Below, piece after piece: positions 1 through 64,000 of a stretch of DNA of 64,000 nt (within the stretch, counting starts at the first letter, position 1; each line of letters begins with the position of its first letter). Below the pieces are notes generated by a model, which ran no database searches, was not told the origin of the DNA, and saw only the letters and a program-made list of their open reading frames with translations. This DNA comes from Pseudomonadota bacterium (GTDB lineage: Bacteria > Pseudomonadota > Gammaproteobacteria > Xanthomonadales > Rhodanobacteraceae), in contig JAFEDX010000192.1 of assembly GCA_018241365.1 (NCBI GenBank), positions 1 through 64,000 of the forward strand, in the 5' to 3' direction. The position numbers and the translations under genes were made by a program.

Positions 1-807
<807 letters not shown>

Positions 808-866
808 TCAAGATGTTGGCACGCCGAACGACGCGCCCTGCCCGCCCTAAAGCTCAAGACAGATCG

Positions 867-1352
867 TCAATCGTCGGGGGTTCCGACGTCGGAATGAGTG
901 ACGATTCTAACCGTGGCGGCGGCAAAACCGCGACGCAGCAGGAAGGCTGCGCGCTTGCCGCGTTCGGCATGGTCGGCGGCGGGCTTCGCACCGTACTTCT
1001 TGCGGAGTTGCGCGCGGGCCAGCGCAGGCCAGTCGGCATCCGCCGCATCCAGCAGGATCCGGATCGCCGCATCCGGCAAACCATGCGAGCGCAACTCGGC
1101 ACGGATGCGGTCGGGACCGTAGCCCTGCCCCACCCGCGCGCGCACGATCATTTCACCGAAACGGTCGTCGTCCTGATAGTGCTGGTCGCACAGGCGCTCG
1201 AGCGCGCCCTTCGATTCGTTTTCGTCGCAGCCGGCGCGTTCGAGGCGCGTACGCAATTCGCGCTGCGAATACTCGCGCCGCGCCAGCATCCCGAGCGCTC
1301 GGTCGTAGGCGCTGCGGGCATTGCCATCATTCGATGATTTACGACGACCCAT
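867..1352 (-). CDS. recX: Regulatory protein RecX
   Basis: Small modulator that binds RecA filaments and limits recombinase activity. The 161-residue protein, starting MGRRKSSNDGN, shows the three-helix repeats of the family: YDRALGMLARREYSQRELRTRL, then LERLCDQHYQDDDRFGEMIVRARV GQGYGPDRIRAELR, then a third degenerate repeat with ALARAQLRKKYG. An upstream in-frame start at 1394 exists, but it would add residues encoded by the palindromic repeat between recA and recX, so the ATG at 1352 is preferred. It lies directly downstream of recA, which is its usual partner and probably its co-transcript. Confidence 0.93.
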   Translation of the reverse strand: MGRRKSSNDGNARSAYDRALGMLARREYSQRELRTRLERAGCDENESKGALERLCDQHYQDDDRFGEMIVRARVGQGYGPDRIRAELRSHGLPDAAIRILLDAADADWPALARAQLRKKYGAKPAADHAERGKRAAFLLRRGFAAATVRIVTHSDVGTPDD

Positions 1353-1360
1353 GCTCAAAT

Positions 1361-1435
1361 TGTAGGAGGGCCGGAAGGCCCGACGTAAGCACACCCATTC
1401 CTGAGCGTCCGCATCGGGCCTCCGGCCCTCCTACA
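1361..1435. repeat. Palindromic repeat between recA and recX (GTAGGAG family)
   Basis: An imperfect inverted repeat with arms of about 20 bases. The left arm starts TGTAGGAGGGCC and the right arm ends GGCCCTCCTACA. Its ends match the ends of two other intergenic elements at about 25613-25700 and 27623-27670 (GTAGGAG...CTCCTAC), so it is a dispersed REP-like element. The hairpin lies between recA and recX, where a partial terminator would lower recX relative to recA; that role is inference. Confidence 0.7.
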
Positions 1436-1462
1436 AACCATCAATCAACCGGGGTTGCCGAC

Positions 1463-2506
<1,044 letters not shown>

Positions 2507-2637
2507 CGTGGAAGCCTCGAATGATTGTGCCGGGGTGAAGTATCGCGACCGCGCTTCTCACGGGTTGAGACGAACGCGTCGCGACGACTTGGACATTATT
2601 CCACACCACCCCGGCCAGGGTAGCGGCGCGTGCCGCA

Positions 2638-3159
2638 TCAGCGTGTCAGGATTTTCCTGACGCCTGCCAACGCATGCGCCACCGTCTGCCGGCGCACCGC
2701 ATCGCGGTCACCGGCGAAATGGCAGATTTCGGCTTGCGGGTCGCCGCCTCGCCGCTGCCAGGCGATCCAGACTGTGCCGACCGGCTTGTCGGGCGTGCCG
2801 CCGGAGGGACCTGCGATGCCGGTAACCGCGACCGCGACACTCGCACTCAAGCGTGCGAACGCACCGGCCACCATTTCCAGCGCGCATTCGCGGCTGACCG
2901 CGCCGTGACGATCCAGCGTTGTCCCGGTGACGCCCAGCAAGGCTTGCTTCAGCGCATTGCTGTATGTCACTGCCCCGCCCTGAAACCAATCCGAACTTCC
3001 GGGAATGTCGGTGCACAGCTTGGCAATCCAGCCGCCGGTGCAGGATTCCGCGGTTGCCAGCATTTCGCCGTGTTCTTGCAGCACGCCGCCGACGGTCAGC
3101 GTCAGCGCGTGCAAGTCGTCGTCAGTGGGAACACGGGCTTCGTTCACGGTCGTGATCAT
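2638..3159 (-). CDS. pncC: Nicotinamide-nucleotide amidohydrolase PncC (CinA C-terminal domain)
   Basis: Deamidates nicotinamide mononucleotide to nicotinic acid mononucleotide in pyridine nucleotide salvage. The 173-residue protein is the stand-alone CinA C-terminal domain: ATAESCTGGWIAKLCTDIPGSSDWFQGGAVTYSNALKQALLGV, then the core VAVTGIAGPSGGTPDKPVGTVWIAW. The N-terminal COG1058 domain of full CinA is absent, as in E. coli PncC. I chose the ATG at 3159; a TTG five codons upstream (3174) is possible. It lies directly upstream of recA on the same strand, a common gammaproteobacterial arrangement. Confidence 0.92.
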   Translation of the reverse strand: MITTVNEARVPTDDDLHALTLTVGGVLQEHGEMLATAESCTGGWIAKLCTDIPGSSDWFQGGAVTYSNALKQALLGVTGTTLDRHGAVSRECALEMVAGAFARLSASVAVAVTGIAGPSGGTPDKPVGTVWIAWQRRGGDPQAEICHFAGDRDAVRRQTVAHALAGVRKILTR

Positions 3160-3325
3160 GGCTGGCGCGTTCAAAGTTCCACTCTATCCCACCACACGCG
3201 CCGATCGCCATGCAAAACGGCGGGCGCTTGCACGCCCGCCGCCACTGCCGCCCTCGGGGACCGGTGTTGGAACTGGACCCCGTGTCATCGGCCATCCATG
3301 GCCTGCACGGGGTGGTGACATCCTG

Positions 3326-4513
3326 TCAGAACTTGACCTCGCCCCACGCGCCGATCTCGCGGGTGTGGATGTCAACATTGGTGTGGTTGCGCAGGCGTTC
3401 GTCCTTGTACGCCACCGCCACCCTCACGCCCTTGGTGATCGGGAAGGCCACGCCCGCGTTCCAGTAGGTGTCCTTGAGCGACGGGTCTATGTCCTTGCTG
3501 GGCTTGACGTTGTCGTAGCGCGCGAACACCGAAGCGCGCGCGAAGTCGTAACTGCCCCACAGCGACCAGCCTGATGCCGTGTCGGTGGCCGGCGTCGCGA
3601 CGTTCTTCCAGTTGTCGGCATTGAACCATTCCGCGCCCAGGCGCAGGCCGTCGCGGTTCCACGCCGCCAGCGCGTCGTAGCGGCGCGCGCTGTGCAACGT
3701 CGGCCTGGTCGCAGTTTCCTTGCCGAGCTCGCCGTCGTAGGCGCCGACCGCGAACACCAGGCCCTTGATCGGCTGAACGTCGGCACGCGCCTCGAAATCG
3801 ACGTGATCGGTGCGCGACGGATTCTTGTAGCCGCCGCCGTTCAGCGCGGAAACCTGGTAGCCGAACATGCCGCTGTTGCCCAGCAGGTGCACGCCCCAGT
3901 CGGCGGAAGTGCCGAACTTCATGCGGTCGATCAAGGTGTTCTCGACAAAGCGGTAGCCGTACCAATCCTCGGCAAACGGCACCCACGGCAGGTTGGCCGA
4001 ACCCATGCGCAGGGTCGCGAGCTTCGAGAACGCGCCCTGCACGTAGGCCTTCTTCACGTACAGCTGGGTTTCGCCATCGTTGGCCACGTAGTTGAAGTCG
4101 GTGGTCAGGTTGGCCGACCACACATCGTCGAACTTGTGGTCAACGGCAAGATAAAAACGTTTCACGTCGAGGCCGGTGCCGGAAGCATCGGTTTGCTTGC
4201 CGCCGCTGGCCTGGTCGATGTGGCTGAAGTCGAGGAACATGGTGCCCCCGACCTTGGTGTTGTCGGCCCATGACGAGGCGGGCCTGGCTGGCGCCTGCTG
4301 CAACGCCTCGATGTTCTGCTGGGTGCTGACGTTGATGCTGGATTGCGCATCGGTGCGTTCCTGCAGCGCCGTGACCTTGGCCTGCAGCGCCGCGAGCTGC
4401 GCCTTGAGGTCGGCCAGTTGCTGGGCGTCGCCGGAGGCAGACTGGGCCGTCGCCCCGAAGCTGGAAAATGTCAGGCCGGTGGCGATCGCCACCGCGAGCA
4501 TCTTGATACGCAC
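3326..4513 (-). CDS. Phosphate-selective porin (OprO/OprP family)
   Basis: Outer-membrane channel for phosphate or polyphosphate uptake under starvation. The 395-residue precursor starts with a signal peptide (cleavage likely after FGATAQ), then a coiled-coil segment at about residues 28-75 (QQLADLKAQLAALQAKVTAL), a family trait for trimerisation. A beta-barrel follows and ends with the outer-membrane signature of a C-terminal phenylalanine (WGEVKF). Barrel segments such as VKRFYLAVDHKFDDVWSANLTTDFNY are typical of porin O/P. It diverges from pstS, and a Pho-box-like operator on this strand lies 76 bases upstream (4589-4606), so PhoB control is expected. Substrate is inferred from family and neighbours. 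Confidence 0.9.
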   Translation of the reverse strand: MRIKMLAVAIATGLTFSSFGATAQSASGDAQQLADLKAQLAALQAKVTALQERTDAQSSINVSTQQNIEALQQAPARPASSWADNTKVGGTMFLDFSHIDQASGGKQTDASGTGLDVKRFYLAVDHKFDDVWSANLTTDFNYVANDGETQLYVKKAYVQGAFSKLATLRMGSANLPWVPFAEDWYGYRFVENTLIDRMKFGTSADWGVHLLGNSGMFGYQVSALNGGGYKNPSRTDHVDFEARADVQPIKGLVFAVGAYDGELGKETATRPTLHSARRYDALAAWNRDGLRLGAEWFNADNWKNVATPATDTASGWSLWGSYDFARASVFARYDNVKPSKDIDPSLKDTYWNAGVAFPITKGVRVAVAYKDERLRNHTNVDIHTREIGAWGEVKF

Positions 4514-4588
4514 TTGGATCTCCTTGGTTGGATGGTCTGGGTCGGTGCGAAAGATGCGTGGCGCGGGTTACCGATTGTTGGCGTCCAC

Positions 4589-4606
4589 ATGACGGTTGCG
4601 TGACAC
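4589..4606 (-). promoter_or_regulatory. Candidate Pho box for the porin gene
   Basis: Read on the minus strand, heptamer GTGTCAC, four bases, then heptamer CCGTCAT. This is the 7-4-7 layout of a PhoB site (consensus CTGTCAT-N4-CTGTCAY), with one or two differences per half. It faces the porin gene and abuts the pstS operator on the other strand. Confidence 0.65.
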
Positions 4607-4622
4607 GCCGTCATCGCCACCG

Positions 4623-4662
4623 CTGTCATCAACCTGCAACATTCCTCTCATCGGGCTGCAAC
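4623..4662 (+). promoter_or_regulatory. Four-unit tandem PhoB operator upstream of pstS
   Basis: Four heptamers occur with exact 11-base periodicity: CTGTCAT (4623), CTGCAAC (4634), CTCTCAT (4645) and CTGCAAC (4656). PhoB protomers bind 11-base direct repeats on one face of the DNA, so this reads as two adjacent Pho boxes. The last unit ends 51 bases before the pstS start, leaving room for a -10 element and a short leader. Confidence 0.85.
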
Positions 4663-4713
4663 ACGCGGGCGTTGCAATGCACGTCATCGACCACGACGCA
4701 CAAGGAGTTCCGC

Positions 4714-5754
4714 GTGACCCCACGTCATATCACCCCAGGCCATCGCAACAAGCTTCGCCTGCTCGCCCTCGCCACCTCGCTCGCGCTCGGCATCGGCGCC
4801 GCGCACGCCACCGACATCACCGGCGCGGGTTCGAGCTTCGTCTATCCGGTCATATCCAAATGGTCGGCGGCTTACGCCGAAAAGACCGGCAACCGCGTCA
4901 ACTACCAGTCCATCGGTTCCGGCGGAGGCATCGCCCAGATCAAGGCCGGCACCGTCGATTTTGGCGCATCCGACATGCCATTGGATGAAGCCACACTCGC
5001 CAAGTTCGGGCTCGGCCAGTTCCCCGACGTGATCGGCGGCATCGTGCCGGCGTACAACGTGCCCGGCATCGCGCCCGGCAAGCTGGTGCTGGACGGTTCG
5101 GTGCTGGCGAAAATCTTCCTCGGCCAGATCAGCAACTGGTCCGATCCCGCGATCGCCGCGCTGAATCCCGGCATCGCGCTGCCGGCGTCGAAGATCACGG
5201 TGGTGCACCGTTCGGACGGTTCCGGCACCACGTTCAATTTCACCAACTACCTGTCCAAGGTCGATGCCGCCTGGAAAGCCAAGGTCGGCGAAGGCACCGC
5301 AGTGAGCTGGCCGGTCGGCATCGGCGGCAAAGGCAACGAGGGCGTATCGGCCTACGTGAAGCAGATTTCGAATTCGATCGGCTACGTCGAATACGCCTAC
5401 GCATCGCAGAACAAGCTGGGCTACGCACGCATGAAGAATTCGGCAGGACAAGTGGTGCAACCCGACGCCGCCAGCTTCCAGGCCGCGGCTTCGACTGCCG
5501 ACTGGTCGCACGCCAAGAACTTCAACCTGCTGATGACCAACGCGCCGGGCACCGACGCGTGGCCGATCACCGCCACCTCGTGGGTGATCATGTTCAAGCA
5601 GCCGAAGAACGTCGCGAACTCGAAAGTCGCGCTGGACTTCTTCAAGTGGGCTTACACCAATGGCCAGCAACAAGCCGCCGCGTTGGACTACGTGCCGCTA
5701 CCCGAGTCGCTGGTGAAGCAGATCGAAGGTTATTGGAAGGCCGAGTTCAAATAG
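4714..5754 (+). CDS. pstS: Phosphate ABC transporter, periplasmic phosphate-binding protein
   Basis: Captures inorganic phosphate in the periplasm for PstCAB. I chose the GTG at 4714 because AAGGAG lies 6 bases upstream and the protein then begins with a signal peptide (NKLRLLALATSLALGIGAAHA, cleavage before TDITGAGSSF). Upstream in-frame codons would extend into the PhoB operator. Phosphate-contacting motifs are present: GAGSSFVYPVISKW, YQSIGSGGGIAQI, DFGASDMPL and HRSDGSGTTFNFTNYLSKV. The mature length of about 320 residues is normal. It is the first gene of pstS-pstC-pstA-pstB-phoU, separated from pstC by a large palindromic repeat. Confidence 0.97.
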   Translation: MTPRHITPGHRNKLRLLALATSLALGIGAAHATDITGAGSSFVYPVISKWSAAYAEKTGNRVNYQSIGSGGGIAQIKAGTVDFGASDMPLDEATLAKFGLGQFPDVIGGIVPAYNVPGIAPGKLVLDGSVLAKIFLGQISNWSDPAIAALNPGIALPASKITVVHRSDGSGTTFNFTNYLSKVDAAWKAKVGEGTAVSWPVGIGGKGNEGVSAYVKQISNSIGYVEYAYASQNKLGYARMKNSAGQVVQPDAASFQAAASTADWSHAKNFNLLMTNAPGTDAWPITATSWVIMFKQPKNVANSKVALDFFKWAYTNGQQQAAALDYVPLPESLVKQIEGYWKAEFK

Positions 5755-5810
5755 CGAATGTTGGCGGCATGCCTCGGCGAGGTGGGCGCCGAGTCCTTAA
5801 CCACAACTCA

Positions 5811-5939
5811 TCATTCCGGGGCTGCCCGCAGCTTCATCGCGGGCAGAACCCGGAATCCAGCTCCTTTGCTCAGGTTCGGGAAAAAGACACTGGATTCCGG
5901 GTTCCATCGCCAATAAAGCCGGCGATGGCCCCGGAATGA
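5811..5939. repeat. Nested palindromic repeat between pstS and pstC (TCATTCC family)
   Basis: Outer arms TCATTCCGGGG and CCCCGGAATGA enclose a second pair, AACCCGGAATCCAG and CTGGATTCCGGGTT. Each half also holds its own small hairpin (GCTGCCCGC with GCGGGCAG; CCATCGCC with GGCGATGG). The same family, with TCATTCC ends and GGATGAC, recurs at 51021-51190. Between pstS and pstC such a structure would protect the pstS transcript from 3' decay and reduce read-through. This is a common arrangement for binding-protein genes; the effect here is inferred. Confidence 0.75.
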
Positions 5940-5976
5940 CGATCAAGAGATAACGCGCACTCTTTGCAATCATTGC

Positions 5977-6948
5977 ATGTCATCGCTACCCACCACACTT
6001 GAATCTATCAACACCGACCACCGCAGCCGCTCCGACGCGCGCCACGACGCGTGGTTCCGCTGGCTGCTGAAAGGCTGCGCGCTGCTGGTGCTGGCGGCTT
6101 TGCTCGGCGCCGCGCTGTCCACGCTGTGGGGTGGGCGCGAGGTGTTGTTCGGCCAGGGCTTGCACTTCCTGACCACTGCGGAATGGAATCCGGTCACCGA
6201 CACCTACGGCGCACTGGCGCCGGTGTTCGGCACGCTGGTCACGTCGTTGATCGCACTGGTGCTGGCGGTGCCGGTGAGTTTCGGCATCGCGCTGTTCCTC
6301 ACCGAGATCGCGCCCGCCTGGCTGCGCGGGCCGGTGTCCAGCGCCATCGAATTGCTGGCCAGCATCCCGTCGATCATCTATGGCATGTGGGGCCTGTTCG
6401 TGTTCGTGCCGTTCATCGCGCGCATCGAACCCGCGCTGAGCGCAACGCTGGGCCACATTCCACTCGTCGGCCCCTTGTTCCAGGGCCCGCCGATCGGGCT
6501 GGGTTTGTTGACCGCCGGCATCGTGCTGGCGGTGATGATCCTGCCCTTCATCTGCGCGGTGATGCGCGAAGTGTTCCAGACCGTGCCGACACGGCTGAAG
6601 GAATCGGCGTACGCGCTCGGTTCCACGACTTGGGAAGTCGTATGGGACATCGTGCTTCCCTACACGCGTTCGGCGGTGATCGGCGGCATTTTCCTGGGGC
6701 TCGGCCGCGCGCTGGGTGAAACGATGGCGGTCACCTTCGTGCTCGGCAATTCCTACGACATCACCGGTTCGCTGCTGATGCCGGGCACGTCGATCTCCTC
6801 AAGCATCGCCAACGAATTCAACGAAGCTGTCGGCACGCATCGTTCTGCACTGATCGCACTGGGCTTCCTGCTGTTCGTGGTCACCTTCGTGGTGCTGCTG
6901 GTCGCGCGCCTGATGCTGCGCCGCCTGTCGCGACGGGAGGGCCGCTGA
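5977..6948 (+). CDS. pstC: Phosphate ABC transporter permease PstC
   Basis: One of two inner-membrane permease subunits of the high-affinity phosphate transporter. The 323-residue protein has a cytoplasmic N-terminus, a first membrane helix (LLKGCALLVLAALLGAALSTLW), and further helices containing the ABC permease coupling loop (EVFQTVPTRLKESAYALGSTTWEVVWDIVLPYTRSAVIGG, the EAA motif). LLASIPSIIYGMWGLFVFVPF is the classic PstC signature. Its stop overlaps the pstA start (TGATG at 6946-6950), indicating translational coupling. Confidence 0.97.
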   Translation: MSSLPTTLESINTDHRSRSDARHDAWFRWLLKGCALLVLAALLGAALSTLWGGREVLFGQGLHFLTTAEWNPVTDTYGALAPVFGTLVTSLIALVLAVPVSFGIALFLTEIAPAWLRGPVSSAIELLASIPSIIYGMWGLFVFVPFIARIEPALSATLGHIPLVGPLFQGPPIGLGLLTAGIVLAVMILPFICAVMREVFQTVPTRLKESAYALGSTTWEVVWDIVLPYTRSAVIGGIFLGLGRALGETMAVTFVLGNSYDITGSLLMPGTSISSSIANEFNEAVGTHRSALIALGFLLFVVTFVVLLVARLMLRRLSRREGR

Positions 6949-7814
6949 TGGCCGTCCTGCACGCCCGCCGCCGCCTCGTCAACGCGGTCGCACTCACGCT
7001 GAGCGGCTGCGCCACCGCGTTGGGGCTGCTGTTCCTCGCATGGATCCTGTGGGTCACGCTGAAGAACGGCATCGGTGCGCTGGACCTGAAGCTGTTCACG
7101 AAAATCACCGCCTATGCCGACCAGGGCGGCCTCGCCAACGCCATCATCGGCAGCCTGATCATGGACCTGATCGCGCTGGCGATCTGCGCGCCGGTGGGCA
7201 TCCTGGCCGGCACCTTCCTCGCCGAATACGCCAGCCGCAGCAAGCTCGGCGCCACGATCCGTTTCCTGAACGACATCCTGCTCTCGGCGCCGTCGATCGT
7301 GCTCGGCCTGTTCGTCTACGTGATCGTGGTGCTGCCGATGTCGAACCTGACCCACGGCGCGGTGTCGTTCTCGGGCCTCGCCGGCGCCATCGCGCTGGCG
7401 TTGATCGGCCTGCCGGTGATCGTGCGCACCACCGACGAGATGCTGCAACTGGTTCCGGGAACACTGCGCGAAGCGGCGCTGTCGCTGGGCATCCCGCAAT
7501 GGAAACTCACGGTGCAGGTGCTGATGCGTGCGGCGACCTCGGGCATCGTCACCGGCGTGCTGCTGGCGCTGGCGCGGCTCGCCGGCGAAACCGCGCCGCT
7601 GCTCTTCACCGCGTTCGGCAACAACTTCATGGTCGCCAACCCGCTGGACAAGATGGCCAGCATCCCGACCGCGATCTACCAATACACGAACGATCCCAAC
7701 CCCGCGCTGCACACCATCGCCTGGGCCGGGGCACTGCTGATCACGCTGTTCGTGCTGGCGCTCAGCCTCACGACGCGGCTGCTGTTTTCACGCAGGAAGG
7801 TGTCGCATGACTGA
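6948..7814 (+). CDS. pstA: Phosphate ABC transporter permease PstA
   Basis: Partner permease of PstC. At 288 residues it has six predicted membrane helices, beginning with [25 protein letters not shown]. It shows [23 protein letters not shown] and the coupling loop [61 protein letters not shown], which are PstA hallmarks. It overlaps pstC by one base and pstB by eight bases, so the three are co-translated. Confidence 0.97.
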
Positions 7815-8637
7815 ACTCAACTCATCCGTCGCCGTGCTGCCCGCGTGCCTGCAGGCCATCGCCGATCACGCCGACCAGCGCGTGCCGCCCAAGCTCGTGG
7901 TGCGCGGACTCGACTTCCACTACGGCGACACGCAGGCACTGCGTCAGATCGACATGGACATTCCGGAAAAACAGGTGACCGCGATCATCGGCCCGTCCGG
8001 CTGCGGCAAGTCCACCTTGCTGCGCGTGTTCAACCGCATCTATGCGATCTACCCGAAGCTGCGCGCCAGTGGCGAAGTATTGCTGGACGGCGAAAACATC
8101 CTCGACACGCGCTATTCGCTGAACCGCCTGCGCAGCAAGGTCGGGATGGTGTTCCAGAAACCCGTGCCGTTCCCGATGACCATCTTCGAGAACGTGGCCT
8201 GGGGCATCCGCCACCACGAAAAACTGTCGAAGGCCGACATGGAAGTGCGCGTGGAACAGGCGCTACGCCGCGCCGCCCTGTGGGACGAAGTGAAAGACAA
8301 GCTCAAGCGCAGCGCACTGAGTCTCTCCGGCGGTCAGCAGCAAAGGCTGTGCATCGCGCGAGGCGTCGCGCTGAAGCCCGAGGTGCTGTTGCTGGACGAA
8401 CCCACGTCAGCGCTCGATCCCATCGCCACCGGCCGCATCGAGCAACTGATCGAGGAACTGAAGCGTGACTACACCATCGTCATCGTCACCCACAACATGC
8501 AGCAGGCCGCGCGCGTCTCCGACCGCACCGCCTTCATGTACTTGGGCGAACTGATCGAATACGACGAGACGGAAAAGATCTTCACCAAACCCGGCAAGCA
8601 GCAGACCGAGGATTACATTTCGGGAAGGTTTGGGTGA
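7807..8637 (+). CDS. pstB: Phosphate ABC transporter ATP-binding protein PstB
   Basis: ATPase subunit of the phosphate transporter. The 276-residue protein has Walker [10 protein letters not shown] at about residues 62-70, the Q-loop in [21 protein letters not shown], the ABC signature [14 protein letters not shown], Walker [15 protein letters not shown] and the switch histidine in [32 protein letters not shown] is PstB-specific. An N-terminal extension of about 30 residues precedes the conserved fold. It overlaps the pstA stop by eight bases. Confidence 0.98.
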
Positions 8638-8666
8638 ACAAAACACATCGCTCCAGAACAGGTGTT

Positions 8667-8802
8667 CCTTCTCCCTCCGGGAGAAGGGGCGTGAAACGCC
8701 GCTTTTTCTTTTGCCCGAAGGGCCGGATGAGGGTTCGCCCAGAGAGAAATGCCCGAGCCACACCGAACCCTCACCCCCACCCCTCTCCCACTGGGAGAAG
8801 GG
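8667..8802. repeat. Paired-hairpin repeat between pstB and phoU (CTCTCCC family)
   Basis: Two perfect or near-perfect small hairpins, CCTTCTCCC/GGGAGAAGG at 8667-8687 and CCTCTCCC/GGGAGAAGG at about 8782-8802, flank a GC-rich spacer containing GGATGAGGGTTCG. A second copy of the same organisation lies at 33822-33966 upstream of gltB. It is a dispersed, non-coding intergenic element. Confidence 0.7.
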
Positions 8803-8820
8803 AGACAAGCGAGACAGACC

Positions 8821-9540
8821 ATGAACACCACACCCTCCCACGACCACATCGTCAAAAGCTTCGATACCGAACTCGCGCGCCTCACCGGTGAAATCGTCGC
8901 GATGGGCGAGCTTGCGGCCACCCAGCTCGACAACGCCATCGACGCGCTCGGCAAGCGCGACAGCAAGGCCGCACAACGCATTGTCGACAACGACGACGCG
9001 CTGGATTCGCAGGAACGCCGGATCAGCCAGGATGTGCTGCGCCTGCTGGCGCTGCGCCAGCCGATGGCGCGCGACCTGCGCGAAATCCTCGCGGCGCTGC
9101 GCATCGCCTCCGACATCGAGCGCATCGGCGACTATGCGGCCAACATCGCCAAGCGTTCGATCACCCTGAACCTCTCGGCGCCCGTGCCGCTAGTCGCCGG
9201 CCTGCCGGCGCTCGTCAAAGTGGCGGGCGCCATGGTGCGCGACGTGCTGGACGCCTACCGCCGTCGCGACGACGACGACGCGCGCATGGTGTGGGAACGC
9301 GACCGCCAGCTCGACACCCTGTACACCGGCCTGTTCCGCGAACTCCTCACCCACATGATGGAAGACCCGCGCAGCATCACCGCCTGCACCCATCTGCTGT
9401 TCATCGCCAAGAACATCGAACGCGTCGGCGACCATGCCACCAACATCGCCGAGAACATCTGGTTCGTGGTGCACGGCACGGCGCTGAAGGATGCACGCGC
9501 CGAAAGTGGCCCGCTCGGGGAATCAAGACCCCGCGACTGA
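8821..9540 (+). CDS. phoU: Phosphate signalling protein PhoU
   Basis: Links the PstSCAB transporter to PhoR and keeps the Pho regulon off when phosphate is plentiful. The 239-residue, all-helical protein contains two PhoU repeats: AIDALGKRDSKAAQRIVDNDDALDSQERRISQDVLRLLALRQPMARDLREILAALRIASDIERIGDYAANIAKR, and a second repeat ending NIERVGDHATNIAENIWFVV. The E/DRIGD and ERVGDH metal-binding motifs are intact. The ATG at 8821 is chosen because upstream codons translate the intergenic repeat. It closes the pst operon. Confidence 0.96.
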   Translation: MNTTPSHDHIVKSFDTELARLTGEIVAMGELAATQLDNAIDALGKRDSKAAQRIVDNDDALDSQERRISQDVLRLLALRQPMARDLREILAALRIASDIERIGDYAANIAKRSITLNLSAPVPLVAGLPALVKVAGAMVRDVLDAYRRRDDDDARMVWERDRQLDTLYTGLFRELLTHMMEDPRSITACTHLLFIAKNIERVGDHATNIAENIWFVVHGTALKDARAESGPLGESRPRD

Positions 9541-9547
9541 CAAACGA

Positions 9548-10180
9548 TCACGATCCCGTATTGCGATGCGCTGCCAACAATCCGCGCACACGCACCAGAT
9601 CCTCGGGCGTGTCCACGTCGACGAGTTCAGACGCAACGAAGCGTTCGACACGACGAGCCTCGCGTTCGAGCAATTCACGGGCGCCGCGGGCGCCAGACCA
9701 GTGCGCCAAGATCTCGAAGCAGTCGCGCGGGAACAGCACCGGCGGGCCGGCGGCGCCGCTATGCGAGGTGGCGAGAATCGCACCGGCCGCCACGGTGTGG
9801 CGCGCCAGCATGTGCTGCAGCATGGTCACGTCGATCAGTGGTTGGTCGGCCAGACAGACCAGCACGCCGGTCGCGCCGGGAAAGTCCGCGACCACGCGAC
9901 GAACGCCAGCCGCCAGCGAACTGCCCATGCCATCGGCCCAGTCGGAATGACGTTCGACGCGCACCGGCAATCCGGCAAGCGCGATCTCGACTTGTTGCGC
10001 GTGCGCGCCGGTCACGACGATCACGGGCGTGTCGATTTCCAGCAAGCTGCGCGCGACGCGGCGCAGCATGGGTTCGCCATCAATCAACGCCAATTGTTTG
10101 ATGCCGCCGTAGCGTTCGCCCGCGCCGGCCGCCAGCAGCACGATCGGCACCTGCGGCGCACTGGCGATCGACATGCTCAT
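9548..10180 (-). CDS. mocA: Molybdenum cofactor cytidylyltransferase (MocA-like)
   Basis: Transfers CMP to molybdopterin to make the cytosine dinucleotide cofactor used by molybdenum hydroxylases. The 210-residue protein has the nucleotidyltransferase signature LLAAGAGERYGGIKQL near the N-terminus, the family core GMGSSLAAGVRRVV, the metal-site region CLADQPLID and GPPVLFPRDCFE. Its start overlaps the xdhC stop by four bases (ATGA). Position beside xdhC and a molybdenum hydroxylase supports MocA over MobA (guanine form); specificity is inferred from context. Confidence 0.85.
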   Translation of the reverse strand: MSMSIASAPQVPIVLLAAGAGERYGGIKQLALIDGEPMLRRVARSLLEIDTPVIVVTGAHAQQVEIALAGLPVRVERHSDWADGMGSSLAAGVRRVVADFPGATGVLVCLADQPLIDVTMLQHMLARHTVAAGAILATSHSGAAGPPVLFPRDCFEILAHWSGARGARELLEREARRVERFVASELVDVDTPEDLVRVRGLLAAHRNTGS

Positions 10181-11250
10181 GGGTGCAACGCATTGCTGTT
10201 GTCGCGCAACGAACCCCCACCGCGGGCGTTGAGGGTTCCGACGATCTCCGCGATGATCGCCAGCGCGATTTCCGCCGGCGTTTCCGAACCGATGTCGAGC
10301 CCGGCCGGGGCATGCAGATCCGTGATTCGCGGTGACAGACCCTGCCGCATGCGCGACGTACGTTCACGTGAACCGATCGCGCCCAGGTATGCGACGGGTG
10401 CATCGTGCAGAGCGGCGAGCCACGCAAGGTCCTGCTCGAGGTTGTGCGTCATCACGACCACCGAGCTGTAGCGGTCGAGCGGCAACACATCACGCAGCGA
10501 CTGCGGGATCGCGTGCACGGCATGCGTGCAAGGCGGCAGTACCGCTTCCTGCAAGCGCTCCGGATTCGAATCGACCAGCGTCGTCTGCCAACCCAGCGCG
10601 CGGCCGGCGGACAGCAATGCGCTGGCTGTTGCGCTGCTGCCGATCGCGAACAGCGCGTGCGGCGGTTCGATGCGTTCGAGCAGTACGTCTGCCATGGCCC
10701 CGGCCGCGGGCAGGCGCAACGTCGCGGCGCGCTGCGCACTGTTCGACGCAATCGCGTACACCACGGCATCGCGCAGGCCGCTGTCGCCAAATTCATCGAA
10801 ATGCCACTCGCCGCCGCACCACAGCGCGCGGCGCGGCGGCATGACCCCGCCATCCAGCGCGAACAGGGTCGCGGCGACGACGTCGCGCCTGCCCTCGAGG
10901 CACGCTGCAAGAGCATTGAAAAAAACGCCGGCCGTTGAATCTGCCAGCGGCTCGATCAGCACTTCCAGTTCGCCGCCGCAGCCCATTTCCATCAGCACGT
11001 CCAGACCCGACTGCGTGTTGTAGCGCGCCAGTTCCGGACGGCCGCTGGTGATCACGCCCAGCGCACGCTGCACGATGTCGCGTTGCGGGCAGCCGCCCGA
11101 CAGCTCGCAGACCACGCGGCCATCGGCGTGCACCAGCATGCGTGCCCCGGCGCGACGGAACGTGGCACCGCGGGTCGTGGTGATCGTCGCCAGCGCCGCC
11201 GCTTGCCCGCTACGCGCGGCATCGCGCATCGCCCCGACCAGCGTGGACAA
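10177..11250 (-). CDS. XdhC/CoxI-family molybdenum cofactor insertion chaperone
   Basis: Proteins of this family bind cytosine-dinucleotide molybdenum cofactor, promote its sulfuration and hand it to the hydroxylase apoenzyme. The N-terminal XdhC/CoxI domain is AATL-like (GQAAALATITTTRGATFRRAGARMLV...ELSGGCPQRDIV). The C-terminal Rossmann domain has LFAIGSSATASALLSAGRALGWQTTLVDSNPE and ends AYLGAIGSRERTSRMRQGL. The start is uncertain. I give the TTG at 11250; a CTG at 11268 has a better ribosome site (GGGAGG), and an ATG at 11376 would overlap the upstream gene by 77 bases. It sits between the hydroxylase and mocA, all on one strand. Confidence 0.88.
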   Translation of the reverse strand: MSTLVGAMRDAARSGQAAALATITTTRGATFRRAGARMLVHADGRVVCELSGGCPQRDIVQRALGVITSGRPELARYNTQSGLDVLMEMGCGGELEVLIEPLADSTAGVFFNALAACLEGRRDVVAATLFALDGGVMPPRRALWCGGEWHFDEFGDSGLRDAVVYAIASNSAQRAATLRLPAAGAMADVLLERIEPPHALFAIGSSATASALLSAGRALGWQTTLVDSNPERLQEAVLPPCTHAVHAIPQSLRDVLPLDRYSSVVVMTHNLEQDLAWLAALHDAPVAYLGAIGSRERTSRMRQGLSPRITDLHAPAGLDIGSETPAEIALAIIAEIVGTLNARGGGSLRDNSNALHP

Positions 11251-11299
11251 CTCGTGCGCCTGGCTCAGCGGGAATCCCTCCCATGCGAACGAAGAACAA

Positions 11300-13645
11300 T
11301 CACGCCGCGGCCATGGCCGCCTTGACGCGTTCGGCCCGGAACGGCTTCTGCCGCAGGCGTACGCCGACCGCGTCATACACGGCGTTGCTGATCACCCCCG
11401 CGGTCGGGCAGGTCGAAGGCTCGCCGCCGCCCGTGGACATGAACTCCGGACTGTTGTTCACCAGCACCATCTCGATGCTGTCCGGGATCTCGTGGAAGCG
11501 CAGGATCGGATAGCCCGCCCAGTCGCGGCTGGTGACGTGCGCGTGGTCGAAGGTCACTTCCTCGTGCAGCGTGCGGCTCATCGACTGGATGATGTTGCCC
11601 TCGATCTGGTTGCGCATGCCGTCGGGACTGATGACGAGGCCGTTGTCGTGCGCGACGACCACCCGCACGACACGGATTTCGCCGGTCTGCTGGTCCACTT
11701 CGACGTCCGCGATGGTCGCCACCAGGCTGTCATCGCGATTGACCCACGCAATGCCGCGGCCTTTGGCCTTGCGGGTGGCCTGCTTGCCGGCACTGAACGC
11801 CACGCGCGGCTGCCATCCATACAATTTTGCCGCGGCCTTCAGCACGCCGATGGTGCGCGGTTGCTTCAGGTACTTCAGCCGGAATTCCAGCGGGTCCTGC
11901 TTCGCCGCCGCCGCCATTTCGTCGATGAACGCTTCCATCGCGAAGGTGGTCTCGTACTGGCCCGGCGCGCGCATCCACGCGGTGATCACGCCGACGCGGC
12001 TTTCGTTGTGCGACGACACGTCCGCGTTGTCGAACGTGTACTCGTAACCGATCGCGGCGCTGCCGAGATTGACCTTCCCGACCGGCTTGCCGATCAACTC
12101 CGAAGGCAGCAGGCGGGTATCGGACATCGTCGGCACCCACATGTGGTGACGCCAGGCCGTGACATTGCCCTGCGCGTCCAATGCGCCCTCAAGCTCCTGG
12201 ACGATGGCCGGTTCCTTGGGATCCCATCCGTGCGAATCCCAGCGCATCCACTGCACGCGCACCGGCCGTCCCGCGGCGCGCGACATGATCGCGGCGTCCG
12301 CCATCACGTGTTCCAGGCCGTTGCGCCCGTACTGGCCCGCGGCCTCGACCCAACGCACTTCCACCTTGTCGACCGGGAATCCCAGCAACTCGGCCAGATC
12401 GCGCTGTGCCTGATGCGGCATCTGCGTGCCGCCCCAGACGATGGCCTTGTCCTTGCTCACGTCAGCGATGGCGCATTCCGGGCCGATCGAACCGTGGGTC
12501 TCGAACGGCGTGAGATAGGTGGCCTTGAGGGTGCGCGTGGCGGACTTGAGCGCCGTGTCCACGTCGCCGTGCTTGGCCACGGATTCCGGTTTGCCGGGCG
12601 CCTTGCGCACCGCGTCCCAGACTTCGTCGGTCGCGGCGAGACCATGCCAGTCCGACCATTTCGCCAGGCCGTCGTCCGGTCCCTTGCGGTTGAGCTTGGA
12701 ACCCAGCCTTTGCGCCGCCTGGATCGCGCCCCACTCGGTTTCCGCCAGCACGCCGAGGAAATTTTTCTCGCGCACGATCCGCACAAAGCCGGGAATGTCC
12801 TTGAGGCCGGTTTCATCGACGCTCAAAAGCTGTGATTCGACGCCGTACGGACGCACCACGCGGCCGTGCAACATGCCGGGCACCTTCACGTCCTGCATGA
12901 ACGTGAACTCGCCCGTCGTCTTGCCGGGAATGTCCTTGCGCAGCACCGACTTCCCGATCACGGTGTATTTGGACGGGTCCTTGAGCTTGGCGTTGGGCGC
13001 CACCTTCATGCCGAAGGTTTCGCCGCTGGCGCCGATGGTCACGTCGAGACGTTTGCCGCCCACGAGTTCGCCGTAGGTGATGGACTTGCCCGAGGCGCCG
13101 GCGACGGTGATGACCCCCGCGTCCGCCGTCAGCTTGTCCACCGGCAAGCCGAAATGCTTGCTGGCCATGTCCAGCAGCACCTGACGGCCTGCCGCGGCCG
13201 CATGCTGGATCTGCGGTCCCGCGTAACGCACCGCCATGCTGCCGTAGGACGGTCCCTGATCGACCGTCTCGGTGGTCGAACCCATCACGAGATAAAAGTG
13301 CTCGTACGGAAAATCCAGTTCGTCGGCCGCGATCTGCAAGAGCGCGTTCGGCGCGCCGTTGCCCTGCTCGACCTTGCCGGTGAAAAGCGTGGCGGTGTTG
13401 TCGGGATGGATCGCGATCCAGGCATTGAGCTTGGCCGGATCGACCGCCGCGAACGCGCCGTTGCCCTTCATTGCGGCCACGCTGGTATCCAGCGGCAATT
13501 CACGCATCGCCGCCATGGCCGCGGCTGGCCCGAGCAGGCTGAAGCCCAGCACCAGGCCGCCGGAGGTTTTGAGGAACGCGCGGCGGCTGGCGCCGAGGTC
13601 GGAGAGTTCGGATGGAACGATGATGTCACGACGTCGCGTATTCAT
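11300..13645 (-). CDS. Molybdopterin-binding hydroxylase large subunit (IorB/aldehyde oxidase type), Tat-exported
   Basis: Catalytic subunit of a periplasmic xanthine-oxidase-family enzyme, resembling isoquinoline 1-oxidoreductase beta and periplasmic aldehyde dehydrogenases. The 781-residue protein has a twin-arginine signal (SRRAFLKTSGGLVLGFSLLG at about residues 21-40). It then shows cofactor-binding regions such as DEVWDAVRKAPG, VEAAGQYGRNGLEHVMADAAIMSR, RAPGQYETTFAMEAFIDEMA and the C-terminal SPEFMSTGGGEPSTCPTAGVISNAVYDAVG. The start overlaps the 2Fe-2S gene stop (ATGA at 13642-13645). Substrate cannot be read from sequence; an aldehyde or N-heterocycle is likely. Confidence 0.88.
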   Translation of the reverse strand: MNTRRRDIIVPSELSDLGASRRAFLKTSGGLVLGFSLLGPAAAMAAMRELPLDTSVAAMKGNGAFAAVDPAKLNAWIAIHPDNTATLFTGKVEQGNGAPNALLQIAADELDFPYEHFYLVMGSTTETVDQGPSYGSMAVRYAGPQIQHAAAAGRQVLLDMASKHFGLPVDKLTADAGVITVAGASGKSITYGELVGGKRLDVTIGASGETFGMKVAPNAKLKDPSKYTVIGKSVLRKDIPGKTTGEFTFMQDVKVPGMLHGRVVRPYGVESQLLSVDETGLKDIPGFVRIVREKNFLGVLAETEWGAIQAAQRLGSKLNRKGPDDGLAKWSDWHGLAATDEVWDAVRKAPGKPESVAKHGDVDTALKSATRTLKATYLTPFETHGSIGPECAIADVSKDKAIVWGGTQMPHQAQRDLAELLGFPVDKVEVRWVEAAGQYGRNGLEHVMADAAIMSRAAGRPVRVQWMRWDSHGWDPKEPAIVQELEGALDAQGNVTAWRHHMWVPTMSDTRLLPSELIGKPVGKVNLGSAAIGYEYTFDNADVSSHNESRVGVITAWMRAPGQYETTFAMEAFIDEMAAAAKQDPLEFRLKYLKQPRTIGVLKAAAKLYGWQPRVAFSAGKQATRKAKGRGIAWVNRDDSLVATIADVEVDQQTGEIRVVRVVVAHDNGLVISPDGMRNQIEGNIIQSMSRTLHEEVTFDHAHVTSRDWAGYPILRFHEIPDSIEMVLVNNSPEFMSTGGGEPSTCPTAGVISNAVYDAVGVRLRQKPFRAERVKAAMAAA

Positions 13646-14115
13646 GCTGGCACCCCCGCCTTGGCAACCCGCTCGATGGCGCGGACGATGCGCATGTGCG
13701 TGCCGCAGCGACACAGGTTGCCATCCAGCGCCTGCTTGATCTCGTCGCGCGTCGGGTGCGGATTTTTCTTCAACAGCGCGTCGGCGGTCATGATCATGCC
13801 GTTGATGCAGTAACCGCACTGCACGGCCTGCTCGTCGATGAACGCCTGCTGCAGCGGACTCGGACGGTCGACGGTGCCGAGCCCTTCGAGCGTCGTGACC
13901 GCGTGGCCTTCCGCCGCCTCGACCGGCAGGATGCACGAGCGAACCGCCTCGCCATCCAGATGGACCGTGCACGAGCCGCATTGCGACAAGCCGCAGCCGA
14001 ACTTCGGTCCGTGCAGCCCGAGGTTGTCCCGCAACACGTAGAGCAACCGGGTGCCGGGTTCGACAGAAACGTCGTGCGACCGGCCGTTGACCTTCAAATG
14101 GACTGTCTTAGACAT
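13642..14115 (-). CDS. 2Fe-2S subunit of molybdenum hydroxylase (IorA-like)
   Basis: Electron-transfer subunit carrying two [2Fe-2S] clusters. The 157-residue protein has the plant-ferredoxin-type cluster motif FGCGLSQCGSCTVHLDGEAVRSC and the second, helical cluster motif CGYCINGM...NLCRCGTH. The ATG at 14115 follows GGAGG with normal spacing; a longer in-frame reading exists upstream but lacks support. There is no signal peptide, so it would be carried across the membrane with the Tat-signal-bearing large subunit it overlaps. This piggy-back export is known for the family. Confidence 0.93.
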   Translation of the reverse strand: MSKTVHLKVNGRSHDVSVEPGTRLLYVLRDNLGLHGPKFGCGLSQCGSCTVHLDGEAVRSCILPVEAAEGHAVTTLEGLGTVDRPSPLQQAFIDEQAVQCGYCINGMIMTADALLKKNPHPTRDEIKQALDGNLCRCGTHMRIVRAIERVAKAGVPA

Positions 14116-14220
14116 GCAGGGCCTCCACGAGCCGGCGCGGCAGCGGTAGCCCTGCATGCTACTCCTGTGCACGCCTTGTCGGGTGGCGATCATCGCGTGG
14201 CCAGCCGCGCTGAATTCCCG

Positions 14221-15282
14221 TCAATGGTCAGAAGGACCACCCGCTGCTGCATCGAGCACCCTCGCCGCTTCGAACACGCAGGCGAACGTCGAACCCTTGC
14301 CCGCCTCGCTTGCGATATGCAGCCGCGCGTCATGCAGGTTCAGCACGTGCTTGACGATGGACAGGCCGAGGCCGGTGCCGCCGGTGGCGCGCGAGCGGCT
14401 GGACGAGACGCGGTAGAAGCGTTCGGTGAGTCGTGACAGGTGTTCGGCCGGAATCCCATAGCCTGTGTCGGTGACCGAATATTCGGCGCCGGCGCCGACG
14501 CGCCGCCAGCGGATCGCGATGGTGCCGCCCTCGGGCGTATAGCGCACGGCGTTGCTGACGAGGTTGGAGAACGCGCTGTGCAAGTCCTTGGGCGAGCCGA
14601 GCAGGTCGGCGTGTGCATGGTCTTCCAGCACGATGCGGTGCCGGCCCTGGCTCAAGGCCTCGGCCTCGCGCTTGAGGCTCGCCAGCAGCGGCGCCATCGC
14701 CACGCGTTCCTCGGGCAGGCGTTGCTGCATTTCCAACCGCGACAGTTCCAGCAGGTCCTCGACGATCTGGCGCATGCGTTGCGACTGCACGCGCATCTCG
14801 CCCAGCACCGGCGCCAGCGCCGGCACGTCTTCCGGGTCGAGCAATTCAAGGTAACCGTGGATCACCGTCAGCGGCGTGCGCAATTCGTGCGAGACGTTGG
14901 CGACGAAATCGCGGCGCACCTGTTCGAGCCTGGTCACCCGGCTGATGTCGCGCGCCAGCAGCAGGCGCCGGCGTTCACCATACGGGATCAGTTCGACCTG
15001 CAACCGCATCGCCGCATCGGCGGGCGCGGCGACGTCCTCGGGTTCGGCGCCGCCCTCGTGCAGCCATGCGCCGATTTCGTGCTCGCGGAACCGCTCGGCC
15101 AGCGCCAGGCCGCGATCGCGCGGCCAACCGATGCCCAGCAAGCGTTGCGCCGCCGCGTTGCACCAGCGCACGCGGCCATCCGCATCCAGCAGCACCAGCG
15201 CATCGGACAGCGACGCCGCGGCGGTGCGCAGGTCGCGTAGTTGTTCCAGCAGGCGCCGTGCGCGCTGGCGATCGGCGTTCAT
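14221..15282 (-). CDS. phoR: Phosphate regulon sensor kinase PhoR (no membrane segment)
   Basis: Histidine kinase/phosphatase for PhoB. The 353-residue protein begins at the linker before the PAS domain (LSDALVLLDADGRVRWCNAAAQRLLGIGWPRD). It continues with the H box FVANVSHELRTPLTVIHGYLELL (His at about residue 132), N box HSAFSNLVSNAVRYTPEGG, and ATP motifs DTGYGIP and GGTGLGLSIVKHVL. Canonical PhoR of about 430 residues carries one or two N-terminal membrane helices; here none is encoded, and no in-frame start lies further upstream. The start overlaps the phoB stop by four bases, indicating coupled translation. Identity is firm; the cytosolic form is the oddity. Confidence 0.93.
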   Translation of the reverse strand: MNADRQRARRLLEQLRDLRTAAASLSDALVLLDADGRVRWCNAAAQRLLGIGWPRDRGLALAERFREHEIGAWLHEGGAEPEDVAAPADAAMRLQVELIPYGERRRLLLARDISRVTRLEQVRRDFVANVSHELRTPLTVIHGYLELLDPEDVPALAPVLGEMRVQSQRMRQIVEDLLELSRLEMQQRLPEERVAMAPLLASLKREAEALSQGRHRIVLEDHAHADLLGSPKDLHSAFSNLVSNAVRYTPEGGTIAIRWRRVGAGAEYSVTDTGYGIPAEHLSRLTERFYRVSSSRSRATGGTGLGLSIVKHVLNLHDARLHIASEAGKGSTFACVFEAARVLDAAAGGPSDH

Positions 15283-15968
15283 GCGGAAGTCGAGAACCGG
15301 TAGCCGCTGCCGCGTACGGTCTGCACCAGGTTTTCGAGCCCGAACGGTTCCAGCGTCTTGCGCAAGCGGCGGATATGCACGTCCACGGTGCGCTCCTCGA
15401 CGTACACGCTGCCGCCCCAGACGTGGTCGAGCAGTTGCGCGCGGGTGTACACGCGTTCGGCGTGGGTCATGAAGAAGTGCAGCAGGCGGTATTCGGTCGG
15501 GCCGATCTCGATTTGCGTGCCGCCCGCGAATACGCGGTGCGCGGGCCCGTCGATGCGCAGCCCGCCCAGCTCGACCGACCCCGTGCCATCGTCGCCCTGC
15601 GCACGCCGCAGCACCGCCTTGATCCGTGCGATCAGCTCGCGCGTGGAGAAAGGTTTCACCACGTAGTCGTCGACGCCGGCTTCGAGGCCGTTGACGCGGT
15701 CCATTTCCTCGCCGCGGGCGGTCAGCATGATGATCGGCACCTCGGCGGTGCGCGGATCGTGGCGCAGGCGGCGCGCCAGTTCCAGGCCGGTCATGCCGGG
15801 CAGCATCCAGTCCAGCAGGATCAGGTCGGGCGGCGCGTCGGCGATCGCGATTTCGGCTGCACGCGCGTCAGCGGCTTGCGCCACGTCCATGTCGGCCTTG
15901 CGCAACGCGAAGGCGACCATGTCGCGGATCGAGGCTTCGTCTTCGACGATGAGGACGCGTTTGTGCAT
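15279..15968 (-). CDS. phoB: Phosphate regulon response regulator PhoB
   Basis: DNA-binding activator of phosphate starvation genes. The 229-residue protein, the same length as E. coli PhoB, has a receiver domain ([14 protein letters not shown], phospho-acceptor Asp in [13 protein letters not shown], Lys in [14 protein letters not shown]) and an OmpR-type winged helix ([53 protein letters not shown]). The ATG at 15968 is preferred over a TTG at 15989 because of length, AAGG just upstream and the position of the Pho box. That Pho box at 16018-16035 predicts autoregulation. Confidence 0.97.
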
Positions 15969-16017
15969 GCCCTTGTTCGTGGCGGCCAAGTGCCGTGATT
16001 ATTGCAGCGGCGCAACA

Positions 16018-16035
16018 TGACAGAGGCATGACAGC
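16018..16035 (-). promoter_or_regulatory. Perfect Pho box upstream of phoB
   Basis: On the minus strand: CTGTCAT, four bases, CTGTCAT, exactly matching the PhoB consensus half-sites. An AT-rich -10-like stretch (CAATAAT) follows about ten bases downstream, which places transcription start just before the phoB ATG at 15968. This supports phosphate-responsive autoregulation of phoB-phoR. Confidence 0.88.
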
Positions 16036-16102
16036 GCCGTCAGGTTGGGCCTGGCGCCCGCGCATGCGAAACTGGGTGCTTGGCCTGCCCTCGCCCGACA
16101 CG

Positions 16103-18763
16103 ATGAACCCGCAAGACCTCGCCCGCCACACCCCATTGATGCGCCAGTACTTCGCCGCCAAGGCGGAATATCCGGCGACCTTGTTGTTTTTCCGCATGGG
16201 CGATTTCTATGAGCTGTTCTACGACGACGCGCGCAAGGCCGCGCGGTTGCTCGACATCACCCTGACCCAGCGCGGTGAATCGGCTGGCGCGCCGATTCCG
16301 ATGGCGGGCGTGCCCTGGCACTCGGCCGAGGCGTATCTCGCCAAGCTGGTGCGCGCGGGCGAATCGGTGGCGATCTGCGAGCAGATCGGCGACCCGAACG
16401 GCAAGGGCCCGATGGAACGCAAGGTGGTGCGGGTGGTGACACCCGGCACCGTGACCGACGAGGCGCTGCTGCCGGAACGCCGTGACAACCTGTTGCTGGC
16501 GATCGCGCGCGGCGACATCTCTTCCAAGCCGTCGGCTCAAGGCACGCCGACAATGGGTTACGGCTTGGCCTGGGCCGATCTTGCTTCCGGGCGCTTCGTG
16601 CTGAGCGAAGCCGTGGACGACGCGGCGCTCGCCGCCGAACTCGCGCGTCTTGCGCCGGCGGAAACCCTGGTTGGCGAGGACGCTGCGATGCCGTCCTCCG
16701 TCACGACGCTGACCGGCCTGCGCCAGCGTCCACCCTGGCACTACGATGAAACCAGCGCCGCGCGTGAATTGACGGCGTTTTTCGGCACGCGCGACCTGTC
16801 CGGCTTCGGCGCGGACGGACTGCACGCGGCGATCGGCGCGGCGGGCTGCCTGCTGCAATACCTCAAGGAAACCCAGAAAGCCGCCCTGCCGCACCTGACC
16901 GGGCTCGCGGTCGAAAACGCCGATGAAACGCTGGCGATGGACGCGGCGACGCGCCGCAACCTCGAACTCGACGCGCACCCGTCGGATGACACGCGCTACA
17001 CCTTGCTCGGCGTGCTGGACGCGACGATCACGCCGATGGGGGCGCGGATGCTGCGCCGCTGGCTGCACCGCCCGCTGCGCGATCGCGCGGTGCTGCGCGC
17101 GCGGCATCAAGCCGTTGGCGCGTTGATCGACACACGCGTTTTCGAACCCTTGCGTGAAAAGCTGCGTGCGATCGGCGATCTGGAACGCATCCTCGCGCGC
17201 GTGGCGCTGCGTTCGGCGCGTCCGCGCGATCTTGCCACCTTGCGTGACGGCCTGGCCGCTGCGCCGGAACTGCGTGAAGTACTGTCGTACATCGAATCGC
17301 CGCTGCTGCACGATTTGCTGAATCGCATCGGCGATCACGCCGACACCGCGCGCCTGCTCGCGCAAGCCATCGTCGAGCGTCCACCGATGCTGCTGCGCGA
17401 AGGCGGCGCGATCGCCGATGGCTACGACGCGGAGCTCGATGAACTGCGCCAGCTTGCGACCAACGCCGACCAGTACCTCGTCGAACTGGAATCGCGTGAG
17501 CGCGCTGCCACCGGCATCGCCACGCTGAAGGTTGGCTACAACCGCGTGCATGGCTATTACATCGAGTTCGGCAAGAGCCACGACGCCAAGGCGCCCGCGC
17601 ACTACACCCGCCGCCAGACGACGAAAAATGCCGAGCGCTACATCACCGAGGAACTGAAAACTTTCGAGGACAAGGTATTGTCGGCGAAGGAACGGTCCTT
17701 GATGCGCGAGCGCGCGCTGTACGAAGGCGTGCTGGATGGATTGATTGAAAAACTCGCGCCGCTGAAGGACGCCGCCGCCGCGATCGCCGAACTCGACGTG
17801 CTGGCCGACCTGGCCGAGCGGGCCGACGCGCTGGACTGGCACGCGCCGGAACTCGTCGACGAACCTTGCATCGCGATCGAGCGCGGCCGCCACCCGGTGG
17901 TCGAGCAGGTGCGCGGCGAGCCGTTCGAGCCCAACGATCTGAAACTCGACGGCACCTCCTCCAGCGGCGGGCGCCGGATGCTGGTGATCACCGGCCCCAA
18001 CATGGGCGGCAAATCGACCTACATGCGCCAGAATGCGCTGATCGTGCTGCTCGCGCACATCGGCAGTTACGTGCCGGCGGCGAGCGCGGCGATCGGCCCG
18101 ATCGATCGCATCTTTACCCGCATTGGCGCGGGTGACGATCTCGCACGCGGGCAATCGACCTTCATGGTCGAGATGAGCGAAACCGCCAACATCCTGCACA
18201 ACGCGGGCGCGCAATCGCTGGTGCTGATGGACGAGGTCGGGCGCGGCACCAGCACCTACGACGGGCTCGCGCTGGCCCGCGCGGCGGCAGTGCACCTCGC
18301 GACGCACAACCGCGCGTTCACGCTGTTCGCGACGCATTATTTCGAGCTGACCGAACTCGCGGCGCAATTTGATTCCATCGCCAACGTGCATCTGGATGCC
18401 GTCGAGTACCACGACCGCGAGCGCGGCGAGCAACTGGTGTTCATGCACGCGGTGAAGGAAGGTCCGGCCAACCGCAGCTTCGGTTTGCAGGTCGCGGCGT
18501 TGGCGGGCTTGCCCAAGGCCGTGATCGCCGAGGCGAAGCAAACCCTGGCGCAGCTCGAACGCGGCGCGCACATGGGCACGCCAACCGCCGCGCATGCAAA
18601 TGGCGCAGGGTCGCCGCAATCCGACCTGTTCGCCGCGCCCGCGGCTGATCCGGAATTGCTGGCATTGGCCGACGCCTTGCGCGCGCTCGACCCCGACACG
18701 TTGACCCCGCGCGATGCGCTGGACGCGCTGTACCGCTTGCGCAAGCAGTTGCCCGAGCCATGA
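16103..18763 (+). CDS. mutS: DNA mismatch repair protein MutS
   Basis: Recognises base mismatches and small loops and recruits MutL. The 886-residue protein has the mismatch-binding domain with [15 protein letters not shown] (intercalating Phe in FYE), connector, core/lever domains, and the ATPase with Walker [14 protein letters not shown], the MutS signature [21 protein letters not shown], Walker [17 protein letters not shown] and [11 protein letters not shown]. The C-terminal segment for tetramerisation is present. I chose the ATG at 16103 ([20 protein letters not shown]), matching the usual N-terminus; an earlier in-frame ATG would add about 36 residues overlapping the phoB regulatory region. 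Confidence 0.98.
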
Positions 18764-18941
18764 CACCGTTCGTCATCGAGCGGTCAGGCGAAAGCCTTGC
18801 CACCCCGGATGCGATCCATTCGTGAAGCCGTCTGCAGGGACGTCCATGCCCATCCGCCCAGCCCCGACGGCGGGACTGGCGGAACCCTTTCCGCTCGCCT
18901 ATGCTCGCCCGCGCGATCGGACCTCACCGGGAGAAAGCACC

Positions 18942-19439
18942 ATGCGCAAGCTCGCTTTTGCCGTCATCGCCGCCGTTGCCTTGGCAGCCACCGCCGCCAC
19001 GCCCACCCACCGCGTTCCGGGACAGTGGGAAATCACCACCAGCATGCACTTCACCAAGGGCGGGATCCAGATTCCGCCGGAAGTCCGTCAGCAGATGGCG
19101 GCGAGGGGCATGAAGATGCCGGACTTCACTGCCCCGCGCACGTTCAAGCAGTGCCTGACCGCCGAACAAATCGCACGCGACGAACAGATGCAGTTCAGCC
19201 AGGACGAGTCGTGCAAGACCAGCAGTTCCAAATGGTCGGGCGAAACCTTCCACGCCGAGTTCGCCTGCTCGAACCGCGGCAAGCCGACCCAGGGTTCGGT
19301 CGATGGCACCATCGCTGCGGGTGGCAAGGCCTATACCGGCACCTTCCGGATGCAAGGCAGCGATCCCGGGCTGGGCGGCCAGTACGCGATGGAAGGCCAC
19401 ACCTCGGGCAAGTGGCTGGGGCCGACCTGCAGCCAGTAA
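18942..19439 (+). CDS. Exported DUF3617-family protein
   Basis: Function unknown. The 165-residue precursor has a clear signal peptide (MRKLAFAVIAAVALAATAA) and the family layout: a WEIT motif soon after cleavage (PGQWEITTSMHF), a middle segment with cysteines (FKQCLTAEQI, DESCKTSSSKW, FACSNRG) and a C-terminal GKWLGPTC. Four cysteines suggest periplasmic disulfides. Such proteins are frequent in Xanthomonadales, often in several copies. The ATG at 18942 follows GGGAGAAAG. The 178 bases between mutS and this gene show nothing recognisable. Confidence 0.8.
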   Translation: MRKLAFAVIAAVALAATAATPTHRVPGQWEITTSMHFTKGGIQIPPEVRQQMAARGMKMPDFTAPRTFKQCLTAEQIARDEQMQFSQDESCKTSSSKWSGETFHAEFACSNRGKPTQGSVDGTIAAGGKAYTGTFRMQGSDPGLGGQYAMEGHTSGKWLGPTCSQ

Positions 19440-19475
19440 CCCAGGCAACCCCGCGGCCGCCCGCGGGGCGCCGGA

Positions 19476-20264
19476 TCACGGTTCGCGGTCGCCGGCCTTC
19501 CCGGCTGTTGTACCGGGCGGCGTCACGCTGACCCTGATCGCGGGCTGCGCCCCGCTTGCCCACGTCGGTCGCAGCATGGGACTCGCAACCGCAGCCCGCA
19601 GGGTCGTCGTGCCGACGGCCGGCACCGGTCCCGTGGAAACCGGCGCTGCGGGTGCGGGAACGGGTGGCGGCGTGGGCGCCGCAGCGATCCCAGCCGGCAG
19701 GTGCGCCTCGTCCGGCATCGCCACGTCGGGAATCGCATTCCATTCCTCGGCCGAGATGCCCTCCGGAATCGCCTCCGCCGGTACTACTTCGACGCGCGCC
19801 GACAGGCGCTGGGCCTGCACCAGCGAGCGCACGGCATGGAACACCTCGGCACGCCCGAACGGCTTCTTGATGAAGCCGTCCGCGCCAAAGCGCTGCACGT
19901 AGAACTGTTCGGTGGCCTGCTGGTTGCCGCTCATCATGATGATCGGCGTGGTGCGGGTGCGGCTGTCGCGTCGCAGGGCGCGCAGCACCGCAAACCCGGA
20001 CATGCCCGGCAGCACGATGTCGAGGAAGACCAGATCGGGGAACAGCGTTTGCGCCATCTCGACGGCGTTCTCGCCATCGACGGCCTTCAACACTTCGTAG
20101 CCATCCTGCGTCAGCATCTTGCCCAGCACGGCGCGGATGGTGGCGGAATCGTCCACTACCAGCACCCGGGCGCCGAGCGTGGCGCGCACGCGGTCATCCT
20201 CGCGGCGTTCGACCGGCGCCGCGTTCTGGTTCACCAGCCGCTTGAAGATGTCGAGTACCGCCAT
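19476..20264 (-). CDS. Single-domain response regulator with Pro/Ala-rich tail
   Basis: A CheY-like receiver of the twitching/chemosensory type (PilG/PilH-like). The receiver spans about residues 30-150: RVLVVDDSATIRAVLGKMLTQDGYEVLKAVDGENAVEM, phospho-acceptor Asp in LVFLDIVLPGMSGF, Thr/Ser switch IIMMSGN and Lys in FIKKPFGRAEV. A low-complexity tail of about 110 residues, rich in Pro and Ala (PTPPPVPAPAAPVSTGPVPAVG), follows and has no recognisable output domain. The ATG at 20264 with GGGA upstream is preferred over a GTG at 20276. No kinase gene is adjacent, so partner and process are unknown. Confidence 0.75.
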   Translation of the reverse strand: MAVLDIFKRLVNQNAAPVERREDDRVRATLGARVLVVDDSATIRAVLGKMLTQDGYEVLKAVDGENAVEMAQTLFPDLVFLDIVLPGMSGFAVLRALRRDSRTRTTPIIMMSGNQQATEQFYVQRFGADGFIKKPFGRAEVFHAVRSLVQAQRLSARVEVVPAEAIPEGISAEEWNAIPDVAMPDEAHLPAGIAAAPTPPPVPAPAAPVSTGPVPAVGTTTLRAAVASPMLRPTWASGAQPAIRVSVTPPGTTAGKAGDREP

Positions 20265-20345
20265 CGTCGTTCCCACTGCGCCCCGGCACTAGTTTCGGGC
20301 GCACGCCGCGCCCGCGCAAGCTCGCCGCATGGGCACCCGGCAAAA

Positions 20346-22025
20346 TCAGAAAGTCAGGACGTTGCCCACCACGAACTGCAGCCCGTGCCGCACCCCCGGG
20401 TCCGATCGCAGCGGTTCGGCGATGGTGAAATACAGCACGCGGTTGAACGAGCCGCGCAGGTTGCCTATGCGGAAACCCGCGCCCACGCTGGAATACCACG
20501 GGCTCCAGCCCTGCCCCGCGGCCCGGTCGATGATCGCATTGTCGTTGAACACCACGAAGCCGACCCGGAAGGTATGGAACCACACCATCGGCGTCACGAT
20601 GCGGTCGGCGAGGGTCACGCGCAGCCGCCGCGTGCCGGTCGCGTAGAAATTGGGATAGCCGCGCAAGGCCTGGAAACCGCCGATGTACAGGCGATTCTCC
20701 GGATCGGGGTGCAGCAGCGACGCGTAATCGACATGCAGCACCAGCGTCTGCCGCCGCCACGGTTGGCCGTACGCGGTCGCATCCGCATTGAATGCTTCGT
20801 TGCGCCAGCGGCCGCCGTCGCGGCGCGCCGCCAGCGAGCCATCGGCCAGCACCAGCCAGCCCGAGAACGGCTCGAAACCCTTGCTGGCGCTCACCGACAC
20901 GTTCGGTCCGTTGTACGTCGCACCCCAGGCCGTCGAGTCGTACAGGACCTGCGCCGAAACATCCCAGCCAAGGTTGTAATCCTCGGCGCGTTCCACTTCG
21001 CGGATGTTGGTGAAGTCCGCGAAGTGGTCCTGGTGCAACGAAACGATCGGCCCGATGCCGGCCAGGGTGCGCGGATACGCCGCCGGCGGCGGCAGTTCGC
21101 CCGGGCTCACCAGCACCGGCGGACCATAGGTGTAGCGCTCGTAGTCCAGCGCAACGCCCGCGCGCAGCGCGGTCTCGCCGTTGAACCCGAGCAATTTCTG
21201 CCAGTCTGCCTGCAGCAGCTGCTCGTGCTGCGGCAGGTACCAAGCCTGCACGCCGCGGTTGTAGAAGCCGAGGTTGAGGCGCTGGTTCACAGCCGTGACA
21301 TCGGCACCCCACGGCGTGGTATCGAGCAGGAACGGCTGCGACAACGCCAGCGATTCGAACTTGCCATCGGACAAGTCCTCGTAATACGCGGCCAGGGTCC
21401 AGTCGGTGTCGAGCAGCGTCGGATCGAGATACTCCAGCACGTTCATGCTGCGCTCGACGGTCTTCTGCCGTCCGATCGCCAGCGTACGGCCGGTGCCGAG
21501 GAAATTGGAGTCCTCCAGCTTGAAGCGCCACTCGTTGGCGTTGCCGGCGCGCGCAAAGCGCGTATCGAGCTTGAGCGTCCACGCATCGCGCACGTCCACC
21601 CGCGCGTCCACGACGCCATGGGTGCAGGCCACGGGCGTGATGTCGGCGCCACGAATGAAGGTCTGGTTGCGCAGGTGCCGGATGGCCTCGTACACCTGCT
21701 GCGCATCGACCGGCTGGCCGGGTTCGACCAGCAGCAGGTGTTGCACCACCCAATCACGGGTGCGGATGTGCAGGAAATCGGCGATGCGGGTGTACCAGAC
21801 GTCCTCGCGCGGGTTCGCGAGATCGTAAACGTTGTCCACCTCGACCTGGATCGTGCCGTAGCGCAAACCGGCCTGCTGGATGCCCGCCCATTCGGCTTCA
21901 CCGGGCCAGCGCGGATTGGCGATCCTGGCAGGCGCCGGACACGCCGCGAACGCTGCCGGGCCCGCCGCCACAACGCCGAGCCCGATCACCAACCCTCCCC
22001 ATGCCAGCCACTTGCGCGCGAACAT
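20346..22025 (-). CDS. Omp85-type outer-membrane beta-barrel protein
   Basis: Outer-membrane protein with a signal peptide (LVIGLGVVAAGPAAFA) and 559 residues. Around residues 85-160 there is a single POTRA-like region (FLHIRTRDWVVQHLLLVEPGQPVDAQQVYEAIRHLRNQTFIRGADITPV), then a barrel. The late barrel segment NRLYIGGFQALRGYPNFYATGTRRLRVTLADRI carries the GG...RGY motif of the Omp85 L6 loop, and the protein ends NVLTF with a C-terminal Phe. It is too short for BamA or TamA and lacks partners nearby. It may be a stand-alone translocation or assembly protein; the name is a family call only. Confidence 0.75.
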   Translation of the reverse strand: MFARKWLAWGGLVIGLGVVAAGPAAFAACPAPARIANPRWPGEAEWAGIQQAGLRYGTIQVEVDNVYDLANPREDVWYTRIADFLHIRTRDWVVQHLLLVEPGQPVDAQQVYEAIRHLRNQTFIRGADITPVACTHGVVDARVDVRDAWTLKLDTRFARAGNANEWRFKLEDSNFLGTGRTLAIGRQKTVERSMNVLEYLDPTLLDTDWTLAAYYEDLSDGKFESLALSQPFLLDTTPWGADVTAVNQRLNLGFYNRGVQAWYLPQHEQLLQADWQKLLGFNGETALRAGVALDYERYTYGPPVLVSPGELPPPAAYPRTLAGIGPIVSLHQDHFADFTNIREVERAEDYNLGWDVSAQVLYDSTAWGATYNGPNVSVSASKGFEPFSGWLVLADGSLAARRDGGRWRNEAFNADATAYGQPWRRQTLVLHVDYASLLHPDPENRLYIGGFQALRGYPNFYATGTRRLRVTLADRIVTPMVWFHTFRVGFVVFNDNAIIDRAAGQGWSPWYSSVGAGFRIGNLRGSFNRVLYFTIAEPLRSDPGVRHGLQFVVGNVLTF

Positions 22026-22128
22026 GGATGCAACCGGAGCGTACCCGGTCCAGGCGAACCGGAACCGGCAGGGTACGCGCGCAAACGTTCAGTCCGCGTG
22101 ACGCAGGCTCGGGCCTGCAAGCTGATGC

Positions 22129-22926
22129 TCAGGCGCTGAAAATCACGCTGCAGCAGGTGACGCCGCCCTCGGCTTTTTCGGTTTCGGACATGTCCACGCT
22201 GCGCACGTCAATTCCTGTTTTGCGCAACGCTTCCGCCGTGCGCGGGCACGACACCGCGTAAATCACCGCCTCGCCAACCAGCACCGCATTCGCCGCATGC
22301 GGTTCGGAAGGATCCACCGGCACGACGTCGAAGCCCGGGAAATGTCTTGCCTCCACCCACGCCGGGTTCAACAGCACGCGATCCACGCTGATCCGCGTGA
22401 CGGCACTCTTGAGATGCAGGCAATCGCGCAGCGGCACGGACTCGACCCGATAACCGAACGGCGCCACGGACCGCGCCAGTTGCGTGATGCCTGCGGCATT
22501 GCTGCGCGCCGAGGCGCCGACGTACAGCGTCCGGTCGAGGCGCAGCACGTCGCCGCCATCCAAAGTGCCGGGCGCCTCGATATGCACGAGTTCGCGCAAG
22601 CCATTCAGCGCCGCGGCCATTGACGGAGTTTCGCCGCGCCGAGAAGCTGCTCCGGGCCGGGTGATCACAGCGACTTCGTCCAGCACGATCACGGTGTCTT
22701 CGACGAACACCGAATCGGGATGGTCCGGCTGCTCGGCCAGTTGCCGGACTTCGCAACCGGCGTCGCGCAGCGCCTGTTCGTAGGCGGCGTGCTGGCGCCG
22801 CGCCAGCGCGAGGTCGATCGGGCGACGCGCGAGATGGGTGAGTTCGCAATGTTCCAGCGCGCGGCTGACCGCGCGGGTTATGGCGATGCGGGCGATGGTC
22901 GTCCCCTTGCAGGCTTGCAAAGTCAC
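22129..22926 (-). CDS. Dimethylarginine dimethylaminohydrolase family amidinotransferase
   Basis: Hydrolyses methylated arginines, or arginine-like guanidines, to citrulline and amine. The 265-residue protein has the pentein-fold motifs: DHPDSVFVEDTVIVLDEVAVITRPGAASRRGE, EAPGTLDGGDVLRLDRTLYVGASARSNAAGI, the catalytic His in LHLKSAVT, NPAWV, and the catalytic Cys near the C-terminus (AEGGVTCCSVIF). The GTG at 22926 is chosen because it begins just before the conserved ARIAITRAVSRALEHCELTHL; earlier codons run into the divergent permease gene. It diverges from an amino-acid permease with a 94-base gap, suggesting a shared substrate. Confidence 0.9.
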   Translation of the reverse strand: MTLQACKGTTIARIAITRAVSRALEHCELTHLARRPIDLALARRQHAAYEQALRDAGCEVRQLAEQPDHPDSVFVEDTVIVLDEVAVITRPGAASRRGETPSMAAALNGLRELVHIEAPGTLDGGDVLRLDRTLYVGASARSNAAGITQLARSVAPFGYRVESVPLRDCLHLKSAVTRISVDRVLLNPAWVEARHFPGFDVVPVDPSEPHAANAVLVGEAVIYAVSCPRTAEALRKTGIDVRSVDMSETEKAEGGVTCCSVIFSA

Positions 22927-23020
22927 CAGCCTACCGGATACAGCACCGGACAACCGATACCCGGCGCAGGCGGATTCGCCACGTGTAGTATCCGCCCACC
23001 GTTCGCCCCCGAGGGTGTCC

Positions 23021-24337
23021 ATGAGCGTATCGAAGCGGCAGATCGGCCTCGTCACCGCGACCACGCTGGTGCTCGGGAACATGATCGGTTCGGGCGTGTT
23101 CCTGCTGCCGGCATCGCTCGCACCTTACGGTGGCTACAGCCTGGTCGGCTGGGTCATCAGCGCGATCGGCGCGCTGTTGCTGGCTGGCGTGTTTTTCCGG
23201 CTCGCCAAACGCGCCCCACGCGCCGGTGGCCCCTACGCCTACAGCCGCGAAGCCTTTGGCGACTGCATCGGATTTCTCGTCGCATGGATGTACTGGATTT
23301 CGCTGGTGGGCGGCAACGCCACCATTGCGGTCGCGTTCGCGAGTTACCTGTCGGTGTTCTTCCCCGTGATCGGTGCGCAACCGATGCACGGTGCGCTGAC
23401 GGCATTGGCAGCGATCTGGGTCCTGATCGCGGTGAACATTGCCGGCATCCGCAGCGCCGGCGCGGTGCAGGTCGTCACGACCATCCTGAAGCTCTTGCCG
23501 CTGCTCGCACTCGCGCTGTTCGGCTTCGCGCACTTCAATCCGCACTTCCTGGTGCCGGGACCGCAAGCCGGCGCGCCATTGCACGCGGTCAGCCTGTGTG
23601 TCGCGGCCACGCTGTTCGCCTTCATCGGGGTGGAATGCGCGTCGATCCCGGCCGGTCACGTACACGATCCGGCGAAAACCATTCCGCGCGCGACGCTGCT
23701 CGGCACCTTGATCGCGGCACTCGTGTACATCGCCTGCACCGCCGCCGTGATGGGGCTGATTCCCGCAGCCGAGCTTGCGAAGTCCAACGCGCCGTTCGCG
23801 GACGCCGGCCGCCTGCTGTGGGGCAACTGGGCCGGACTGTTGATCGCGGGCGCCGCTGCGATTTCCTGCTTTGGTGCGCTCAATGGCTGGACCCTGATCG
23901 CCGGCCAATTCCCGCAGGCGGTCGCGCGCGACGGGTTGTTCCCGCGCATCTTCGCACGCGAATCCACGCGCGGAACCCCTATCCCGGCACTGATCATCGC
24001 GGGCCTGGTCAACAGCGCGATGGTACTGATGAACTACAGCCACGGGCTGGTGGCAATGTTCACCTTCATGGTGCTGTTGACCGCCATGGGCTCCGTCGTC
24101 AGCTACCTGTTCTGCGCGATGGCCGACATCGTTTTGGCACAGCGCAACGGCACGCCGATGCCATGGCGCAACCTGGTGCTGGCCTGCGCTGCGTTCGCGT
24201 TTTCGGTGTGGGCGACGATCGGCGCAGGCCAGGAAGCCGTGTACTGGAACTTCGTGCTGCTGATCCTCGGCGTCCCGCTGTACGTCTGGCAGATTCACCG
24301 CTCAAGGCACGTCACCCAAGGTGATCCCGTCGGGTAA
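23021..24337 (+). CDS. APC-superfamily amino acid permease/antiporter
   Basis: Inner-membrane transporter with about 12 predicted helices over 438 residues. Helix 1 holds the substrate-binding unwound motif GNMIGSGVFLLPASLAPYGG, typical of the AdiC/PotE/CadB branch (G-x-G-V-F). GGPYAYSREAFGDCIGFLVAWMYWISLVGGNATI follows, and helix 6 contains FAFIGVECASIPAGHVHDPAKTIPRATLLG. Antiporters of this branch exchange arginine, ornithine, lysine, agmatine or polyamines. The ATG at 23021 gives the standard N-terminus. Its divergence from a dimethylarginine hydrolase points to arginine-related substrates; that is inference. Confidence 0.88.
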   Translation: MSVSKRQIGLVTATTLVLGNMIGSGVFLLPASLAPYGGYSLVGWVISAIGALLLAGVFFRLAKRAPRAGGPYAYSREAFGDCIGFLVAWMYWISLVGGNATIAVAFASYLSVFFPVIGAQPMHGALTALAAIWVLIAVNIAGIRSAGAVQVVTTILKLLPLLALALFGFAHFNPHFLVPGPQAGAPLHAVSLCVAATLFAFIGVECASIPAGHVHDPAKTIPRATLLGTLIAALVYIACTAAVMGLIPAAELAKSNAPFADAGRLLWGNWAGLLIAGAAAISCFGALNGWTLIAGQFPQAVARDGLFPRIFARESTRGTPIPALIIAGLVNSAMVLMNYSHGLVAMFTFMVLLTAMGSVVSYLFCAMADIVLAQRNGTPMPWRNLVLACAAFAFSVWATIGAGQEAVYWNFVLLILGVPLYVWQIHRSRHVTQGDPVG

Positions 24338-24354
24338 ACGCTGGTGGCGCGGTG

Positions 24355-25140
24355 TCAGCCTCGGCCAACCGCAAGCCACGGCACGCCGCGATACGAATCC
24401 GCCACCACCCAGGCGGCCACCGTGACCAGCCATGAGACACCGAACTCGTCCCATTGCGAGCCGGTCGCGCCGCCGGCCGCCACGCTCGGCAACCACACCA
24501 GCAGCGTGAACAGCGCCATCTGCAAGGTCGAAAGCACGGCAGCCCATCGCGCATACGCGCCAAGCAGCATCCCCACGCCCGCCGCGATGTAGGTGCCCCC
24601 GAAGAAGTACGCCCAGCCAACATGCCAAGGCAGCCAGTCGGGTACCAGCGGCGCAGTCTGGCCCACGTAGAAGAAATGCGACAAGCCGAAGGCGAGCATC
24701 GCCAGGGCATAGATCACCCGTGCGATGCGCACGCCGTTGTCGCCGACGGCAAAGCCGAGGTATTGCCGGTCCCGGTCGGTGGCCAACCACGCGTACAACA
24801 CCCATGCCGCCGCCACGACCACTGCGGTTTCGCCCCAGAACTGGTACGAACCTTCCACGAGCGGTGCCGCCACGATGTAGCGCCCCTTGACGAACACCAT
24901 CCACAGCAAGAGACAGGCGAGCAACACGCGCGCCGCCACGGCCGCGGTGCGGCGCCAGAGCAAACCCATGCCGCAAACCAGCGACACGACGGCGCAGCCA
25001 TACGCCAGCGCTGCGCGTGCCGGCATGCCTTTCGGCACGCCCTCCCATCCGGCGACGAAACCGCCCTGGATCAGGCCCACGATGCCGATCGCGACCAGCG
25101 TGACTGCAAAAACCCCGTGGCCCGCACTTGCGACACGCAT
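24355..25140 (-). CDS. Integral membrane protein, DoxX-like, function unknown
   Basis: A 261-residue protein with seven or eight predicted hydrophobic helices, for example FAVTLVAIGIVGLIQGGFVAG, ALAYGCAVVSLVCGMGLLW and HVGWAYFFGGTYIAAGVGMLLGAYARWAAVLSTLQMALFTLLVWL. IARVIYALAMLAFGLSHFFYVGQTAPLVPDWLPWH resembles the DoxX-family helix-turn with a conserved His, but there is no catalytic motif I can name. It is convergent with the permease (17-base gap). It may be an uncharacterised DoxX or DUF-type protein. Confidence 0.65.
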   Translation of the reverse strand: MRVASAGHGVFAVTLVAIGIVGLIQGGFVAGWEGVPKGMPARAALAYGCAVVSLVCGMGLLWRRTAAVAARVLLACLLLWMVFVKGRYIVAAPLVEGSYQFWGETAVVVAAAWVLYAWLATDRDRQYLGFAVGDNGVRIARVIYALAMLAFGLSHFFYVGQTAPLVPDWLPWHVGWAYFFGGTYIAAGVGMLLGAYARWAAVLSTLQMALFTLLVWLPSVAAGGATGSQWDEFGVSWLVTVAAWVVADSYRGVPWLAVGRG

Positions 25141-25195
25141 CGCGCTGCTCCATCAGGTGTCCCGTTTCCGGGCGCATGTTGACACCCGGATCGGC

Positions 25196-25591
25196 TTACG
25201 TCGAATCGATGTCGCCCAACGCGCGGATCAGGCGCCGTGCACGCTTGTCGGGCCGTTTCGGCGGTGGCTGGTAGCCGGCGCGCTCGGCGCGCCGCTGTTC
25301 GCGCGCAGCTTCACGTGCCTTGATTGACGCTTCGCGCTCGCGGTACAAGGACTGCGCCACGGCAACCGAACCGCGCTTGTGGGCGAGCCCGGTCACTTCG
25401 ACTTCAAAGATTTCCTCGCCTCGCACGATGCGCAATGCATGCCCCACGCGCACCTCGTGCGCGGGCCTGCACGCGACGCCGCCAAGTGTCACGCGGCCGC
25501 GCTCGACCGCATGCTTGGCCAGCGCGCGGGTCTTGAAGAAGCGCGCGGCCCACAGCCACGCGTCGATGCGGACGGGCGCTTGCCCACTCAT
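25196..25591 (-). CDS. hslR: Ribosome-associated heat shock protein Hsp15
   Basis: RNA-binding protein that recognises 50S subunits carrying stalled peptidyl-tRNA and helps recycle them. The 131-residue protein starts with an S4 RNA-binding domain (RIDAWLWAARFFKTRALAKHAVERGRVTLGGVACRPAHEVRVGHALRI) and ends in the basic tail typical of Hsp15 (REAAREQRRAERAGYQPPPKRPDKRARRLI). Length matches the family (about 130 residues). It lies near htpG on the same strand, a plausible heat-shock neighbourhood, though a palindromic repeat separates them. Confidence 0.92.
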   Translation of the reverse strand: MSGQAPVRIDAWLWAARFFKTRALAKHAVERGRVTLGGVACRPAHEVRVGHALRIVRGEEIFEVEVTGLAHKRGSVAVAQSLYREREASIKAREAAREQRRAERAGYQPPPKRPDKRARRLIRALGDIDST

Positions 25592-25612
25592 GCCGAGCGA
25601 TGGAGCATCGCG

Positions 25613-25700
25613 AACCGGTCGCGCGCACGCGCGCTCCTACAAAAGAGCTGTGGGAACCTGCGTGTACACAGGCGTTGTAGGAGCCTGCGCGCAGGCGACC
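25613..25700. repeat. Palindromic repeat between htpG and hslR (GTAGGAG family)
   Basis: Arms GCTCCTACAA (25633-25642) and TTGTAGGAGC (25675-25684) face each other, followed by the short palindrome CCTGCGCGCAGG. The same ends occur at 27623-27670 and 1361-1435. Non-coding. Confidence 0.68.
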
Positions 25701-25712
25701 AGGCCCCAAGGT

Positions 25713-27587
25713 TCATCGGGAAGACACCAGCAGCCGGTTCATCCTCTGCACGAACGCGGCCGGATCGGGAAGCTGTGCGCCTGCGGTGATCTCGGCCTGC
25801 TCCAGCAGCAGCATCGCAAGATCCTTCGCCTTCGCCTCGTCGGTTTCCGACTCGATGCGCTTGACCAGCGCATGCGCGGGATTGATTTCCAGCGTGGGCT
25901 TGGAATCGGGCACGTCCTGCCCGGCTTCGCGCAGCAACCGCGCAAGATGCGGCGCCAGTTCGTAATCCGACAGTGCCAAGCACGACGGCGAATCGGTGAG
26001 CCGTGCGGAAACGCGGACGTCGCTGACACGGTCGCCCAGCAGTTCCTTGAGCTTTTTCACCAGCGGTTCGGCCGCTTTCGCGGCTGCTTCCTGTTTCTGC
26101 TTGTCGGCCGCGTCCAGCGGCAACTCGCCCTTGGCGACATTGCGAAGTTGCTTGCCTTCGTATTCGGTGAACTGGCCGACGATCCATTCGTCCACGCGGT
26201 CGAACATCAGCAGCACCTCGATGCCCTTGGCGCGAAAGGCTTCGAGTTGCGGGCTGCCGGCGGCGGCCTTGTAACTGTCGGCGGTGACGTACCAGATCGC
26301 ATCCTGGCCGGGCTGCATCCGACCGATGTAATCATCCAGCGACACGTTTTGCTCGGCGCCTTCGCCCTTGGTGGACGCAAAGCGCAACAACCTGGCGATG
26401 CGTTCGCGGTTGGACGGATCCTCGACGATGCCTTCCTTCAGCGTGTTGCCGAAAGCCTTGCGGAAGGTCTCGAATTTCCCCACTTCATCCTTCGCCAGCT
26501 TTTCAATCAGGTCCAGCACGCGCTTGACGCAGGCCGCCTTGATCCGCTCGAGCTGGCGGTTGTGCTGGAGGATTTCGCGGCTGACGTTGAGGGGGAGGTC
26601 GTCGGCATCCACCACGCCGCGCACGAAGCGCAGGTAGTTCGGCAGCAGTTCCTCGGCTGCGTCCATGATGAAGACGCGCTTGATGTACAGCTTGATGCCG
26701 CGTCGTTCGTCGCGCGCGCCCATCAACAGGTCGAACGGCGGCTGCGCGGGAATGTAGAGCAGCGTTGTGAAATTTTGACCGCCCTCGACGCGATTGTGCG
26801 TCCATGCCAGCGGGTCGCTGAAATCGTGCCCCAGCGATTTGTAGAACGCCTTGTATTCGTCGTCGCTGATTTCCGATTTCGGCTTGGCCCACAGCGCCGA
26901 GGCGTCGTTGACGGTCTCCCACTCATCGGTCGCCTTGCCGTCCTTCTGCTTGTGCATCCGGATCGGAAAGGCGACGTGATCGGAATATTTGCGGATCAGG
27001 TCGCGCAGCTTCCAGTTGTCCGCGAACTCGACGTCGTCATCCTTCAAATGCAGGATCACCGATGTGCCGCGTGCGACGACGGTTTCAGCGGCAAGCGAAT
27101 ACTCGCCCTTGCCGTCGCTTTCCCAGCGCACGCCTTCGCTGTCCGCTGCCCCCGCACGGCGGGTCAGCACCGTCACCTTGTCCGCCACCACGAACGCCGA
27201 ATAGAAGCCCACGCCGAACTGGCCGATCAGGCGCGCATCGGCCTGCTGCTCACCGGTCAGCGATTCGAGGAACCGGCGCGTGCCGGAACTCGCGATCGAA
27301 CCCAGGTTCGCGACGACTTCGTCGCGGCTCATGCCGATGCCGTTGTCGCGCACCGTCAGGGTCTTCGCATCCTTGTCGAACTCGATGTCGATATGCAGTT
27401 CGGCGTCGTCGCCCAGCAACTCCGGCTTGCCGATAGCCTCGAAGCGCAGCTTGTCGCAGGCATCGGAGGCGTTGGAAACCAGTTCGCGCAGGAAGATTTC
27501 CTTGTGCGAATACAGCGAATGGGTGACGAGGCGCAGGACTTGCGCAACTTCGGCTTCAAACGGGCGGGTTTCGGTATCGTTGCTCAT
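25713..27587 (-). CDS. htpG: Molecular chaperone HtpG (bacterial Hsp90)
   Basis: ATP-dependent cytosolic chaperone. The 624-residue protein shows all GHKL ATP-site motifs: LFLRELVSNASDACDKLRFEA (as IFLRELVSNASDACDKLRFEA), VRDNGIGMSRDEVV, and GQFGVGFYSAFVVADKV. The middle domain has the catalytic-loop region GVVDADDLPLNVSREILQHNRQL, and a C-terminal dimerisation domain ends the protein. Length is normal. Small palindromic repeats flank it on both sides. No sigma-32-type promoter is obvious to me upstream. Confidence 0.98.
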   Translation of the reverse strand: MSNDTETRPFEAEVAQVLRLVTHSLYSHKEIFLRELVSNASDACDKLRFEAIGKPELLGDDAELHIDIEFDKDAKTLTVRDNGIGMSRDEVVANLGSIASSGTRRFLESLTGEQQADARLIGQFGVGFYSAFVVADKVTVLTRRAGAADSEGVRWESDGKGEYSLAAETVVARGTSVILHLKDDDVEFADNWKLRDLIRKYSDHVAFPIRMHKQKDGKATDEWETVNDASALWAKPKSEISDDEYKAFYKSLGHDFSDPLAWTHNRVEGGQNFTTLLYIPAQPPFDLLMGARDERRGIKLYIKRVFIMDAAEELLPNYLRFVRGVVDADDLPLNVSREILQHNRQLERIKAACVKRVLDLIEKLAKDEVGKFETFRKAFGNTLKEGIVEDPSNRERIARLLRFASTKGEGAEQNVSLDDYIGRMQPGQDAIWYVTADSYKAAAGSPQLEAFRAKGIEVLLMFDRVDEWIVGQFTEYEGKQLRNVAKGELPLDAADKQKQEAAAKAAEPLVKKLKELLGDRVSDVRVSARLTDSPSCLALSDYELAPHLARLLREAGQDVPDSKPTLEINPAHALVKRIESETDEAKAKDLAMLLLEQAEITAGAQLPDPAAFVQRMNRLLVSSR

Positions 27588-27622
27588 GGCATGTCTGGAT
27601 TTGAGGTGGTTTTCGCAATTCC

Positions 27623-27670
27623 GTAGGAGCCTGCGTGCAGGCGACCGTCGCGAGCACGCTCGCTCCTACA
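27623..27670. repeat. Palindromic repeat upstream of htpG (GTAGGAG family)
   Basis: Starts GTAGGAGCCTGCG and ends CGCTCCTACA, with CCTGCGTGCAGG as an inner palindrome. This third copy of the family also shares CCTGCG-GCAGGCGACC with the element at 25613-25700. Non-coding. Confidence 0.7.
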
Positions 27671-27715
27671 CGATGAACTTCAATCCCGCGAAACTGGTGG
27701 TGCGCAGCCGCTTTC

Positions 27716-29704
27716 TCAAGCGTCCGAATGGGCCATCTTGATGATCCACCGGTACAGCACGATCACGGTGATAGCGAACACCACGCCGCCGATGATGATC
27801 GAGGGCGTCAGGAAGCTGTCGCCCATCAGCACGACCAGGTTCTGCTTGCCGGTGACCCCGATCAGGAATGCGAAGATCACCGCCAGCAGGCTTTCGCCCA
27901 CGATCAGGCCGGACGCCAGCAGCACGCCCAGTTGCTTGGTGGCCTCGGTGTTCGGCTTGCGTTCGGCGCGGCGGTCAAACCAGGCGCCAACCAGCGCGCC
28001 GACCACCACCATCAAGGTGGTCGAGGTCGGCAAATAAATGCCCAACCCCACCGCCAGGGGCGGCAGGCGCGGGCCTTTCTTTTTAAGCCCCAGCAGCTCG
28101 TCGAGGATAATGATCGCGACACCGATCGCCGCGCCGAGGCCAATCATGTCCCACGGCACGTCACCGGTGATCACGCCCTTGGCCAGCGCCGAGATCAGGC
28201 CCGCCTGCGGCGCTGGCAACGCGGTCGCGGGGTTCACGCCCGGCGCACCGAGGAAGCCGTAGGTGTCCTGCAACAGTTGCAGCACCGGCGGGATCACCAC
28301 TGCGCCCGCGAGCACGCCGATCACCAGCGCCCACTGCTGCAACGACGGCGTCGCATCGACCAGCTGGCCGGTCTTCAGGTCCTGCAGGTTGTTGTTGGCG
28401 ATCGACGCCACCGCGAACACGATGGCGGTCACGAACAGGGCGAATCCGACCAGCGCCTTTTCCGCCCCCGGCGGCAGGAACGGCTTGACCCCGACCACCA
28501 GCAGCAGCGCCGCGATCACCACCACGAGGATGCCGACGCCCGAGAGCGGGCTGTTCGACGATCCGATCAGGCCGGCCATGTAGCCGCACACCGCCGACAC
28601 CAGGAAGCTCAGCAGCACCACGAAGATCACGCCGCCGATCACCAGCGTCCAGGTCACGGCACCGAGACCGTTGTTCACCGCGAAGTGCCACAGCAGGTAC
28701 GCAATGGGGACGAAGCAGATCAGCGAGATCAATCCAACCAGGCCGATCGGCATGTCGTGTTCGGTGCGCGGCAACTGGTCGAGCGTGCCGCTCTTGCGCG
28801 CCCGCGAGGCACGGAACGCACCGGCCAGCCCGTTGACCAGCGGCTTCACCAGCTTGGCCAGCGTCCAGATCGCCGCGACGCCGATGGTGCCCGCGCCGAT
28901 GAAGCGCACGTAATGGCTCCAGCCCGCCTGTGCGACCTCGGCCGCCGCGCCCGCCGACCAGTGCAGGTGCGTGAAATACGGCACCGCCCACACCCAGCCG
29001 ATCGCGGCGCCGACCAGCATCGCGACGCCCACCCACAGGCCGACCAGATGGCCGATCGCGAACAGCGCGAACGACAGCCCGAAATCGAACCCGGTCGCGC
29101 CACCCTTGTCGCCGCCCACCCGGAAATAACTGGTGACGCTGGCCGCGAACACTTTGGTTTGCACGATCACATAGAAGACCGCCGACACGATCGCGCCCCA
29201 CAGCACGGCCTTGAGGCCGGCACCGCCCGCTTCGACCGACTCCTTCGAATCCGCGCCTTCGCCCGCGCCGACCTTCAGCACTTCGGCACAGGCCACGCCT
29301 TCCGGATACGGCAGGTCGGAATCGGTGACCAGCGCGCGCCGCAGCGGAATCGTGTACATCACGCCGAGGATGCCGCCGGTCGCGCAGATGCCGGCCGAAA
29401 TCCAGAACGGAAAGCCGCTCCAGTAGCCGACGATGATGAGCCCCGGCAGCACGAAGATGATCGACGACAGCGTGCCCGCGGCCGAAGCCACCGTCTGCAC
29501 GATATTGTTTTCCTGGATGGTGGCGTCGCGCAGGGCCTTCAGGATCGCCATCGAGATCACCGCGGCCGGGATCGAGGTCGAGAAGGTCAGGCCCGCCTTC
29601 AGGCCGAAATACACGTTGGCGGCGGTGAACACGATCGTGATCACGATGCCGATGACGATGCCGCGGATCGTCAGTTCGCGGCGCGCTGCGGTCACTGCAT
29701 TCAT
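27716..29704 (-). CDS. OPT-family oligopeptide/metal-chelate transporter
   Basis: Large inner-membrane transporter of 662 residues with about 14-16 hydrophobic segments. It begins RELTIRGIVIGIVITIVFTAANVYFGLKAGLTFSTSIPAAVISMAIL, the typical OPT N-terminal motif (NVYFGLKAG...SIPAAV), and contains NNIVQTVASAAGTLSSIIFVLPGL. Bacterial OPT members move peptides, and some move siderophore-metal complexes. Substrate is unknown here. No accessory genes are linked; gluQ diverges on the other side with a 71-base gap. Confidence 0.9.
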   Translation of the reverse strand: MNAVTAARRELTIRGIVIGIVITIVFTAANVYFGLKAGLTFSTSIPAAVISMAILKALRDATIQENNIVQTVASAAGTLSSIIFVLPGLIIVGYWSGFPFWISAGICATGGILGVMYTIPLRRALVTDSDLPYPEGVACAEVLKVGAGEGADSKESVEAGGAGLKAVLWGAIVSAVFYVIVQTKVFAASVTSYFRVGGDKGGATGFDFGLSFALFAIGHLVGLWVGVAMLVGAAIGWVWAVPYFTHLHWSAGAAAEVAQAGWSHYVRFIGAGTIGVAAIWTLAKLVKPLVNGLAGAFRASRARKSGTLDQLPRTEHDMPIGLVGLISLICFVPIAYLLWHFAVNNGLGAVTWTLVIGGVIFVVLLSFLVSAVCGYMAGLIGSSNSPLSGVGILVVVIAALLLVVGVKPFLPPGAEKALVGFALFVTAIVFAVASIANNNLQDLKTGQLVDATPSLQQWALVIGVLAGAVVIPPVLQLLQDTYGFLGAPGVNPATALPAPQAGLISALAKGVITGDVPWDMIGLGAAIGVAIIILDELLGLKKKGPRLPPLAVGLGIYLPTSTTLMVVVGALVGAWFDRRAERKPNTEATKQLGVLLASGLIVGESLLAVIFAFLIGVTGKQNLVVLMGDSFLTPSIIIGGVVFAITVIVLYRWIIKMAHSDA

Positions 29705-29775
29705 CGACTTCCCCGTGGTTGAGCCCGTTGCTGCCGCATACTAGCCGCCGCACACCCTGACGCAAAGGAGGCCGG

Positions 29776-30636
29776 ATGCGCTACCGCGGACGCTTTGCGC
29801 CCTCGCCCACCGGCGACCTGCATTTCGGCTCGCTGGTGGCGGCGCTGGCGGGCTGGCTGCGCGCGCGGCAGCAAGGCGGCGAATGGCTGCTGCGGGTCGA
29901 GGACATCGACCCGCCGCGGGAAGTGCCCGGATCGACCCGCTCCATCCTTGCCGCATTGCGAGACCTGGGCTTGGAAGCCGACGCGCCAGCGCTCTACCAA
30001 TCGCAGCGCGGCGACGCCTACGCGAGCACTCTGCAGCAGCTGCGCGAAGCCGGCCATGCGTTTCCCTGCTGGTGCAGCCGTGGCGACCTCGAGGCCGATG
30101 GCGCAACGCATCGCGACGGGCGCTGCGTCAGTCCGCCGCGCGACGACCGCGAACCGGCATGGCGGTTGCGCGTGCCCGACCGCGACATTTCCTTCGACGA
30201 TTTGCTGCAGGGCCGGCAAACGCAGAACGTACGCGAGGCGGTGGGCGACTTCGTGCTGCGCCGCGCCGACGGACTGTGGGGCTACCAGCTCGCCTGCGTG
30301 GTGGACGACGCGTACCAGGGCATCACCGAAGTGGTGCGTGGCGCGGATCTGCTGGATTCCACGCCACGCCAGATCCTGCTGCAAAACCTGCTCGGCCTGC
30401 CGACGCCCGCCTACCTGCACCTGCCGCTGGCCGTGGACGGCGAACGTCGCAAACTGTCCAAGTCCACGGATGCGCCTGCCATCGACACGCACCATCCGCG
30501 CGCGGCGCTGGCCCATGCGCTGCGATTCCTTGGACAAGACGTTCCGGAGGCGCCGGATGTCGCGACGATGCTGCAACTCGCCGCGCAACGCTTCGACATA
30601 GCGCCGTTGCGCGGCATCGCGACGCGCGTGGCCTGA
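29776..30636 (+). CDS. gluQ: Glutamyl-Q tRNA(Asp) synthetase
   Basis: Attaches glutamate to queuosine in the anticodon of tRNA(Asp), acting like a truncated GluRS. The 286-residue protein has the HIGH-type motif in FAPSPTGDLHFGSLVAALAGWL, the family's zinc-site cysteines (CWCSRGDL...GRCVSPPRDD), catalytic-core WGYQLACVVDDAYQGITEVVRGADLLDSTPRQ and the KMSKS-type KLSKSTDAPAI. It lacks the anticodon-binding domain of GluRS, as expected. A strong ribosome site (AAAGGAGG) precedes the ATG. A hairpin follows the stop at 30678. Confidence 0.95.
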   Translation: MRYRGRFAPSPTGDLHFGSLVAALAGWLRARQQGGEWLLRVEDIDPPREVPGSTRSILAALRDLGLEADAPALYQSQRGDAYASTLQQLREAGHAFPCWCSRGDLEADGATHRDGRCVSPPRDDREPAWRLRVPDRDISFDDLLQGRQTQNVREAVGDFVLRRADGLWGYQLACVVDDAYQGITEVVRGADLLDSTPRQILLQNLLGLPTPAYLHLPLAVDGERRKLSKSTDAPAIDTHHPRAALAHALRFLGQDVPEAPDVATMLQLAAQRFDIAPLRGIATRVA

Positions 30637-30677
30637 ACGCCCCACGCGGCCATCAAAGGGCATTCAAGTCGTCGACT

Positions 30678-30790
30678 AAACCGGCAGGACTGCCGGTTTG
30701 AACGCCCCCGGATCAAGTCCGGGGCAGGCTGCGGCGGCCCGAAGGGCGAGCCACATGGATGTGGCGAAGTAGCGTAGCAGGTTGCCCGGC
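30678..30790. repeat. Hairpins and GGCAGGACTGCC-type repeat downstream of gluQ
   Basis: A perfect hairpin AAACCGGCA/TGCCGGTTT (30678-30699) is followed by a second, CCCCGGA/TCCGGGG (30706-30724). Then comes a tail with GAAGGGCGAGCC and GGATGTGGCGAAGT. The same skeleton (GGCAGGACTGCC, then GAAAGGCGAGCG and GGATGGCGCGAGT) recurs at 51048-51112. The first hairpin could end gluQ transcription, although it has no clear T run. Confidence 0.6.
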
Positions 30791-30862
30791 ATCCCGATAA
30801 GCCTCCCTCGACGCACATCCACGGCGTAGGATGGGCGCACCATCACCCGATAAGGAGCCGTC

Positions 30863-31603
30863 ATGAGCGCGCGCGTGGCACTGGTTACGGGGGGTACCGG
30901 CGGCATCGGTACCGCGATCGTCCGCCGGCTGGCGAAGATGGGCTACAAGGTCGCGACGAACTATCGCAACGAGGAAAAGACCAAGACCTGGCACAACAAG
31001 CTGAAGGGCGAAGGCATTGACGTGCTCACCGTCAAGGGCGACGTGTCCGATCCGGAATCCTGCAAGGCGATGGTGCACGAAGTCGAGCAGAAACTCGGCC
31101 CCATCGACGTCCTGATCAACAACGCCGGCATCACCCGCGACACCACCTTCCACAAGATGAGCTACCAGCAGTGGACGGACGTCATCAACACCAACCTCAA
31201 CGCCTGCTTCAACGTGACGCGCCAGGTGATCGACGGCATGCGCAACCGCAAGTGGGGGCGGATCGTGCAGATCAGCTCGATCAACGGCCAGAAGGGCCAG
31301 TACGGACAGGCCAACTACGCCGCCGCCAAGGCCGGCATGCACGGATTCACCATTTCCCTCGCGCAGGAAAACGCCAAGTTCGGCATCACCGTCAACACCG
31401 TCTCGCCCGGCTACATCGGCACCGACATGGTGATGGCCGTGCCGGAAGAAGTCCGCGCCAAGATCGTCGCGCAGATTCCGGTCGGACGTTTGGGCGAACC
31501 CGATGAAATCGCCTACGCCGTCGCCTTCTTCCTTGACGACAAGGCTGCGTGGTGCACCGGCGCGAACCTCGCGATCAATGGCGGGCATTACATGGGGTGG
31601 TGA
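30863..31603 (+). CDS. phaB: Acetoacetyl-CoA reductase (short-chain dehydrogenase)
   Basis: NADPH-dependent reduction of acetoacetyl-CoA to (R)-3-hydroxybutyryl-CoA for polyhydroxyalkanoate synthesis. The 246-residue SDR has the cofactor motif TGGTGGIGTAI, NNAGITRDTTFHKM (PhaB-type), and the catalytic triad in SSINGQKGQYGQANYAAAKAG (Ser about 139, Tyr 152, Lys 156). The C-terminus GANLAINGGHYMGW is the classic PhaB ending. AAGGAG lies upstream of the ATG. No phaA or phaC is in the window. Its last 185 bases are duplicated downstream at 33628-33812. Confidence 0.93.
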   Translation: MSARVALVTGGTGGIGTAIVRRLAKMGYKVATNYRNEEKTKTWHNKLKGEGIDVLTVKGDVSDPESCKAMVHEVEQKLGPIDVLINNAGITRDTTFHKMSYQQWTDVINTNLNACFNVTRQVIDGMRNRKWGRIVQISSINGQKGQYGQANYAAAKAGMHGFTISLAQENAKFGITVNTVSPGYIGTDMVMAVPEEVRAKIVAQIPVGRLGEPDEIAYAVAFFLDDKAAWCTGANLAINGGHYMGW

Positions 31604-31809
31604 TTCGGGTTGCCCGCTGCGTGCCGCGTCACAAGCGAGCATGTGGCCATACGAGAGGCCCCGCCGGCTGGGTCGATCGTTGACCCATGGCGCGAAGGCA
31701 ACGCTCCCTGGCCACGCCGGGGATGGTGTTGGCATTGACTTGCACCGCCGGTGCGGCCGAAACTGGCGCATCGCGGTTGGCAGCGCCGCTTGTCAGGGCA
31801 ACTTCTGAC

Positions 31810-33585
31810 ATGGGAACGGGCCGGCAATTCCTGTTGGAAATCAGGCGTCGCAACGTCCTGCGCGCGGCAATGTTGTACGCGGGCGCGGTATGGGCCTTCG
31901 GGCAAGGGCTGTCGCAGTTCAGTCCTACCCTCGGCCTGCCGGACTGGGTCACGCGCTGGTTCCTGATTGCGGCCGTGATCGGGTTCCCGTTTTGGGTTGC
32001 ATTCGCGTGGTTCTACGAGCTGACGCCGCATGGCTTCAAACGCGAAAGCGAAGTGGCCGCCGATGCACCGATCCGTCACAGCAACGCGCGCAGACTCGAC
32101 TTCGCCATCATCGCCGTACTGGTCGTCGCGGTGGTGTTGCTGGGCTCCGGCTACTTCGTCCGCCGGCACCCGCCCGCGTCCCAGGCTGAGGGTGATTTCG
32201 CGCCTCCCGGCGGCACGCTTGTGGTATTGCCGTTCAAGAACCTGAGCGGTGACCCGACGCAGCAGTATTTCAGCGATGGCATTTCCGAGGAACTCACCGG
32301 CGCATTGGGGCGCAACCCTGCTCTGAGCGTGATTGCGTGGGATACCGCCTCGAAATTCCGCGACAGCCGGAAGAGTGCGATGGACATCGGCCGCGAGTTG
32401 AACGTCGCGCACGTCCTGTCCGGCAACATCGAGCGTGCGGGTGCCGAGGTACGCGTCAGCGTGGAACTGACCAACGCCGTCACCGGCTACGAAGTGTGGT
32501 CGCACCACTACGACGACTCCTTCGCCGACATCTTCTCGGTCCAGGACCGGGTATCGCGATCGATCGCCAATGCGCTGGAAGTGAGGTTCTCCGAAACCGA
32601 CCTTCCCGCAGGCGGCACCCACAACCCGCAAGCACACGAGCTGGTGCTCAAGAGCCTGCGCCTGATGGGAGACATGGATGCCGCGAGCCTCGCCGCCGCT
32701 CGCAGCAACCTCGAACAAGCACTGAAGCTCGACCCCGATTACGCGGACGCACACGCGATGCTGGCGCAAGTGCTCCTGGGACTGACCCAGCACGCCAACT
32801 TGCCGCTCGCAACCGCCATCCCCGAGATCCGTTCGGAGGCCGAACGCGCGTTGGCCATCGATCCGCGCAACGCCAACGCCCTGCTCGCACTCGGACTCGC
32901 CTATGACAACTCGACCCCGCGGCAGATCGACAAGGCCAAGGCCGAATTCGTCCAGGCGATCGCGATCGACCCAAGCAACAACGCGGCGCGTACCGATTAT
33001 GCACTCGATCTGCCCTTGAAGGAGGCACGCGCGGAAGTGGAAAGGGTCGCAAGCCTCGATCCTGACGATGCCGGCAACTGGAACAACCTGGCCGTCTACA
33101 ACCAGGACATGGGCGATTGGCCGCAGGTCATCGACGCAACCAGGCATCTCCTGCATCTGGCTCCATCGTACGTGTTCGGCGCGTTTTATCTCGCCAACGC
33201 TTACCAGCAAATGGGTCAACACGAACAGTCGGTGCAGGCGTTCGACCTCGTGAAGCCAGCAACCGAGCTGGACAAGCGGCTCCTCGAAACGGGACGGCTG
33301 GTGTACCAAGCTGCGCAATCGGCGTCACTGCGACCCAAGGCGATCGCGGCACTCCGCGAGCTGTCGCAACAGAATGCCGCCAATCTGGACGTCGCATACA
33401 ACGTCATGCAGATGTATCTGGCACTCGACGACACGACACCGGCACTGCATGTCCTGCAGGGCTATTGCAAGGCGGTCCCGGTCGCCTGTTCCGACCTCGC
33501 GATCAATCCCGTCTACACGCCATTGCGCAGCAACGCGACATTCCTTCAGCTCGCCAGGCAGTACACCACCATCAAACTGGATTGA
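31810..33585 (+). CDS. Membrane-anchored FlgO-like/TPR protein
   Basis: Function unknown. The 591-residue protein starts with a conserved N-terminal segment (FLLEIRRRNVLRAAMLYAGAVWAFGQG), two or three membrane helices (WFLIAAVIGFPFWVAFAWFYEL and FAIIAVLVVAVVLLGSGYFV), then a FlgO/TolB-N-like domain (LVVLPFKNLSGDPTQQYFSDGISEELTGAL...NIERAGAEVRVSVELTNAVTGYEVWSHHYD), followed by TPR repeats to the C-terminus. The same architecture often sits behind adenylate cyclase or winged-helix domains, but neither is present. The ATG at 31810 is preferred over an upstream one at 31687. It lies between phaB and a broken duplicate of the phaB 3' end, so it probably arrived by insertion or duplication. Confidence 0.75.
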   Translation: MGTGRQFLLEIRRRNVLRAAMLYAGAVWAFGQGLSQFSPTLGLPDWVTRWFLIAAVIGFPFWVAFAWFYELTPHGFKRESEVAADAPIRHSNARRLDFAIIAVLVVAVVLLGSGYFVRRHPPASQAEGDFAPPGGTLVVLPFKNLSGDPTQQYFSDGISEELTGALGRNPALSVIAWDTASKFRDSRKSAMDIGRELNVAHVLSGNIERAGAEVRVSVELTNAVTGYEVWSHHYDDSFADIFSVQDRVSRSIANALEVRFSETDLPAGGTHNPQAHELVLKSLRLMGDMDAASLAAARSNLEQALKLDPDYADAHAMLAQVLLGLTQHANLPLATAIPEIRSEAERALAIDPRNANALLALGLAYDNSTPRQIDKAKAEFVQAIAIDPSNNAARTDYALDLPLKEARAEVERVASLDPDDAGNWNNLAVYNQDMGDWPQVIDATRHLLHLAPSYVFGAFYLANAYQQMGQHEQSVQAFDLVKPATELDKRLLETGRLVYQAAQSASLRPKAIAALRELSQQNAANLDVAYNVMQMYLALDDTTPALHVLQGYCKAVPVACSDLAINPVYTPLRSNATFLQLARQYTTIKLD

Positions 33586-33627
33586 ACTGGCCGCCGCGCC
33601 CCTGTAGTGAACCAACACCACGTTCGA

Positions 33628-33812
33628 GGCACCGACATGATGATGGCCGTGCCGGAAGAAGTCCGCGCCAAGATCGTCGCGCAGATTCCGGTGGGCCGCC
33701 TCGGTGAACCAGACGAAATCGCCTACGCCGTGGCGTTCTTCCGCGACGACAAGGCCGCGTGGTGCACCGGCGCCAACCTCGCCGTGAATGGCGGCATTAC
33801 ATGGGGTTGTGA
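33628..33812 (+). pseudogene. Duplicated and frameshifted 3' fragment of phaB
   Basis: This stretch aligns without gaps to phaB 31418 onward, from GGCACCGACATG to near the stop codon. The first ~65 bases differ at one position; later parts differ mainly at third codon positions. Near the end one G is missing (GGCGGCATT against GGCGGGCATT), so the final codons and stop are out of frame. There is no upstream catalytic half. It encodes only the C-terminal about 60 residues and is a relic, with the FlgO/TPR gene lying between the two copies. Confidence 0.9.
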
Positions 33813-33821
33813 CTCATTTGC

Positions 33822-33966
33822 TCCCCTCTCCCTGTGGGAGAGGGGAAGGTCAGATTCGGGTTCGGCCGTTCCGGCCGCCCCGGGATGCCGGGGGAGTGAA
33901 GGGCTGTGCGAGTGCGTACCCTCACCCGGCGCTGCGCGCCACCCTCTCCCGATGGGAGAAGAGAAA
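33822..33966. repeat. Paired-hairpin repeat upstream of gltB (CTCTCCC family)
   Basis: Hairpin CTCCCCTCTCCC/GGGAGAGGGG at 33822-33845 and a second, CCTCTCCC/GGGAGAAG, at about 33943-33962, flank a GC-rich spacer. Organisation and sequence match the element at 8667-8802 (TTCGG and CCCTCACCC segments shared). Non-coding. Confidence 0.7.
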
Positions 33967-33980
33967 AGCCATCATGAAAT

Positions 33981-34004
33981 GGACGTCCAGACGTCTGAAC
34001 GTCA
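33981..34004 (+). promoter_or_regulatory. Three tandem 8-base ACGTC boxes (met-box-like operator) before gltB
   Basis: Three adjacent 8-base units, each of the form NNACGTCN; the central one is AGACGTCT (33989-33996), which equals the met-box consensus bound by MetJ. They end seven bases before the -35 element of the gltB promoter. The array layout is that of a cooperative ribbon-helix-helix repressor operator. The identity of the regulator is unknown; MetJ is not something I expect in this lineage. Confidence 0.55.
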
Positions 34005-34011
34005 AAAACAC

Positions 34012-34039
34012 TTGCGCAATTGCTGCAGCGCAGTATATT
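34012..34039 (+). promoter_or_regulatory. Candidate sigma-70 promoter for gltBD
   Basis: TTGCGC (34012-34017), 16-base spacer, TATATT (34034-34039). Expected start near 34046, giving a leader of about 30 bases with GGGGAG before the gltB ATG. Confidence 0.6.
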
Positions 34040-34075
34040 CGGAGGCGAACGGCACACCCTACGGGGAGCACGACG

Positions 34076-38770
<4,695 letters not shown>

Positions 38771-38779
38771 GGACAGACG

Positions 38780-40243
38780 ATGGGCAAGATCACCGGCTTC
38801 CTCGAATTCGAACGCCAGCCGGAGCCGGTCGAAGCGCCCGCCGAGCGCAAGCGCCACTGGCACGAATTCGTGCGCCAGATGGACGACGGCATCGCGCAAA
38901 AGCAGGCGGCGCGCTGCATGGATTGCGGCATTCCGTTCTGCCACCACGGCTGCCCGGTCGACAACATCATCCCCGACTTCAACGACCTGGTTTACCAAGG
39001 CGACTGGAAGCGCGCGCTGGATTCGCTGCTGTCCACCAACAACTTCCCCGAATTCACCGGGCGCATCTGCCCCGCGCCGTGCGAAGCCGCCTGCACGCTC
39101 AACATCGCCGGCAATCCGGTCGGCATCAAGTCGATCGAACACAAGATCATCGACAAGGGCTGGGAGGAAGGCTGGGTCGTGCCACGGCCCGCCGCGCGCA
39201 AGACCGGCAAGCGCGTCGCGATCGTCGGCTCCGGGCCATCCGGGCTGGCCTGTGCGCAGCAACTCGCGCGCGCCGGCCACGCGGTCAGCGTGTTCGAGAA
39301 GCATGACCGCGCGGGCGGCCTGCTGCGCTACGGCATCCCCGATTTCAAGCTGGACAAAAGCCACATCGACCGCCGCCTCGAACAGATGCGCGCGGAAGGC
39401 GTCACGTTCCACACCGGCGTTTACGTGGGCGACCCCCAGGACGCGGCAGGCATCGGCCAGCGCGAAACGATCACGCCGGATCAACTCCGACAGGAGTTCG
39501 ACGCGGTCGTGATCGCGGGCGGCGCGGAAACTCCGCGCGACCTGCCCATCCCCGGCCGCGAACTGGCGGGCGTGCATTTCGCGATGGAGTTCCTGCCGCA
39601 GCAAAACCGCGCCAATGCCGGCGACGCATTGGACGGACAGATCCTCGCCACGGGCAAGCACGTGGTGGTGATCGGCGGCGGCGACACCGGTTCCGATTGC
39701 GTCGGCACGTCCAATCGCCAGGGCGCGGCGTCGGTCACCCAGTTCGAACTGCTGCCGCAGCCTCCGCAGCAGGAAAACAAGCCGCTCACGTGGCCGTACT
39801 GGCCGCTGAAATTGCGCACGTCGAGTTCGCACGAGGAGGGCTGCGGGCGCGACTGGTCGATCGCCACCAGGCGCTGCAACGACAACGGCCACGGCAACCT
39901 GCGCAGCCTCACGGCGGTGCGGCTCGAATGGAAGGGCGGAAAGCCGAGCGAGATCGCCGGCAGCGAGTTCGACATCCGCGCCGAGCTGGTGCTGCTGGCC
40001 ATGGGCTTCACCGCGCCGCGCGCCAGCGTGCTCGACGCCTTCGGCGTGGAAAAAGACAACCGCGGCAACGCCAGGGCCGCCACCGACGGCGCGGCCAGCT
40101 ACCGCACCAGCGTGGACAAGGTGTTCGCCGCGGGCGACATGCGCCGAGGCCAGTCGTTGGTGGTGTGGGCGATCCGCGAGGGCCGCCAGTGCGCACACGC
40201 TGTCGATGCCTGCCTGATGGGCCACAGCGACCTGCCGCGCTGA
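38780..40243 (+). CDS. gltD: Glutamate synthase small subunit
   Basis: FAD-dependent NAD(P)H oxidoreductase that feeds electrons to GltB. The 487-residue protein has N-terminal 4Fe-4S cysteine motifs ([17 protein letters not shown] and [14 protein letters not shown]), the FAD site [42 protein letters not shown], the NAD(P) site [22 protein letters not shown] and the C-terminal FAD contact [25 protein letters not shown]. It is 9 bases downstream of gltB and clearly co-transcribed. Confidence 0.98.
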
Positions 40244-40383
40244 GACCCCGCCGCCAGCCGTCCATTGCCCGGCCGTGCGACCGCTATCATGGCTCGGGGC
40301 GCGGCTTGGCGCGGTTCCTGCAACCCACCCCACGAGTTTCGACCCGTCCGGGCGATCGCCCATTGAACGATGCAAGCCGGACC

Positions 40384-41688
40384 ATGCCCATTTCCCCAAC
40401 CGATGTCCCGGTGCACCCCGCCGAGCCACCCTCGTTCCGGGCGGTGCTGGACCAGGTAAGCGCTTTCATCTACACCACCGACCGGAACGGCTGCTACACC
40501 TACGCCAACCGCATGGTGCTGGAGCTGCTCGGGCACCCGCTGGAAGACGTCCTGGGCAAGGACATCGGGCAGTTCTTCGACCTCAGCGAAAACGACAGCC
40601 TGCGCGAAACCGACCGGCGCGTCCTGCAGGATGGCGAAACCGTATCACGCGAAGAAGTCAACCTGATCCGCGCGACCGGCGAACTGCGTACCTACTGGTC
40701 GATCAAGGAACCGCTGCGGGATGCCAGCGGCGCGATCACCGGCATGCTCGGCATTTCCTACGACATCACCGAGAACAAGCGGCTCGAAGACGAGGTGCGC
40801 AAGCAAAAGAAGCTGCTCGGCACCATCCTCGACAACATCGATGCGCTGGTTTACATGAAGGACGCCAACCGGCGTTTCCTGTACGCCAACCAGCACGCGG
40901 CCGAAGCGCTCGGGCATCCTGTCGAACAGATCGCCGGGCGTCTCGACAGCGAGCTGCTGCCGCAAGCCATCGCGGACGAATTCTGGGCCAAGGACCAGAA
41001 GATCCTGCAATCCGGGCAACGCCTCGCCACCGAGGCCAGCCTGCCGGACGCCACCGGCCGGATGCGTCACTACTGGAGCATCGTGGTGCCGTGGTCCAGC
41101 CCGGACGGCACGCCCGCGGTGATCGGCCTCAGCACCGACATCACCGAGCTGCACGAACTGAAGGAAGAACTGCAGCGCCAGGCCGCCACCGACAGCCTGA
41201 CCGGCATTGCCAACCGGCGCAGCTTCCACGCCCGCGCGGAAAGCGAGTTCGCCCGCAGCCGCCGGCACGGCACGCCGCTCAGCCTGGTCGCCATCGACAT
41301 CGACCATTTCAAGCAGATCAACGATCTCTGCGGCCACCTGGCGGGTGACCGCGTGCTGCGCAACTTCGCCGGCTGGTGCCAGAGCGTGCTGCGTACCGAA
41401 GACCTGTGCGGGCGCACCGGCGGCGAAGAGTTCTGCATCCTGCTGCCGGAAACCGACATCGACGCCGCCCATGCGCTGGCCGAACGCATCCGCAACCTGA
41501 CGAACGAACGGCTTGCAGCCCAGGAACATCCGGCGCTGCGCGTCACCGCCAGCTTCGGCGTCGCCAGCCAGTCCGCCGAGGACCGCCGCTTCGAAGACCT
41601 GTTCTCGCGCGCCGACCGCGCCCTGTACCTCGCCAAGCAGCAGGGCCGCGACCGCACCGCGCTGCTGCGCGCCGATTCCGCGGCCTGA
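40384..41688 (+). CDS. Diguanylate cyclase with two PAS domains
   Basis: Predicted to make cyclic di-GMP from GTP. The 434-residue cytoplasmic protein has PAS 1 (about 15-135, [33 protein letters not shown]), PAS 2 (about 145-262, [31 protein letters not shown]) and a GGDEF domain (about 270-430, [19 protein letters not shown]...[24 protein letters not shown]). The active-site loop is GGEEF, an active variant. RTED, five residues before it, is a product-binding inhibitory site (RxxD). No membrane segment is present. A TTG start 21 bases upstream is possible. Signals sensed by the PAS domains are unknown. Confidence 0.9.
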
Positions 41689-41775
41689 ACCGGCCTGCAC
41701 CGCAGCCGAGGGCAATCGCCCTGCACCGGCATGCGATAATCCGCGATCGTTTCCCGATCACAAGCGCATCCCGCA

Positions 41776-43872
41776 ATGCCCCGCGAAATCCTGGTCACCA
41801 GCGCCCTGCCCTACGCGAATGGCCGCATCCACCTCGGCCACATCGTCGAACACGTGCAAACCGACATCTGGGTGCGGGCGATGCGGATGGCCGGGCACAC
41901 GCTGCATTACGTCTGCGCCGACGACGCGCACGGCACCTCGATCATGCTGCGCGCGGAGAAGGAAGGCATCACGCCCGAAGCCTTGATCGACCGCGTGTGG
42001 CAGGAACACACCGCCGACCTGCGCGATTTCGGCATCGGCCACGACCACTATTCCAGCACCCACACCCCGGCCAACCGCGAGATCACCTATTCGATCTGGC
42101 GCGCGCTGGAAGCGAATGGCCACGTCGAATCGAAGCCGGTCAAGCAGCTGTTCGATCCCGAGCGGCAGATGTTCCTGCCCGACCGTTTCATCAAGGGCGA
42201 GTGCCCGGTCTGCCACGCCAGGGACCAGTACGGCGACGCCTGCGAAGTCTGCGGCAGCACCTACAACCCGATCGACCTGATCAATCCGTATTCGGTGGTG
42301 TCGGGCGCCAAGCCGGTCGAGAAGGAGTCGCTGCACTTCTTCGTGAAGCTGGCCGATTTCGAGACGTTGCTGAAGGCGTGGCTGGAACAGCGCCGTGCCG
42401 TAGGCGGCCTGCAGGCGGAAGTCGTCAACAAGCTGAAGGAATGGTTTGCCGACGGCCTGCGCAGTTGGGACGTGTCGCGCGACGCGCCCTACTTCGGCTT
42501 CGAGATCCCCGGCCAGCCCGGCAAGTATTTCTACGTGTGGGTGGATGCGCCGATCGGCTATCTCGCCGCGTTCAGGGAACTCTGCGAAAGCGGCACCAAG
42601 CCCGGCCTCACGCCTGCCGACTACGCGCGCTTCACTCGCGCCGACAGCGACACCGAGATGGTGCATTTCATCGGCAAGGACATCCTGTACTTCCACACCC
42701 TGTTCTGGCCCGCGATGCTGCACGGCGCCAACCTGCGCATGCCGACGGCAGTCAACGTGCACGGCTTCCTTACCGTCGATGGCGCCAAGATGTCGAAGTC
42801 GCGCGGCACCTTCGTCAACGCGCGCACCTATCTCGACCATCTCGACGCGGATTGGCTGCGCTACTACCTCGCCACGATGCTGGGGCCGACGCTGGCCGAC
42901 ATCGACCTCGATCTCAAGGCCTTCGAGGAGCGCGTGAACTCGCACCTCGTCGGCAAGTGGGTGAACATCGCCAGCCGCTGCGCGGGATTCGTGCAGAAAC
43001 TCTTTGATGGCAAGCTGGCCGACACGCTGCCGCAAGCCGAACGCGCACGTTACGACGCGGCTGCGGCGAAGCTGGAAGCCTGCGCCGCGCTGTACGAAGC
43101 GCGCGACTACGCCGCCGCGATGCGCGTGATCATCGAGGTAGCCGACGAAGCCAACGCCTACGTCGCCGAACACGCGCCGTGGACCATGGCCAAGGACGAA
43201 TCAAAGCGTGCGGAACTGCACGTGGTGCTGACGCTGGCGCTCAACTACTTCCGGCTGCTGACGATCTGGCTGACACCGGTTGTCCCGGCGACTGCCAGGC
43301 GCGCCTTTGATTTTCTTGGCGACACGCCCGCGCGTTTCGACGCCGGGCGCACGCCGCTGCTCGGCCACGCGATCCAGCCGTTCAAGGCGCTCGCCACCCG
43401 TATCGACCCGAAACAAATCACCGCCATGATCGAAGCCTCGAAGGAATCGCTGCACGCCACGCCCGCATCCGGTTCGCAACCCGTTGCCTCCGCCGCAAGC
43501 CCAAATGAAGCCCCGGCAACTGCCGCGCCCGCGCACTCCACCATCATCTCCATCGACGACTTCGCGAAACTCGATTTGCGCATCGGCAAGGTCATCGTGT
43601 GCGAAGCGGTGGACGGTTCCGACAAGCTGCTGCGCTTCGAGCTCGATGCCGGCGAACTCGGCAAGCGCCAGATCTTTTCGGGCATCAAGGCCGCCTATCC
43701 GGAACCGGCCAGGCTGGTCGGCCGCAGCGTGGTGTTCATCGCCAACCTCGCCCCGCGCAAGATGCGCTTTGGCGTCAGCGAAGGGATGATCCTTTCCGCG
43801 GGTACCGGCGGCAACGACCTGTTTTTGCTGGACGCTGACCCGGGCGCGCAGGCCGGCGCTGCCGTGAAGTAA
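41776..43872 (+). CDS. metG: Methionyl-tRNA synthetase
   Basis: Charges initiator and elongator tRNA(Met). The 698-residue protein has the class I signature [22 protein letters not shown], the connective zinc knuckle [21 protein letters not shown], the WxFxxGxxx-type [17 protein letters not shown] and KMSKSRG. A linker rich in Ala/Pro (about 570-590) leads to a C-terminal EMAP/Trbp111 tRNA-binding domain ([35 protein letters not shown]...[17 protein letters not shown]), used for dimerisation. Full-length and normal. Confidence 0.98.
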
Positions 43873-44010
43873 CGACGATGTTCGCCAACAGGATCCCAAG
43901 CATTCTGGATCCGGATTGACACGGATGAATGCGGACGGATCAGGAGCTTCGCTTGCATCCCCGGCATGCCATCCAACACGCCCGCCGCCACCAACTCCGG
44001 GAGAGACATC

Positions 44011-44961
44011 ATGAAACTTCGCCTCATGTCGGTTGTGCTCGCGGCACTGCTCCCGTGTGCGGGCAGCACGCAGGCCAGCGCGGCACCTGCAGCACAGACC
44101 AAGCCAGCGCCCACGATGGACCAGGTGCTGAAGGCCTCCAAACCTTCCGACTGGCGCGCGCTGGACCCCAACGACACGCTGTACATGGACCTGCCGGAAG
44201 GCCGCGTGGTGATCGAACTCGATCCCGCCTACGCGCCGCTGCACGCCGCCAACCTCCGCACGCTCGCGCACCAGCATTACTGGGACGGCCTGGCCATCCT
44301 GCGCGTGCAGGACGGCTTCGTCACCCAGTGGGGCGACCCCGCCGCCGAAGCCGAACACCCCGCGCATCCTCCGCGTTCGCTGGGCAAGGCCAAGGCCACC
44401 ATCGCGCCGGAATTCGAGCGCGACAGCGCCGCCGACCTGCCCTTCACCCCCCTGCCCGATGGCGACGTGTACGCACCCGAAGTCGGTTTCAGTGACGGCT
44501 TTCCCGTGGCACGCGACCCGAAAACCGGCAAGACCTGGCTGGTGCATTGCTACGGCATGGTCGGCGCTGGCCGTGACAACACGCCCGACTCCGGCCCCGG
44601 CACCGAGCTGTACACGGTGATCGGCCAGGCGCCGCGCCAGCTCGACCGCAACATCGCGCTGGTCGGACGCGTGGTGCAAGGCATGCAATACCTGTCCGAC
44701 CTGCCGCGCGGCAACGGCCCCATGGGTTTCTACAAGAACCCGGCGCACCAGACGAAAATCGAGCGCGTGCGGCTGGCTTCCGACCTGCCGCCGTCCGAAC
44801 GCATGCACCTCGAAGTGCTGCGCACCGACACTCCAACGTTCGCCGCGCTGGTCGAATCCCGCCGCGACCGCAGCGACGCGTGGTACCTCTACAAGGTCGG
44901 CAAGATCGACGTCTGCAACGTGCCGTTGCCGGTGCGCGAAGCACCTGCGGCGGGACGTTGA
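44011..44961 (+). CDS. Exported cyclophilin-type peptidyl-prolyl isomerase
   Basis: Catalyses cis-trans isomerisation of prolyl bonds in the periplasm. The 316-residue precursor has a signal peptide ([22 protein letters not shown]). The cyclophilin core [45 protein letters not shown] follows, then a family insertion ([56 protein letters not shown]). The C-terminal region of about 60 residues lies outside the minimal fold. GGGAGAG precedes the ATG at 44011. The active-site Arg of classic cyclophilins (FHRV) appears as ILRV, so activity is likely but not certain. Confidence 0.82.
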
Positions 44962-45186
44962 CCGGCCAGTTCGACGAACCCGTTACACCCCACCACATCC
45001 TGCGAAATGACTATTGCACCACCGTGTCGCATATCACGGGCGCTTGAACGGATGCTGTCCGGCGCGTTCCGACAACGCATTCTTGCGACAACGGGCTCCC
45101 CGTCGATTGTGAGCCCGCATTCAGCATGACATACTCGACGCAACGCCTCATCGTGGGGTCGAATTGCTGTTAGCGTGCATCCAGAC

Positions 45187-45693
45187 ATGTCGCGTACTCA
45201 GAAATCCGACGAAATACGGGACGCGTTCCTAGGAGAGCTTCGCGCTCAAGGAGCGTCTGTTGAAAGCTTGGCGAATCTCGCTGCCAAGGGTGAGAGCGCT
45301 GCGATTCGCAACGTATTCGCGGTTCTCGGGACTTCAGGGCGCGAGGTGTATTTGGTTGGTGGTATCGGTTTCATAAATGTTCATGTTCGGTCGGACCCGC
45401 CCGGCTGGTGGAACGTTATGAAGTCTGTGAAGTCGCAATTTGACCACATCTTCAAGAATCTCGGTGTAAAAACCTATTATGTATTCCTTGTCCCACGCAA
45501 AGATCATCAGATCACCGGCTACATAGCTACAGACTTCGTCTCTCCTCCGTTCATCAATGTGCCTTCCGGGGAGGAGACAAAATTTACAATCAAGGTTGCA
45601 GATCACCTTAATCCATTGAAATGCATTGTATCAGTCGGAAAGATTGCTAGGGCGCTTCTTCAATCTCCGGAGGAAAATACAAATGCACTCTAA
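45187..45693 (+). CDS. Integron cassette protein 1, unknown function
   Basis: A 168-residue soluble protein with no family I recognise (MSRTQKSDEIRDAFLGELRAQGASVESLANLAAKGESAAIRNVFAVLG). A beta-rich middle (REVYLVGGIGFINVHVRSDPPGWWNVMKSVKSQFDHIFKNLGVKTYYVFLVPRKDHQITGYIATDF) suggests a compact domain. GC is visibly lower than in neighbouring genes, indicating transfer. A GTG four codons earlier (45175) is an alternative start. The stop codon lies inside the R'' box of an attC site (45688-45745), and the gene begins 17 bases after a GTT core at 45169, exactly as in an integron gene cassette. Confidence 0.75.
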   Translation: MSRTQKSDEIRDAFLGELRAQGASVESLANLAAKGESAAIRNVFAVLGTSGREVYLVGGIGFINVHVRSDPPGWWNVMKSVKSQFDHIFKNLGVKTYYVFLVPRKDHQITGYIATDFVSPPFINVPSGEETKFTIKVADHLNPLKCIVSVGKIARALLQSPEENTNAL

Positions 45694-45745
45694 CTATTCA
45701 ATCCAGCGGACGTGCTACGCGCGCCGCTGATTTCAAGCGTTAGCT
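45688..45745 (+). other. attC recombination site 1 (cassette 1 end)
   Basis: R'' box CTCTAAC (45688-45694) and R' core GTTAGCT (45739-45745) enclose an imperfect palindrome with stem AGCGG/CCGCT and an unpaired A at 45710, the extrahelical-base pattern of folded attC sites. The expected cut is between 45739 and 45740. The left end (ATGCACTCTAA) is complementary, with one mismatch, to the first bases of the cassette it closes (TTAGCGTGCAT at 45170), as required for a circular cassette junction. Confidence 0.85.
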
Positions 45746-45758
45746 TGCAAAGAAAAAA

Positions 45759-46337
45759 ATGTCGCAACCCGAATCACATCCAATCCGAAACGGCGTAGTT
45801 GCAACCGTCATCGGCGGCTTAATTTTGGCTGCCATCTTGGCTGTGCTTGGGTACCTCTGGGCACCCGCTGGGTCAGCTTTCAGCTTTCTGTGGGCCATAG
45901 TTGTTGCGGTTGTGCGCTGGCTCGCTGGCAATCACGCAATCCCCGGTTGGCTTCTTCTTGTTTTGGTTTGTGGCTCGGCTGCGTTAGTTGTATCGCGCAC
46001 GTTGGCGTTCCTACACAATATCGCTCGCACGCCGCCCTACGCTTCGTACACGTCCGACGCCTTGTTCGGGGCTGTCTGGCACTGGTCTTGGAGCGGTATT
46101 CAAATCATTCACTTATGGGCGTCTTGCCCAATTTGCCAAGCCGAGCTGGTGCAACTCAACGAGCGTGACAACTACCTCATGTCTACGCCGCATGCCAAGT
46201 TCTATTGCGAGCACTGTCGTGAGGTGCGCGTCGACATTCCTGGTGGGGGCCACCAATATGCGTTGTCTGTCGTTGAGCGGGAAATTCGGCGCAAGCTTCG
46301 CGTGTCGCGTGAGCCTGCGAGTGGTGTTGCAAGCTAA
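45759..46337 (+). CDS. Integron cassette protein 2: membrane protein with zinc-ribbon
   Basis: A 192-residue protein with two membrane helices (VVATVIGGLILAAILAVLGYLWA and IPGWLLLVLVCGSAALVVSRTLAF, with a third hydrophobic stretch between them). A cytoplasmic zinc-ribbon-like domain with paired cysteines follows (CPIC at about residue 122, CEHC about 27 residues later), and a basic tail (EREIRRKLRVSR) ends it. No known function. The ATG is preceded by an A-rich leader. GC is lower than in the flanking chromosome. The TAA stop sits inside the R'' box of attC 2, and the gene starts 19 bases after the attC 1 cut site. It is a standard cassette gene. Confidence 0.78.
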   Translation: MSQPESHPIRNGVVATVIGGLILAAILAVLGYLWAPAGSAFSFLWAIVVAVVRWLAGNHAIPGWLLLVLVCGSAALVVSRTLAFLHNIARTPPYASYTSDALFGAVWHWSWSGIQIIHLWASCPICQAELVQLNERDNYLMSTPHAKFYCEHCREVRVDIPGGGHQYALSVVEREIRRKLRVSREPASGVAS

Positions 46338-46400
46338 CTATTCGGTCAACCAGACGCAAACCCGCTGCGCGGGTTGCGCCGCTGATCTCGGGCGTTGGGC
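46332..46400 (+). other. attC recombination site 2 (cassette 2 end)
   Basis: R'' AGCTAAC (46332-46338) and R' GTTGGGC (46394-46400, matching GTTRRRY) flank a stem containing AACCCGC/GCGGGTT. Cut expected between 46394 and 46395. GCAAGCTAA at its left end is the exact reverse complement of the cassette's first nine bases (TTAGCTTGC at 45740), the diagnostic cassette-closure relationship. Both attC sites share GCCGCTGATYTC next to R', so they belong to one integron lineage. Confidence 0.88.
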
Positions 46401-46427
46401 GCAGGCGCGGTCACTCCGCCTGAAACA

Positions 46428-46988
46428 ATGAGAACCGAAAAGGACAAGATGCTGGCCGGCGAGCTGTACAACCCGCTCGATCCGCATCTCTCAGCCGAGC
46501 GCCGTCGCGCACGGCTGCTGTGCCAGCGGCTGAACGACACCCGCGATGACCAGCAGGATGAGCGCGCCCGGCTCATCAGGGAGTTGATCCCTGCGTCAGG
46601 CCAGGACACGTGGATCGAGCCGCCGTTCCATTGCGACTACGGCAGCAACATCACGCTCGGCGACGAGGTCTTCTTCAACTTCAACTGCGTGATCCTGGAT
46701 GTCGCGCCGGTGCGGATCGGGTCGCGCGTGCTGTGCGGCCCCGCAGTGCAGATCTATGCGGCGACGCATCCGCTGGGCGCGGCGGAGCGCAGGACGGGGC
46801 TGGAGCTGGGCAAGCCAGTCGAGATCGGCGACGACGTCTGGATCGGCGGCGGCGCGATCATCTGCCCCGGCGTCCGGATCGGCGCCGGGGCGGTGATTGG
46901 CGCGGGCAGCGTGGTGACGAAAGACATTCCGGATGGCGTATTCGCGGCGGGCAATCCGTGCCGGGTGCTGCGCCGGATCAATGGATGA
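46428..46988 (+). CDS. maa: Maltose O-acetyltransferase-type hexapeptide acetyltransferase
   Basis: Acetyl-CoA-dependent O-acetylation of a sugar; the true substrate is uncertain. The 186-residue protein begins MRTEKDKMLAGELYNPLDPHLSAERRRARLLCQRLN, close to the Maa/NodL N-terminal domain. It then forms a left-handed beta helix (FHCDYGSNITLGDEVFFNFNCVILDVAPVRIGSRVLCGPAVQIYAATHPL), with the catalytic His in ATHPL, and hexapeptide repeats IGDDVWIGGGAIICPGVRIGAGAVIGAGSVVTKDI. It starts 34 bases after the attC 2 cut, but has high GC and no attC follows, so it is probably native chromosome rather than a third cassette. Confidence 0.88.
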   Translation: MRTEKDKMLAGELYNPLDPHLSAERRRARLLCQRLNDTRDDQQDERARLIRELIPASGQDTWIEPPFHCDYGSNITLGDEVFFNFNCVILDVAPVRIGSRVLCGPAVQIYAATHPLGAAERRTGLELGKPVEIGDDVWIGGGAIICPGVRIGAGAVIGAGSVVTKDIPDGVFAAGNPCRVLRRING

Positions 46989-47026
46989 ACCCAAGTCGGG
47001 CGACCGCCAACCAGCCCGCCAAGCCG

Positions 47027-47557
47027 CTAGTTCCGGACCATTCCACTCCCGGCTGATCGCGACGGACCCGCTCGCCAATGGCGCATGACGCGCTGCGCCA
47101 AGCCATCGATCGAAAGGCGCCCCGGCCCCCACGCGATCACGGCCAGCAGCATCAGGCCCCAGACCTTGTGGTCGGCAAAGTCCGAGGTGTTGAACAGTCC
47201 CGTCCAGAACCCGTGCGGCCACAGGCCCGGGAACGAGGTGAAGGCGATGATGTTGTAGACGAACAGGAACAGCGCCGAGACCCGGCCAAACACGCCGAGG
47301 CCAACGAACCACGGCACGACGAGTTCGATCCAGGTGCCGAGCACCGCTGCGAAATCGGGCGACAGCAGCGGCACGTGGTACACGCTCTCGAACAGGTACT
47401 GCGTGCCCATCGGGTCCTCGAACTTGACCACCCCCGCGTGCCAGAACGCCAGCGCGACCCAGACGCGCAGGCACAGCAATGCCACCGGGCCGAGCCACGC
47501 CTGCAGCCATTCGGCAGCACGGCGATAACAGGTATTCAAGGATTGAACGATTGGCAT
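47027..47557 (-). CDS. bufD1: DoxX-family membrane protein of the bufferin operon
   Basis: Small integral membrane protein of 176 residues with four hydrophobic helices (WLGPVALLCLRVWVALAFWHAGVVKFEDP, AAVLGTWIELVVPWFVGLGVFGRVSALFLFVYNIIAF and a third pair). DoxX members are the usual last gene of buf/gig operons (DUF2282-DUF692-DUF2063-DoxX). Its role in peptide maturation or export is not established; a quinone-linked or export function has been guessed. The ATG at 47557 lies within the end of bufC1 (22-base overlap), so translation is coupled. Symbol is by operon position. Confidence 0.85.
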   Translation of the reverse strand: MPIVQSLNTCYRRAAEWLQAWLGPVALLCLRVWVALAFWHAGVVKFEDPMGTQYLFESVYHVPLLSPDFAAVLGTWIELVVPWFVGLGVFGRVSALFLFVYNIIAFTSFPGLWPHGFWTGLFNTSDFADHKVWGLMLLAVIAWGPGRLSIDGLAQRVMRHWRAGPSRSAGSGMVRN

Positions 47558-48324
47558 GACTGCAGTGCCTGATGGGAAGTGGACGGAGGGAGCGCGGCCA
47601 GCAGGCCGCGATCCACGAGGCTTTCGATGCACGCGGCAAGATCGAAATCGCGATCCTGCTTGCACCCGGCTTGATACGCGTCATCCAGGGTTCCGCCGCG
47701 CGCCAGCGATTCGATGCAGGCGAAGCTCGCGGAATCCAGCGCAGCCATCGCCACCTGATCGTCCTCGCGCCACAGCACGACCTGCTCGCCGGCATCGGCA
47801 AGGTCGAGGCCTGCGTCGGTCGGCTGCGACGCGTAGCGCCAGATCGTCAGGACTGGATACGGGCTGACGAGCAAGCGGACACTCGGATGCAGGCCCGTTT
47901 GGTCCGGGCCATCGTCCAACGACGTTTCGGTGTCGCCAGACAACGCACTTTCCTGCCGCAGCCACTCCAGCCGCGCGACATCGACGAGGTAAGGCAACTC
48001 GTGAATCCCGGGAAGCTCGGTCAAATAATCTGCGAGGTGTTGGCCAAAGGTTTGCAGGTTGCCGCTGTGCGAGGGGTACGCAGCGCGATAACCGCGTGCG
48101 GTTTGCTCGAAGAACGCCTCGCCGACCAAGGCCAACACCGCGGGATAGGATGTGCGCAGGACACCAGCCTGGATCTCGTTGCAACTGTGGCGGTAAATGC
48201 GCAGGCGCGCGGCGGGTTCAAGTCCATTGCCCGCGATCGACGCCAACGGGCCGGCTTCGGCATCGTCGTACAACGCGGCGAGGAAGCGGCGTTGCGTTTC
48301 AAGCAGCGCGGGCACGGCGTGCAT
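47536..48324 (-). CDS. bufC1: DUF2063 (HvfC/BufC-like) partner of the MNIO enzyme
   Basis: Accessory protein that, in known bufferin-type systems, works with the DUF692 enzyme to modify the precursor. The 262-residue protein has the DUF2063 N-terminal domain LLETQRRFLAALYDDAEAGPLASIAGNGLEPAARLRIYRHSCNEIQAGVLRTSYPAVLALVGEAFFEQTARGYRAAYPSHSGNLQTFGQHLADYL, then a second domain with ELPYLVDVARLEW and a degenerate C-terminal winged region (LARGGTLDDAYQAG). GGGGAGG lies upstream of the ATG at 48324, so the earlier ATG at 48342 is less likely. It overlaps bufB1 by 26 bases and bufD1 by 22. Confidence 0.9.
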   Translation of the reverse strand: MHAVPALLETQRRFLAALYDDAEAGPLASIAGNGLEPAARLRIYRHSCNEIQAGVLRTSYPAVLALVGEAFFEQTARGYRAAYPSHSGNLQTFGQHLADYLTELPGIHELPYLVDVARLEWLRQESALSGDTETSLDDGPDQTGLHPSVRLLVSPYPVLTIWRYASQPTDAGLDLADAGEQVVLWREDDQVAMAALDSASFACIESLARGGTLDDAYQAGCKQDRDFDLAACIESLVDRGLLAALPPSTSHQALQSCQSFNP

Positions 48325-49165
48325 CGAGCACCTCCCCGGCATGCGCGGCTTCGTCCAGCAACACTTCCAGTTCGGGAATGTCCTGGTCCCATTCGATCAA
48401 CGTTGGAACGGGACCGAACCGGTCGATCGCGTCGGCGTACAGATCCCAGACGGCGTCATCGACGCGGTGGTTGTGCGAATCGATCAGCAGTGGCACCGGC
48501 AAACCATCCTTGCGGGTGAAGCCGGCCAGATGGATTTCCTTGACCGCGGTGCGCGGCAACGCGTACAGGTACACGTGCGGATCGAAACCGTGGTTGACGC
48601 TGTTGACGTAAATGTTGTTGACGTCGCACAAGAGCCCGCAACCGCTGCGGCGCGCGACTTCGGCGACGAAATCCCATTCGCTGTAATCGCCTTCGCGAAA
48701 GCGCAGGTAGCTGGAAATGTTCTCGACCAGGATTTCCCGGCCGAGCGCGTCCTGCACCTGCCCGATCCTCGTTACCAGCAGGTCCAACGCTGCATCGGTG
48801 AACGGCATCGGCAACAGGTCGTTGCTGTGGCGACCGTCAATCGCACCCCAGCACAGGTGTTCGGAAACCAGCGCCGGCTGGTAGCGATCCACGATCGCCG
48901 CCAGCCGTTGCAAATGCGCAGCATCCAGCCGATCGGCGGAACCCAGCGACAAGCCGACGCCGTGCAGGCTGAGCGGATAGTCCGCGCGGATGCTTTCCAG
49001 TGCGGAATGGAATGAACCGCCCGCTGCGAACAGGTTTTCGCTGTGGGTTTCCAGCCATGCGATGGCCGGGCGCTCGCGCAACACGCGCTGCACGTGCGGG
49101 GCGCGCAATCCGATTCCGGCCGCAGCCGGAATCGGACGCACGCGCGTGACCGATGGATTCGTCAC
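48299..49165 (-). CDS. bufB1: DUF692 multinuclear iron enzyme (MNIO) for bufferin maturation
   Basis: Iron-dependent oxidative enzyme that modifies cysteines of its RiPP precursor, reported to form thiooxazole rings in bufferins. The 288-residue TIM-barrel protein has all the expected metal-site segments: LETHSENLF, LHGVGLSLGSADRLDAAHLQRL, LVSEHLCW, ILVENISSYLRF, GLLCDVNNIYVNSVNHG, EIHLAGF and LLIDSHNHRVDDAVWDLY. The start is the GTG at 49165, ten bases after the precursor stop; a longer reading from 49276 would overlap bufA1 and is not supported. The adjacent precursor, DUF2063 and DoxX genes make the assignment strong. Confidence 0.93.
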   Translation of the reverse strand: MTNPSVTRVRPIPAAAGIGLRAPHVQRVLRERPAIAWLETHSENLFAAGGSFHSALESIRADYPLSLHGVGLSLGSADRLDAAHLQRLAAIVDRYQPALVSEHLCWGAIDGRHSNDLLPMPFTDAALDLLVTRIGQVQDALGREILVENISSYLRFREGDYSEWDFVAEVARRSGCGLLCDVNNIYVNSVNHGFDPHVYLYALPRTAVKEIHLAGFTRKDGLPVPLLIDSHNHRVDDAVWDLYADAIDRFGPVPTLIEWDQDIPELEVLLDEAAHAGEVLDARRARAA

Positions 49166-49175
49166 GGCACGACGC

Positions 49176-49493
49176 TCAACCGGCCTTGAGTCTGCCGCCG
49201 GCGATCTTCGTGCACAAGCCGGCCGGCACCGCCACGAAAGCGCCGGGATCGCGCGCCTTGGAATCCTGGCCCGCACACGAGTGGCCCGGCGACACGCAGT
49301 CGTTCTTGTACGCGGCGTTGATGCCGTAGCACGGGGCGTAGTGCATCTTGGCCATCATCGCTTCGGTCTTTTGCTGCGGGCTCGACTTCATCATCGCGTC
49401 GCCCTGCTGGGCCATGGCGGTGGAAGCGAGGGACGCGAAGCCAAGCGTGATCGCGCAGGCGAGGCTGGTCTTGAGGAGTGCGGCGTTGTTCAT
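49176..49493 (-). CDS. bufA1: Bufferin precursor (DUF2282), secreted Cys-modified RiPP
   Basis: Short exported peptide of 105 residues that is the substrate of BufB1/BufC1; modified bufferins bind copper in the periplasm. It has a signal peptide (LLKTSLACAITLGFASLASTAMA, cleavage near residue 28). The mature part has the conserved DUF2282 core with four cysteines at about 55, 66, 73 and 94: APCYGINAAYKNDC, SPGHSCAGQDS and VPAGLCTKIAGG. Before the core is a Met-rich stretch (M34, M35, M46, M47, M50). A ribosome site GGAGA precedes the ATG. It has its own GTAACC-N16-CGAA promoter and a strong leader hairpin. Confidence 0.93.
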   Translation of the reverse strand: MNNAALLKTSLACAITLGFASLASTAMAQQGDAMMKSSPQQKTEAMMAKMHYAPCYGINAAYKNDCVSPGHSCAGQDSKARDPGAFVAVPAGLCTKIAGGRLKAG

Positions 49494-49520
49494 GGATGTG
49501 TCTCCGTGCTGGAAAGAAGA

Positions 49521-49553
49521 AGGGGTGGAAACGAACGCATCGTTTCCACCCCT
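49521..49553 (-). promoter_or_regulatory. 13-bp hairpin in the bufA1 leader
   Basis: Perfect inverted repeat, arm AGGGGTGGAAACG (49521-49533) with CGTTTCCACCCCT (49541-49553) and a 7-base loop. It lies between the CGAA element (49557-49560) and the bufA1 ATG, so the transcript would begin at or just inside it. On the minus strand it is followed by a T/C-rich stretch (TTCTTCTTTCC). It may be a 5' stabilising stem, the terminator of the sigF-nrsF message, or an attenuator. Confidence 0.75.
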
Positions 49554-49556
49554 CTT

Positions 49557-49582
49557 TTCGTCACGGGTACGCCGCAGGTTAC
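49557..49582 (-). promoter_or_regulatory. ECF (SigF-type) promoter of bufA1
   Basis: On the minus strand: GTAACC (49582-49577), exactly 16 bases, CGAA (49560-49557). Identical boxes and spacing occur upstream of the sigma gene and of dipZ. It drives bufA1-bufB1-bufC1-bufD1. Confidence 0.88.
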
Positions 49583-49610
49583 GTCGAGGCGCTACAGCGG
49601 TTGCACGGCG

Positions 49611-50267
49611 TCAGCGCGGCGACAGCAGCCGATTGCCCAGCACCGCGTTGGCCACCACCACGATCGCGACGGCAAGGCCGTGGATCAGCAGGTCGGTCGC
49701 GGCCGCATCGTAGGGATGGAAGATCGCCAGCAACACCGCCGCGGCCGCGGCACTCGCCAGCCCCATCAGGATCGCGGTGAGCACCGGCCGCAAGGGGCAC
49801 GCGCGGCGCAGCAGCCACAGCATCAGCGCCGACAGCGGGATCGACACGAGGACGATGAACGTCAGGCAGCGGGCTGGCGGAGCCGAGGCGCTGGCGATGT
49901 TGGCGGCCGGTGCAAACCAGTCACGCAGGCAGCCGAACCCGCTGGCGCCGATCCACAGCAGAACGCCCGGCAGCGCCAGCCACGCCCACGCGCGCGAACG
50001 CCCGGGCACGCCGAGTGTGAGCGCGGCCCAGGCCGCGCCCACGACCGTGAGCACGGCGCCCGCGAAACCCCACGCGCGTTCGGGCACGGCGGCGAAGCGG
50101 TCCAGCATCGGCGCGGCGCCGAAATGCAGCAACAATCCGGCCGCGATCGCCGCCACCACCGCCAGCCAGCCGAGCGCACGCAGCCACGGCGGCAGCAGGC
50201 GCCGCACCGGCGTCAATCCGGCACCCAGTGATTCGATCAATTCCTGTTGGCGCGGCACGCTGGACAT
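49611..50267 (-). CDS. nrsF: DUF1109/NrsF-type transmembrane anti-sigma factor
   Basis: Predicted inner-membrane inhibitor of the adjacent ECF sigma factor. The 218-residue protein has six hydrophobic helices (ALGWLAVVAAIAAGLLLHFG, WGFAGAVLTVVGAAWAALTLG, AWAWLALPGVLLWIGASGFG, FIVLVSIPLSALMLWLLR, PVLTAILMGLASAAAAAVLLAI, LIHGLAVAIVVVANAVLG). Three cysteines at about 113, 134 and 157 (GFGCLRDW, PPARCLTF, RRACPLRP) are near helix ends. In the Caulobacter homologue, cysteines are needed to release the sigma factor on metal exposure. Start at 50267, four bases after the sigma stop; an ATG at 50285 is an alternative. Co-transcribed with the sigma gene. Confidence 0.88.
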   Translation of the reverse strand: MSSVPRQQELIESLGAGLTPVRRLLPPWLRALGWLAVVAAIAAGLLLHFGAAPMLDRFAAVPERAWGFAGAVLTVVGAAWAALTLGVPGRSRAWAWLALPGVLLWIGASGFGCLRDWFAPAANIASASAPPARCLTFIVLVSIPLSALMLWLLRRACPLRPVLTAILMGLASAAAAAVLLAIFHPYDAAATDLLIHGLAVAIVVVANAVLGNRLLSPR

Positions 50268-50271
50268 GGGC

Positions 50272-50853
50272 CTATGATCCTCCATGCAGGCGCTCGCGCA
50301 AGGACTTCAGCGCGCGGTGCAGGTTCACTTTCAAGGCACCGGCGGTGCTGCCGGTTTCGGCGGCCGCCTCCGCCAAGGTGCGTTCCCTCAGGCCCAATTG
50401 TTCAACCGCTTCGCGCTGCCGCGGCGGCAGGCCCGCGACGGCCGCCTGCAGGCGTTGCGCATGCTGCGCGCGCTCGCTCTCGGCACTGGCATCGTCGCGG
50501 TCCGGATGCTGTTCGAGCGCGAGCTCGTCCTGGATTTCGCGGCGGCTGCGGCGGCCATGGCTGCGCAGCGCGTCGATCGCACGACGCTCGGCGATGGCGG
50601 CCAGCCACGCATCGTAGGAACGCGACGGATCGTAGGTGCGCCGCACCCGGTCCACGGTGATGAGGGTTTCCTGTACCACGTCGTCGAGCGCGTCTGCCGG
50701 CACGCCGCGGCGGCGCGCCACGTTGCGGATCAACGCCACCGAATCGGCCAGCACGCGCTCGTAGGCGCGGCGGTCGCCGGACTGCGCGGCCGCCATCCAC
50801 GCCCGGCGTTGCCGATCGGCGTCGTCGCTGCCGCTGGCTGTGTCGTCGTGCAT
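50272..50853 (-). CDS. sigF: ECF sigma factor (SigF-like) controlling the bufferin regulon
   Basis: RNA polymerase sigma factor of 193 residues. Region 2 is VALIRNVARRRGVPADALDDVVQETLITVDRVRRTYDPSRSYDAWLAAIAERRAIDALRS and region 4 is LPPRQREAVEQLGLRERTLAEAAAETGSTAGALKVNLHRALKSLRERL. Regions 1.1 and 3 are absent, as in ECF factors. Its immediate neighbour is a DUF1109 anti-sigma factor, matching the Caulobacter SigF-NrsF pair that answers heavy-metal stress. The start at 50853 is chosen over an ATG at 51009, which would lie upstream of the predicted promoter. It is likely autoregulated from the promoter at 50951-50976. Symbol is by analogy. Confidence 0.9.
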   Translation of the reverse strand: MHDDTASGSDDADRQRRAWMAAAQSGDRRAYERVLADSVALIRNVARRRGVPADALDDVVQETLITVDRVRRTYDPSRSYDAWLAAIAERRAIDALRSHGRRSRREIQDELALEQHPDRDDASAESERAQHAQRLQAAVAGLPPRQREAVEQLGLRERTLAEAAAETGSTAGALKVNLHRALKSLRERLHGGS

Positions 50854-50950
50854 GGGGACGTGGCGATCTCGCAGGGGTGCGTGATGATACGCCGCGATGG
50901 CTGCAACGGGGTACACGAAGGCCTGACCTGAACGATGGGCTTGCATCAGG

Positions 50951-50976
50951 TTCGCGCCAGTCGATGCAACGGTTAC
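50951..50976 (-). promoter_or_regulatory. ECF (SigF-type) promoter of sigF-nrsF
   Basis: On the minus strand: GTAACC (50976-50971), 16 bases, CGAA (50954-50951), about 97 bases before the sigF ATG. It predicts positive autoregulation. The 418-base gap between sigF and dipZ also contains a palindromic repeat (51021-51190) and the dipZ promoter; I see no other gene in it. Confidence 0.88.
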
Positions 50977-51020
50977 ATGCGGACGCTGCACCAAGGAAGA
51001 TCTGACCAATCCCGCTTTTC

Positions 51021-51190
51021 GTCATTCCCGCGAAAGCGGACTGTGTTGGCAGGACTGCCAACGCGAACGCCGCTGGCGACCTGAAAGGCGAGCGCCAAGG
51101 ATGGCGCGAGTCTATCCAGTGATTTTTCGGTAACACGTTGCCTTGCAAAGACGCTGGATCCCGGATATCGCTTCGCGCTTCTGGGATGAC
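51021..51190. repeat. Composite palindromic repeat between sigF and dipZ
   Basis: Ends resemble the TCATTCC family at 5811-5939 (left GTCATTCCCGCG, right CTGGATCCCGG...TGGGATGAC). Inside lies the other family, with hairpin GTTGGCAGGACTGCCAAC (51045-51062) and the GAAAGGCGAGCG/GGATGGCGCGAGT tail seen near 30690-30775. It looks like one repeat family inserted within another. Non-coding. Confidence 0.65.
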
Positions 51191-51214
51191 GAGCAAAATC
51201 AGATCTTTCCTGAC

Positions 51215-51240
51215 GTAACCAGGACGGCTTCCGGTGCGAA
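51215..51240 (+). promoter_or_regulatory. ECF (SigF-type) promoter of dipZ-msrB
   Basis: Plus strand: GTAACC (51215-51220), 16 bases, CGAA (51237-51240), ending 31 bases before the dipZ ATG. This third exact copy of the motif places dipZ-msrB in the same regulon as the bufferin operon. Confidence 0.87.
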
Positions 51241-51271
51241 TACCGGATAACCCGTCAAGGATCGCACCCCC

Positions 51272-52999
51272 ATGACCCTGCTGCTGCTCGCCTACTTCGG
51301 TGGTGTCCTCACCATCCTCAGCCCCTGCATCCTGCCGGTGCTGCCATTCGTGTTCGCGCGCTCGGACCGGCCGTTCCGGCGCAACGGGCTGCCGATGCTG
51401 GCCGGCATGGCAATCACCTTCGCGCTGGTCGCCACGCTGGCGACCGTGGGTGGTGGTTGGGCGGTGCATGCGAACCAGTTCGGCCGCGGCGTGGCGCTGG
51501 CGGTGCTGGCGCTGCTGGGCCTGAGCCTGCTGTCCACGCGCATGGCCAGGTGGCTCACGCGTCCTTTCGTCGCCTTGGGCAACAGGCTGTCGCAGCGTTC
51601 TGCGCAAGGTGACGGTTCGGTGTGGGCCGCAGCGGGCCTCGGCGTTGCCACCGGCCTGTTGTGGGCACCGTGCGCGGGGCCGATCCTGGGCCTGCTGCTG
51701 ACCGGCGCAGCGCTGCATGGCGCCAGCGTGGACACTACGCTGTTACTGTTCATGTACGCCGCGGGCGCGGCAACGTCGCTGGCGCTGGCCTTGCTCGTGG
51801 GCGGCCGGTTGTTCGCCCTGATGAAGCGTTCGCTGGGCGTCGGCGAATGGATCCGTCGCGGGTTGGGCGTCGCGGTGCTGGCCGGCGTGGTGGCAATCGG
51901 ACTCGGCGCCGACACCGGCTTGCTGACCCGGATCTCGCTGCCCGGCAGCAACGCCATCGAACAGAAACTGGTCGACGCAGTGGCGCCCGCGCCTGCGATG
52001 GCCGCACCGGCCGCGCCCGCATCCGATGCGTCATTGCCGATCGAGGGCGAACTGCCGTCGCTGGCCGGCGCCACCGGCTGGCTCAACACGGCGCCGCTGA
52101 CGCCCGCGGCGCTGCGCGGCAAGGTGGTGCTGGTGGATTTCTGGACGTATTCCTGCATCAACTGCCTGCGCTCGCTGCCCTACGTCGAAGCGTGGTCGCG
52201 GAAGTACCAGGATCATGGCCTCGTGGTGATCGGCGTGCACACGCCGGAATTCGCGTTCGAGAAGGCCGCGGCCAACGTCGCCGCAGCCGTGAAGCGGCTG
52301 GGAGTGACCTACCCGGTCGCGCTGGACAGCGACTACGCGGTCTGGCGGGCCTTCAACAACCAGTACTGGCCGGCCGATTACTTCATCGATGCCAAGGGCC
52401 GCATCCGCCACCACTACTTCGGCGAGGGTGGCTACAAGGACGGCGAAGATGTCATCCGCCAGCTGCTCGGCGCAGCCGGCTACACCAACCTGCCCGGTGG
52501 TTACGTCGATCCCAACGCGAAGGGTGCGGAGGCCGCGGTCGCGTTCGGCATGCTGCGCTCGCCGGAAACCTACGTGGGATTCGCGCGCGCCGAAAACTTC
52601 GCGGGCGGCGCAGTGGCGCGCGATGTCGCAACCGACTATCGCGCACCGTCGCAACTGGGCATCAACCAGTGGGCGCTTGCCGGCCGCTGGACCGTGCGGC
52701 CCGACGATGCGGTGCTGGACGCGAGCCCCGGCGGCATCACCTACCGCTTCCGCGGCCGCGACCTGCACCTGGTGCTGGGGCCGGCCGCCGATGGCAAGCC
52801 GGTGCGTTTCCGCGTCACGCTCGACGGCAAGCCACCCGGTGCCGACCACGGCGTGGATATCAATGCGAATGGTGACGGTACCGTCACCGCCCAGCGCCTG
52901 TACCAGTTGGTGCGCCAGGTTGACGGCGACGAGGAGCGGACGTTCACGATCACCTTCCTCGACCCGGGCGTGCACGCGTACGCCTTCACCTTTGGTTGA
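51272..52999 (+). CDS. DipZ-like CcdA-thioredoxin fusion (thiol-disulfide carrier)
   Basis: Moves reducing equivalents from the cytoplasm across the membrane to periplasmic targets. The 575-residue protein has an N-terminal CcdA domain (about 1-220) with its two redox cysteines in SPCILP (C19) and APCAGP (C134). An Ala/Pro linker follows, then a TlpA/thioredoxin domain (about 255-405) with active site SCINCLRS (C295, C298) and WPADYFIDAKGRIRHHYFGEG. A C-terminal DipZ-type beta domain (about 420-575) completes it. It is 31 bases upstream of a Tat-exported MsrB, the likely electron acceptor. A GTAACC-N16-CGAA promoter lies just upstream. Confidence 0.92.
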   Translation: MTLLLLAYFGGVLTILSPCILPVLPFVFARSDRPFRRNGLPMLAGMAITFALVATLATVGGGWAVHANQFGRGVALAVLALLGLSLLSTRMARWLTRPFVALGNRLSQRSAQGDGSVWAAAGLGVATGLLWAPCAGPILGLLLTGAALHGASVDTTLLLFMYAAGAATSLALALLVGGRLFALMKRSLGVGEWIRRGLGVAVLAGVVAIGLGADTGLLTRISLPGSNAIEQKLVDAVAPAPAMAAPAAPASDASLPIEGELPSLAGATGWLNTAPLTPAALRGKVVLVDFWTYSCINCLRSLPYVEAWSRKYQDHGLVVIGVHTPEFAFEKAAANVAAAVKRLGVTYPVALDSDYAVWRAFNNQYWPADYFIDAKGRIRHHYFGEGGYKDGEDVIRQLLGAAGYTNLPGGYVDPNAKGAEAAVAFGMLRSPETYVGFARAENFAGGAVARDVATDYRAPSQLGINQWALAGRWTVRPDDAVLDASPGGITYRFRGRDLHLVLGPAADGKPVRFRVTLDGKPPGADHGVDINANGDGTVTAQRLYQLVRQVDGDEERTFTITFLDPGVHAYAFTFG

Positions 53000-53030
53000 C
53001 CCATCGCAGCGCGCAGCGCAGGAGCAGGCC

Positions 53031-53648
53031 ATGCCACGCAACCCTCCCATCGACACGTCCCGGCGGCGCTTGCTGCAATGCGCAGCGGGGGGCGCCGCGG
53101 TGCTCGTCACCGGCGGCCTGTTCAAAAGCCTCATCGCCTTCGCCGATGGCGTTGGCACCGATGCGCCGGGATTGATCCGCACCACGCCGGGCGAGGCCTT
53201 GCTCGAAATCTTCGGCGATGACGGCCGCGACCTCGGCCCGCGGCGCATGCCGCGGCTGGTGCTGGACGACGCCGCGTGGCACCGGCGGCTGTCGCCGGCG
53301 GCGTTCGCGATCCTGCGCCGCGGCGGCACCGAACCTGCCTTCAGCGGCGCGCACGAACGGCCTGCGGCACGCGGGCTGTTCCGCTGCGCCGGTTGCGCCA
53401 CGGCGCTTTACGACGACGCCACCGAGTTCGACTCCGGCACCGGCTGGCCGAGCTTCTGGCAGCCGATCTCGCCGCACAATGTGGTCGAGCTGCGCGACAT
53501 CAGCTTCGGCATGCTGCGCACGGAAATCCGCTGCGCCCGCTGCGCGGGACACCTGGGCCACGTCTTCGACGATGGCCCGCCGCCGACCGGGTTGCGCTAC
53601 TGCATGAATTCGCTGGCGTTGCGCTTCGTGGCACGGACCCGTGCCTGA
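53031..53648 (+). CDS. msrB: Tat-exported methionine-(R)-sulfoxide reductase MsrB
   Basis: Reduces methionine R-sulfoxide in the periplasm. The 205-residue protein has a twin-arginine signal (TSRRRLLQCAAGGAAVLVTGGLF). An MsrB domain follows with four zinc cysteines (C119, C122, C168, C171: FRCAGCA and IRCARCAGHLGHVF) and the catalytic Cys191 in GLRYCMNSLALRF. The usual resolving-Cys position (SGCGWPSF) is Thr here (SGTGWPSFW), so direct reduction by a thioredoxin domain is expected. That fits the neighbouring DipZ-like protein. GGAGCAGG precedes the ATG. Confidence 0.94.
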   Translation: MPRNPPIDTSRRRLLQCAAGGAAVLVTGGLFKSLIAFADGVGTDAPGLIRTTPGEALLEIFGDDGRDLGPRRMPRLVLDDAAWHRRLSPAAFAILRRGGTEPAFSGAHERPAARGLFRCAGCATALYDDATEFDSGTGWPSFWQPISPHNVVELRDISFGMLRTEIRCARCAGHLGHVFDDGPPPTGLRYCMNSLALRFVARTRA

Positions 53649-53672
53649 GGTCAACGGCACGGTGCGGATGGA

Positions 53673-54494
53673 TCAGAACATGTGCCGCTCGATCCCGAGG
53701 TGCGCCATGATCTTGCTGCCGATTTCCTCGATCGAGGTGTGCGTGGTGTTGAGCGAGGGAATGTTCTCGCGGCGGAAGATCTGGTCGGCCAGCACCAGTT
53801 CGCGCTTGCAGCGGTCGAGCTTGGCGTAGGCGCTGCCGGGGCGGCGCGCTTCGCGCACCTGCGCCAGCCGCACCGGTTCGATGGTGAGGCCGAATAAACG
53901 ATTGCGGCAAGGTTCCAGCCGCTTCGGCAGGCGGTCGTGTTCCAGATCTTCCTCGGTCAACGGATAGTTGGCCGCCTTCACACCGTAGTGCAACGCCATG
54001 TACAGGCAGGTCGGCGTCTTGCCGACCCGCGACACGCCGACCAGCACCACGTCGGCCTGGGTGTAATCGACATCGATGCCGTCGTCGTGTGCCAGCGCAT
54101 AGTTGGTGGCGTTGATGCGCGCCTCGTACTGGTTGAAATCGACCAGCCCGTGCGCGCGATTCACCGCACCGGAACGGCGCGTGCCGAGTTCCAGTTCCAG
54201 CGTGCCGATGAACGGCGCCAGCACGTCGATCACCAGCGCGCCGGATTCGGCGATGATCTCGCACAACTGCTGATCGACCACGGTGTTCACGACGATCGGC
54301 CGCTCGTCGTTCTGTGCGTACACGGTCTTGATGCGCAACGCCGCGGCACGCGCCTTGTCCGGCGTATCCACGAACGCGATGCGGTGGCCGTCGAACTTCA
54401 CGCCTTCGAACTGGGCGAGGATGGAATTGCCGATGGTTTCCGCCGTGATGCCGGTGGAATCGGAAACGAAGAAGACCGTCCTGCGACCATTCAT
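53673..54494 (-). CDS. ppsR: PEP synthase regulatory protein (kinase/pyrophosphorylase)
   Basis: Bifunctional ADP-dependent kinase and Pi-dependent pyrophosphorylase that switches PEP synthase off and on. The 273-residue DUF299 protein starts [29 protein letters not shown]. It contains the P-loop [31 protein letters not shown] and the C-terminal [19 protein letters not shown] (substrate recognition). The ATG at 54494 follows GGGAG. It diverges from ppsA, its target, with a 113-base gap. Confidence 0.95.
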
Positions 54495-54607
54495 GCCTTG
54501 GCTCCCGCGAGTGGCGCAGTGTAACCGCACCCAGCGTGGGCCGGCCGCGGCTTGTCTCGCAGGACAATGCCCGCGAAAATGGGCGTTTCACGGGCGCCCG
54601 CCCGCGC

Positions 54608-57004
<2,397 letters not shown>

Positions 57005-57301
57005 CGGTTCCCCGGAACCCGGCTGCAGCGAGGCCACGGACTGTCCTGCGGCTGGCCGTGGGGCGGCACGTGCGGGTGTCCCCGGGTCCGACACGCACTC
57101 ACCCACAAGGGCCGCACATCAGCATCCGGGTGTTCTGCGGGGCCGTTCACGCCGTCACAACCTCAGCACGACTAGGCTCCCGCAATCCTCGCGGGCTTGG
57201 GGTGCCGTTCCGCGCTGCATCACAGATCACGCAACCGCTCCACGCGGTATGGAACTTGCTTGGGAATTGCCTATCCGGACCATCGTTGACGCAGTCGAAC
57301 C
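57005..57301. other. Intergenic region between ppsA and the GGDEF-EAL gene
   Basis: 297 bases of GC-rich sequence. A weak inverted repeat (GGTTCCCCGGAACC at about 57007-57020) follows the ppsA stop and could act as a terminator, but there is no T run. I see no other promoter, repeat or RNA feature. Confidence 0.4.
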
Positions 57302-59428
57302 GTGGCTTTCGAACTGAGCATCTGGCTTCCGATCCTGTGGATGGCGACAGGTACCTGCCTGTTTGCGGCCGTCCATTTCCTGCACGCCGGGCAGGCGCAA
57401 GGCAATGCCCGGCTGTTTCGGGCCTTCGGCGTCCTGAGCCTGATGGTGGCCGTGTACATCGGCCTCGGCGCCGTGATGCAGACGCCGCTGCAAGGCGCGC
57501 CGTGGATGCTGATCGAGCGCCTGCACGTCAGCTTCGCCTGCCTGACTTACGTGTCGGGATTCTGGTTCATCGCCATGTATTCGCACCTGCAGGCGTGGCG
57601 TCGTTGGGTTTGCGCGGCTGCACTGGTCTTCGGCAGCCTGCTGCTCGTGAACCTCATCGGGCCGCACGGTTTGCTGGTGTCGAGCCTGCAACCCGTGGCG
57701 CCACTGGTGCTGCCGTGGGGCGAACGGATCAACCAGCTCGCCAACTCGCCCGGGCCACTCGCGCCGCTGTACTACCTGGCCACGCTGGGAGCGTTTGGCT
57801 GGGCGTTCTGGCGCTGCCATGCGTTGTGGAAGCATGGCGAGACCCGACGCGCCCTGCCGCTGGCGGCCTTCCTGGTCCTGCAGGTGATTGCGACCGGCCA
57901 TTCCGAATACACCATGCTGCATCCGCAGCAGCGATTCGATTGGGACGCCCTGCCCTTCCTCGTGCTGGTGCTGTTGCTCAGCCGTACCCTGAACCTGGAA
58001 ACGCGCGGCTACGCGGCCGCGCTGGACGCCAGCAACGCCGCGCTGCGCGAGGAGAACAGGCTGCGTTCGCAGGCCGAAACCCGCTTGCGGCTGATGGCCT
58101 TCACGGACGCCACCAGCCAACTGCCGAACCGGCACGCCCTGCTCGACAAGCTCGGATCGATCCTCGCCGGCACGCCGCGGCCGCACGGCGCGCTGGTGGT
58201 GATCGACCCGCACCGGTTCGCGGTCATCAACCACGCTCTCGGCCACCGTACCGGCGACCTGTTGATGCGCGAACTCGGCCAACGCCTCTCGCGCACGGCC
58301 GATGGCGATGCATTCGTCGTCCGCCTGAGTGGCGACGAGTTCGCGGTGGTGTTCCTGGTCCATGCGGTCAACGACGAGGATGCCCTGGCGCATGCCGTGC
58401 AGAAGGCCGAAAGCCTGCGCGAGGACTTGACCCGGCCACTGCAGGTCGAACGGCACGAATTGTCGGTCAACGTGCACATGGGGCTGGCGATGTTCCAGCA
58501 GGCGGGCGGCGATGCCGGCGAACTGCTGCGCCAGGCCTACGCCGCACTGCACGCCGCCAAGCAAACCGGCAACGGACGCCCCGCAACGTTCGTGCAAACG
58601 ATGCAAGACCAGGCAGAACGCAGGCTGCGCCTGGAAACCGACTTGCACGCAGCCATCGACAACCGCCAGTTGCACCTGCTGTACCAGCCGCAGGTCGATC
58701 GCGACGACCGCCTGACCGGTGCCGAGGCCCTGTTGCGCTGGAGCCATCCGGTGTACGGCGACATCGGCCCGCAGGAGTTCGTCGCCATTGCCGAAGGCAG
58801 CGGACAGATGCCGGCGCTCGGACGCCTGGTGATGCAGATGGCGTTTTCCACGCTGGCCGCCCTGCCCGTCCGCGAGCCTTTCCGGCTGTCTGTGAACGTG
58901 AGTCCGTGGCAACTGTTCCTGGTCGACTTCGTGGATACCGTGCGTGCAGCCATCCGTGAAACGGCGGTGGATCCGCACCGGATCACGCTGGAAATCACCG
59001 AGAGCACTTTCATCCACGACGTTCCCGACGTGGCCGCCAAGCTGCGGGCGCTCGCTGCGCTGGGCATCCACGTTTCGATCGACGACTTCGGCACCGGTTA
59101 CGCTTCGATCGCGCTGCTGAAGACGTTTCCGGTGCACGAACTGAAAATCGACCAGAGCTTCATCCGCGACATGTCGATCGCGCCGCCGGACCGTTTCGTC
59201 GCGGCCGTGATCGCACTGGCCGACGCCATGGGCGTGCGCGTGGTGGCCGAAGGTGTGGAGCACGAGCCGCAACTCCACGCGCTGAGAGACATGGGCTGCC
59301 ACGCGTTCCAGGGATACCTGATCGGCTACCCGCTGATGGCGGACGAACTGGCCCGGCGATGCGATCCGTGCGCGGCTCGCCCGCCTGTTCGCGAGACTGC
59401 CGCAAGCCCATCCCCGCCACGGCGCTGA
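57302..59428 (+). CDS. Membrane GGDEF-EAL protein (predicted c-di-GMP phosphodiesterase)
   Basis: The 708-residue protein starts at a GTG. It has seven hydrophobic helices in about 1-235 (LWMATGTCLFAAVHFLHAG, LFRAFGVLSLMVAVYIGLGAVM and so on), then a coiled linker (ASNAALREENRLRSQAETRLRLMAFTDATSQLPNRHALLDKL), a GGDEF domain and an EAL domain. The GGDEF loop reads LSGDEF, so cyclase activity is doubtful. The EAL domain keeps EALLRWSHP, ITESTF, DDFGTGYASIALLK and ELKIDQSFIRDM, so phosphodiesterase activity is likely. No start-proximal ribosome site is strong. Confidence 0.87.
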   Translation: MAFELSIWLPILWMATGTCLFAAVHFLHAGQAQGNARLFRAFGVLSLMVAVYIGLGAVMQTPLQGAPWMLIERLHVSFACLTYVSGFWFIAMYSHLQAWRRWVCAAALVFGSLLLVNLIGPHGLLVSSLQPVAPLVLPWGERINQLANSPGPLAPLYYLATLGAFGWAFWRCHALWKHGETRRALPLAAFLVLQVIATGHSEYTMLHPQQRFDWDALPFLVLVLLLSRTLNLETRGYAAALDASNAALREENRLRSQAETRLRLMAFTDATSQLPNRHALLDKLGSILAGTPRPHGALVVIDPHRFAVINHALGHRTGDLLMRELGQRLSRTADGDAFVVRLSGDEFAVVFLVHAVNDEDALAHAVQKAESLREDLTRPLQVERHELSVNVHMGLAMFQQAGGDAGELLRQAYAALHAAKQTGNGRPATFVQTMQDQAERRLRLETDLHAAIDNRQLHLLYQPQVDRDDRLTGAEALLRWSHPVYGDIGPQEFVAIAEGSGQMPALGRLVMQMAFSTLAALPVREPFRLSVNVSPWQLFLVDFVDTVRAAIRETAVDPHRITLEITESTFIHDVPDVAAKLRALAALGIHVSIDDFGTGYASIALLKTFPVHELKIDQSFIRDMSIAPPDRFVAAVIALADAMGVRVVAEGVEHEPQLHALRDMGCHAFQGYLIGYPLMADELARRCDPCAARPPVRETAASPSPPRR

Positions 59429-59560
59429 AAACGCCGCCGTGGCAACCATGGTCTCCAGCGTGCCAGCTTGGGATACGCCGAAGCCCGTGCCAGGCCAAGG
59501 CAATGCAGGTTCAGCGTGGCTGCGGCACACTCGGCACTTCACGCCGCCTTCGGGGATGCC

Positions 59561-60415
59561 ATGAAAACCATCTGCATCGCGTTGATGCTTGCCACGCTCG
59601 CCGCCTGCTCGCAGGTGCCGCAGCCCTCCACCAGCGCGGCAACTGCAGGCGACGCGGCCAGTACCAGCGCGTCGGCTCCTGCAGCGCAGGCGGCCACCGA
59701 AGCGGCGCCAACGGTCGACGCCACGCTGCTCACGCGATACCACTGGCTGCTCATGGATGCCGCGGACAAATCCGGCCGGCACATTGATGCGTTGTTCGCG
59801 CGACCCGACAAGCCGCTGCAGCTCGACTTCGACGCGCACGCCGTGTCCGTGTCCAACACCTGCAACCGCATGCGCGGCAGTTACTCGCTGGCGAATGGCA
59901 AGTTGACCGTCGGCCCCCTCGCGTCGACCCTGATGGCCTGCAACGACCCAACGCTTGCCGCACTCGATGCAGCGGCGGGCAAGGTGTTGCAGGGCACGTT
60001 CACCCTCGAACTCAACGCCAACCGCGCACAGCCGCGGCTCACGCTGGCCGCGTCGAACGGCGACGCCCTGACCTTCGCCGCCGAGCCCACCGCCGAAACC
60101 CGTTACGGCAGCGCCGGCGAGACGATGTTCCTCGAAGTGGCGCCGGAAACCAGACCGTGCAACCACCCGCTCAGGCCCAACGCGCAGTGCCTCTACGTGC
60201 GCGAACTGCACTACGGCGCGAATGGCATCCGCGAAGGCGAACCCGGCGCGTGGGAAGTGCTCGGCCAGGACATCGAGGGTTACACGCACGAACCTGGCGT
60301 GCGCAACGTCCTGCGCGTCAAGCGCTACAAGATCGCCAACCCACCCGCCGACGGCTCGACGGTCGCTTATGTGCTCGACATGGTGGTCGAGTCGCACGCG
60401 CCGGCGCACAGCTGA
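59561..60415 (+). CDS. META/DUF4377 lipoprotein
   Basis: A 284-residue predicted lipoprotein: signal peptide with lipobox LAAC (Cys16 in MLATLAACSQ), an Ala/Ser/Thr-rich linker to about residue 50, then a META (HslJ-like) domain (LTRYHWLLMDAADKSGRHIDALFARPDKPLQLDFDAHAVSVSNTCNRMRGSYSLANGKLTVGPLASTLMACNDP). A DUF4377 domain at the C-terminus follows (ETMFLEVAPETRPCNHPLRPNAQCLYVRELHYGANGIREGEPGAWEVLGQDIEGYTHEPG). META proteins are linked to envelope stress and antibiotic tolerance, but no function is proven. The ATG at 59561 gives the lipobox start. Confidence 0.85.
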   Translation: MKTICIALMLATLAACSQVPQPSTSAATAGDAASTSASAPAAQAATEAAPTVDATLLTRYHWLLMDAADKSGRHIDALFARPDKPLQLDFDAHAVSVSNTCNRMRGSYSLANGKLTVGPLASTLMACNDPTLAALDAAAGKVLQGTFTLELNANRAQPRLTLAASNGDALTFAAEPTAETRYGSAGETMFLEVAPETRPCNHPLRPNAQCLYVRELHYGANGIREGEPGAWEVLGQDIEGYTHEPGVRNVLRVKRYKIANPPADGSTVAYVLDMVVESHAPAHS

Positions 60416-60495
60416 AACGCCGCCGGACTGTTCGCATCCAGTGCAGACGCCTTGCGGACTTCGCGTGACGCGCTTGCGACAAGGCGCTCCGCTGC

Positions 60496-63400
60496 TCAGC
60501 GTGCCCCGATTGCCTGCAAGGCCTGCGCCATGCGTTTGCCGGACACGGGTTCCGCGGTTTTGAGTTCCTGCGCGAACACCGACACGCGCCATTCCTCGGT
60601 GAGCCAGCGCAGCGTGTCCAACGCTTCGGAAGCGTTGCCCGCGGCACGCGCATCCAGCACGGCGCGCCAGTACGGCAACACTAGCTGCATGCGTGCGTGG
60701 TCGCGCGCGGGATCGCTGCGCAACTTTTCCGCACGCAGGCGCATGGCTTTCAGGTAACGCGGTAGATGCACCAGGCGCGCGTGCGGCAGGTCGCGCAGGA
60801 ACCCCGGCGCGAGCAGCGCGTCGAGCTGGCTGCGAAGGTCGGCGTAGTTCGCCTGCGCATGGCCCTTGCTCGCCGGTTTCAGCCAGGGCTGCAGCTCCGC
60901 CAGCGCGGCGAGGATGGGTTCGGCCAGTTGCAGACGTTCCGTCGCGGCACCGAACAGCTCGCGCGACACGCCATCACGCAAGGCTTGCCACGACGACCGG
61001 TCGCGTACGTCCAGGTCGTGTTCGCCCGACACATCGGCAAAAGCGCCCTCGACGATGTCTTCGCGCAAGGCGTCGGCGCGGCCATGCGGCGCGAATGCCA
61101 CCGCGAGTTTGGGTTTTAGCGGCAACTGCTTTTGCGCGCGTTTGAACTCGCCTGCCAGCGACAGCCGCAGCAGCCGTTCGACACCACTGCGATGCGACGT
61201 GTCTGCCTCATCCGCGTTCTCGAAAACACGCAGCGCCACCACGGCGCCCAGGTCCACCAGCGCCGGATAGGCGGTCATGCCGCCGCGCGCCGCCGCGGTG
61301 CGCGGAATCGCATCGAAGTCCCAGTCACATACGTCTTCGCGGGTGACCGCGCTTTCGGCTTCGCGCGAAAAGGCCTTGCGCGCGCGCGCGCCGAACTGCT
61401 CGCGCAACGCGGCAAGGTCGCGGCCCGCCGCGAGAATCTTCCCGTGCTCGTCGCGCACCTCGAAGCGCATCGCCAGATGCGCCGGCAGCGAGCCGGCGTC
61501 GAACGCCGCAGCGTCCACTGTCACGCCCGTGACTTTCGTCAGGAAACCCGCAAGCACCGTCGCCAATGGCTCGTCGCGCGCGGATTCGGCTTCGATGAAG
61601 GCACGCGCGAACTCCGGCGCCGGCACGAAGTTGCGCCGCAAGGCTTTCGGCAGGCTGCGGATCAAGGCCGCGACCTTGTCGGCCAGCAGGCCCGGCACCA
61701 GCCACTCGCAGCGCGCAGCGGAGATGGCATTCAACAGCGGCAACGGCACGCGCAGGGTGACGCCATCGGCTTCATCACCCGGCACGAAGCGGTACTCGAA
61801 GTGCAGCTTCTGCCCCGCCACGTCCATGGCATCGGGAAATGCATCCGCATCGCCTTGCGCGCCGGCTTCCAGCACGTCGCGCAATGACCAGCGGACTGCC
61901 GCGCGTTCGCCGGCGGACGCACGCTGGTACCAGGCATCCAGTGCGGCGGACGAAGCAATGTCTTCGGGCAATTTGCCGGCGAAGAACGCGGCGAGATCCT
62001 CGTCGGATTTCAGCAGCCCTTCGCGACGCTGCTGCGCCTCGATCTCGCGCGCTTCATCCAGTACGCGTGCGTTGGCGCGCACGAAATCCGCGCGGCAGTC
62101 GATCTCGCAACGCGCCAGCGCCTCGCGCAGGAAGATCGCATGGGCGAGCTGGGGGTCCTGTTTGGCAAACGTCACCGGCCGGCGCTCGGCCAGCACCAAT
62201 CCGTACAGCGACACCTGCTCGTACGCCTGCACCGTGCCGCGCGGACGCGCCCAGTGTGGATCGTTGCAGGTGTGTTTGAGCAGATGCGCCGCCTGCCGTT
62301 CGATCCACTCCGGCTCGATGCGCGCGCACTGCATGCCCCAGACCTTGCCGCCAAGATCGAGGATTTGCGCCACCAGCAGCCATTGCGGCGGCTTCTTCGC
62401 CAGCGCGGAACCGGGAAACACCTTGAACTTGCGCTCGCGCGTGCCGCGGTACAAACCCTGCTCGTCCTTGCGCGCGACGTTGGTCGGCAAGCCAGCCAGC
62501 AGCGAGAGGTGCAGCGGCTCATAGGGTTCCGGATGCGGGTCACGCGACCGTTCGCCCTTCCCCGCTTCCAGCAGCAACTGGCGATGCAATTCGCGCCATT
62601 CGCGCATGCGCATGAACGACACGAAGTGTTTGCCGCACCAGTCGCGCAACTTCGATTGCGTCAATTCTTCGTGCGCCACGCGATAGGCATTCCACAGGTT
62701 CAACACGCCGATGAAATCCGATTGCGGGTCGGCGAATTCGCGATGCGCGGTGTCGGCCTGTTGCTGCTTGTCGGCGGGACGTTCGCGCGGATCCTGCACG
62801 CCGAGGAAGGCGACGACCGGCAACACTTCGAGCAGCACGCCAAGTTGTCCGGCTTCGATGAGCATGCGCGCCAACTGCGCGTCGATCGGAATGCGCGCGA
62901 GCTGCTTGCCGAGCGGTGTCAGCTTGCGTGCCTCATCGACTGCGCCGATCTCGGCCAACCGCCGCCAGCCGTCGTTGACCGCGCGCGGGTCGGGCGGGTC
63001 GAGGAACGGAAAGGCCTCAACATCACCGAGGCCAAGATCGAGCATGCGCAGGATCACATCGGCCAGCGCACTGCGCAGGATTTCGGGATCGCTGTACGGC
63101 GGGCGTGCGGCGAAATCGGCTTCGTCGTACAGGCGCACGCAAATGCCCGGTCCAATGCGCCCGCAGCGTCCGGCGCGCTGGTTGGCCGCGGCCTGCGAGA
63201 CCGGTTCGATGTGCAGCCGCTCGATCTGGCTGCGCCGCGAGTAGCGCTTGACGCGCGCATCGCCGGAATCGACCACCCAGCGGATGCGCGGCACCGTCAG
63301 CGAAGTCTCAGCCACGTTGGTGGACAACACGATGCGTCGCGCCGCGCCGGGATGGAACACGCGGTCCTGTTCCTTCACCGACAGCCGCGCGTACAGCGGC

Positions 63401-64000
63401 AGCACTTCGGTATGCCGATACTGTCGCCGCGAGAGCGCGAGATGCGCGTCGCGGATTTCGCGCTCACCGGGCAGGAATACCAGCACGTCGCCGCGACCGA
63501 TGTCAGACGACGTGCTTTCGCGGGTGATGCCGTCGATGGCAGCGACAACACGTTCGGTCAGCGCCGCTTCGCGCTCGGGGGGCACGTAGCGCACTTCGAC
63601 CGGATACGCGCGCCCTTCCACCGTCACCACCGGCGCGCCGTCGAAATGCTCGGCGAAGCGTGCGGTGTCGATTGTCGCCGAAGTGACGATCAGCTTGAGG
63701 TCACGGCGCCGGTGCAGCAACTGCTTCAGATAACCCAGCAGGAAATCAATGTTTAGGCTGCGCTCGTGGGCTTCATCGATGATCAGGGTGTCGTAATCGG
63801 CGAGCCAGCGGTCGTGCGCCGTTTCCGCCAGCAGGATGCCGTCGGTCATGAACTTGATCAGCGTGTCCGCGCCAAGCTGCCTGGCGAAACGCACTTCGAA
63901 GCCGACCACGCCACCCGGTTCGCCACCCAACTCGGAAGCCACGCGCCGCGCCATCGCGCGCGCGGCGAGGCGGCGTGGCTGGGTGCAACCGATCATGCCG
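60496..64000 (-). CDS. hrpA: ATP-dependent RNA helicase HrpA (5' end outside window)
   Basis: DEAH-box helicase implicated in rescuing stalled ribosomes and in mRNA processing. The visible part of about 1168 residues starts after Walker A, with [23 protein letters not shown] (motif Ia), then [10 protein letters not shown] (motif II), VTSATID (III), [21 protein letters not shown] and [12 protein letters not shown] (VI). HA2/OB and the HrpA-specific DUF3418 C-terminal region follow ([41 protein letters not shown]). The first about 130-150 residues lie beyond 64000. No frameshift is seen. Confidence 0.96.

Follow-up and report, generated by a model that had tools for sequence, protein, structure and literature searches.

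The SigF/NrsF regulon of Caulobacter comprises two buf operons (CC3254-CC3257 and CC2907-CC2905) together with msrPQ (CC2748) (PMC3511200, PMC8224329). Its SigF promoter motif is GTAACC-N16-CGAA (PMC3511200), and both induction by copper and a copper-sensitive sigF mutant have been reported (PMC8224329). Buf1 bufferins, or captophorins, are MNIO-PME1 RiPPs made from a DUF2282 precursor with a signal peptide and four cysteines, encoded in the order bufABC together with BufB and a DUF2063 partner (PMC12452194, PMC12668002). For bufferins, copper binding by thiooxazoles and the pattern of disulfide bonding have been described (PMC12452194). Clusters that combine bufferin genes with those for a sigma factor and NrsF have also been published (PMC12452194), so a cluster of this composition is as such already known. 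The gig cluster of Cupriavidus metallidurans, which by its description is of the same kind, is induced by gold, silver and copper (PMC8224329). In Azospira and Brucella, MXKDX-type peptides and Msr under SigF/NrsF-type pairs act against hypochlorite (PMC8315932, PMC4623255).

Here we analyze a locus within a stretch of 64,000 nucleotides ("the window") of a bacterium that had been assigned to the Rhodanobacteraceae, an assignment in line with the named homologues (Fulvimonas, Rhodanobacter and Dyella). Our analysis makes it probable that the locus is a SigF/NrsF envelope-stress regulon, consisting of the sigF-nrsF operon, dipZ-msrB and a captured copper-bufferin operon bufABC-doxX. At the sequence level this reading draws on gene identities, three exact SigF motifs, the conservation of motif and hairpin, slot occupancy and gene trees. 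The locus shares with Caulobacter the ECF sigma factor, an NrsF-family anti-sigma factor, the DUF2282, MNIO, DUF2063 and DoxX proteins, an identical promoter motif and an Msr system in the regulon. It differs in that sigF-nrsF lies ahead of bufABC-doxX in the same orientation, in having dipZ-msrB in place of MsrPQ, and in an NrsF without the second conserved cysteine. In Caulobacter, SigF controls sigF-nrsF and the buf genes as separate units (PMC3511200), and the match in gene order and coupling that the original prediction had seen is not supported. With the ECF16 regulons mrpX-yedYZ of Azospira and bcrXQP of Brucella the locus has in common a sigF-nrsF-type pair, msr genes and a secreted peptide behind the same promoter motif; unlike in those regulons, the slot holds bufA and its operon rather than a gene for an MXKDX peptide.

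The six collinear minus-strand genes predicted between 47027 and 50853 are all present, and their junctions were described correctly (a gap of 10 bases between bufA and bufB, overlaps of 26 bases for bufB/bufC and 22 bases for bufC/doxX). Pfam matches of all six proteins exceed the curated cut-offs. They bear out the proposed identities, including a DUF692 enzyme of 288 residues, a DUF2282 peptide of 105 residues and an anti-sigma factor of the NrsF family (Table 1), and the bufferin/MNIO RiPP class is corroborated by the NCBIfam model MNIO_BufB (NF050167), which BufB matches with 381.8 bits (cut-off 310). Seven BufB residues (His68, His103, Glu148, Asp181, His212, Asp229 and His231) align with identical residues in PDB entries 3BWW, 8HCI and MbnB 7TCR. 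The SigF product also matches TIGR02937 (NCBIfam, 84 bits) and is 66-88% identical to the sigF products of sigF-nrsF-msr loci across the Rhodanobacteraceae. BufA has a Sec-type signal peptide ending in STAMA before QQ (judged by eye), four cysteines in its mature part (C55, C66, C73 and C94) and, as a difference from the described Buf1 bufferins, a Met-rich linker before the core with five Met in 17 residues, which is common to BufA of the genus. BufC and DoxX match general models only; BufC scores 43.9 bits with an HvfC-like model, below its cut-off of 142, and a sequence search found no PDB relative of BufC. In the genome, PF05114, PF10048 and PF06532 each have a single match. The BufB-subfamily MNIO gene lies directly downstream of the precursor gene with the DUF2063 gene next, as in Buf1 clusters, and the ECF sigma gene adjoins the NrsF/DUF1109 gene, as in SigF/NrsF (ECF16) regulons. 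Judged by its sequence, the locus is a genuine bufferin gene set, new in arrangement and of a kind already known. The prediction of a complete locus holds for the six genes and falls short in extent, since the functional set runs past 50853 to the divergent dipZ-msrB (51272-53648). Three SigF promoters, dipZ-msrB itself, a leader hairpin and the Met-rich peptide that relatives carry in the same slot had not been noticed.

Table 1. Features of the SigF/NrsF-bufferin locus, in order of position in the window.
Feature	Position	Strand	Description
doxX/bufD	47027..47557	-	DoxX-family membrane protein, 176 aa; PF07681 56.2 bits
bufC	47536..48324	-	DUF2063 partner (PME1-type), 262 aa; PF09836 68.5 bits
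bufB	48299..49165	-	MNIO (formerly DUF692) maturase, GTG start, 288 aa; PF05114 MbnB_TglH_ChrH 354 bits
bufA	49176..49493	-	DUF2282 bufferin precursor, 105 aa; PF10048 59.2 bits
Leader hairpin	49520..49554	-	15 pairs, 5-base loop, pyrimidine tail, directly after the bufA -10 element; terminator-like
SigF promoter motif upstream of bufA	49557..49582	-	exact match, between nrsF and bufA; kept in L049 with another spacer
nrsF	49611..50267	-	anti-sigma factor, 218 aa; PF06532 (DUF1109) 77.9 bits; C134 kept, Phe183 at second sensor cysteine
sigF	50272..50853	-	ECF sigma factor, NrsF-partnered, SigF/ECF16-like, 193 aa; Sigma70_r2 and r4_2 (PF04542, PF08281) above Pfam cut-off
SigF promoter motif upstream of sigF	50951..50976	-	exact match; present in family loci too
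SigF promoter motif upstream of dipZ-msrB	51215..51240	+	exact match, divergent; divergent motif in most family loci
dipZ-like	51272..52999	+	DsbD_TM, thioredoxin-like and Thioredoxin_10, membrane thiol-reductant protein, 575 aa
msrB	53013..53648	+	peptide-methionine (R)-S-oxide reductase, 211 aa; PF01641 147 bits

The exact motif GTAACC-N16-CGAA occurs three times in the window, each time in one of the two relevant gaps of the locus. From base composition, 0.08 exact copies would be expected by chance in the whole window and 0.0007 in the two gaps. The whole assembly holds four exact copies, the fourth inside a transporter-like ORF. All three motifs of the locus recur in a locus of a congener (L049, genome G024) with changed spacers, and among 39 family loci of this sigF-nrsF lineage the motif precedes sigF in every one and is found divergently in 37. 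With spacers of 15-17 bases, the genome-wide search gave 15 matches compared with 14 in a reversed control, i.e. no enrichment, so that the case for the promoters rests on exact spacing, position and conservation. We abandoned the attempt to define a SigF regulon across the genome by motif matches alone, given the lack of excess over the reversed control and the position of the fourth exact site within an ORF. SigF control of the locus itself is well supported by these sequence features. Since the 117-base gap between nrsF and bufA holds both a promoter motif and a terminator-like hairpin, the six genes probably form two minus-strand transcription units, sigF-nrsF and bufABC-doxX, next to a divergent dipZ-msrB unit. 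The two divergent SigF promoters are about 240 bases apart here, compared with about 24 in L049, and the insert between them (50990-51205) is a dispersed intergenic repeat, parts of which occur at ten other places in the genome with 75-96% identity.

MsrB matches TIGR00357 with 154.5 bits (cut-off 113) and has a twin-arginine-like N-terminus with the motif SRRRLL (judged by eye). Its gene is divergent in all 39 family loci of the sigF lineage except for one at a contig edge; dipZ is missing in seven of them, including L049. In two further family genomes bufABC-doxX is followed at a short distance by an MsrB gene, with no SigF nearby (L053, 9828-10277; L054, 9886-10281).

BufB homologues were sought in 117 genomes of the family, SigF in 16 genomes of the genus and NrsF in 299 genomes of the order, and the regions were then compared; a scan of named genomes gave six related family loci. 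Of the 39 Rhodanobacteraceae loci of this lineage, 37 have sigF-nrsF-msr without bufferin genes, and bufABC-doxX stands behind nrsF only in the window genome and in L049. A secreted Met-rich peptide is encoded after nrsF in at least 19 of the 39, in 15 of them directly behind nrsF with its own SigF motif; in L110, L114, L184 and L185 it lies further downstream without the motif. The congeners G042 (L172) and G083 (L174) carry such a peptide with the SigF motif in the slot. The peptides of L172 (61.9 bits) and L116 (60 bits) pass the cut-off of 41 of the MXKDX model TIGR02953, which that of L174 fails (15.5 bits), and an MXKDX homologue was found neither in the window's genome nor in G024. What is new here is the arrangement, with bufABC-doxX in the SigF/NrsF slot that the Met-rich peptide holds in relatives. 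No paper on MXKDX together with DUF2282 or bufferin was found in the literature searched, which left most subscription journals outside and makes this weak evidence of novelty. None of the other buf operons of the family (L050-L064) adjoins an nrsF gene, and a SigF motif was not seen immediately before bufA in them. Upstream of bufA, four non-SigF buf operons (L050-L052 and L056) have in common a stretch similar to TGAATCCTTTTGCC...CTATGGGGTA, which a different ECF sigma factor may recognize. A second, distant sigF-nrsF lineage of the family (L138-L141, SigF 30-33% identical) is divergent to buf operons and more Caulobacter-like.

The leader of the slot was assessed by shuffles and by comparison with sigF leaders. 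A hairpin is predicted after the promoter in 16 of 17 slot leaders, in diverged sequences and whichever peptide is encoded. Its z-score against shuffles averages -3.4 over the 17 slot leaders compared with +0.2 for sigF leaders (Mann-Whitney p 4e-6, an optimistic value because the sequences are related). A few compensatory changes were seen between close pairs, and a MAFFT alignment of the slot leaders did not line the stems up. Classical bufA leaders have a hairpin inconsistently, and the only match in an Rfam search was below threshold and lay within nrsF on the opposite strand. In our reading the hairpin, lying between nrsF and bufA, probably terminates transcripts of sigF-nrsF and also makes up the 5' end of bufA mRNA, two roles that are compatible with each other. 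It is quite conceivable that it is an intrinsic terminator only, without a role in the bufA mRNA: it scored as terminator-like on both strands with T-rich tails, although calls of this sort are hardly unusual (3 were found, and shuffled versions of the region average 3.4). Against a terminator alone speaks its position directly after the -10 element in those 16 leaders of diverged sequence, which puts it at the 5' end of the slot transcript or close to it.

Taking SigF dependence, modification chemistry, copper binding and oxidant repair from the work on Caulobacter, Brucella and Azospira, the regulon would operate as follows. The membrane anti-sigma factor NrsF would hold SigF until stress on NrsF frees it, and freed SigF would transcribe sigF-nrsF, the divergent dipZ-msrB and bufABC-doxX. 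DipZ and MsrB would provide periplasmic thiol supply and methionine-sulfoxide repair. BufB with BufC would turn the central BufA cysteines C66 and C73 into thiooxazoles, C55 and C94 would form a disulfide, and the Sec-exported bufferin would sequester excess periplasmic copper, a binding that we infer for the window bufferin from Caulobacter. A response to copper/oxidant envelope stress is the likely role. We consider it rather unlikely that the regulon is directed mainly against reactive chlorine or other oxidants, with the bufferin a sacrificial oxidant sink like MrpX/BcrX and copper secondary. Such a sink would fit the MXKDX-type peptide in the same slot of relatives, the Brucella BcrS/AbcS and Azospira SigF/NrsF systems, which control a Met-rich peptide and Msr and answer HOCl/reactive chlorine (PMC8315932, PMC4623255), and the Met content of the linker in a BufA that is also thiol-rich. 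However, congener BufA without SigF has the Met-rich linker too, which is thus not tied to the SigF regulon, and the bufferins characterized so far bind copper. The same congener linker led us to drop the idea that BufA is a fusion with the Met-rich peptide. In other genera, BufA ends in a short Met-rich tail (L057, L058, L060 and L061; e.g. AMMEHDGMMKKS) in place of the Met-rich linker of this genus.

In the SigF tree the window sequence pairs with that of L049 (support 100/97), and the two join the congeners L172 and L173 (100/98), as vertical descent would predict; L174 is placed elsewhere, though weakly supported. In the BufB tree the window and L049 (95/84) are sister to non-SigF bufB copies from the same genus (91/88), and a single clade of the genus (100/99) unites them all. 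Genome G024 keeps both kinds of bufB: it carries one buf operon behind sigF-nrsF (L049) and a second (L052) with a leader sequence of its own and another ECF-type sigma gene behind it. Given the gene trees and the presence of both operons in G024, the simplest reading is capture. Of the two elements, the sigF-nrsF/(dipZ-)msrB unit probably came first in the Rhodanobacteraceae, and the trees suggest that a genus-level bufABC-doxX operon was copied or captured, within the genus, into the slot behind nrsF. An ancestral bufferin in the slot that was lost elsewhere is less economical yet conceivable, as only two genomes carry the captured arrangement. That the locus is a plain Caulobacter-type gig/buf copper locus inherited whole, with dipZ-msrB and the Met-rich peptides of relatives unrelated to it, is improbable, for although the gene families and the SigF motif are those of Caulobacter and SigF drives an Msr system there too, the classical gig-type loci of the order (L066, L131-L136) have bufABC(-doxX) before sigF-nrsF and encode distant proteins (SigF 40-46%, BufB 44-51% identical), the sigF-nrsF-msr lineage mostly lacks buf genes, and BufB of the window and L049 nests with the non-SigF copies of the genus. 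The order sigF-nrsF followed by bufABC-doxX appears to be a separate assembly inside the genus, distinct from that of Caulobacter. In this family a buf operon can reside on a plasmid, as seen from Rhodanobacter denitrificans, where plasmids NZ_CP088981.1 and NZ_CP088926.1 encode a BufB 69.6% identical to that of the window.

The first sensor cysteine of NrsF (C134 in the window) is invariant in the 56 sequences compared. The second is Cys in 30 of 38 NrsF of the lineage and is replaced by Phe in the window, which therefore retains one of the two conserved cysteines. With 19.6 bits for the NCBIfam equivalog NF042994 (cut-off 300), the protein is a divergent NrsF and not a Caulobacter-type equivalog. 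Replacing either cysteine by serine raises basal expression in Caulobacter (PMC3511200). In view of the replaced cysteine, the window NrsF may respond differently from, and to a signal other than, that of Caulobacter. The NrsF signal is itself unsettled in the literature, the Caulobacter work pointing to metals and the work on Azospira and Brucella to reactive chlorine. We tentatively propose, as a possibility short of a firm conclusion, that SigF/NrsF regulons contain an exchangeable effector slot, a promoter-hairpin cassette filled by either a Met-rich oxidant sink or a copper-RiPP operon, so that the sensor would serve reactive chlorine or copper according to its cargo, and the sensor cysteines of NrsF would change in step.

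Sacrificial methionine with Msr repair and copper-binding RiPPs, both of them periplasmic defences, are brought together in this regulon. Within one genus, the same sigF-nrsF-msr unit with either a bufferin or a Met-rich peptide offers matched pairs, in which one can ask whether the signal or only the product has changed. The presence of a bufferin where relatives keep a Met-rich peptide suggests that the protective product of a single envelope-stress sensor can be exchanged.
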